A stretch of 32,379 nt of DNA. Source: Leptospiraceae bacterium (lineage in GTDB: Bacteria; Spirochaetota; Leptospiria; Leptospirales; Leptospiraceae). The DNA is taken from the NCBI GenBank assembly GCA_025360185.1, contig JANYCR010000606.1, forward strand, positions 1 to 32,379, given 5' to 3'. Shown here one piece after another: positions 1 to 32,379 of this stretch. Each line of letters starts with the position of its first letter. The first letter of the stretch is position 1. The notes beneath the pieces were generated by a model. That model had not been told where the DNA came from and made no database searches. It saw nothing but the letters and a program-made list of their open reading frames with translations. The position numbers and the translations under genes were made by a program.

Positions 1-466
1 AAGTCCCAGGCATAATCGAACCACCGTAAACAAAAAGAGAAGGAATATCAAGCCTAGCAAGCGCCATAAGACAACCGGGCATATTTTTATCACAACCACC
101 GATTGCCACAACTCCATCAAAACGCATTGCGTTAGTTACTACTTCAATTGAGTCAGCGATTACTTCCCGAGATGGTAATGAATAATGCATTCCTTCATGT
201 CCCATAGAAATTCCATCCGAAACTGTAATCGTATTAAAGATTTGTGGCATTCCACCTGCACGGCGAATTCCTTCTTTGACTTTTTCGGCGAGTTTGTTGA
301 TATGCGAATTACAAGGTGTAATCTCTGACCAAGTGGATGCGACACCAATCATTGGTTTTTGAAAGTCTTCGTCGATAAATCCCACTGCACGGAGCATAGC
401 ACGGTTAGGCGCTCTCATGTCTCCACTTGTTGTCATGCTACTTCTGCGTTTTAAATTTTCTGCCAT
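1..466 (-). CDS. ilvD: Dihydroxy-acid dehydratase, N-terminal part (cut by window edge)
   Basis: IlvD dehydrates 2,3-dihydroxy acids to 2-keto acids in the valine, isoleucine and leucine pathway, using an Fe-S cluster and Mg2+ in the cytoplasm. The first 155 codons are present and the rest lies off the left edge. Seen in the translation: the N-terminal [19 protein letters not shown] block, the PCN motif with Cys52, the [16 protein letters not shown] block around Asp84, and [10 protein letters not shown] with the cluster-binding Cys125. These are hallmark IlvD/Edd motifs, and the N-terminal wording favours IlvD over phosphogluconate dehydratase. The ATG at 464-466 is preceded by AGAGGA at a good distance. 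Nothing looks broken. The cassette behind it (488-3572) has the same orientation and lies upstream of ilvD, so read-through into ilvD is possible. Confidence 0.95.
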
Positions 467-487
467 TGTTTTTCCTCTAGGTATTGA

Positions 488-1273
488 TTACTTTAATTTA
501 TTTTTGAAATAATTTCTGATACTTTTAGGTATTCTATTTTCCCATTCTTCTTTTTTTATATGAAAGCCATGCCATTGTCTTTGAGGATTATCGCCTTCAT
601 AATAAAATTCGATAAAGGTTTTATGCCTGTCATCGAAATTATATAATTGTTTTGCACTTTTATTGAAATCTGGAATAGCATTATCGAGGAAGTTTTGAGC
701 GTCTATAAAACTACACAGCAATGGTGATTCACCTTTCCAATGACCAGCACCATTTTCACCATGTTTAGCGGATAAATTAAATTTTCGCTTAGGGATATTT
801 GCAATTATCCATTCAATTAAACTTTTTATTTCTCCGCACGAATTAATTTGAATTTTTTCAAATTCGAAATTCGAACGCACATTCAAAATTGTTTTAGTTT
901 CTTCTTTTTCATATAAAGAAATCAAACTTAGTTTTGGGTGAGGCGTTATGGAAGAAATAGCAATGTTTTTTAGAGGTGTTAGGAATGTATTTTCTTGTGC
1001 AAAATTGACGTCAAAAAAAAAGCTGTGAGTATTTTTTACAATTGCATCATCCAAAATTAAAGATAATAAATTTCCATTTGATTGAATAAAATTGGTATCT
1101 AAATCAGTACAATTTTTATTAAAATCATCAACTTGGGATTGATTATAAAAAACAGTTGCTTTGTGTAAATATGCAAACTGGACAAGTTGATAAATTTGCT
1201 TGAGATATGTGCTAGGATTGCTTACATAATGTTCCCAGTTTAGATCCAAGTAAAAATGTAAATCTTCGTACAT
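488..1273 (-). CDS. Unknown protein, third gene of the DUF262/DUF3696 cassette
   Basis: I do not recognise this 261-residue protein. It has no signal peptide or membrane segment, so it is probably cytoplasmic. The N-terminal two thirds look like an ordinary mixed alpha/beta fold. The C-terminal third is rich in polar and aromatic residues that look conserved by nature: KHGENGAGHWKGESPLL (170-186, with His171, Glu173, His178, Glu182) and FIEFYYEGDNPQRQWHGFH (220-238, with Glu222, Glu226, Asp228, His235, His238). Such clustered His/Glu/Asp could form an active or metal site, but that is inference. Its start codon overlaps the ATPase stop by one base (TAATG), so the two are translationally coupled. 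It is the last gene of the cassette and ends 22 bases before ilvD. By position it could be the effector or a sensor subunit of a defence system. Confidence 0.8.
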   Translation of the reverse strand: MYEDLHFYLDLNWEHYVSNPSTYLKQIYQLVQFAYLHKATVFYNQSQVDDFNKNCTDLDTNFIQSNGNLLSLILDDAIVKNTHSFFFDVNFAQENTFLTPLKNIAISSITPHPKLSLISLYEKEETKTILNVRSNFEFEKIQINSCGEIKSLIEWIIANIPKRKFNLSAKHGENGAGHWKGESPLLCSFIDAQNFLDNAIPDFNKSAKQLYNFDDRHKTFIEFYYEGDNPQRQWHGFHIKKEEWENRIPKSIRNYFKNKLK

Positions 1274-2418
1274 TAGAAACCCATTAAATACTTTCTATCT
1301 ATTGTAAACTGATCAAAAAAACCTTCTGGTGTATAGCGAACTTTGCCATTATCTTCAATATTAATTTTAGTTGCAATACTGCAATGCTCGATTTCATTTC
1401 TATCAAAATGATAAATAGAAACATTATTTTTGGAAATTCCTTTCTGGACTTCTTCGAATTTTTTACATTGTACTAAAATTCCATTTATAATATGATCGCT
1501 GTGCGTTTCTATTACGATTTGAATTCCAGCCTGTGCGGCTAAGCAAATTAATTCCACTAATTTAGCCTGTCCATTGGGATGCAAATGTGCTTCTGGATTT
1601 TCGATCAAAAGGAGTGCATCTGGTTGGGAAGATAGAATGGCGACAATTATGGGCATAACATATGTTATACCGAAACCAACATTGCTTGCCCGAAATGGAT
1701 TAGTCTTTCCTTCTCTAGATTCTGTATTAAATTGATATTTTAATTCGTAACCTAAATTACCTACATCTTGAACCACAATATTAACGCCTTCGCTAATTTC
1801 TCTTTCCCAAGCTGTGGTTTGGCTGAATAAATCATTGGATTTTGAATTTTTATTACAAAGATTTTCCATTACATCTTTATTTTTATTTCGATCCAGAAAA
1901 TGTACAAAATATTCTGCCTGTCCTTCTAGAACAGAAATCTGATTATGAATATCAACAACTACATCATCTTTTTTGTACGAAACTTGAGGACCAAGTCTAG
2001 CTGCACTAATAAACTGACAGTATTTATTGAATATATTTTCTTTTTCTAATATTTCTTTTTGAGAAATATGAATAGTATCTAAAGATTTATATATAAGAGT
2101 CTTTTCTGAGTCCGAGTCCTTATTTTCAAATGAATACAATAGGTTATGATTATCTGTCAAAATTTCAAAACTTATCTTATTATCTTTACTAAATTGGTAT
2201 AATGCATCTTTTGCTGTACCGACTGTTACTGGGTTAGATTTCAAATCTAGGTATTCGAAATTTGAATTTTTTAAATAAGATTCCCTTAGGAGTAAGAGCA
2301 CATGAATCGCCGATGATTTTCCTACTCCATTTGAACCACATAGTACCGTTAAATTAGAATACTCTAAAAGAGTATCTTTATGAGTTTTAAAATTTTTTAT
2401 TCGTAATTTCTTTATCAT
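1273..2418 (-). CDS. AAA15-type ATPase with DUF3696 C-terminus, putative defence ATPase
   Basis: This is an SMC/ABC-like ATPase of 381 residues. The Walker A GSNGVGKS is at 28-35. A signature-like ASNVGFG is at 244-250. The Walker B DALLLIENPEAHLHP is at 267-281 and the switch histidine is in ETHSDH (304-309). The end RYTPEGFFDQF (361-371) matches the DUF3696 tail found on AAA15-family proteins. The ENPEAHLHP form of Walker B is typical of the OLD/RecF-like group used in many anti-phage modules. No TOPRIM nuclease domain follows, so any nuclease must be a partner. Its ATG overlaps the DUF262 gene stop by 4 bases, and its stop overlaps the next start by 1 base, so it is the central gene of a three-gene operon. 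ATP-driven sensing of invading DNA is the likely role, inferred from family and context. Confidence 0.9.
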   Translation of the reverse strand: MIKKLRIKNFKTHKDTLLEYSNLTVLCGSNGVGKSSAIHVLLLLRESYLKNSNFEYLDLKSNPVTVGTAKDALYQFSKDNKISFEILTDNHNLLYSFENKDSDSEKTLIYKSLDTIHISQKEILEKENIFNKYCQFISAARLGPQVSYKKDDVVVDIHNQISVLEGQAEYFVHFLDRNKNKDVMENLCNKNSKSNDLFSQTTAWEREISEGVNIVVQDVGNLGYELKYQFNTESREGKTNPFRASNVGFGITYVMPIIVAILSSQPDALLLIENPEAHLHPNGQAKLVELICLAAQAGIQIVIETHSDHIINGILVQCKKFEEVQKGISKNNVSIYHFDRNEIEHCSIATKINIEDNGKVRYTPEGFFDQFTIDRKYLMGF

Positions 2419-3572
2419 TGTTTGAACTTATTTAGCAATTTATCAAATTCAGTATGACGGCTTTTGACATTTTCTTTTGCCGCCGTTCCAGTTGTTATAG
2501 CTCCCCAAAACTTCTCTTTATTTTGGAGCTTCGTAAAATCATCAATAAATTTCTTCTTATTAGCAATTAATTTCTGTTTCTGATCATTTGAGAGTTTTGC
2601 AAAATAAACACTTATTATTTCAAACAAAGCTTTATTAATCGGCTTTCGTTTGTCTTCCAATGCTTTTCGTTTTCTAAATGCATCTTTATTAAAGACTGTA
2701 AATGCTAATTCCATACTATCCAGAAATGCTTTCGCTATTTTATTTTGTTCTATCTTATTGTTAGGAATTGCTTTTGTACCTAATGTCATGAATGAATCCA
2801 TATCAGGCTCATACATATTATAATCCAGAAGATAGAAAGTAGTAAATCTTGTTGCAAAATCTAAATCTTCTTGTCTCTTTGAAGGAACAGATCCGTCCGT
2901 TGCTTTTAGAAACATTTGTCCTTCCTTGGTGTTTTCAGAAACGAGTGACTCTATAAAATCCATTGGATAACCCTGAAATAACGCAGTTCTAATTTCTTGT
3001 GGCTTTAGTTCAATTCCACCTTGGTTAATTCTACTAAAAATATTATATTTTACTTGTTCGGGTGTACCTTTGCCAATCAAGTTGATCGTTACTTGATTGG
3101 TTTGTATCCTTCTTTGCACATCTTTGGGTAGTTCATTCCATGACTTGCCATTATACTCATTTCTAAATTCTAAATCCTGTAATTTAAAAGACTGTTTATT
3201 TCCACTTACCGTTTTATCTTTCTTTTTATCGCCGAGTATAAAATGTTCTAATGCGCTTATTCTCTGTAACCCGTCTATTACACGCCATTTCTTATCATCT
3301 CCTTCATCAAAATAAAATAATGGTATTGGTAGATTAAGCATTAACGATTCTATAAAACGACTTTTCTTTTTTAAATCCCAAAGATTCGGCAATCTCTGAA
3401 ATTTAGGGACTAAAATTTCATTGTAATCTAGCATTTCAACTAGCTGTCCAATCGTTCTTGGAATAATGTTGATATTAATATCATTCGGATCAAAAGGTAT
3501 TTCGATTTTGATATTTTCATTACCTTCTTCTTTCTCGATAGGTTCTTCTTCATTATTAGTTGCTTTCGTCAT
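2415..3572 (-). CDS. DUF262 (ParB/Srx-like) domain protein, first gene of putative defence cassette
   Basis: The 385-residue protein carries the DUF262 signature of the ParB/sulfiredoxin-like nuclease superfamily, also found at the N-terminus of GmrS-type restriction enzymes. It shows LVPKFQRLPNLW (54-65), the nucleotide-binding IDGLQR motif (99-104; the usual form is DGQQR), and FSRINQGGIELKPQEIRTALF (179-199, the conserved N-x-G-x2-L-x3-EIR region). The first 30 residues are acidic and low in complexity. No C-terminal DUF1524 HNH nuclease domain is visible, unlike GmrSD, so it depends on partners. It heads the operon: its TGA overlaps the ATPase ATG. The ATG at 3570-3572 has only a weak upstream ribosome-binding sequence. 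DUF262 proteins in other systems hydrolyse or sense NTPs and may detect modified phage DNA; that role here is inference. Confidence 0.88.
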   Translation of the reverse strand: MTKATNNEEEPIEKEEGNENIKIEIPFDPNDININIIPRTIGQLVEMLDYNEILVPKFQRLPNLWDLKKKSRFIESLMLNLPIPLFYFDEGDDKKWRVIDGLQRISALEHFILGDKKKDKTVSGNKQSFKLQDLEFRNEYNGKSWNELPKDVQRRIQTNQVTINLIGKGTPEQVKYNIFSRINQGGIELKPQEIRTALFQGYPMDFIESLVSENTKEGQMFLKATDGSVPSKRQEDLDFATRFTTFYLLDYNMYEPDMDSFMTLGTKAIPNNKIEQNKIAKAFLDSMELAFTVFNKDAFRKRKALEDKRKPINKALFEIISVYFAKLSNDQKQKLIANKKKFIDDFTKLQNKEKFWGAITTGTAAKENVKSRHTEFDKLLNKFKQ

Positions 3573-3669
3573 GTTTTTTCTGATAGTAATTTCCTAAAAA
3601 GAGGCTTTAAATACATTTTCCATTTAATAATATCCTTGAAAACTCTTAAATTAGTAAGAATCAATTTAT

Positions 3670-3741
3670 TTTTCAGTGGAATTACAAGATTATGCGCTCG
3701 ATGTCCCAACAGGCAAAATTACAGAGGCTAAAGAGAAGTAG
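3670..3741 (+). pseudogene. Relic coding fragment, copy 1 of a 72-base decayed repeat
   Basis: In one plus-strand frame this stretch reads FSVELQDYALDVPTGKITEA and then KEK before a TAG stop at 3739-3741. The 72 bases align without gaps to 4804-4875, where the same frame reads FSVDKQNYLLHVPPGKITEV and then a stop. By hand count 54 of 72 bases agree, and many differences fall at third codon positions, as expected for two diverged copies of one coding sequence. An in-frame TAA just upstream (3655-3657) and the absence of a start show that this copy is dead. It lies 3 bases from the end of the HEPN gene, so the two copies flank the MNT/HEPN module. The parent family is unknown to me. Confidence 0.55.
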
Positions 3742-3743
3742 CC

Positions 3744-4166
3744 TTATTTTTCAGAAGTATAAAATAAACTATAGGTTACTGATAAGTAATCTTTGATTTG
3801 AGAAAAAAGAATTTTTGCTGATTGAAGTATAGCTTCTGCTTCTTCCAAACTTACTTCTTTCATATCTAAATAATCAGATTCCTGCCTGAGTTCAAAAGCT
3901 GAATGTAAAAACTTAGATGCATCTTTTGAAAATTTTCCAGTCTTAACAAATTCTTTATCGAAATGGGAGATAACGCCTGTATGCTTCGATATGGAAATCC
4001 CTGTAATATTAATTAAAGCAAGTATTCCATAAAACATGGAATAGTAAGAACGATTTATTGAAGAACGAAAGCTTTTATTTTCGAAGAGTAGCTCTGCATC
4101 ATGTAAAGATTCTTCTGCTTCTCTCAATCTAAAGAGAATGAATTTTTTCTTTTCGTCTAAATTCAA
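3744..4166 (-). CDS. HEPN domain protein of an MNT/HEPN toxin-antitoxin pair
   Basis: This 140-residue helical protein matches the HEPN group that pairs with minimal nucleotidyltransferases (COG1895/COG2250-like). It shows the NRSYYSMFYGILALI helix (38-52), KHTGVISHFDKEFVKTG (61-77) and LRQESDY (93-99). HEPN toxins are usually RNases with an R-x4-6-H motif. Here the matching position reads Arg94-x4-Tyr99, so the canonical His is absent, as in several members of this subgroup. The start is a TTG at 4166 inside the stop of the MNT gene (CTTTGA), so translation is coupled. There is no other usable start before residue 44. The last ~15 residues diverge from the helical pattern and may be an extension. 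In characterised MNT/HEPN pairs the MNT protein AMPylates and silences the HEPN toxin; I infer the same here. Confidence 0.82.
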   Translation of the reverse strand: MNLDEKKKFILFRLREAEESLHDAELLFENKSFRSSINRSYYSMFYGILALINITGISISKHTGVISHFDKEFVKTGKFSKDASKFLHSAFELRQESDYLDMKEVSLEEAEAILQSAKILFSQIKDYLSVTYSLFYTSEK

Positions 4167-4504
4167 AGAGCAATTCCAGTATTAAGAACGTTTTGAATAA
4201 AAAAACTATGTTTCATTTGCGGATTCGAAAATGTCTTTTCAGGAATATAAGCCCCAACAATTAGCATATCATTTTCAAATCCTATTTCCCAAACTAGTTC
4301 ACTTATTTTTTTTTTATCTGAATCGTCTTTATAAACAATCATTAGGTCATAGTCTGAATCAGGTCGAGCTGTTCCTGTTACTCTCGAACCATATAACCAT
4401 AATTTTGAGTCGGGAAAGGATTTCTTTATTTTATCAGATAGAAACTTTATCGTTTGCTCTTCTTTCTCATTCATAGGTTTCATTTTATTCATTGGTATTT
4501 CCAT
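4163..4504 (-). CDS. Minimal nucleotidyltransferase (MntA-like antitoxin)
   Basis: A 113-residue nucleotidyltransferase-fold protein. The signature LYGSRVTGTARPDSDYDL (residues 37-54) contains the GS motif (Gly39-Ser40) and the metal-binding Asp51 and Asp53; a possible third acidic residue is in ENDMLIV. In MNT/HEPN systems this enzyme transfers AMP to the HEPN toxin and inactivates it. I chose the ATG at 4502-4504 because AAGAGG lies 5 bases upstream. The longer frame opening with TTG at 4561 has no good ribosome-binding site and would add 19 residues rich in charge. The gene comes first and overlaps the HEPN start by 4 bases. A truncated lipoprotein gene begins divergently at 4589, so promoters for both probably lie between 4505 and 4588. 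Confidence 0.85.
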   Translation of the reverse strand: MEIPMNKMKPMNEKEEQTIKFLSDKIKKSFPDSKLWLYGSRVTGTARPDSDYDLMIVYKDDSDKKKISELVWEIGFENDMLIVGAYIPEKTFSNPQMKHSFFIQNVLNTGIAL

Positions 4505-4588
4505 TTCAACCTCTTTTTCTTCGCTCCATGCTCTAACACTTCCTTCTTTTCCATTGCACAATTTTCTTGGTATTAAAATACTAGAACA

Positions 4589-4939
4589 ATGAAAATCTTT
4601 TTGTTTCTAATCTTACTTTCGCTGAGTTGCAAATCAGTAGAAGATTCTAAACCAATTGAAAATCTAGAAGACAAAGCTCTTATTAAAAAATGGATTGTGA
4701 CTCCCGAAAGTGGACTTAATCTTCGTGATACACCTTCTCGCAAAGGAAAATCCATTCGACTTCTACCACGCAGAACAATGGTTATCCACAAACAAACATT
4801 AAATTCTCAGTGGACAAACAAAATTACCTTCTTCATGTCCCGCCAGGAAAGATTACAGAGGTTAGATAGAAGTAGTTACAATTGGCTTATGTTGAGTATC
4901 CGCTTATTTTTTATGTTTAAAATTTATATAGTACCCTGA
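4589..4939 (+). pseudogene. Truncated SH3b-domain lipoprotein
   Basis: The N-terminus is a lipoprotein signal (MKIFLFLILLSLSC, lipid-attached Cys14). It is followed by the first half of a bacterial SH3 domain: GLNLRDTPSRKGKSIRLLP (residues 43-61), matching the usual LNVRSGPSTSSKVIGTLP pattern. After about residue 70 the match ends abruptly and the frame runs into unrelated low-complexity sequence. That tail overlaps 4804-4875, which in another frame encodes a peptide homologous to the relic at 3670-3741. The simplest reading is an internal deletion that joined the front of one gene to the back of another. SH3b domains bind cell-wall or protein ligands at the envelope. A short product could still be made, but a normal fold is unlikely. 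Confidence 0.6.
4804..4875 (+). repeat. Copy 2 of the 72-base decayed repeat
   Basis: Direct copy of 3670-3741, same orientation, 54 of 72 bases identical by hand alignment with no gaps. In the frame matching copy 1 it reads FSVDKQNYLLHVPPGKITEV followed by Arg and stop. The two copies bracket the MNT/HEPN pair and the front of the SH3 lipoprotein. This suggests either an old tandem gene duplication that has since decayed or recombination that brought the module in. Confidence 0.6.
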
Positions 4940-5142
4940 ATTTTTCTGAAATCAACGGCAAACTTTTTGCCTTCTTTAATAATTTCTTCGATAGTCATGT
5001 CTTCAAAAAGATTTTGTCTCCATTTCGTATAATCAAATCTTTCACGATTTATAATGGAAATAAATTTTTCTGCTTCAATAATATCCATATATTTGAATAA
5101 GATATTAAATCCAATGGACTTAATTTCGGCATCGGTTCTCAT
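4924..5142 (-). CDS. Small antitoxin-like protein paired with PIN toxin
   Basis: A 72-residue protein starting MRTDAEIKSIGFNILFKYMD and containing FISIINRERFDYTKWRQNLF, then a short acidic and basic tail. This pattern belongs to a widespread family of small proteins encoded next to PIN-domain toxins; its typical landmarks are a MR-T-DAEI start and an FDYTKWRQ-L core. I see no classic DNA-binding fold, so how it neutralises the toxin is unclear. The ATG overlaps the last bases of the PIN gene (ATGA), so the toxin gene comes first, the reverse of the usual antitoxin-toxin order. The end of the gene overlaps the tail of the truncated SH3 frame on the other strand by 16 bases. Confidence 0.8.
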   Translation of the reverse strand: MRTDAEIKSIGFNILFKYMDIIEAEKFISIINRERFDYTKWRQNLFEDMTIEEIIKEGKKFAVDFRKIQGTI

Positions 5143-5579
5143 TCATTTTCTCCTATTTTAATAATAAAATCAACCGGATTTAAAATTGAAATCTCAAGGA
5201 TTTCTGGTTGCTTCCTTATGATTCCATTATCTGTTGTGATAAAGTAATCTGCTTTCGTTTCAATTGCACATGCTAGGTGAATAGAATCTTTTTTTCCTAA
5301 TCCTAATAAATGAAACTTATTAGCCAGCTTTTCGGTTTCACTAGTTCCAACAAAGTAAATTTTAGAATATCTCTCAAAATTGTAAATTTCATTTTTCTTC
5401 TGTCCGTCTATATTTTGTTCATTTTCATAATCAAGAATAAACGACCAAACTAGCTCAATCAGACCATTTTTTATTTTTTCTTGAATCACAAGTTTTGCTT
5501 CACTTTCAATTCTAATTTTAAATTGACTCTGATCATCATAGGGTCTATTAAAGCAACAGTTATCTAAATAAATACGCAT
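5139..5579 (-). CDS. PIN-domain toxin (VapC-like ribonuclease)
   Basis: A 146-residue PIN-domain protein. The opening MRIYLDNCCFNRPYDD places Asp6 as the first metal ligand; this LDNCCFNRP opening marks one PIN subgroup. Further acidic residues are Glu52/Glu54 (LDYENE), Asp98 in GKKDSIHLACA and Asp117 in YFITTDNGI, which together give the PIN acidic quartet. The length is usual for VapC. PIN toxins cleave RNA, often tRNA or rRNA. The start overlaps the preceding gene's stop (TAATG at 5579) and the antitoxin ATG overlaps its stop. It may therefore be co-transcribed with the upstream membrane protein and SpoIIE gene unless it has its own promoter inside the preceding gene. Confidence 0.88.
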   Translation of the reverse strand: MRIYLDNCCFNRPYDDQSQFKIRIESEAKLVIQEKIKNGLIELVWSFILDYENEQNIDGQKKNEIYNFERYSKIYFVGTSETEKLANKFHLLGLGKKDSIHLACAIETKADYFITTDNGIIRKQPEILEISILNPVDFIIKIGENE

Positions 5580-6520
5580 TATCCCTTCCTTCTCCTCCTA
5601 AACCTCGGCTCTATGTATTGGACGAGCGACTTACTAGCGATTACCCCGCGCTCGATAAAGTATTTGATTTTGCCGAGAGTGAGGACTCTTCGAAAGTAGA
5701 TTGCGTTCTTAGACCAAACTTCTTCGTCATCGAGACAGCCTTTTTCGTGGTTGTGGAGAGATTGAAATAATTCGATTTTTTTTGTGAATCCGAAACTCTT
5801 TTTATTCAGGCTAATTTTAACACCGAATAAATGTCCGTATTTTTCAAAGTCAGATTGCTTTTCTCCTTCGATGTGAATGGAAAATATATGTGCGCTCTTT
5901 GCCTCTGGTGGTTTGATCTCAGAAAGGTTGAAATGCATTCTAAGAGTCTGTGAATTACTTAGCTCTAAAAAATTTATCTTCTCAGGGAGTAATGTCGCTT
6001 TGCCGTAACGTTGCTTTTTTGCGAGAGTCGAGTAGTGGGTCATCGTTGTAAATTTTTCTAGCTCGTATTTGTAATAGTCTTCCGTATAACGTAGCTTTGA
6101 GCGCTTGGAAATATTGATTAAAAATCTTTCTATATCCGCCCAGAGTTCTTTTCCTATCGCATACGCGGCAAATACCGCAACTACTGACTCTACCGAAAAT
6201 AAATCGTCCGGTTTGTATTTGTAAAATATTCCCGCAATTACAGAGCCCAGTAGAACACCAAAGAATTTTTGAAACTTGAGTTGGATTTTTGCATAGGCGG
6301 AGACATGATTGGACTGAACATCTTTTACGTATTCTTCGAACGGGTAAAAGCTAACATGCTCGGACGTTATGCGCCTGCTATACGGATAAAGCACAATATG
6401 CGCTTCAATCGAATCGTATTCTCGCAGTTTATCAATCTCATAAATACTCACGTCATACAAGTTTGCATGACGGGAGCTTTTTTCTAAATGAATGATATTT
6501 TCAGGAAATTCTGGGATCAT
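5579..6520 (-). CDS. Unknown membrane protein downstream of SpoIIE phosphatase
   Basis: I do not recognise this 313-residue protein. Two hydrophobic segments lie near the middle, FFGVLLGSVIAGIFY (86-100) and VESVVAVFAAYAIG (110-123). The N-terminal ~80 and C-terminal ~180 residues would therefore sit on the same side, probably the cytoplasm. The C-terminus is strongly basic (FRRRRKG). The C-terminal half has a beta-rich pattern. Its start codon touches the stop of the SpoIIE gene (overlap at 6520), so the two are an operon and the protein may work with the phosphatase. Its own stop overlaps the PIN toxin start. No motif suggests an enzyme. Confidence 0.75.
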   Translation of the reverse strand: MIPEFPENIIHLEKSSRHANLYDVSIYEIDKLREYDSIEAHIVLYPYSRRITSEHVSFYPFEEYVKDVQSNHVSAYAKIQLKFQKFFGVLLGSVIAGIFYKYKPDDLFSVESVVAVFAAYAIGKELWADIERFLINISKRSKLRYTEDYYKYELEKFTTMTHYSTLAKKQRYGKATLLPEKINFLELSNSQTLRMHFNLSEIKPPEAKSAHIFSIHIEGEKQSDFEKYGHLFGVKISLNKKSFGFTKKIELFQSLHNHEKGCLDDEEVWSKNAIYFRRVLTLGKIKYFIERGVIASKSLVQYIEPRFRRRRKG

Positions 6521-9500
6521 TAGACGGTTGCTTTTAGAATTTGCATGAGACGATTTGCCCCTGTATTATCAGGCTCAAGCTCTAAGACTAATTTTGTCAG
6601 TTCAATCGATGCAGCATTTTTTCCCATCAAGCGATTTACATCTGCGAGGTTTAGTAGGTTCAGTGTATGTTTAGGGTTAATTTCCTTTAGCTTCTCGCCG
6701 GCTTCCGTTGCCATATTATAATGACCCAATTTTTTTTCTGCCATGGATAGGTAATACCAGAATTCCTCGTAAGTCGGATCATCTTTGAGGTATTTGCGGA
6801 TTACCTCTACTGAAGAAATATAATCTCTTGCCTTAAAGGAAAGGAGACCATAGAGCTTATTGATCTTGGGATTATTTTGATTAGCCTCTGATCGGTTGTA
6901 GGTAATCTGGAGTAGCTGTCTGACTACTTCTTCCTTGTTATCGCGTAGTAATTTCTTACATTCACTGTATACACTGTCTAAATCATCATGGTCAATGTCT
7001 TTCGGTAGAATAATTCCTGGCTCATCTTGCGGGCTTGCATAGTGAACTGGAATTTCTTTATACCCGATTCGCAAAATAGAAAAGTCATCTATGAATTCAC
7101 CCGAGCGCTGCACTCCGTGATAAATTTCTTCTATATCAGCCCTTCCAGCAACTACATGCTTTAGAAATAAAGTATCATCCTCGTTAATCGTTCGCACTGG
7201 TTCTTCCGGCGTTAAATCAATATCATCCCTTCCGTCTGACGCAAGTATGATTACATCTCCCGGCTCTAGTTCAAATTTAAAAACTTGAAAAGGAATTTCG
7301 GAATCAAATCCTAGTTTACAAAGATTCAAATTGTTCTCGATAAATTCCGCCCGTCCATTTCTATACAGAACGGCATACGGGTGTTCTGCGTTAAAGTAAT
7401 ATACATCTCCGGTCTCATCATTGATAAGCATTACCGTGCAAGATATTACCATGGAGCCGTTGAAGGTTTTGAAGATGCGATGAATCTCGTAGTATACGTC
7501 CGTTAGCCACATTTCGGGCGGCTTGTCGACTACCCAGTCTTTTGCTGCCGAGCGTGACATAATGGAGTTCATTGCCACACCCATCACGATAGATCCGCCC
7601 GCGCCCTGCATAGATTTTCCCATCGCATCTGCATTCATCGCCATTGTATAACGGGTGAATTTTAATTTGTTGCCAAATCGTAAGTTACCCGTGACACATA
7701 TATCGCCGCCTATGTCTACAGATTTACCCTTGAATTCGAAATGTTTTTTCTGTTTAATTAAAAACTCTGTCTTTGTAAATTCAGACTTATTCGCATTCAT
7801 GAAAAGTGGCTTGGTGAGAAGAGAAGTTAAAAAATAATCTCCATCCTGTTGCACTTTCAACTTTTGCACTTCGTCCATTTTTTCTTGGACTTCTTTTGTT
7901 CGCTCGTTTACTTTATCCTCTAGATTATCTGCATAGTGTTGTAACTCAAAACGCGCATATTTAATTGAAATCACCATCGAGTTAAATGAGTCTGAAAGAA
8001 AACCAATTTCATCATTTACCTTAATAGGAACTTCTACTTCTAAATCTCCATGGTTTACTTTTTCCAGCGCATGAACTAAATCCCAGAGAGGTGTGATTAA
8101 ACTTCCTCGAAAGAATAACGGGTATATGCCGATGACAATGCAGACAACGATAATCAAAATAAATTGTTGGTTAGAAGAAGTAGTATGCATGTACTGTCTA
8201 TAGCCTAAGTAAGAGTAGCCGACTTCACTGACTACTTGCGTATACACTTCGTAATGCGTGTATGCAACGTAATGTTTTTGGTTTCCATATTCATCTAAAC
8301 TTCTTCGAAAATGCCTTGTATTTGCAGGCTGAAAGAATCGAAAATATTTATTAATCTCGCGACGCAGGTTTGCAGAGTCAATTGCTCTTCCATTCCACTG
8401 GCAACTGGAAAAATTTTTTTCTATAGCGATTCTAAAATTTTTAAGACTACTAGAACTTAGATATTTTGTAATAGCAGGACAGAAATTTTTTGAATCCAAT
8501 TGGCTAATTTTATTAGAATGAATAAAACTAAATTTGTGAAGTCCATCTAGAAATGGGAAAATAGTTTCCTTTAAGTCTGTATCGCTCACATCTTTATTGG
8601 TTACTAAGTATTCGCCGATACTATTTTTAAAGCCTTCGAAATAAGGATGAGTATTAAACAAATACTCATTTAATGCAGAACGGAAATTAGATTCCGGCAA
8701 ATTCTTAATATCCTCATAGATGACAGTATTTCGAAAATCTACTTCTACGAGCGGCAAATCGAGTGAAGTCGAACTAGGATAGTCTTTTTTTTGAATTTCT
8801 AATTCATCGAGTGAGAGTTGAATGAAATACTTTGTATCTTTTGATTTATCCCCGCCTTCTAGAATGCGAGACATGTTTTCTAATCGAAGGGTATCATAAT
8901 CTACATCTTTGTCTTTCATGGAATAAAAACTAGAAGCTTGCAGGATAATTAAAAGGGTAACTAGTGTTAGCCCTACGATCTTTACCATGAAAGTTGTTCT
9001 ATCCTTGGTAGAATTTACATATACAATTGAAATTATAAAAAACCCAATGACTAAGAATAGAGTTAGCGAAATTAAATAGGCAGATCTGTCCATCGCTCCG
9101 TCACGGCTCATGATATTTGTGATATTGGGAGTGAGCGCAGCGATAATCATTGCTAGTAGAATTTTCAAAAGAACCCAGCGCTCTTTTGTTTTAGTGATGT
9201 AAACCTTCCAAGCGCCTATAAGTAAAAAAGAAATAATAGAATAGATTGCAATTAAAGCTGCAAGCATTCGACTAATTGGCTCTGCATCGAAATCCCAGTA
9301 ATGACCGGTAAAATGAAATTTTCTATCAGCATTCCAAGTACCCGCAATAAAAATAATATCAACAACGATTGCCACAGCCCACATCCCTTTTAGAACGCGA
9401 GCGGAAACTTTTGGATTTGTGTCTCTCGGGTATTTAAAAAAGAATTGTCCAAAATGTAAAAGTGCAGGTAAAATAAATCCACCTGTGAGCCAGCGGTGAT

Positions 9501-9720
9501 AAGCAGCGATTGGATGATAACAAAAAGCCGCAGAGAAATATCCAGTGTTAAAAAAGGCGAGGAATAAAAAACCAATGCCGAGGTGAAATGTGCTGTCAGA
9601 CTTATTCGGAAGAGTCAGAAAAAAATAGGCTAATGCAAACGTGAATATCGTTACAAGTAAAGTCCCGAACGAAAAAAAGTTAAAGAGTATGTATTTAGTA
9701 TACGGTTCCAAGAACTCCAT
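6520..9720 (-). CDS. Multi-pass sensor with HAMP, SpoIIE (PP2C) phosphatase and TPR domains
   Basis: Domain order (about 1066 residues): seven or eight membrane segments in the first ~265 residues, an extracytoplasmic sensor region of ~255 residues, another membrane segment (FILIIVVCIVIGIYPLFF, ~520-537), HAMP (~540-590), a short coiled coil, a SpoIIE/PP2C phosphatase (~665-890), and a TPR region (~925-1066). Phosphatase metal residues are visible in SVDIGGD (~667-673), LASDG (~827-830) and FIDDFSIL (~876-883). SpoIIE phosphatases dephosphorylate anti-sigma-factor antagonists, so this is probably a membrane receptor acting through a partner-switching pathway. Such proteins are abundant in Leptospira. 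The ATG at 9718-9720 is preferred over the TTG at 9723 because GAGGGG lies 5 bases before the ATG and only 2 before the TTG. The gene downstream is coupled by overlap. Confidence 0.92.
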   Translation of the reverse strand: MEFLEPYTKYILFNFFSFGTLLVTIFTFALAYFFLTLPNKSDSTFHLGIGFLFLAFFNTGYFSAAFCYHPIAAYHRWLTGGFILPALLHFGQFFFKYPRDTNPKVSARVLKGMWAVAIVVDIIFIAGTWNADRKFHFTGHYWDFDAEPISRMLAALIAIYSIISFLLIGAWKVYITKTKERWVLLKILLAMIIAALTPNITNIMSRDGAMDRSAYLISLTLFLVIGFFIISIVYVNSTKDRTTFMVKIVGLTLVTLLIILQASSFYSMKDKDVDYDTLRLENMSRILEGGDKSKDTKYFIQLSLDELEIQKKDYPSSTSLDLPLVEVDFRNTVIYEDIKNLPESNFRSALNEYLFNTHPYFEGFKNSIGEYLVTNKDVSDTDLKETIFPFLDGLHKFSFIHSNKISQLDSKNFCPAITKYLSSSSLKNFRIAIEKNFSSCQWNGRAIDSANLRREINKYFRFFQPANTRHFRRSLDEYGNQKHYVAYTHYEVYTQVVSEVGYSYLGYRQYMHTTSSNQQFILIIVVCIVIGIYPLFFRGSLITPLWDLVHALEKVNHGDLEVEVPIKVNDEIGFLSDSFNSMVISIKYARFELQHYADNLEDKVNERTKEVQEKMDEVQKLKVQQDGDYFLTSLLTKPLFMNANKSEFTKTEFLIKQKKHFEFKGKSVDIGGDICVTGNLRFGNKLKFTRYTMAMNADAMGKSMQGAGGSIVMGVAMNSIMSRSAAKDWVVDKPPEMWLTDVYYEIHRIFKTFNGSMVISCTVMLINDETGDVYYFNAEHPYAVLYRNGRAEFIENNLNLCKLGFDSEIPFQVFKFELEPGDVIILASDGRDDIDLTPEEPVRTINEDDTLFLKHVVAGRADIEEIYHGVQRSGEFIDDFSILRIGYKEIPVHYASPQDEPGIILPKDIDHDDLDSVYSECKKLLRDNKEEVVRQLLQITYNRSEANQNNPKINKLYGLLSFKARDYISSVEVIRKYLKDDPTYEEFWYYLSMAEKKLGHYNMATEAGEKLKEINPKHTLNLLNLADVNRLMGKNAASIELTKLVLELEPDNTGANRLMQILKATV

Positions 9721-9877
9721 CAAATCCCCTCATGTATGTAGGCTAATGAATTTCCTATTGTGAAAACAATCTTTTTTTATATTTTCGTCATCGGAATTTT
9801 ACACCTAACGTTGGGTCCACTGCCATGGGCTTAGAGCTTTGAATTTTGACAATAAGTTTGAAAGCCTTTTTCATTTA

Positions 9878-9920
9878 GCAACTAAAAAATAGTTGCAATT
9901 ATTCTAATCAAGGTTATAGT
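9878..9920 (+). promoter_or_regulatory. hicAB promoter with overlapping palindrome
   Basis: A perfect inverted repeat, GCAACTA-AAAAA-TAGTTGC, spans 9878-9896. Its right arm overlaps a -35-like TTGCAA (9893-9898), which lies 16 bases before a -10-like TATAGT (9915-9920). A palindrome over the -35 box is what one expects of an autoregulating toxin-antitoxin operator, here probably bound by HicB through its ribbon-helix-helix domain. The -10 box ends only 6 bases before the GTG start of hicA. Confidence 0.6.
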
Positions 9921-9926
9921 GTCTAT

Positions 9927-10187
9927 GTGAGTAAATTTGGTAAGTTACTACAAAGATTACAAAAGAAGCCTAAAGATTTTTCTTACGAAGAGTTGGTTAA
10001 ATTACTGGGTGGTTTTGGTTATAGCGAATTAAAGATTGGAAAAACTTCTGGCTCAAGAGTAGCTTTTATGAATGAGAACACAAGACATATCATTCGCTTG
10101 CATAAACCTCATCCGCTGAAAATTTTAAAAGCTTATCAAATTGATTTAATATTAGAAGAACTTAAAAGCAAAGGATACCTATCATGA
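9927..10187 (+). CDS. hicA: HicA-family mRNA interferase toxin
   Basis: An 86-residue HicA-like protein with the dsRNA-binding-like alpha-beta-beta-beta-alpha layout: KLLQRLQ helix, FSYEELVKLLGGFGY, then SGSRVAFMNENTRHIIRLHK (41-60), PHP and a last helix. His54 and His59 are candidates for the catalytic histidine of the family. HicA cleaves mRNA and halts translation until neutralised by HicB. The start is a GTG at 9927; no ATG is available before residue 48. There is no Shine-Dalgarno at a normal distance (AAGG ends 13-14 bases upstream), and the predicted -10 box is so close that the mRNA may begin at or near the GTG. The stop overlaps the hicB ATG by 4 bases. Confidence 0.88.
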   Translation: MSKFGKLLQRLQKKPKDFSYEELVKLLGGFGYSELKIGKTSGSRVAFMNENTRHIIRLHKPHPLKILKAYQIDLILEELKSKGYLS

Positions 10188-10543
10188 AAGACTATATGAC
10201 TTATAAAGATTTTATTGGATCAGTGCATTATAATTCTGGGGATGAAGTATTCTATGGCAAGATAGAGGAAATTGATGATCTAGTTACCTTTGAAGGAAAA
10301 TCTGTGAGCGAATTAAAAAAATCTTTTCAGGAAGGCGTTGATGATTATATTTTAATTTGCCAAAAAACCAAGAAGCCTATGCTTAAATCTTTCAAGGGAA
10401 GTTTTAATGTTAGAATCAATCCAGAACTTCACCGTAAAGCCTATCGACAATCTATCATGAAAGGCATGTCTTTGAATCAATTAGTCCAGACTGCGATTGA
10501 AAAAGAACTTGCAGAATTTCACAATGCAAAGGCTACAGCTTAG
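10184..10543 (+). CDS. hicB: HicB-family antitoxin
   Basis: A 119-residue antitoxin. The N-terminal ~65 residues form the partially degraded RNase H-like HicB fold (FIGSVHYNSGDEVFYGKIEE and the FQEGVDDYILIC region). The C-terminal part, SFNVRINPELHRKAYRQSIM (73-92) followed by SLNQLVQTAIEKEL, is a ribbon-helix-helix DNA-binding domain. HicB binds and blocks HicA and represses the operon, presumably at the palindrome 9878-9896. It overlaps hicA by 4 bases. The NAD-kinase-like gene starts 7 bases after its stop, so that gene may be carried on the hicAB transcript. Confidence 0.92.
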   Translation: MKDYMTYKDFIGSVHYNSGDEVFYGKIEEIDDLVTFEGKSVSELKKSFQEGVDDYILICQKTKKPMLKSFKGSFNVRINPELHRKAYRQSIMKGMSLNQLVQTAIEKELAEFHNAKATA

Positions 10544-10549
10544 GCTTGA

Positions 10550-11476
10550 ATGGAAATTGAAAAGATAATACTTGTTATCCGTGCAACCCGTTTGCAGGAA
10601 AGCGTGCAACGCTTTAGTTCAAAAGCGCAGGCAAAATTCTTTGTGCAGTCGAGAGGGCAGTCGTTTGATGACTATGAAGCAGAGGACTCTAATTACCAGT
10701 ATGCGCGTGACCAAGTGGCACATGCAATTCCCTCTGATATAAAACTCCAAGTAATTGATAGAAGTTTTCTTCCTAATTTTGTTTTTGGTCCAAAAGATAT
10801 TGTGATGACTCTCGGGCAAGACGGGCTTGTTGTCAATACTGCAAAATATTTAAACGGGCAGCCTATCATCGCAGTTAATCCAGACCCGGAAAGGTTCGAT
10901 GGAATTTTACTTCCATTTCAAATTCCAACTCTTCCGCAAGCAGTAAATTCCTTATTAAAAGGAAGTCCTCGCATTCGAAATATTACAATGGGTAAAGTAG
11001 AATTAAACGACGGACAATCCCTATTTGCCTTCAATGATTTTTTTATTGGCGCAAAGTCGCATACTAGCGCTCGCTATACAATTAAATTCCAGGGTAGACA
11101 AGAACGGCATAGTTCAAGCGGTGTTGTAATTTCTACTCCAGCAGGTTCAACGGGTTGGCTTAGTTCTTTATTTAACATGGCAAAAGGAATCGCCGGGTTT
11201 CAAGGAGACAAATCAGAATTAGGCGGAATGCGACTCGACTGGGATGAAAGGAGGCTAATCTTTATTGTCCGCGAACCATTTCGCAGTAAATGGAGCAGTG
11301 CTGATTTGGTTGCTGGTGAAATTTCCGAGCAAAATAAAATTATCCTCGAAAGTCATATGCCCGAAGCAGGTGTGATTTTTTCTGATGGAATGGAATCTGA
11401 CTTTTTAGAATTTAACTCTGGAACTACTGCAAGTATTGGTCTTGCAGAGAAGATGACGAGACTTGTTGTGGTTTAG
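10550..11476 (+). CDS. NAD(+)/NADH-kinase-like protein
   Basis: A 308-residue protein of the diacylglycerol/NAD kinase superfamily. The glycine-rich phosphate loop is VMTLGQDGLVVNTA (85-98), so the usual GGDG is GQDG here. FNDFFIG (161-167) corresponds to the conserved NE/ND motif, and STPAGSTGW (195-203) to the TPTGSTAY motif that contacts NAD. Family members phosphorylate NAD to NADP with ATP or polyphosphate. The substitution and the divergent N-terminus place it among the atypical members, sometimes labelled predicted sugar kinases, so the substrate is uncertain. It begins 7 bases after hicB and has no clear ribosome-binding site of its own. It converges on the HNH gene, with a hairpin just after its stop. 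Confidence 0.75.
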   Translation: MEIEKIILVIRATRLQESVQRFSSKAQAKFFVQSRGQSFDDYEAEDSNYQYARDQVAHAIPSDIKLQVIDRSFLPNFVFGPKDIVMTLGQDGLVVNTAKYLNGQPIIAVNPDPERFDGILLPFQIPTLPQAVNSLLKGSPRIRNITMGKVELNDGQSLFAFNDFFIGAKSHTSARYTIKFQGRQERHSSSGVVISTPAGSTGWLSSLFNMAKGIAGFQGDKSELGGMRLDWDERRLIFIVREPFRSKWSSADLVAGEISEQNKIILESHMPEAGVIFSDGMESDFLEFNSGTTASIGLAEKMTRLVVV

Positions 11477-11497
11477 GGAAAAGATTTATTGACGGTA

Positions 11498-12079
11498 TTA
11501 AATCAGTTGAGTTAAATCTATATTTAACTCAACTTCTAGCGCTGTAATAAAACTAAGTTCTTCTTTATATCGCTTAAAAAAATCTAGTATCTCTTCCTTG
11601 GAATAGTTTGATACTAAATTCTTAATTCTATGAATATGCCTTGCCCGTTCTGTGTAGAGCCTATTGTCATTTAATCCTAAAAAGTCTATAAACTCTTTAG
11701 CTTCTATATCATTGAGATCTACTTCTTGATAAATTCCATTAGAATAAACAATGCGTTTTTTTAATTCGTCTTCCGATTGAAAAAATAGATTCTGAAAAAA
11801 AGAAGCGTTTGGATATTTTTCATCTTGCTTGTATAAGTTTGCTGCGCGAACTACAGCATAATAGTTATAATAATCATCTTGGTATTTTATTTTGGAGTTG
11901 AAATGTTCTACTTCAGGAGAATCTAAGGGCTTTAAGTACTTTTCAGTATAGGCACAAAAATTTTTCTGTTCTGAAATTAATTCATTTAGCAGCTTTTTAT
12001 TATTAGCCGATCTATTTTCTTGGTAGGTCAAGTTTTGCGATAAAACATTAGATTTTGAATTTTTATTTAAAAATTTCAT
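11498..12079 (-). CDS. ptuB: HNH-type nuclease of a Septu-like defence pair
   Basis: A 193-residue HNH-family protein. FCAYTEKYL (41-49), EVEHFNSK (56-63, with His59) and YYNYYAVVRAANLYK (70-84, with Asn74/Asn81 and Lys84) follow the order of the CxYC...EHF.PK...W.N....CN..K pattern in the TIGR02646-like HNH group used by PtuB and retron-linked nucleases. The second zinc-ribbon cysteines are missing: CAYT replaces CxYC, and VVRAAN replaces CxxCN. Catalytic His59 and the Asn are kept, so it may still cut DNA. The ATG overlaps the stop of the ATPase gene (ATGA). In Septu the ATPase holds the nuclease until infection is sensed; the same role is inferred. The last codons form a perfect hairpin (see 11506-11533). 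Confidence 0.75.
   Translation of the reverse strand: MKFLNKNSKSNVLSQNLTYQENRSANNKKLLNELISEQKNFCAYTEKYLKPLDSPEVEHFNSKIKYQDDYYNYYAVVRAANLYKQDEKYPNASFFQNLFFQSEDELKKRIVYSNGIYQEVDLNDIEAKEFIDFLGLNDNRLYTERARHIHRIKNLVSNYSKEEILDFFKRYKEELSFITALEVELNIDLTQLI
11506..11533. terminator. Perfect 12-bp hairpin between convergent genes
   Basis: GTTGAGTTAAAT (11506-11517), loop CTAT, then ATTTAACTCAAC (11522-11533): a perfect inverted repeat. It lies inside the last codons of the HNH gene and 29 bases after the stop of the convergent NAD-kinase-like gene. There is no strong T-run on either side, so intrinsic termination is uncertain. It could act as an mRNA 3' stabiliser or a two-way stop. Confidence 0.5.
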
Positions 12080-13452
12080 GCGGCATCGAAATTGTAATCG
12101 CTTCCTATACGATTCATTTCTGAAATTATTTTTTCTTTATCTTCTTTAGAAATTGCATGTCTTAGTTTTTTCTTTAACTCAACGTAATGCTCCCACATTG
12201 CAAGCCCCTCTTTTCCCATGAGATTCTTTAATTCGAAGTCATTAGTTAAAATATCATTTGGATCATCGCCTACTGGTGATTTGCCTTTTCTTGAAGTTAC
12301 ATGAGCATTTTCGTTCCATTCTAAAATAATTCTTTCATACGGCTCAAATTGAGCGGCTATAATCGGGTTATGCGTGCTAACAAACACTTGCGTATTGTTT
12401 TCGCCATTTTTATCTTTGATAATTTCTAAAAAAGTTTCCATCCAATCAAATAAGAAATCAGGATAGAGGCTATTTTCAGGCTCATCTAACAATAAAAATC
12501 CTCTTTTTACCTCACGGTTAAAATATAACGAATAGATATGCCCGATTCTAAAAATATAATTTCGTATTCCAGTACTTAGCGCATTATAGGGGATTGTTTT
12601 TTTTGTAGACTTATTAATGATGTATGCTTTCAGATTGTCTGTTAGCTGTACCGGATTACTCGCATTAGCTACATCAAATTCTAAACCTGCACGATTTAGA
12701 ATTTTATTCCATATCTCAGAAAGTTTATCTAGTATCTTAGGATTTAATTTATCAAATTCTTCTTTGACAGCCCTTACAGTTTTATTTTGATTTTCTTCTC
12801 GACTTTCATATTCTCTAAAATCATTTTCTCTTTTTTTAATTAGATAAATTAAGAGTGTCCAGAATTCAGTGATTTTTTCATTTGAGATAATATGCGTTAA
12901 ACGAAAATCTTTATTATAAGTCAGAGCATCATTCAGACTCGTCATGGGCACGTCTTGTATGCCTAAATAGCCGTTATGCGAACTTTCTGCGGGAGAAAAA
13001 ATATTTAGATCAGAAGAGTTAGGATTGAATTGGAATTCATTGAATTTATTTTTCTCTTCTTGATTTAATAAGTATTTCGAGTATTTCTTAAGTTCAAGCT
13101 GACCATCTTTTTGATCAGCAAAAAGTTTTATATCCTCTAACCATTCCCTATTTTCCTTTTCAATATCTGAATGATAAATAAGAACTTCTTTAGAAATTGA
13201 TGTGTTTAAGGCTATCGTATAAAAAAAACTATCCTGCATCTTTACTTTTACTAATAAAAAATGGTACGGTCTATAACTCCCAATGTTAAGGATTATTAAA
13301 TTTAAGATTCTTAATATAGTCGACTTACCTGTTCCATTTCTACCAATGAAACAGATTTTATCTAATGGCTCTCCTGTATTTGGATTTGTAAAATCTAATT
13401 CGAGATCTTCAAATTGTTGAAACCCTTTTATATAGACTTTACAAATCTTCAT
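12076..13452 (-). CDS. ptuA: Septu-like ATPase (PtuA type)
   Basis: A 458-residue ABC/AAA ATPase. Walker A GRNGTGKST is at 37-45, the signature-like ALSTGIRNY at 291-299, Walker B GFLLLDEPENSLYP at 318-331 and the switch histidine in STHNP (359-363). A long insertion between Walker A and the signature (about 60-280) includes predicted coiled helices. The tail GDDPNDILTNDF (395-406) is the conserved C-terminal motif of PtuA-like ATPases; it and the following helices probably dock the nuclease. PtuA/PtuB systems defend against phages. The gene begins 9 bases behind the GH31 gene without a clear ribosome-binding site, so it may be expressed by read-through. An overlapping ATGA couples it to the HNH gene. 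Other ATPase-HNH pairs, such as those near retrons, share this architecture; no reverse transcriptase is present here. Confidence 0.8.
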   Translation of the reverse strand: MKICKVYIKGFQQFEDLELDFTNPNTGEPLDKICFIGRNGTGKSTILRILNLIILNIGSYRPYHFLLVKVKMQDSFFYTIALNTSISKEVLIYHSDIEKENREWLEDIKLFADQKDGQLELKKYSKYLLNQEEKNKFNEFQFNPNSSDLNIFSPAESSHNGYLGIQDVPMTSLNDALTYNKDFRLTHIISNEKITEFWTLLIYLIKKRENDFREYESREENQNKTVRAVKEEFDKLNPKILDKLSEIWNKILNRAGLEFDVANASNPVQLTDNLKAYIINKSTKKTIPYNALSTGIRNYIFRIGHIYSLYFNREVKRGFLLLDEPENSLYPDFLFDWMETFLEIIKDKNGENNTQVFVSTHNPIIAAQFEPYERIILEWNENAHVTSRKGKSPVGDDPNDILTNDFELKNLMGKEGLAMWEHYVELKKKLRHAISKEDKEKIISEMNRIGSDYNFDAA

Positions 13453-13461
13453 TGGATAATC

Positions 13462-15837
13462 TTACTTAACCGCACCTTGAATACTATCAAAAATTCTATC
13501 TGACCAAGTGCCGCCTACTTTGACGTAAACCGCCGGCTCACCAATTGGGGCGGGAACTTTAAAACTGTGACCACCGATGATTACCTTTCCTGTGAAGGCG
13601 TGTTTCCATTTGCCTGCCGGAAAATACCCAGTAACCTCAGTATCACCCTTTGTGTATACGGGAATAACAAGTAAATCCTCTCCAACCATAAATTGATATT
13701 TCAAATTATAGGTATTTCGATCAGTTGGATAGTTGAGGTAAGGGTGACGAATGACTGGATAACCTTTTTCTTTTGCTTCGTTTACTAAGTGCGCAAAATA
13801 GTCCTTTAACGCATAATGAATTTTCCCGAATCGAGCAAATGCTTTTACACTGTTTATATCAGAATTATTTTCTGGATACAAAATGGGAGAACCGTCTTTT
13901 GTATTTTTCTTGTTATAGGTGCTTGAATAAACCTGGTTAAAACGCGCTGGAACATTTCCTTCGTGGGTGCGGTAAATCGGAGTAAACGCATTCATCTCAC
14001 TCCAACGTCTATTTAATTCTTCTGTTCTATCGTAAGAAGGAAAATACCAAGGAGGATTTTTAAGACCAGTGTAGCCGCCTATATCACTGTGGTTAATAGC
14101 GATTCCACTGATACCGCCGGAATTTAACCCGACGATAGTAGAGGCTAATCCATCGTTAACCCCAAAAGTTACCATTTGATCGCCTAACCAAAATGCAGTT
14201 GAATAACGATTAGACCCTGTGTAACCTGCGCGTGTAAAGAAAACGACTTCGCCTTCTTTGCCAGCTTCCTGGATTGCTTCTCTATTAATTCTTGCCCAAT
14301 CGACCGGATAGATATTGTGATAAATTTCCGCGGAAACTCCACTGTGAAGTTTCGCATCGAATGGAAGCCATTCACCAAAGTCAGCCATCCAACCAGAAAG
14401 ACCTTGCTCGATCATATTTTTCTTGATAATTTCTTTTGTCCACTTAACCGCTTCTGGATTTGTTAAATCAATTAGGTAAGCAGGAAAACCAATGGATTCA
14501 ATCATATAGTTTTCACCGGATTGATTTCTAACTAAGTAGCCTTTTGCTTTTGCTTCTTCGAGCATTGGGTTTGTAAATGAATCTGGAATTCGCTCAGGCT
14601 TACAGCCATTAAACGGAATGAATCTTATGTAGCCACAAGAGTTTGGTTCCTTAATTGGTTGCTTAGAACTTGTGGGTGCGTTAGTTTCTGCGAGGAAAGA
14701 ATTGATATAACCTAAAACTTTTACACCATCACGATTCATTTCAGCCGTAAAATTTTTAAAATCTGGGTACGAAGGTTCTGGATTTCCATCTGAGTCTGTT
14801 AACTCGGAGGTTTCCTGTGCATACCATCTCCATTTTAACTGGTCACCAAATCCTGTTACTCGTCGTCCAACCCAATCCTGAATCCAGAGCGCAGTAACGG
14901 GATTACCCGCTTGCTTAGCTTCTTTTACAATTTTTTTTACTTTATCGGTTCCGCCTTGCAATCCAAGCCAGGTTCCATAAGCCCAATCTGGAAGTCCTTG
15001 GTATCTTCCAGTTTTTGCGGTATACATTTCAATTAGATCAAGAGGTTTATCGGAGACCCAAATCGTTCCTTTTAAATTATTGTCCCAGAATAAAACTTTT
15101 ACGTATTCGTCTTGTTCGAAGTTAAATTTTGAGTATGCGCTATTTTCAAAATAGACTGAGCGGTTATTCGTTGTTATGTAATGCGGCATTGGAGCGTAGC
15201 TGGTGTATTCATTTCCACCGGCTCCCTGTGTAAGGTTCGCACCGAACGTAATTGGTTGGTCACCGCGCCCGATTCCTTGTTCTTCTGTAAATATAAAAGG
15301 TTTCTTTCCTTTCATATTAAAATGAGTATACTGTTCTCCGAAACCAAAAAACTGTTCTTCCTTGACTGAACGATAAACTAGGTTGATTCGATTAAAAGAT
15401 TTATCTGAGAGGCTAACAGCAAAGTTAAGGCTTTGTTTATTTTCAGCAATTAAATCTATTGTGTATTTCACATGGCAATCTTTACCATATAAGACACCAG
15501 AAATTTTAATTCCACTCTGGATTTTTTCGATTTTCTCAATAGATTGATTTGAGCATCGAGTGTTATACTTATCTTTAAATTTGAATGCTGCTAAATTATA
15601 ATCTACTTTCGGTGTTCCTGTTGCCACAGATAAAAAAGATCTATCTACTGGAAATTCTACGAATGAAAATTTATCATTGAATACATGCAATGTTTTTTCA
15701 TCAATTTTGTAATAGATTTCTGATCCGATTTCCCCTTTTGTTGATACTTTTTCCCAAACACGAACATGATTTTTTCCTGTCATGGAACATTGTAGGTAAA
15801 TGGATATGAGAATACCTAATATTATTTTTTTTATCAT
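13462..15837 (-). CDS. GH31 glycoside hydrolase lipoprotein, sulfoquinovosidase-like framework
   Basis: A 791-residue GH31 retaining alpha-glycosidase. The N-terminal signal ends in IYLQC (Cys17), so it is probably a lipoprotein. The nucleophile is Asp486 in GWMADFGEWLP and the acid/base is Asp553 in AFWLGDQ. Compared from memory with E. coli YihQ, catalytic and binding positions fall at identical spacings: Gln294 (YihQ Gln262), Gln320 (Gln288), Trp336 (Trp304) and Tyr589 (Tyr508). The sulfonate-binding Arg301 is Gln333 here (FGDQLKW). The enzyme therefore has the fold and subgroup of sulfoquinovosidases but probably a different alpha-glucoside as substrate. AGGAG lies 6 bases before the ATG. 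It is followed 9 bases later by the Septu-like genes and preceded by the rhodanese gene on the same strand. Confidence 0.9.
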   Translation of the reverse strand: MIKKIILGILISIYLQCSMTGKNHVRVWEKVSTKGEIGSEIYYKIDEKTLHVFNDKFSFVEFPVDRSFLSVATGTPKVDYNLAAFKFKDKYNTRCSNQSIEKIEKIQSGIKISGVLYGKDCHVKYTIDLIAENKQSLNFAVSLSDKSFNRINLVYRSVKEEQFFGFGEQYTHFNMKGKKPFIFTEEQGIGRGDQPITFGANLTQGAGGNEYTSYAPMPHYITTNNRSVYFENSAYSKFNFEQDEYVKVLFWDNNLKGTIWVSDKPLDLIEMYTAKTGRYQGLPDWAYGTWLGLQGGTDKVKKIVKEAKQAGNPVTALWIQDWVGRRVTGFGDQLKWRWYAQETSELTDSDGNPEPSYPDFKNFTAEMNRDGVKVLGYINSFLAETNAPTSSKQPIKEPNSCGYIRFIPFNGCKPERIPDSFTNPMLEEAKAKGYLVRNQSGENYMIESIGFPAYLIDLTNPEAVKWTKEIIKKNMIEQGLSGWMADFGEWLPFDAKLHSGVSAEIYHNIYPVDWARINREAIQEAGKEGEVVFFTRAGYTGSNRYSTAFWLGDQMVTFGVNDGLASTIVGLNSGGISGIAINHSDIGGYTGLKNPPWYFPSYDRTEELNRRWSEMNAFTPIYRTHEGNVPARFNQVYSSTYNKKNTKDGSPILYPENNSDINSVKAFARFGKIHYALKDYFAHLVNEAKEKGYPVIRHPYLNYPTDRNTYNLKYQFMVGEDLLVIPVYTKGDTEVTGYFPAGKWKHAFTGKVIIGGHSFKVPAPIGEPAVYVKVGGTWSDRIFDSIQGAVK

Positions 15838-15860
15838 AATAAACTCCTAGTTTGCAATTA

Positions 15861-16709
15861 TTATTTCTTTTTATCTATACCGCCGACTCTAGGTGCTGCA
15901 GATGCCACTGCATTTGCCCCGTAAAGAGAGACAGCTTGTTTTGGTAAGTTGGATTTTCTCCATTCAAACCAAGAGCCCTGGTAAGTGAGAACATCTTGGT
16001 ATCCTACTTCTTTGAGCATCAGAGCGCATAAGCAGGATCTTGCTCCGTTATAATCATACAATACGGTTGTTCTTTCTGGCATAAAAGGAAAACCCTGTAA
16101 TCGCTTTATAAAAATTTCGCGGGTAATGACAAATCCTTCTTGGTCATAAAATGTCTGCCAATCCCAAAGAAACGCACCGGGAAGTCTTCCCGACAAAGTG
16201 CCCGGCTCTGGACTTGTAAGTCGTGGAAGTTTTCCATCGTATTCTTCCTTTGTTCTTGTATCAAAGATTTGTAGGCGAGTTAAATTTTTTTCCATAAACG
16301 CTTTGTCTACTACGCCGGCTAACGGTTTAGGTTTTTCAGTTGGATCTACGTCTACTATATGTTTGCCCGGCTCGGTATCTCCGCTGATAGGCCATTTTAA
16401 AGATAGCATATAAGTCTCTTTAAATCCGATAGATCTGAGTAAATAGACCATTCTAGCGGAAAACATTCCCATTCCTTCGTCGTAAACGACAACTCTTGAT
16501 TTGCCGGAGTCATTGATTAAACCGAGAATTGCTTTTAACGGTGTATACATTTTTTTTTGAGATTCGTTGTCCGAACCAAATGCTTTTTTTATAAAAGGAA
16601 AATAATAGGCACCTTTGATCGTGCTTTCTTCATAAGCAGATTGATTTCTGCAATCGATGATAAAATCATCCTTCTCAATAGTCTGTTTTAAAAAATTCCA
16701 GTTTGACAA
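15861..16709 (-). CDS. Two-domain rhodanese-like protein without catalytic cysteine
   Basis: The 282-residue protein has the two rhodanese domains of thiosulfate/3-mercaptopyruvate sulfurtransferases: [20 protein letters not shown] (18-37) opens the first, and [13 protein letters not shown] (148-160) with [11 protein letters not shown] (174-184) opens the second. The second domain should carry the active-site loop Cys-x2-Gly-x-x-Ala after a TTVLY strand. Here that strand is followed by DYNGARSC, so Asp219 stands where the sulfur-carrying Cys is expected. GSWFEW (245-250), typical of SseA-type proteins, is present. It is therefore probably not a normal sulfurtransferase; nearby Cys225 or Cys227 could substitute, or the protein may bind an anion. 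The start is a TTG at 16709 supported by AAAGGA 7 bases upstream. It may be co-transcribed with the GH31 gene 23 bases downstream. Confidence 0.85.
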
Positions 16710-17043
16710 TGCTAATTCCTTTCGTAAAATATTAAAGCTCTCAAGCCATTTAAAAAAAGGCTTACTTTTTGTGTTATTTTTTTTTATAAAAAGTGAAATG
16801 GGACATAAGCAAAAAAATCTTATCTTGCTATTTTGAAACCCAAGTAAAAAAGACTTTTCTTTTTTCGAAACATTTATACAAAGTCTTGCAAATTTACAAA
16901 AATCATTACTATGAAATGAGTTTCCATATTAAATATATCAAATCAAATAACATTTGAATACTCTGAATTAGAAACAACACTAGGAATCCAAAAAGTGATG
17001 ATAAAATTACAAAAAAAAATAGTCTTAAGATGTAAGAGGAAGT
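16710..17043. other. Divergent intergenic region
   Basis: This AT-rich stretch separates the divergent rhodanese and PilZ genes and contains no coding frame I would defend. It must hold promoters for both. AAGAGG at 17036-17041 is the ribosome-binding site of the PilZ gene. A weak AAGCC/GGCTT inverted repeat (16743-16763) has an 11-base loop and is probably chance. Several A- and T-tracts suggest curved DNA. Confidence 0.5.
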
Positions 17044-17403
17044 ATGTCACAAATTAGGAAAAATAAGCGATTTTATATTAACGATAAAGATCATTTTTTA
17101 ATAAAAATAGAAACCAATCCAGGAAAGAGTGTAGATTGTTTTCTAAATGATATTTCCGTCAGTGGTGCGTGCATCATTTTAGATAGGCAAGTTTTCGTGC
17201 AAAGAGATAAGCAGTATCCATTCGTGATCTTAGAGCAAAAAGGAAATGGGGAGTATGAAAAAGTCGCCAGTACTACTGGAAAGATGGCTTGGTATTTGTC
17301 CAAAGAATTTAGAAATGAAGATATGCTATATTTAGGAATTGAATTTCAAAAAGAAATAGCATTGCCCAAAAGTATTACCGATGAAGCTGAGGTATCTGTT
17401 TAG
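17044..17403 (+). CDS. PilZ domain protein (cyclic di-GMP receptor)
   Basis: A 119-residue single-domain PilZ protein. Both c-di-GMP motifs are intact: RxxxR as Arg5-KNK-Arg9, and D/NxSxxG as NDISVSG with Asp36, Ser38 and Gly41. The rest gives the expected six-stranded barrel, ending at YLGIEFQKE. Free-standing PilZ proteins change partner activity on c-di-GMP binding, commonly in motility, envelope or transcription control. The ATG follows AAGAGG at good spacing. The stop TAG shares its last base with the GTG of the next gene, so the small downstream protein is the likely partner. Confidence 0.9.
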   Translation: MSQIRKNKRFYINDKDHFLIKIETNPGKSVDCFLNDISVSGACIILDRQVFVQRDKQYPFVILEQKGNGEYEKVASTTGKMAWYLSKEFRNEDMLYLGIEFQKEIALPKSITDEAEVSV

Positions 17404-17633
17404 TGGAATTAAATCCATTCGAATTTAAAATTTCAACCGGGCTAGTTCTAAATGATCGCGATACAAGGAGAATGGATCGGGTTATATCGGATGTATCGCA
17501 ATCTACTGGCTTGGATAAGCAAGAAGTTTTAGAATTTTTAATCTACGGAGCTGAAAGCGAACTTATACAACTACAAGTTTCCTATGACTGGGAATTCTTT
17601 CGACGCAAAATCGAGAGTAAACTCAAGAAATAG
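17403..17633 (+). CDS. Small unknown protein coupled to PilZ protein
   Basis: A 76-residue acidic/basic helical protein that I do not recognise. The stretch DRVISDVSQSTGLDKQEVLE (25-44) has the look of a short helical bundle or ribbon-helix-helix-like segment, and the C-terminus FFRRKIESKLKK is basic. The start is GTG at 17403, overlapping the PilZ stop by one base, with no independent ribosome-binding site. The tight coupling suggests it is made in step with the PilZ protein and may be its direct target, such as a small DNA-binding or adaptor protein. That is inference from position alone. Confidence 0.7.
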   Translation: MELNPFEFKISTGLVLNDRDTRRMDRVISDVSQSTGLDKQEVLEFLIYGAESELIQLQVSYDWEFFRRKIESKLKK

Positions 17634-17729
17634 ATTTACATACATATACCTACTTCAGGACAGCCGGTTGCACACATTAGATTGATGATATTTTGCTGCG
17701 GATCAGCTCTGTAAAGCAAATATTTTAAT

Positions 17730-18359
17730 TTAAATTTCTCTAAATAAAAAAGAACCAAGGATAATTCCTAGTAAACTCAGCGCCAATATAGGAATTGCAT
17801 GAACAACAAACAAATGAGACGGCATTTCATTTGGACAAAGAAATGCCACGCTTATTACGCTTGCAGATGCACTAGCGGCTAATATCCAAAAACCAGTCCA
17901 TTTTTTTTGAAATGGCATTCTTCTATTTACAATATACATCAATACTGTACAGGATGGCAAACTCATTAAGATAATATCTTTATAACAATCATGATATTTA
18001 AAAATTTTATCATTTGAAGTTGTAATGCCAAATGAATAGCGCAAACCCAAAAGCAAAACCCATATCAATAAAAATAAAACAGTCAAATAATTAAGATTCC
18101 TTTTTACCCGATTGCCTGGTATGCTATAATAAATTGCCGCAAATGCCGATAAAAAAACACAAAGAATAATAGGTATTAGCTCATATAAATATTGGGGGAT
18201 ATAGATATTCTGAAAATTATCAGAACGATTCCAGATAAAAAATAGCAGGAAAGAAAAGGAAAAAAGAATCCATCCAATAAAAGTAATATATACCGGATAA
18301 ATTCGTTTTACCGGTGATAGGTTAGAACTCAATTCGTTTATTAAATTTTCAGTTTTCAT
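17730..18359 (-). CDS. nrsF: NrsF/DUF1109-type anti-sigma factor
   Basis: A 209-residue protein with six hydrophobic segments. It begins MKTENLINELSSNLSPVKRI, the typical cytoplasmic N-terminus of DUF1109 (NrsF) proteins, and ends with CPNEMPSHLFVVHAIPILAL (175-194), the conserved C-P-x-x-x-x-x-H-L-x-x-x-H family motif. Cys125 and Cys175 lie 50 residues apart; as I recall, Caulobacter NrsF uses two cysteines with the same 50-residue spacing (131 and 181) as redox sensors. NrsF holds its ECF sigma factor at the membrane and releases it under metal or oxidative stress. The start overlaps the sigma gene by 11 bases, so the pair is coupled. The gene converges on the small gene ending at 17633. 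Confidence 0.85.
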   Translation of the reverse strand: MKTENLINELSSNLSPVKRIYPVYITFIGWILFSFSFLLFFIWNRSDNFQNIYIPQYLYELIPIILCVFLSAFAAIYYSIPGNRVKRNLNYLTVLFLLIWVLLLGLRYSFGITTSNDKIFKYHDCYKDIILMSLPSCTVLMYIVNRRMPFQKKWTGFWILAASASASVISVAFLCPNEMPSHLFVVHAIPILALSLLGIILGSFLFREI

Positions 18360-18894
18360 TTTTTACTCGCTTTCGAAGAGTATGGTATCCTCTGTGGGCA
18401 ATTACTTTCACGTTGGCTTCCGACAAATTTAGCTTAGCCGCAACGCTACGAATGCTTAGACCTTGAATCTTTAACATTGAAATAATTTGTTTTTGTTTTC
18501 CTGGAAGTTCACTAATTAGATTTAGAATCTCTAGAGATTTGCTATTTTCAGTTGATTCAATTTTTTCCGGGCTGACGATATTATTGATTTCCGCTTCAAT
18601 GATATTCGCATTTTGCCTATGAATTTTTTTATAATATTTTACAAGGGTATTTTTTGCAATAGCATACATCCACGGATAAAATGGTTTAGACGGAAGATAG
18701 GTATGCCTTGAGTTGTGAATTGCGAGTAAAATTTCTTGTAAAACATCTTCTCTGTCATCGAGTGATCCAATGCGACGGGCAAGAAACTTTACGAGGGTAA
18801 TACTAATTTGACGCAAAAGTACTCGATACGAATTTGCGTTACCCGATTGAGCATCTGCCATTAAACGAGAAAGGAGATCTTTTTCCTGAGCCAT
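18349..18894 (-). CDS. ECF-family RNA polymerase sigma factor
   Basis: A 181-residue ECF sigma factor. Region 2 includes RRIGSLDDREDVLQEILLAI (40-59, the DxxD-E-x-L-Q-E core) and KPFYPWMYAIAKNTLVKYY (70-88). Region 4 includes ELPGKQKQIISML and the helix-turn-helix LSIRSVAAKLNLSEANVKVI (146-165). I start it at the ATG 18892-18894 because region 2 begins normally there. A longer reading up to 19008 adds 38 hydrophobic residues not seen in this family, and neither start has a strong ribosome-binding site. It is followed by its NrsF partner and preceded by four genes that fit a redox or metal stress regulon, which it probably controls together with itself. Confidence 0.9.
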   Translation of the reverse strand: MAQEKDLLSRLMADAQSGNANSYRVLLRQISITLVKFLARRIGSLDDREDVLQEILLAIHNSRHTYLPSKPFYPWMYAIAKNTLVKYYKKIHRQNANIIEAEINNIVSPEKIESTENSKSLEILNLISELPGKQKQIISMLKIQGLSIRSVAAKLNLSEANVKVIAHRGYHTLRKRVKNEN

Positions 18895-19004
18895 ACTATT
18901 TTTACTAGAAAACAATAAGTATGGTTTTGGATAAAGTAACAAAAATATTTTACTAAAAATTTCATTAGAGTAAATTTCCCGAAAGAAAAAGAAATCAATA
19001 CTAT

Positions 19005-19523
19005 TCATTGAATTATTTTTGATTTTTCTTTATAGACAATAGTTGAATAGGCAAATCCAAACGACCCATCAATTTCTATCTCAGGAAAGTGAAAGTTAAA
19101 TCCTAATCTTAATATTGCCATATGGTGAATAGTATGTTCGGTTATATAATGCAGCTCTCGTTTTAAATTTGTATTCATTCTTGAGAAGGTTTCGTCGTCT
19201 GCCCAAGTTTCCAGTAGCAGTGGTATATGCTCATAATGCTCTAAATTTAAAATATAATTAGCTTGCTCTAATAGAGAATCAACCGCATACTCTCTATTTA
19301 ACTCTAATTTTGTATTTCGTGTTCTTTTTTCATAATTCACAATGCCAGTTTGGATTCCTTTGAGAAGACATTCAGGAAAATTATAAATGTGACGAACATG
19401 CTCACCGATTGTTGTTCCAGCAAAGATAGGTAATTTTTCAGAATAGCCTGTCTCTGGAATTTGATTAATATGGTTTGTGAGTTGATTAATGAGTCCTGTA
19501 AAATTTTGAATCTCATTCTGCAT
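19005..19523 (-). CDS. DinB-like (four-helix, metal-binding) protein
   Basis: A 172-residue protein with the DinB/YfiT four-helix-bundle pattern: GEHVRHIYNF (40-49) gives the first His, and HYITEHTIHHMAIL (125-138) gives the second and third (His130, His133 or His134). These three histidines bind a divalent metal, usually Zn or Ni. Relatives act as thiol-dependent transferases (bacillithiol or mycothiol) or have unknown roles; the substrate here is unknown. It sits between the cupredoxin-like gene (11 bases upstream) and the sigma factor gene, which suggests a thiol or metal stress role. GGGG lies 6 bases before the ATG. Confidence 0.8.
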   Translation of the reverse strand: MQNEIQNFTGLINQLTNHINQIPETGYSEKLPIFAGTTIGEHVRHIYNFPECLLKGIQTGIVNYEKRTRNTKLELNREYAVDSLLEQANYILNLEHYEHIPLLLETWADDETFSRMNTNLKRELHYITEHTIHHMAILRLGFNFHFPEIEIDGSFGFAYSTIVYKEKSKIIQ

Positions 19524-19534
19524 ATTTTACCCCA

Positions 19535-19972
19535 TTACTCCACTACTAAATCGTAGTCTGGTGTAGAATTTAAAGGACAACTTATTTTATATGCACCAGG
19601 TTTTAATTTAATCGAATAATCTTTAGTAACCCCTGAAAATAACCCGCCGCCACTTATCCCTGGTAATATGAGCCTCCCAAAACCAGTTCCTCTAAGCCAA
19701 AAACCAACTTCATACGGTATGCCCTTATTAGTCACACGAAAAGTATATTCACCGGCTTTTACTTTTAAAGTTTGAAACATTTTATTTCTATCTTTGATGG
19801 AATCGGAATTAATCTTCGCGCAATCTGATTCTTCTTTGGATTGAAAATTCAAGTCCTTTCCTTCGACTTCTAAAAATTGACAGGGAGTCTGGGTAATCGG
19901 TATTACCTTCTTTTCTTGCGAAACTATTTCAAAGGAAATCAAAACTAAAATTAATAATAGGAAAATTTTCAT
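19535..19972 (-). CDS. Secreted cupredoxin-like protein
   Basis: A 145-residue protein with a cleavable signal peptide ([20 protein letters not shown]). The C-terminal ~80 residues look like a cupredoxin beta sandwich: [20 protein letters not shown] (70-89) and [20 protein letters not shown] (124-143). The Cys132-Pro-Leu-Asn loop in the last motif sits where blue copper proteins place their Cys ligand, but I cannot identify all the histidine or methionine ligands, so copper binding is not certain. Other cysteines are Cys31 and Cys51. The ATG overlaps the msrB stop by 4 bases. An envelope role in copper or redox stress is inferred from the operon. Confidence 0.7.
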
Positions 19973-20478
19973 TTTTTATCACTCTTAATAAATTTTAAAG
20001 AAATACCGTTGAGACAATAACGGAGACCCGTTGGAGCAGGACCATCATTGAACACATGACCTAAATGTCCGCCACAGCGATTGCAAAAAACTTCCGTCCT
20101 AGTCATGCCCCAACTTCTATCTGTTTCTTCGCCAACTTTTTGTTTGTCGATAGATTGATAAAAGCTAGGCCAGCCAGTCCCGGAGTCAAATTTATGCTCA
20201 GAGTCAAATAGCCTATTGCCGCAAGCTGCGCATACAAATTCACCTTTCTCTTTTACTGCAAATTCATTTGTAAACGGACGCTCGGTTCCTTTTTCTCGCA
20301 ACACTTTGTATGCCTCTGGACTGAGAATTTTTTTCCACTCTTCATCTGTTTTAGAGACTTCAAATTTATGTTTAGTCTTTGGTTCGCCTTCGATTGATTT
20401 GCCGCAATACGAACCGAAAATTAAAATTAGAACGACAGCACTCGGACTTAAGAATTGAATTAATTTATTTTTGAACAT
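19969..20478 (-). CDS. msrB: Peptide methionine-(R)-sulfoxide reductase MsrB, exported lipoprotein
   Basis: MsrB reduces the R epimer of oxidised methionine in proteins. All key residues are visible in the 169-residue product: zinc cysteines in CAAC (83-86) and CNRC (132-135), the substrate pocket [13 protein letters not shown] (95-107), GHLGHVF (137-143), and catalytic Cys155 in RYCLNG. The N-terminus is a signal ending in FGSYC, so Cys25 is the likely lipidation site and the enzyme works outside the inner membrane. It needs an electron donor there; the DoxX-like membrane protein encoded just upstream is a candidate source or sink, by inference. The stop overlaps the cupredoxin-like start. 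Confidence 0.95.
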
Positions 20479-20510
20479 AAAATTTTTACGCGAACGATCG
20501 TGAGTTCGAG

Positions 20511-20915
20511 CTATTTAACTCCTTTTTTTAATATAGATTGATTTATTAATTGGACTAATTCTTCCTTTTTCAAAAATAAAATTCCAAGTGAGAATACTAA
20601 TATGAGAACTGCCAATCCAAAAAGCAAACCACCGTCATCCGATACCACAATTCCTAATACTGTCAAATGACTGAGTATGGCACCGGAAATAATTCCAATA
20701 GAAAAAATTGCCCCATAGAGGACTGTGGAGGGTAATAAGAGTAAACCGGCAGTTATAAGTTCTGCTATTCCAGATCCGATTCGTCCATAAGGCTCCATAC
20801 CAAGAGTAGAAAAAATAAATACAGACTCGGGGTCTGCAGTAAATTTAAAATACAAAGTCTGAAGAAATATAAGCGCTGTCAAAATTCGAAGAGTGAGAAG
20901 GATTTTATTTTTCAT
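20511..20915 (-). CDS. DoxX-family membrane protein
   Basis: A 134-residue protein with four hydrophobic helices, beginning [20 protein letters not shown], as in the DoxX/DoxD-like family. [20 protein letters not shown] (39-58) is the typical second-helix region with its G-E-L motif. DoxX proteins are linked to quinone-dependent redox chemistry and to resistance to oxidants. It is the first gene of the six-gene sigma/NrsF operon, and Caulobacter NrsF regulons, as I recall, also include a DoxX gene. A 5-bp hairpin (20491-20508) lies between it and msrB. A divergent cyclase gene starts at 21049, so the operon promoter lies within 20916-21048. Confidence 0.85.
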
Positions 20916-21048
20916 GATGCATCCAATATTTTATTCTAATTTGAATTTACCCGGGAATATACAAAAGTTACAAAAAAAATATCACATCTTCTTTCTTTTT
21001 TTGTAAAGAAAAGCGAAAATTACTTGTAGTTTTGGATTTACAGGGAAA

Positions 21049-22272
21049 ATGAACTTCGTTATGAAAGAAAGATTGGTTTCTCTCGCGGCTTTGCTGATCG
21101 GGGATTTTAAGAAAAATTCTCTAGAGCATAGGCTGTTTAATTCCATTACTCTTGTGAATGGAATTTTAAATATTCTAGGATCGTTTGGGACTTTTTACTT
21201 ACCCAATTTTCTGTTTCTATTCTTATTGAATTTTGGAACAGGAATTGTATTTTTATTTTTATACTACCTCGCCCGTGTAAAAAATATTTACTACATTTTA
21301 TACTGGCCACTCAACTTGACGATTGTAATTTTTCTTTCTGTAAATTGGTTTACAAATGGAGGCTCTCATGGGGGTTCGCACTATTATCTGATACCGGCTC
21401 TTGTGATTGCGACGATACTCGTTAGAAATAATAATATTCTTTTTGTGTATGGATTTTATGCTGTTTTAACACTTGCACTATTTGTGGTAGAATATTATTA
21501 CCCGCAGTTCATTACTATGTTTCAAACTAACCAGGATAGGTATTTAGATGCTTCGTTTAATTACGCATTCGTTCAGTTATTCACTGGATTTTTAATTTTT
21601 ATTTTATCTAGAAATTTAGATGTGGAAAGAAAGAAGGCAGACAGGCTACTCCTAAATATCCTCCCGGAAAAAATTGCAATTGAGTTAAAACGAAATGATA
21701 TTGTAATTCCAGTGAAGTATGAAAGCGTATCTGTTTTATTTACAGACATGGCAGGATTTACAAAAATTGCTGAGAAGATGAAGCCGGAAGAATTACTCTC
21801 CGAGCTAGATCATATTTTTTCCGTATTTGATTCGATTGTAAAAAAACATGGAGTAGAAAAAATTAAAACGATTGGAGATGCGTATATGGCGGCGGGAGGA
21901 ATTCCAGTTGCAAATGAAACAAATGCGGTTGACGCAGTATTATGCGCTATCGAATTTCAAAAGTATATGCAATTTCTGCGATCCAAAAAAGAATTAGAAG
22001 GAAAGCCTTTTTTTGAATTGCGAATGGGAATTCACACGGGGAGTGTGGTTGCAGGAGTCATCGGTCATGAAAAAATCGCTTACGATATCTGGGGGGATAC
22101 AGTCAACACTGCTAGTAGAATGGAATCATCTGGAGTCATCGGCGAAATAAATATCTCCGCGTCAACGTACGAACTTGTAAAACATTTGTTTGTATGCGAA
22201 TATCGCGGGAAAATATCAGCAAAGAATAAGGGTGAGATAGATATGTATTTAGTAAAAAGCGGTGTATCTTAG
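21049..22272 (+). CDS. Membrane class III adenylate cyclase
   Basis: A 407-residue membrane cyclase. Six hydrophobic segments lie in residues ~33-188. A short linker follows with LLNILPEKIAIELK (201-214), common before cyclase domains, and then the catalytic domain (~222-405). Metal-binding Asp233 (LFTDMAGFT) and Asp277 (IGDAYM) are present. Lys273 and Asp346 (KIKTIGD, AYDIWGD) are the residues that select ATP, and Asn353 and Arg357 (NTASR) stabilise the transition state. It should therefore make cAMP, not cGMP. The start at 21049 has AGGG 4 bases upstream; the in-frame ATG at 21061 is a less likely alternative. It is divergent from the stress operon and stands alone, followed by a palindromic repeat at 22294-22366. 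Confidence 0.92.
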   Translation: MNFVMKERLVSLAALLIGDFKKNSLEHRLFNSITLVNGILNILGSFGTFYLPNFLFLFLLNFGTGIVFLFLYYLARVKNIYYILYWPLNLTIVIFLSVNWFTNGGSHGGSHYYLIPALVIATILVRNNNILFVYGFYAVLTLALFVVEYYYPQFITMFQTNQDRYLDASFNYAFVQLFTGFLIFILSRNLDVERKKADRLLLNILPEKIAIELKRNDIVIPVKYESVSVLFTDMAGFTKIAEKMKPEELLSELDHIFSVFDSIVKKHGVEKIKTIGDAYMAAGGIPVANETNAVDAVLCAIEFQKYMQFLRSKKELEGKPFFELRMGIHTGSVVAGVIGHEKIAYDIWGDTVNTASRMESSGVIGEINISASTYELVKHLFVCEYRGKISAKNKGEIDMYLVKSGVS

Positions 22273-22293
22273 GGATTGTGTAAAAAAATGGTT

Positions 22294-22366
22294 TGCTCAC
22301 AGAGCACACTGAGAGCACAGAGAAAAGAATTAAAATCAATGCTCTCTGTGAGAGACTTTTCTTTTT
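22294..22366. repeat. Imperfect palindrome of CACAGAG words
   Basis: CTCACAGAGCACACTGAGAG, then CACAGAGAAAAG on the left, faces GCTCTCTGTGAGAG on the right, forming a long imperfect hairpin followed by ACTTTTCTTTTT. It lies 22 bases behind the cyclase gene. The T-rich end would suit a terminator for plus-strand transcription. The word pattern is the same type as at 25497-25594. Confidence 0.6.
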
Positions 22367-22414
22367 ACATAACCGCAGACTATAGGGAAAAATCTGAAAA
22401 TCTAAAAAAATAAT

Positions 22415-23275
22415 ATGAATCAAATTTTATATAACCTTATCTACAAATACTTTTCTTACACCCGCTACAATGTTTTAAAAAACGAATTAGGGTTAAAAGA
22501 GTGTTATGCGGATATAGGTGGTCATCAGATTTGCTATTTTGAATCGCAAAATGACGGTCAGCCGCTAGTTCTAATTCATGGTCTCTTAGATTCTGCGTTT
22601 GGATTTAGAAAAATAGTTCCGTTTTTGGATAAAAAGTATAAGCTTTATATAATTGACATCCCCGGCTTTGGAAAAAGTAAACTTCCACCGATCAAGTATC
22701 TTTACCAGGTAGATATATTTTCGGATATGATTTACAAAGTCTTTCAGAAACTTTCACTGGATAATATTGTGTTATGCGGTCACTCGATGGGAGGACTCAT
22801 CGCACAGCATATTGCAATTCAGGATAGTAAAAATAAATGTATTCAAAAGTTAGTTTTGCTTTCTTCCGGTGGAATTCCTCATCCAGAGCGAGACAAAATG
22901 CGGGCGGTGTTATTTCCCGCCGACCACGAAGAAGTAGGGAGACTCTTACAGCATTTGTATTACAAGGAAACTCCTATGCCATCTAAACTCATTCGTAAGA
23001 CGTTAGTTCACGCCTGGAATAGTAGAGAATACAAGTTCTTAGCCGAAAACACAATCGAACGCGAAACAGAAATTTTCTTTGGCTCCGAGGCACGTAAAAT
23101 TAAAATCCCGACCACGATCATCTCCGGCAAACAAGACTTAATCACAACTCCCGAAGCAATGAAAACTCTAAAGTCTTATATTCGTAGCAGCAAACTCATA
23201 TTACTCGAACATACTCGTCATGCGATTCATTTAGAGAAACCGAAGGAAGTCGCGGAGATTATGAATGAGTTGTGA
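22415..23275 (+). CDS. Alpha/beta hydrolase
   Basis: A 286-residue alpha/beta-fold hydrolase. The oxyanion-hole motif IHGLLDS is at 54-60, the nucleophile elbow CGHSMGG at 121-127 (Ser124), the acid Asp241 in SGKQDL, and the base His269 or His272 in TRHAIHLEKP. There is no signal peptide. The substrate cannot be read from sequence; the layout resembles small-ester or carbon-carbon-bond hydrolases such as MhpC-like enzymes. No close ribosome-binding site precedes the ATG at 22415. It stands between the cyclase repeat and a convergent toxin-antitoxin pair. Confidence 0.88.
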   Translation: MNQILYNLIYKYFSYTRYNVLKNELGLKECYADIGGHQICYFESQNDGQPLVLIHGLLDSAFGFRKIVPFLDKKYKLYIIDIPGFGKSKLPPIKYLYQVDIFSDMIYKVFQKLSLDNIVLCGHSMGGLIAQHIAIQDSKNKCIQKLVLLSSGGIPHPERDKMRAVLFPADHEEVGRLLQHLYYKETPMPSKLIRKTLVHAWNSREYKFLAENTIERETEIFFGSEARKIKIPTTIISGKQDLITTPEAMKTLKSYIRSSKLILLEHTRHAIHLEKPKEVAEIMNEL

Positions 23276-23305
23276 ATCAATATTGTAAATAGTTAGAGTG
23301 ATTGA

Positions 23306-23581
23306 TTAAAGAATTTGCGTCAATTCTTTGTAAAAGTTTTCTCTCGTTCCTATAAGTAGGATATGTAATTCGCCCTGTTCAATTAAGTAGGCAATTCTAT
23401 AATCCGTTTTGCTGTATTTAAAATGAAAAGAATAAATACCTTTTTTATCTTTCTTCAATTCTTCACCCATAAAAAGATTTTCTGATAAATTATCTAAGTA
23501 GCTTTTGAGTAGTATTTTTAAATTCTTTTCTGCTTTAGAAATAAATTTTTCTGCTCTTTTTTTAATAAAGATAGAATACAT
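23306..23581 (-). CDS. RelE/ParE-family toxin
   Basis: A 91-residue protein with the RelE/ParE fold pattern: two N-terminal helices (KKRAEKFISKAEKNLKILLK), a basic strand region GIYSFHFKYSKTDYRIAYLI (48-67, with the usual R-x-x-Y), and HILLIGTRENFYKEL (73-87). RelE-type toxins cut mRNA at the ribosome, while ParE-type toxins attack gyrase; the sequence does not decide between them. It follows its antitoxin gene by 2 bases. It converges on the alpha/beta hydrolase gene with a 30-base gap containing only an AATCAAT/ATTGATT inverted repeat with a long loop. Confidence 0.88.
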   Translation of the reverse strand: MYSIFIKKRAEKFISKAEKNLKILLKSYLDNLSENLFMGEELKKDKKGIYSFHFKYSKTDYRIAYLIEQGELHILLIGTRENFYKELTQIL

Positions 23582-23583
23582 TA

Positions 23584-23877
23584 CTAATCATTTCCAAAAA
23601 CTTCTTTCATAGTTTTTCCTTTGTCTTTGCCTGATTCGTGTTCTTTTTTTGCTTTCAGTGCTTCGTTGTGAAAGTTTTCCCATCCGTAAAGAGTATTAGA
23701 GTTACTATTAAAAAAAATATTTAGGCTGTTTTCTGAAACATAATACTTGTTTCCAATTTTCTGTCCGTTCAGTTTTTTTTTGATAACTAAATTTTCAATG
23801 TCTTTCGTTTTTGCTTTTAGCTTTTTAGCTATTTCTGAAACTTCATATATTTTAATACTTTCAATGGTAACAGGCAT
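23584..23877 (-). CDS. Antitoxin with excisionase-like helix-turn-helix
   Basis: A 97-residue protein. After a short strand, YEVSEIAKKLKAKTKDIENL (11-30) and KKLNGQKIGNKYYVSENSLN (34-53) form an excisionase/MerR-like winged helix that would bind DNA. The C-terminal ~40 residues (HNEALKAKKEHESGKDKGK) are charged and probably unfold until they wrap the toxin. I start at the ATG 23875-23877 because AAGGAG stands 7 bases upstream; the frame extends 10 codons further without a better signal. It precedes the RelE-like gene by 2 bases, and their promoter must lie between 23878 and 24051, which also serves the divergent lipoprotein gene. Confidence 0.85.
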   Translation of the reverse strand: MPVTIESIKIYEVSEIAKKLKAKTKDIENLVIKKKLNGQKIGNKYYVSENSLNIFFNSNSNTLYGWENFHNEALKAKKEHESGKDKGKTMKEVFGND

Positions 23878-24051
23878 TGTATTTCTCCTTTTTCTACACT
23901 TTAACACGAAGCAACTTGTTAAGTAAACTATTATTTTTTAGAAATTAAATTGAATCCTGATTTTCTTATCAGCATATTACTTGCTTATGCAAACTAACAA
24001 ATTTGTAAAAAAGATTGACTCAAAAATAGCGGTATAACAAAATTATCTCAT

Positions 24052-24783
24052 ATGAAATTTTATTCGAAGAAATGTATTCTTTGGCTACTAGTGCTTATCC
24101 TGTCTTGCTCTACAAGTAATAATCCAGTAATATATTACGATAAATTTAATTTTATTAAATCAAATAAAGAACCAGTATCATTTAAAAGTAAAAAGAAAAT
24201 TGCGATTCAAACATTTGTAGATAAAAGAGAAAATAAGAATATCTCTTATTCTGCATTACGCATAATACCTCTAATGCCCTATGCAAATGAGTATTATAAT
24301 AAGCCGGAAATAACTAGTCACTATAGAATAAACTTTTTACCTGAAATTGATTTTGCAAAAGCAATGGAAACTGAGTTAGCCGATTATTCTGTGTTCGAGA
24401 AAGTTTTCTATACAGACAGGACTTTTCCGAAGGGTGCAGATTATTTAATACGTGTAAAGATAATTAAAAATCAGGTTTATAACAAAGAGACGATGTATGG
24501 TATAGGTGCCTTCTTATTTTTGAAATATGGTATTTGGTATTATAATTTTTTTCAACTTTTCCAGACAGATTTCTATACGATAAAAGTTGAATTTGATTTA
24601 GAATTAATAGAAATAAAAACAAATCAAATTGTTTTCCGAAAAAAAATTGCAAATGAAAACTCAGATAGCCAGCTTGTGCTGAATAGAAGTAAAATAAGTG
24701 AAAATTTTGTAGCTATAAATGAGCAGACGATTCAGGAAATGAGTAAAGAGATTACACAATATTTTGAGGGAAATAAAAAATGA
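24052..24783 (+). CDS. Lipoprotein, first of a tandem paralogous pair
   Basis: A 243-residue lipoprotein (signal ending LILSC, Cys19) of unknown function. Shared landmarks with the next gene are IAIQTFVDKRE (50-60), the ADYLIRVKIIK segment and a later VEFDLELIEIKTNQIVF segment. These suggest an envelope protein with a beta-strand core like those of small accessory lipoproteins that assemble on outer-membrane or transport machines, but no characterised family can be named. A hydrophobic stretch (YGIGAFLFLKYGIWYYNFF) lies past the middle and may touch the membrane. Its stop overlaps the start of the paralogue by 4 bases. Confidence 0.8.
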   Translation: MKFYSKKCILWLLVLILSCSTSNNPVIYYDKFNFIKSNKEPVSFKSKKKIAIQTFVDKRENKNISYSALRIIPLMPYANEYYNKPEITSHYRINFLPEIDFAKAMETELADYSVFEKVFYTDRTFPKGADYLIRVKIIKNQVYNKETMYGIGAFLFLKYGIWYYNFFQLFQTDFYTIKVEFDLELIEIKTNQIVFRKKIANENSDSQLVLNRSKISENFVAINEQTIQEMSKEITQYFEGNKK

Positions 24784-25457
24784 ATCTAATTCTTTTTAAG
24801 AAGCATATACTAATTATCCTTTGTTTGCTTGTAATAAATTGTAATATGCAGCAAAGATTTAATTTTTCTCCTAAAGAAAAAGTTTTACAAAGTCATAGTA
24901 TTCCTAAATCATTAGCAATCGAAACATTTCAAGATCTACGGGAAAAGGATGTCGAAACACGAGTTGGTTATTTTTTCATTCCGTTTGTGTTTTGGGAGAC
25001 AGATAGTTCATATAAAAGAATGTTTGAGCCATATGCATTTTATCAAACCAATAAAGTTCTGACTTATACTTTGAAAAAAGAAATTCAATCCTATCAAAAA
25101 TTCAAAGAAGTTTATGTAGCCACTGAGTCCGATATTAGTGATGCTGATTATTTATTGCGCGGAAAAATTTTAAAAACAAATATCAGGAGAGCATATACAC
25201 TTTATGGACTTAGTGTATTTGGGGTTTTTCTATTTCCTTTTGGATTACCTTATTCTCATCATCAACTCGATACAGAGTTTGAATTCGAGCTAGTAGAGGC
25301 AAAGACCAATAAGACTCTACTTAGTAAAAAATATCCAGCCAGAATTTCTGCCTTTGAAAACCTTTATTCTGAATCGTTTGTAAAAAAAGCGAATCCATTC
25401 ATCGAAAAACAATTAGAAACTTTTGCCAAAGATTGTATTGAGGTTTTAAGTAAATAG
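24780..25457 (+). CDS. Lipoprotein, second of a tandem paralogous pair
   Basis: A 225-residue lipoprotein (signal ending LLVINC, Cys21). It repeats the plan of the preceding gene: LAIETFQDLRE (45-55), ADYLLRGKILK, a mid-protein hydrophobic YGLSVFGVFLFPFGLPY, and FEFELVEAKTNKTLLSKKY. The two differ enough to be an old duplication. The overlap ATGA makes their synthesis coupled, so they may form a heterodimer at the outer membrane or periplasmic face. Function is unknown. A CACAAAG palindrome follows its stop by 40 bases. Confidence 0.8.
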   Translation: MNLILFKKHILIILCLLVINCNMQQRFNFSPKEKVLQSHSIPKSLAIETFQDLREKDVETRVGYFFIPFVFWETDSSYKRMFEPYAFYQTNKVLTYTLKKEIQSYQKFKEVYVATESDISDADYLLRGKILKTNIRRAYTLYGLSVFGVFLFPFGLPYSHHQLDTEFEFELVEAKTNKTLLSKKYPARISAFENLYSESFVKKANPFIEKQLETFAKDCIEVLSK

Positions 25458-25496
25458 AGGATTTTGTTATCTGCTATCAAGTCTTGGTATGAAGAA

Positions 25497-25594
25497 TTAA
25501 CCACAAAGAACACTAAGAGAAAAGGACACAAAGAACACAAAGAAAAATCATAAACTTTGTGCGCTTTGTGAAAACCCTTGTGTCCTTTGTGTTA
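25497..25594. repeat. Imperfect palindrome of CACAAAG words
   Basis: The left half carries CCACAAAGAACACTAAGAG and GGACACAAAGAACACAAAG. The right half carries CTTTGTGCGCTTTGTG and CTTGTGTCCTTTGTGTTA, its approximate reverse complement. The RNA would form a long interrupted hairpin. It sits 40 bases behind the lipoprotein pair, like the related element at 22294-22366 behind the cyclase gene. Words of this CACAAAG/CACAGAG type recur between genes in many unrelated bacteria, from general knowledge; their function is not settled. Confidence 0.65.
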
Positions 25595-25639
25595 AAAAAA
25601 CTTTAATTACAGCATGAGCGAAGTCGGGAATGACACGCT

Positions 25640-25759
25640 TCAATACACTGTGAACTTAATTCCTCTTAGCCCCATGTCTACTACTGTTTCTCCGTCGCTA
25701 GGCTCCCAGATTCCATTTCCGTTGGTGTCTTTCCATTCAAAATTTTTCTTATACCGAAT
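25640..25759 (-). pseudogene. C-terminal relic of a protein with an Asp-rich calcium-loop motif
   Basis: On the minus strand one frame reads FEWKDTNGNGIWEPSDGETV followed by VDMGLRGIKFTVY and a TGA at 25640-25642. DTNGNGIWEPSDGE resembles dockerin or EF-hand-like calcium loops common near the ends of surface proteins. An in-frame stop lies just upstream, at the 25759 side, so only about 38 codons remain. No start codon or ribosome-binding site is present. Confidence 0.5.
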
Positions 25760-25933
25760 TCACGTTGATTAATAAGTTTTAAAGATGCTTAGACCTATTT
25801 TCGTACTGAATTCTTCAAAAATGAGTAGAAATTTAGTAGTGACTAAAATCATGTAAACTCTATTTTCTGTTCTTCATATTTGGTTTGCTATTTGCAGCAA
25901 ATTGATGTTAAATGAATAAGAGGATTTAAGAAA

Positions 25934-26578
25934 ATGGAAACAACGGTATTAGACAAAGAAAAAATAAAGACAACAAAGGAACCTGAGGCATTGCATAAAA
26001 CAAATACAAGTAACGCTGAGGGTCAGACTCAACTTCATATCGCAACGAATCAAGGTGATATTGATATAGTGAAAGCATTGATTGCAAACGGTGCCAATAT
26101 AAATGCCGTTACAAATTTTTGGCATACTCCTTTGCATTATGCTGTAAATCGGGGAATCTTCGAAGTTGTTAAAATACTTTTAGAAAACGGTGCCAAGGTA
26201 AATGCACTGAGTAATTTTGATTATGCGCCTTTACACTATGCAGCAAATCACGGACGCTTTAAAATAGCTGAGCTTTTAATCGAAAAAGGTGCTGGTATTA
26301 ATATACAAAACACCTTTGGGCATACTCCATTACATTGCACGGCTAATCATCCGAAAACACAGATTAACTGTGATACCTGTGGAAACGGTCGTTATGTTTT
26401 TTGTAGAGGAATTTATGGGAGAATAGAAATTGCCGGGCTGTTAATTGATAAAGGAGCTAAGCCCTACTTAGAAGATGAAGATGGATTCACTGCATTAGAA
26501 ATGGCAAGAAAATTCGGTTACGATGAAATTGTTCGTCTCATTGAAGATCGCCAATTAAGACTTAGCAAATCATCTTAA
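25934..26578 (+). CDS. Ankyrin-repeat protein with a Cys-containing insertion
   Basis: A 214-residue soluble protein. Ankyrin repeats begin near residues 30 (QTQLHIATNQGDIDIVKALI), 63 (HTPLHYAVNRGIFEVVKILL), 97 (APLHYAANHGRFKIAELLIE) and 130 (HTPLHCTANHP), and the last runs DGFTALEMARKFGYDEIVRL. The fourth repeat is interrupted by about 20 residues (140-160) holding Cys146, Cys149 and Cys157, with Cys135 close by, so a small metal or disulfide-stabilised loop is possible. Ankyrin proteins bind other proteins; the partner is unknown. No close ribosome-binding site is seen. The stop is 2 bases from the end of the convergent methyltransferase gene. Confidence 0.88.
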   Translation: METTVLDKEKIKTTKEPEALHKTNTSNAEGQTQLHIATNQGDIDIVKALIANGANINAVTNFWHTPLHYAVNRGIFEVVKILLENGAKVNALSNFDYAPLHYAANHGRFKIAELLIEKGAGINIQNTFGHTPLHCTANHPKTQINCDTCGNGRYVFCRGIYGRIEIAGLLIDKGAKPYLEDEDGFTALEMARKFGYDEIVRLIEDRQLRLSKSS

Positions 26579-26580
26579 AC

Positions 26581-27513
26581 TCATTTACTATGTTTTATTA
26601 GAAAGCATTTGTGAATTTTGTCATTTCGAAAGTCTTCGGGGATTGTGTTCTTGGTAATGTCTTGCACATTATCAGTGTTAATCGCATCCCCGTTTAGTTT
26701 GAACTTTTGAAAATTGTTCGAAAATAAAATAAGACCATCTTGGTTTAAATGATCGAGGCAATGATTAATTAAAAATGGATGATCTTTTTGCACATCAAAA
26801 GGAACGGGCATTTTCTTAGAGCGAGAAAAAGTAGGCGGATCGATTACGATTAAATCAAATCGCCAGCTTTGTTTCATATTCTCTAAAAATACTTGCACAT
26901 TTTCCCTGATAGCGATGTGGTTAAATTTTTCGAGAGCGTTTAATTGGAAGTTGTCGCGGGACCAATCAGAATAGGTATTAGACATATCTACCGATGTAGT
27001 AAAACGCACACCAGCTTTTGCTGCAACTACACTAAAAGAAGATGTGTAAGAAAATAAATTTAACATTCTTTCTTTGCCCTTTGCAAATTCATCTTTAACT
27101 AGAGTGCGAGTTTTTCTATGGTCTAAAAAAATTCCAGTGTCTAAATAGTCTTTGAGGTTTACAATTAGTTTTGCGCCATTTTCTTTTATAACAAATCTTT
27201 CTTTCTCCGATGCGACTTTCTCGTATTGAGCGCCTTCTTTTTGCCTACGACGGGATTTAAAGTATTGCTCTTTCTTAGGAATCCCCAAAACTCTTTCGAC
27301 AGCAACGCCAATTTGCTCAATCAGCAAATCTTCATTAGCCGTAGAATCATCTTCATAGATTTGAATATGTGCTTTCTTTAGGTAAATGTCGATTGCCGCA
27401 GGAAATTTTTCTAACTCTCTATCATATAAGCGATAGGCATCTATTTTATTTTTTAAAATCCAGGAGTCTAATTTTCCTTGATTGCTAGTTAAAATTTCTA
27501 TCAGTTCGGTCAT
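26581..27513 (-). CDS. RlmK-like 23S rRNA methyltransferase (stand-alone)
   Basis: A 310-residue SAM-dependent methyltransferase matching the C-terminal (RlmK) half of RlmKL and the COG1092 group. Seen: AYRLYDRELEKFPAAIDIYL (26-45), DYLDTGIFLDHR (122-133), the SAM-binding NLFSYTSSFSVVAA (152-165), VDMSNTYSDW (175-184) and the catalytic DPPTFSRSKKM (225-235) followed by FDVQKDH. In E. coli RlmKL this half makes m7G2069 in 23S rRNA. Here it is a free protein without the THUMP/RlmL half, and it lacks the PUA domain expected of RlmI. The exact target base is not decided by sequence. The gene is co-oriented with the Band 7 gene 108 bases upstream. Confidence 0.85.
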   Translation of the reverse strand: MTELIEILTSNQGKLDSWILKNKIDAYRLYDRELEKFPAAIDIYLKKAHIQIYEDDSTANEDLLIEQIGVAVERVLGIPKKEQYFKSRRRQKEGAQYEKVASEKERFVIKENGAKLIVNLKDYLDTGIFLDHRKTRTLVKDEFAKGKERMLNLFSYTSSFSVVAAKAGVRFTTSVDMSNTYSDWSRDNFQLNALEKFNHIAIRENVQVFLENMKQSWRFDLIVIDPPTFSRSKKMPVPFDVQKDHPFLINHCLDHLNQDGLILFSNNFQKFKLNGDAINTDNVQDITKNTIPEDFRNDKIHKCFLIKHSK

Positions 27514-27621
27514 GGATATGAGTATTATACTATCGTTTTAAGCAAACTAGACCTCTCACATGCGAAGGCGTTGGGGCGACCCAAGCCTAGGGTGGAAGAT
27601 GTTCGAGGTGACAGTATAAAT

Positions 27622-28692
27622 CTAACCCTGCTGTTTTTCCAAAAGACTATTTAACAAGTCAGGACTAATGTTTAGATTCCCAATCTTTTGCGCGTTCTTA
27701 GCAAGGTCACGCATCGCACGACTTACAATCTGTTGAGAATTCATCTGGTTAGCCGCTAATACTTCCAGAAGTTCCGGACTGAGTCCTGCTAGTGCGTTAA
27801 GCTCAAGACGAAGTGCTTCGCCTTTTGCTTTAGAAGCCTGGATTGTATTCTCGGATTGGTGGCTAACAAGTTTTTTGCGCTCTTCTTCTCGCTTGATAGA
27901 AGCCTGAAGTTTTTGAGCTTCGATTTCGTTTTGTTTTTCCTGGATGGATTTTTGCGAATTCATCTTTGCTTCTTCTAAAAGACTTTTCTTTTCTTGAACA
28001 GCAATTTCGATATTCATTTGCTCTTCGCGGATTTTACGATTTTTTTCTTCGATTGCGATTTGTGTTTGAAGTTCGTTTTCTTTGATCTTGCGCTCTTGCT
28101 CTACTGCAAAATTTCTTCTTACGTAGATTGCCTCGTCCGCTTCTTTAAGAAGTGTCTCTCTGGCACTTGCTTCGAGTGCTCTAGACATTTCTGGAGTAGG
28201 GCTTACTTTTAAAATGGCAAAGTCGACTACTTCAATTCCTAGTGCCGCTAAAGACTCATTATCCTTAAGTCTCGCTTTTACATGAGCCACTAAATCACTT
28301 CCCGACTTGAGCGCAGTCCTGAGATCCATGCCGGAGAGTTTTTCTCTAATGGTTACTTGGATAACGTTTGTTAGCCTGACTGGAAGCTTTTCGAATCCAT
28401 CTCCTGTGTAACGTCCGTTTGCATCAACGGCAAAGTCTAGTAAGCCGGCAAGCTTGGTAGGCTGTAATACGCGGTAGGTAAACTGACCCTGGATATTTAT
28501 TTCCTGGTAGTCAATCGTTGTCTCTTTAAAAATAAACGGCGAATCACAACTAGCCGCAGGCACAATGACTACGTTAGCAGAAGGGGCATAGTAAAAGAAG
28601 CTGAGACCAGTTCCTTCAGCACGAATTTTACCTTTGCGGTAAAGGATTGCATAATCGGTAGGACGAACTTTTATAAATCGGATTCCAAACAT
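27622..28692 (-). CDS. SPFH/Band 7 domain protein
   Basis: A 356-residue SPFH protein. The Band 7 domain spans about 10-190 (VRPTDYAILYRKGKIRAEGT, later EVVDFAILKVSPTPEMSRAL). It is followed by a long charged coiled coil (~195-285) and a C-terminal region, GLSPELLEVLAANQMNS and beyond, resembling the flotillin-type oligomerisation tail. No strong N-terminal transmembrane helix is seen, so membrane attachment may be peripheral. Such proteins form large rings that organise membrane domains and often support proteases or secretion. It appears to be transcribed alone or with the rlmK-like gene behind it. Confidence 0.88.
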   Translation of the reverse strand: MFGIRFIKVRPTDYAILYRKGKIRAEGTGLSFFYYAPSANVVIVPAASCDSPFIFKETTIDYQEINIQGQFTYRVLQPTKLAGLLDFAVDANGRYTGDGFEKLPVRLTNVIQVTIREKLSGMDLRTALKSGSDLVAHVKARLKDNESLAALGIEVVDFAILKVSPTPEMSRALEASARETLLKEADEAIYVRRNFAVEQERKIKENELQTQIAIEEKNRKIREEQMNIEIAVQEKKSLLEEAKMNSQKSIQEKQNEIEAQKLQASIKREEERKKLVSHQSENTIQASKAKGEALRLELNALAGLSPELLEVLAANQMNSQQIVSRAMRDLAKNAQKIGNLNISPDLLNSLLEKQQG

Positions 28693-28814
28693 GGATTCAT
28701 TTTGATAACGAAAAATTCTCTGTCAAGTAGAATATGAGTTTTACTGCTTCCTATTTCTTTGGTGTAAGTTGTATTAGACTCATTTCTAGCGTTAAAAGAG
28801 TCCTAAAAAAGCAT

Positions 28815-28843
28815 TTGACTTTTCAGTAATTCTAATCTATGGT
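28815..28843 (+). promoter_or_regulatory. Promoter of the UPF0175/PIN operon
   Basis: TTGACT (28815-28820), a 17-base spacer, then TATGGT (28838-28843). The -10 box ends 8 bases before the ATG at 28852, and no Shine-Dalgarno sequence lies between them, so the mRNA may be leaderless. The spacer contains ATTCTAATC, which also occurs in the hicAB promoter. Confidence 0.55.
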
Positions 28844-28851
28844 AATTTATT

Positions 28852-29094
28852 ATGGCATTTATAATTGAAGATTCTATCTTAGCTCAGATTCAATTCTCGG
28901 AAACAGAATTGAAATTAGAACTTTCTCTGTTCTTATACCAGCATAATAAACTTACACTGAGTAAAGCTTGCAAACTTGCCAATGTAGATCGAATTGAATT
29001 TCAAAAAAATCTTCTCGCTAGGCAAATTCCTATTCATTATTCTATTTCTGATTTTGAACAAGACTTAAAGACTATTGAATTTTTAAAAGGATGA
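28852..29094 (+). CDS. UPF0175-family antitoxin
   Basis: An 80-residue protein matching UPF0175: ETELKLELSLFLYQHNKLTL (18-37), SKACKLANVDRIEFQKNLLA (38-57), then IPIHYSISDFEQDLKTIEFL. The middle contains a helix-turn-helix-like segment that would bind the operon promoter, and the C-terminal part is expected to cap the toxin. These proteins are standard partners of DUF3368 PIN toxins, and one follows with a 4-base ATGA overlap. Expression is probably from the promoter at 28815-28843, with start signals that suggest leaderless translation. Confidence 0.9.
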   Translation: MAFIIEDSILAQIQFSETELKLELSLFLYQHNKLTLSKACKLANVDRIEFQKNLLARQIPIHYSISDFEQDLKTIEFLKG

Positions 29095-29576
29095 TTATAG
29101 TAAGCGACACATCCTGCATCAGCAATTTACAAATTATTGGTAGGTTAGATTTACTCCATTTAATTTATGGTAAAGTGCTTGTTCCAAATGCGGTATACAA
29201 TGAATTGCTTCAGTTAAATAAATTCTATCCCAAACTCCAAGAAATTAATTCTTACAATTGGATCGAAGTTTGTAATGTAGAGAATCAAGCACTAGTTGAA
29301 GTCTTGCGAAAGGAGTTGGACAAAGGTGAATCAGAAGCAATTGCTCTTGCAAAAGAATTATCAGCAGATGCGTTAGTAATTGATGAAGCGCAAGGTCGCG
29401 CGATTGCAATAAAGCTTGGCATTCATGTAATTGGACTCCTTGGAATTCTAATTCAAGCTAAACAGAAAAATCTAATAGACTCAGTTAAACCTATTCTCCA
29501 AGAGTTGAAAGATAAGGCTGGCTTTTGGGTAGGCGATGAGCTTTATTTCCAGGTGCTAAAACGAGTAAATGAGTAG
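29091..29576 (+). CDS. DUF3368 PIN-domain toxin
   Basis: A 161-residue PIN-domain protein of the DUF3368 group. Acidic active-site residues: Asp6 (MIIVSDTSCI), Glu38 (VYNELL), Glu80/Glu82 (DKGESEAI) and Asp98 (LVIDEAQGR). The stretch IHVIGLLGILIQAK (111-124) is typical of this group. It is presumably an RNase restrained by the UPF0175 protein encoded just before it. The ATG overlaps the antitoxin stop, and the AAAGG directly in front is too close to serve as a normal ribosome-binding site, so translation depends on coupling. Confidence 0.9.
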   Translation: MIIVSDTSCISNLQIIGRLDLLHLIYGKVLVPNAVYNELLQLNKFYPKLQEINSYNWIEVCNVENQALVEVLRKELDKGESEAIALAKELSADALVIDEAQGRAIAIKLGIHVIGLLGILIQAKQKNLIDSVKPILQELKDKAGFWVGDELYFQVLKRVNE

Positions 29577-29777
29577 ATTCTTCATTCTATTTTTAAGCAT
29601 TGGGTTTTATTAATCGAAGAATTCTTGAATTCACAGATTTTTCTTTCTAGCGCGGAAGCGATTTAATGCCTGTAAACCATATCAGTCTATCTTAGAACTT
29701 GTAAAATTTTTAATCTATTCCGAGAATTCGGGTTATGATAATAGAGTGAATATTTGAAATTATCCGCAAATAAAACA

Positions 29778-30414
29778 TTATGAAAGAATTTTACAAATAT
29801 TTAAAAAAGAAGCATTGTAAATATATAAATTTTCTCCATCATAGTCAGCCTTTATATAATAACTATTAGCCTCTCCAAGATTTTGTTTATGGGTAAGGGA
29901 AATTTCGAAATCTACTTGAAAATTAATAGTATTATAAAATAAAAGTTTCTTTCTGTTATTTGCGGGGTGTAGGATAAAATAGTCCTTTGTTGATGCAAAA
30001 AAACCATTCCCTTTTTCTATTTGATAGTTTCTTAAAAATTTATTCTTAGTTGTCAAGACCGTTATTATACTAAATTCATGATCGCTTCCACTCTTTGTTC
30101 TTGTCGACGCACCCCCATTGGTATGAACAAAAATGAGTTCATCCTTTTTCATAATGTCACAAATATTTAGCCACTCCTCACTTGGAAAACCAAGTCTTCG
30201 ATTTAAATAATGTCCATGCATCATGCCATCCGTTATCCATTCCATCTATAACTGAGATAATAATTTTTTTATTTATTGCACCAATTAACTCTAAAACAGT
30301 AACATCTGGGAAATCATGCTTCATTAATACGCAAGTATCCTTATTGATAGGAATGACATGAGATAATGTAAATCCTTCTTCAATTTTATGACTATATATA
30401 ATTTTCGTTTTCAC
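29778..30414 (-). pseudogene. Frame-broken gene of unknown function
   Basis: Two overlapping frames seem to be parts of one gene. The front (30178-30414, start GTG, 78 residues) reads VIPINKDTCVLMKHDFPDVT and ends at IISVIDGM plus unrelated codons. The back (29778-30245, 155 residues) contains RRLGFPSEEWLNICDIMKKD, LIFVHTNGG and FFASTKDYFILHP. The frame changes between 30245 and 30178. Frame two has a TAG directly before its first ATG, so the break cannot lie further upstream. Repeated short beta-like stretches suggest a beta-propeller-like or WD-like fragment, but I do not recognise the family. It may be a true pseudogene or a single-base sequencing error. Confidence 0.55.
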
Positions 30415-30568
30415 TAGTTCAATTCATTCTCTTGTTACTGTGTTTCGGCTCGCTCTCGCTATTTTCCTATCATTCTCTACAAGCGGCTATTGGCTGTAAA
30501 CTATAACTGTCTTTCTGAACTGGTATAGTCTTTCGTTATTTTATAAATTTTAGCCGCAACAATAAAAT

Positions 30569-31435
30569 CTATTTCTTCTCAGGAACTACTGAATCTAAAA
30601 AGGCTTTGATATCACTTAAAACAATTTCTCTAACTTCCGGAAGTTCATTCATTAGCTCATGATATTGACCTGGATAAATTTTTAATGTTTTCTTGCTCGA
30701 AGTAATATGACTGTCTAATTCGATACTGCCTCTTGCTTCAGCGATTCCATCAGCGTCCCCGTGAATCATGAGAATTGGTATTTGAATCAATTTAGCTTTT
30801 TCGTAAATAGCATACGATAGGTGAAATAGATGATTTGCCATCTGAAAAGAAATTTTACCATGATTGAGCGGATCATTTTTGTAATCCTCAATTACTTTTT
30901 TATCATGGCTAAGTAAATTCAAATCAATGTTTGCATTCACAACAAACCTAGGAACAATTTTAGCAAAAATTCTAGCGAGTTCTCTTTTCACTAATTTCTC
31001 AAAATTAAACTTCACCTTTAATCCGGGGGAACTCACGATTAGCCCATGCATTTTATCCTGGTTGTGAACTTCGAGTGTATATTGTAAGGCAATGACTCCA
31101 CCTAAAGAGTGACCTAATAAAAAGAATTTTTCTTGTTTTTCTTCTGCTAATGCAATGTGAACTAAATCAGACAAGTCTTCGATATAGTATTGAAATTGAT
31201 CTACGTGCCCTCGAATTCCTTCGGATCTTCCATGACCTCTTGCATCCAATGCATATATGGAAAAATCAGAATCTTTTAATTTTTCTAAAATATTTTTATA
31301 ACGATCACTATGTTCTCCAAATCCGTGCTGGATAATCAGGAGTCTATTTGTATTCGGCTTTTTCCAGGATTGATAAAATATTTTTGTATTGTCGATAGAT
31401 GAATTAAAGCTGCTTTGTTTGTTTGTGTAGGTCAT
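30569..31435 (-). CDS. Monoglyceride-lipase/lysophospholipase-like alpha/beta hydrolase
   Basis: A 288-residue enzyme of the monoglyceride lipase group. Characteristic motifs: QHGFGEHSDRY (36-46), DARGHGRSEG (64-73), the nucleophile elbow GHSLGG (108-113, Ser110), the acid Asp229 in HGDADG, and the base His259 in GQYHELMNE. These enzymes split monoacylglycerols or lysophospholipids. There is no signal peptide, so it should act in the cytoplasm or on the inner membrane. The ATG is preceded by AAGGG at 4-5 bases. It is a single gene; the 184 bases before it separate it from the divergent zinc-ribbon gene. Confidence 0.92.
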   Translation of the reverse strand: MTYTNKQSSFNSSIDNTKIFYQSWKKPNTNRLLIIQHGFGEHSDRYKNILEKLKDSDFSIYALDARGHGRSEGIRGHVDQFQYYIEDLSDLVHIALAEEKQEKFFLLGHSLGGVIALQYTLEVHNQDKMHGLIVSSPGLKVKFNFEKLVKRELARIFAKIVPRFVVNANIDLNLLSHDKKVIEDYKNDPLNHGKISFQMANHLFHLSYAIYEKAKLIQIPILMIHGDADGIAEARGSIELDSHITSSKKTLKIYPGQYHELMNELPEVREIVLSDIKAFLDSVVPEKK

Positions 31436-31619
31436 TGTTCCCTTCTTCAGAATCTAATCACAATTTTTATAAATTCGAGAAAATCGTATACCTAAATTTA
31501 ATTATTACGCGTGTTCTTCTGGATAATTCAAACAGCATGAAATTCAATTTGATTCGTATGGAGTCTGATATTAAATGGAATGTAGTGGATTAAAAAAAAG
31601 CCAAAAGAGTTAAGAATAA

Positions 31620-32183
31620 ATGAACCAGAATAAAAATTACTTTCGTCTAAAAGCCTGTCCCAATTGTAGCTCTGAGATTAATGTTGGCTCTAGAAAATGT
31701 GGCTATTGCGGCACAGTCCAGCCATTTAGAAGTGAGCTTCCACCAGAAATTATTTCTGAAATGCAGGAGATGATTCAAAAAATAGGGAGCGATATCCGAG
31801 GAAAATTTGACTATTATAGTGTTTATACAAATGTGCCTTTCCGGATGGGGCTTTATACTTCTCGTTATCTGCTACTTTTGTTGCCTATATTTTTTCTCAT
31901 CTTTTTTCTAGCGCATAATATCTATCTTGCGTTATCTACTTGCCTAACTGCAATACCTGGAATTATTTTTATAGCAAAGAATTATTGGGAAAAAGAATTT
32001 TATAATTCTGATTCGATGAATACATATATTCGCTCTAAAATAATTCCAGAAATAGACGACTTCTTGAAAGAGAGAAATTTGGAATGGTATGATTTTGATG
32101 AAATCGCATCTCGAGAAACAATGAAATCGGAAGTGGGTTTTCATTCTACGATTGCTAACTTGATTTACTATGAAAATAAATAA
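31620..32183 (+). CDS. Membrane protein with N-terminal zinc ribbon
   Basis: A 187-residue protein. The N-terminus carries a four-cysteine zinc ribbon, CPNC (13-16) and CGYC (27-30). A hydrophobic double segment (YLLLLLPIFFLIFFLAH and LALSTCLTAIPGIIFIA, about residues 83-121) spans the membrane twice. The C-terminal ~60 residues are charged and cytoplasmic by inference. Such zinc-ribbon membrane proteins are usually uncharacterised. The next small zinc-ribbon gene starts inside its last codons (14-base overlap), so the two were an operon before the insertion. Confidence 0.82.
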   Translation: MNQNKNYFRLKACPNCSSEINVGSRKCGYCGTVQPFRSELPPEIISEMQEMIQKIGSDIRGKFDYYSVYTNVPFRMGLYTSRYLLLLLPIFFLIFFLAHNIYLALSTCLTAIPGIIFIAKNYWEKEFYNSDSMNTYIRSKIIPEIDDFLKERNLEWYDFDEIASRETMKSEVGFHSTIANLIYYENK

Positions 32184-32241
32184 TTTAAACTGTTTATCTT
32201 GTGGTGGGCTAATTCACAACCAGCTTGTAGAATGTAAGTAG
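32170..32241 (+). pseudogene. Zinc-ribbon gene truncated by insertion
   Basis: The ATG at 32170 opens MKINNLNCLSCGGLIHNQLV and then ECK before a TAG at 32239-32241. The CLSCGG start (Cys8, Cys11) is the first half of a zinc ribbon like that of the gene before it; the second cysteine pair is missing. The TAG lies in the sequence that looks like the terminus of an insertion element, so the gene was probably longer before the element landed. Confidence 0.55.
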
Positions 32242-32379
32242 GGCTTGCTGAAAAAAGCAAATAGCCTGAAAAATCAGTGACAAAATAGGTATTTGATTAA
32301 CAAAGGTGCAAGGCTTTTGTGGAAAAAGCTTCAAAAAGCTTGCACGTGAGGGGATAATAGAGTGTATATCAAAGAATCT
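32237..32379 (+). mobile_element. Left end of a probable IS1182-type insertion sequence
   Basis: The sequence GTAGGGCTTGCTGAAAAAAG near 32238 resembles terminal inverted repeats of IS1182-type elements, as I recall. At 32362 a GTG opens the reading frame V-Y-I-K-E-S, like the starts of IS1182-family transposases (M-x-YI-x-G-x-N/D-R), with GAGGGG upstream at 32348-32353. The rest of the element lies beyond the window. The preceding zinc-ribbon gene breaks off exactly here, which supports an insertion. Confidence 0.5.

Follow-up and report, generated by a model that had tools for sequence, protein, structure and literature searches.

The window, a stretch of 32,379 nucleotides from a Leptospiraceae genome, encodes a GH31 enzyme that combines the framework of a sulfoquinovosidase (SQase) with a glutamine, Gln333, at the position of the sulfonate-binding Arg301 of the Escherichia coli enzyme YihQ. 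In other spirochaetes, enzymes with the same replacement are found in gene clusters for the use of sulfoquinovose (SQ), the sugar of the plant sulfolipid, and from this operon evidence we regard it as very probable that an enzyme in which Arg has changed to Gln at this site can still serve SQ use. For the window enzyme itself, we lean, to a modest degree, towards the view that it hydrolyses SQ glycosides at the cell surface or in the periplasm with an altered sulfonate pocket, regardless of whether the cell makes use of the sugar. We stop short of calling it a proven SQase since one defining feature of the family, the arginine, is missing.

Results

The window belongs to a Leptospiraceae-like assembly of 5.83 Mb in 623 contigs that is 94.3% complete, and the closest named relatives of this genome are Leptospiraceae genome bins, including the isolate Go_SlAct_bin_98. 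According to the original prediction, the gene studied here, which starts with an ATG codon (Table 1), should encode a GH31 enzyme with a sulfoquinovosidase framework, and profile and structure searches bear this out. Its translation matches the Pfam GH31 family (PF01055; 1.2e-39) and scores 837.6 bits with the NCBIfam YihQ/PRK10426 equivalog model, above its cut-off of 553; annotation by similarity would thus label it PRK10426/YihQ-like, as had been anticipated. The curated alpha-glucosidase and alpha-xylosidase models MalA and YicI are failed (116 versus 800 bits and 164 versus 606 bits, respectively). An AlphaFold model of the window enzyme, for which 27 sequences from the window and related loci served as input, reached a mean pLDDT of 88.5 and a pTM of 0.89. 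When Foldseek was used to compare it with the PDB, the first 23 matches were solved SQases (BmSQase and the enzymes from E. coli, E. rectale and A. tumefaciens), with target TM scores of 0.94-0.96 and E-values from 1e-83 to 1e-74; the first GH31 protein other than an SQase followed at an E-value of 1e-48. This ranking identifies the framework as that of an SQase and not of a generic alpha-glucosidase.

Table 1. Features of the GH31 gene and its upstream neighbour, with their positions in the window.
Feature	Positions	Strand	Basis
Exported GH31 enzyme (791 aa) of the sulfoquinovosidase-like clade; active-site set QQQWY; probable lipoprotein signal	13462-15837	-	ORF, Pfam, NCBIfam, alignment, tree, model
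N-terminal signal up to Cys17 (YLQC)	15787-15837	-	sequence inference
Gln333 codon CAG = YihQ Arg301 position (sulfonate-binding)	14839-14841	-	alignment
Trp336 codon TGG = YihQ Trp304	14830-14832	-	alignment
Gln294 codon CAA = YihQ Gln262	14956-14958	-	alignment
Gln320 codon CAG = YihQ Gln288	14878-14880	-	alignment
Asp486 codon GAC = nucleophile, YihQ Asp405	14380-14382	-	alignment
Asp553 codon GAT = acid/base, YihQ Asp472	14179-14181	-	alignment
Tyr589 codon TAC = YihQ Tyr508	14071-14073	-	alignment
Tandem rhodanese-domain protein, 23 bases upstream of GH31, same direction	15861-16709	-	

YihQ (NP_418314; locus L082) was used as the alignment reference, and phmmer and MAFFT both returned the seven residue pairs that are listed in Table 1. 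Among these seven sites, only the position of Arg301 is changed, and the spacings of 26, 16, 67 and 36 residues are exact, in both respects as originally predicted. The two catalytic residues D486 and D553 are invariant in 27 sequences, and from the two options for the coevolving pair at YihQ positions 262 and 288, Gln-Gln or Lys-Glu, the window enzyme possesses the former (Q294 and Q320). Trp304 and Tyr508 of YihQ, which attend to the sulfonate there, have their counterparts in W336 and Y589, and their equivalents are retained in nearly all family members. Arg301, a contact of the sulfonate in YihQ, is the hallmark of a GH31 sulfoquinovosidase for which the window enzyme carries Gln333 instead. 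The N-terminus of the protein is hydrophobic, and relatives likewise have a cysteine where the signal ends (YLNC, YLHC, FLHC and LIDC); judged from these sequences, this is probably a spirochaetal lipoprotein signal.

With E. coli YihQ (PDB 5AED, 5AEG and 5OHT), the window enzyme consequently shares the fold (target TM 0.95), the Asp pair, the Gln-Gln pair and the equivalents of Trp304 and Tyr508; it differs not only in Gln333 versus Arg301, but is also apparently exported by its N-terminal signal, contains several insertions and lacks a surrounding yih-type cluster. YihQ and SftG cleave pNP-SQ with a kcat/KM of around 1e5 per M per s (PMC11968277). The KERWY-type SQase of A. tumefaciens (PDB 5OHS and 5OHY) is likewise similar in its fold, nucleophile, acid/base residue, Trp and Tyr. 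It is, however, cytosolic and combines a Lys-Glu pair with Arg, whereas the window enzyme combines Gln-Gln with Gln. Natural variation at one sulfonate-binding position is also found in the unrelated NAD+-dependent SQase family; there, in contrast, Leu is replaced by Tyr, the contacts are made by the backbone and the binding site stays intact.

Related loci (L numbers; genomes carry G numbers) were collected from a GTDB-wide scan, a scan of 393 genomes of the phylum and plasmid records. The glutamine in the column of Gln333 is kept in relatives that are 88, 82, 78, 63 and 62% identical to the window enzyme, and it can therefore be attributed neither to chance nor to a sequencing error. Among the 67 sequences of a tree that possess Trp at the YihQ-304 position, Gln occupies the Arg301 column in 45 and Arg in 22. 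This tree (IQ-TREE quick search with SH-aLRT; the trait column was left in as 1 of 735 columns) separates into two clades with 99% support. The YihQ clade is mostly cytosolic; nine of its members have Gln and 12 have Arg, the KERWY type being among the latter. The exported clade, to which the window enzyme belongs, comprises 36 Gln and 10 Arg members. Gln and Arg have interchanged at least seven times in the tree. This recurrence, together with the wide distribution, marks Gln as a recurrent natural state and not as a lesion of the window gene alone.

A nearby Arg or Lys that might fill the vacated site, the observation named in the original prediction as evidence against it, was not seen in the sequence alignment: at no column do all Gln enzymes share a newly gained basic residue, and K335 and R337, which flank Q333 closely, are both unconserved. 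Lacking such a compensating residue, the sulfonate site, if used, must function without an Arg at the 301 position. Within the YihQ clade, the Gln and Arg enzymes differ in a loop at about residues 446-452 of the window enzyme (YihQ 366-371), and all nine Gln members of this clade have Pro at YihQ position 371. In the exported clade, however, an Arg enzyme (L010) possesses a nearly identical loop, and the association of the loop with the Gln/Arg state may thus reflect phylogeny.

Two further observations among the related sequences deserve mention. In a large related group, mainly from Myxococcota and Deltaproteobacteria (L033-L081), the Arg-Trp positions are occupied by Gly/Asp-Tyr; the Gln-Gln pair and the two Asp residues are often retained, and a lipoprotein-like signal is often present. 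The relative encoded on plasmid p98 of Entomospira culicis (L155:8001-10004) reads RQPWDRS in the aligned set and apparently has no acid/base Asp.

Gln enzymes of other spirochaetes are embedded in SQ gene clusters. The operon of genome G343 (L127) consists of eight same-strand genes for SqvB (DUF4867), a TauE/SafE exporter, an iron alcohol dehydrogenase, an RpiB-like isomerase, a transketolase split into two genes, the Gln-type GH31 enzyme and an SqvD-like isomerase; the gene for the latter overlaps the start of the GH31 gene, and a ROK regulator is encoded upstream of the operon. The SqvD-like protein matches only the NCBI sulfoquinovose isomerase model, with 207 bits against a cut-off of 700, and is thus a divergent member. 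This gene content makes the operon complete and equals the published sulfo-transketolase (sulfo-TK) set (PMC9594981; Pfam list in PMC11968277). In G319 (L145), the Gln enzyme is accompanied by a transaldolase, DUF4867, a YihU-like reductase and a glycyl-radical enzyme with its activase, an arrangement whose predicted functions fit a sulfo-TAL pathway with a sulfonate lyase. Subsets of sulfo-TK/sulfo-TAL genes adjoin the Gln enzymes of G374, G377, G130 and G005. In none of these six genomes did the search of the phylum reveal another SQase-like GH31 enzyme at E<=1e-40. Arg enzymes occupy similar SQ clusters at about 16 other loci, and one sulfo-TK cluster (L196; G308:C5:131000-150500) contains both an Arg-type and a Gln-type GH31 gene. 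Across the 393 spirochaete genomes, a strong SqvD match (20 genomes) coincides with an SQase-like GH31 enzyme in 16 (Fisher p 1.6e-10, a value that ignores relatedness). The Gln enzymes of the sulfo-TK/sulfo-TAL operons (L127, L145, L146 and L115) have the QQQWY set in common with the window enzyme; however, they have no apparent signal peptide and belong to the YihQ clade, whereas the window enzyme belongs to its exported sister clade. This position outside the clade of the cluster-linked Gln enzymes is a counterweight to the SQ reading.

Not every Gln enzyme is found in such surroundings. In G239, G244 and G357, the SQ cluster contains an Arg enzyme, and a Gln paralogue is encoded at another locus with a GPH-type transporter as its neighbour; G386 shows the same arrangement, with its Arg enzyme in a weaker SQ-type neighbourhood. 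The loci of these Arg/Gln paralogues are L144/L204, L205/L212, L197/L209 and L150/L210. Of the genomes in the g34 genus, four combine an Arg enzyme with SqvD, and G122 encodes a Gln enzyme but shows no match to SqvD. Collectively, these patterns imply that some Gln enzymes may have another substrate.

SqvD and DUF4867 (SqvB) are absent from all Leptospirae genomes searched, and a search without a positive control returned no match to YihS in 30 genomes, mostly Leptospirae. No homologues of SqvD, SqvB, YihS or SquD were found in the fragmented, 94% complete assembly of the window genome, nor SquD in its two closest relatives. With a query from a Novosphingobium SQase cluster, a SquD-like flavin monooxygenase was detected in seven of 48 Leptospirae genomes; the six proteins compared are 49-54% identical to the Novosphingobium protein and 31-35% identical to E. 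coli SsuD. A SquF-like aldo-keto reductase gene adjoins the SquD-like gene in all seven, and a sodium/solute-symporter-like gene is adjacent to the pair in five. Six of the seven, including G029 from the genus of the window genome, also encode the Gln lipoprotein, with a distance of about 10 kb between the two loci in G193. The Gln lipoprotein enzyme is present in 29 of the 48 genomes, however, and 23 of these 29 have no SquD. The overlap of SquD with the GH31 enzyme reaches significance when the whole phylum is considered (p 1e-4), but within Leptospirae it does not (p 0.22), and for these reasons the link is only suggestive. According to an independent published survey, in which clustered SmoB and SmoC suffice for a sulfo-SMO call, clusters of this type are frequent in Spirochaetota (PMC13372026). 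As an observation beyond this phylum scan, plasmid pEMTOL05 of Emticicia (L192:6489-12417) carries a SquD-like monooxygenase gene with a sodium/solute symporter gene and a GH95 gene as neighbours. A sulfo-ED route likewise found no support: matches to the sulfogluconate dehydratase query were mostly 34-38% identical, as is expected of IlvD/Edd-type enzymes, and a 49% match in G190 is not flanked by an SQ dehydrogenase or a lactonase.

Directly upstream of the window GH31 gene lies a gene for a tandem rhodanese-domain protein (Table 1). This pair is kept in four related genomes (the window genome, G179, G100 and G080), and as the surrounding genes are otherwise different in G080, a member of another genus, the pairing exceeds background synteny. 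The active-site loop of the second rhodanese domain reads YDYNGARS and apparently lacks the usual catalytic Cys, which makes a role as catalytic sulfurtransferase doubtful. Elsewhere in the window (17730-19008, minus strand), a gene for an ECF-type sigma factor adjoins an NrsF-type anti-sigma gene. The neighbourhoods of L012 and L032, read by eye, contain no recognisable sugar pathway.

Discussion

The data reported here lend themselves to a working model in which the window protein would be exported, probably anchored to lipid, and act as a retaining alpha-glycosidase from the sulfoquinovosidase branch of GH31. Its substrate would most likely be sulfoquinovosyl glycerol or sulfoquinovosyl diacylglycerol (SQDG), cleaved outside the cytoplasm with Asp486 as the predicted nucleophile and Asp553 as the predicted acid/base residue. 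The sulfonate would be held without an Arg salt bridge, by Trp336 and Tyr589 together with neutral hydrogen bonds that Gln333 and the loop around it contribute.

The original prediction had taken the glutamine as a hint at a neutral-sugar or otherwise altered enzyme, and the loss of the sulfonate-binding Arg could indeed mean that the exported Leptospirae enzyme cuts a neutral alpha-glycoside, for instance an alpha-glucosyl glycerolipid or oligosaccharide. The arginine is replaced without a basic substitute, most of the Leptospirae that bear the enzyme have none of the known SQ pathways, and four genomes keep a Gln paralogue outside their SQ cluster, all of which would suit such a substrate. 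Yet QQQWY enzymes are the only SQase-like GH31 enzymes detected in at least six genomes with sulfoglycolysis clusters, and six Leptospirae with a Gln lipoprotein possess the SQ-monooxygenase/aldo-keto-reductase pair; as it stands, the neutral-sugar idea is not supported by these findings. The near-universal retention of the Trp304/Tyr508 equivalents, the low scores with the alpha-glucosidase and alpha-xylosidase models and a fold far from both likewise speak against a neutral substrate, which we consider unlikely. An altered anion site in an otherwise preserved SQase framework would also be in keeping with another acidic sugar, be it a different sulfosugar, a uronide or a phosphosugar glycoside. 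This is highly improbable, though, given that the neighbours of Q-type enzymes are SqvD/SqvB/SqwGHI or SftT genes, for which SQ is the known substrate, and that no uronide or phosphosugar genes were recognised beside the window enzyme.

A special case of the SQ reading, whose probability overlaps with that of the general one, concerns the fate of the products. Leptospires live mainly on long-chain fatty acids, and the enzyme might cut SQDG or SQ-glycerol mainly for the lipid or glycerol part and leave the sugar to other organisms, so that no genes for SQ catabolism would be needed. This would agree with the absence of known SQ pathway genes from the window genome and most of its relatives and with the predicted exported location of the enzyme. 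Two findings make us rate it as somewhat unlikely: no consistently linked lipase or lipid-uptake gene was found near the enzyme, and six relatives carry the SQ monooxygenase pair. The general SQ reading, with the sugar used by the cell or not, is the one that we prefer. Its extension to the family is tentative, and we place it short of an even chance: a large exported leptospiral SQase clade and the cytosolic sulfo-TK/sulfo-TAL set would both bind the sulfonate without the hallmark Arg, and some Leptospirae would feed an SQ monooxygenase pathway in this way.

The Arg of the QQRWY/KERWY motif is used to recognise true SQases. With Gln relatives located inside gene clusters for SQ use, its absence alone does not imply a different substrate. 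Should the Gln enzymes not act on SQ, then sulfoglycolysis operons would hold a GH31 enzyme with another substrate; should they act on it, motif-based surveys would miss many SQases, above all in spirochaetes.
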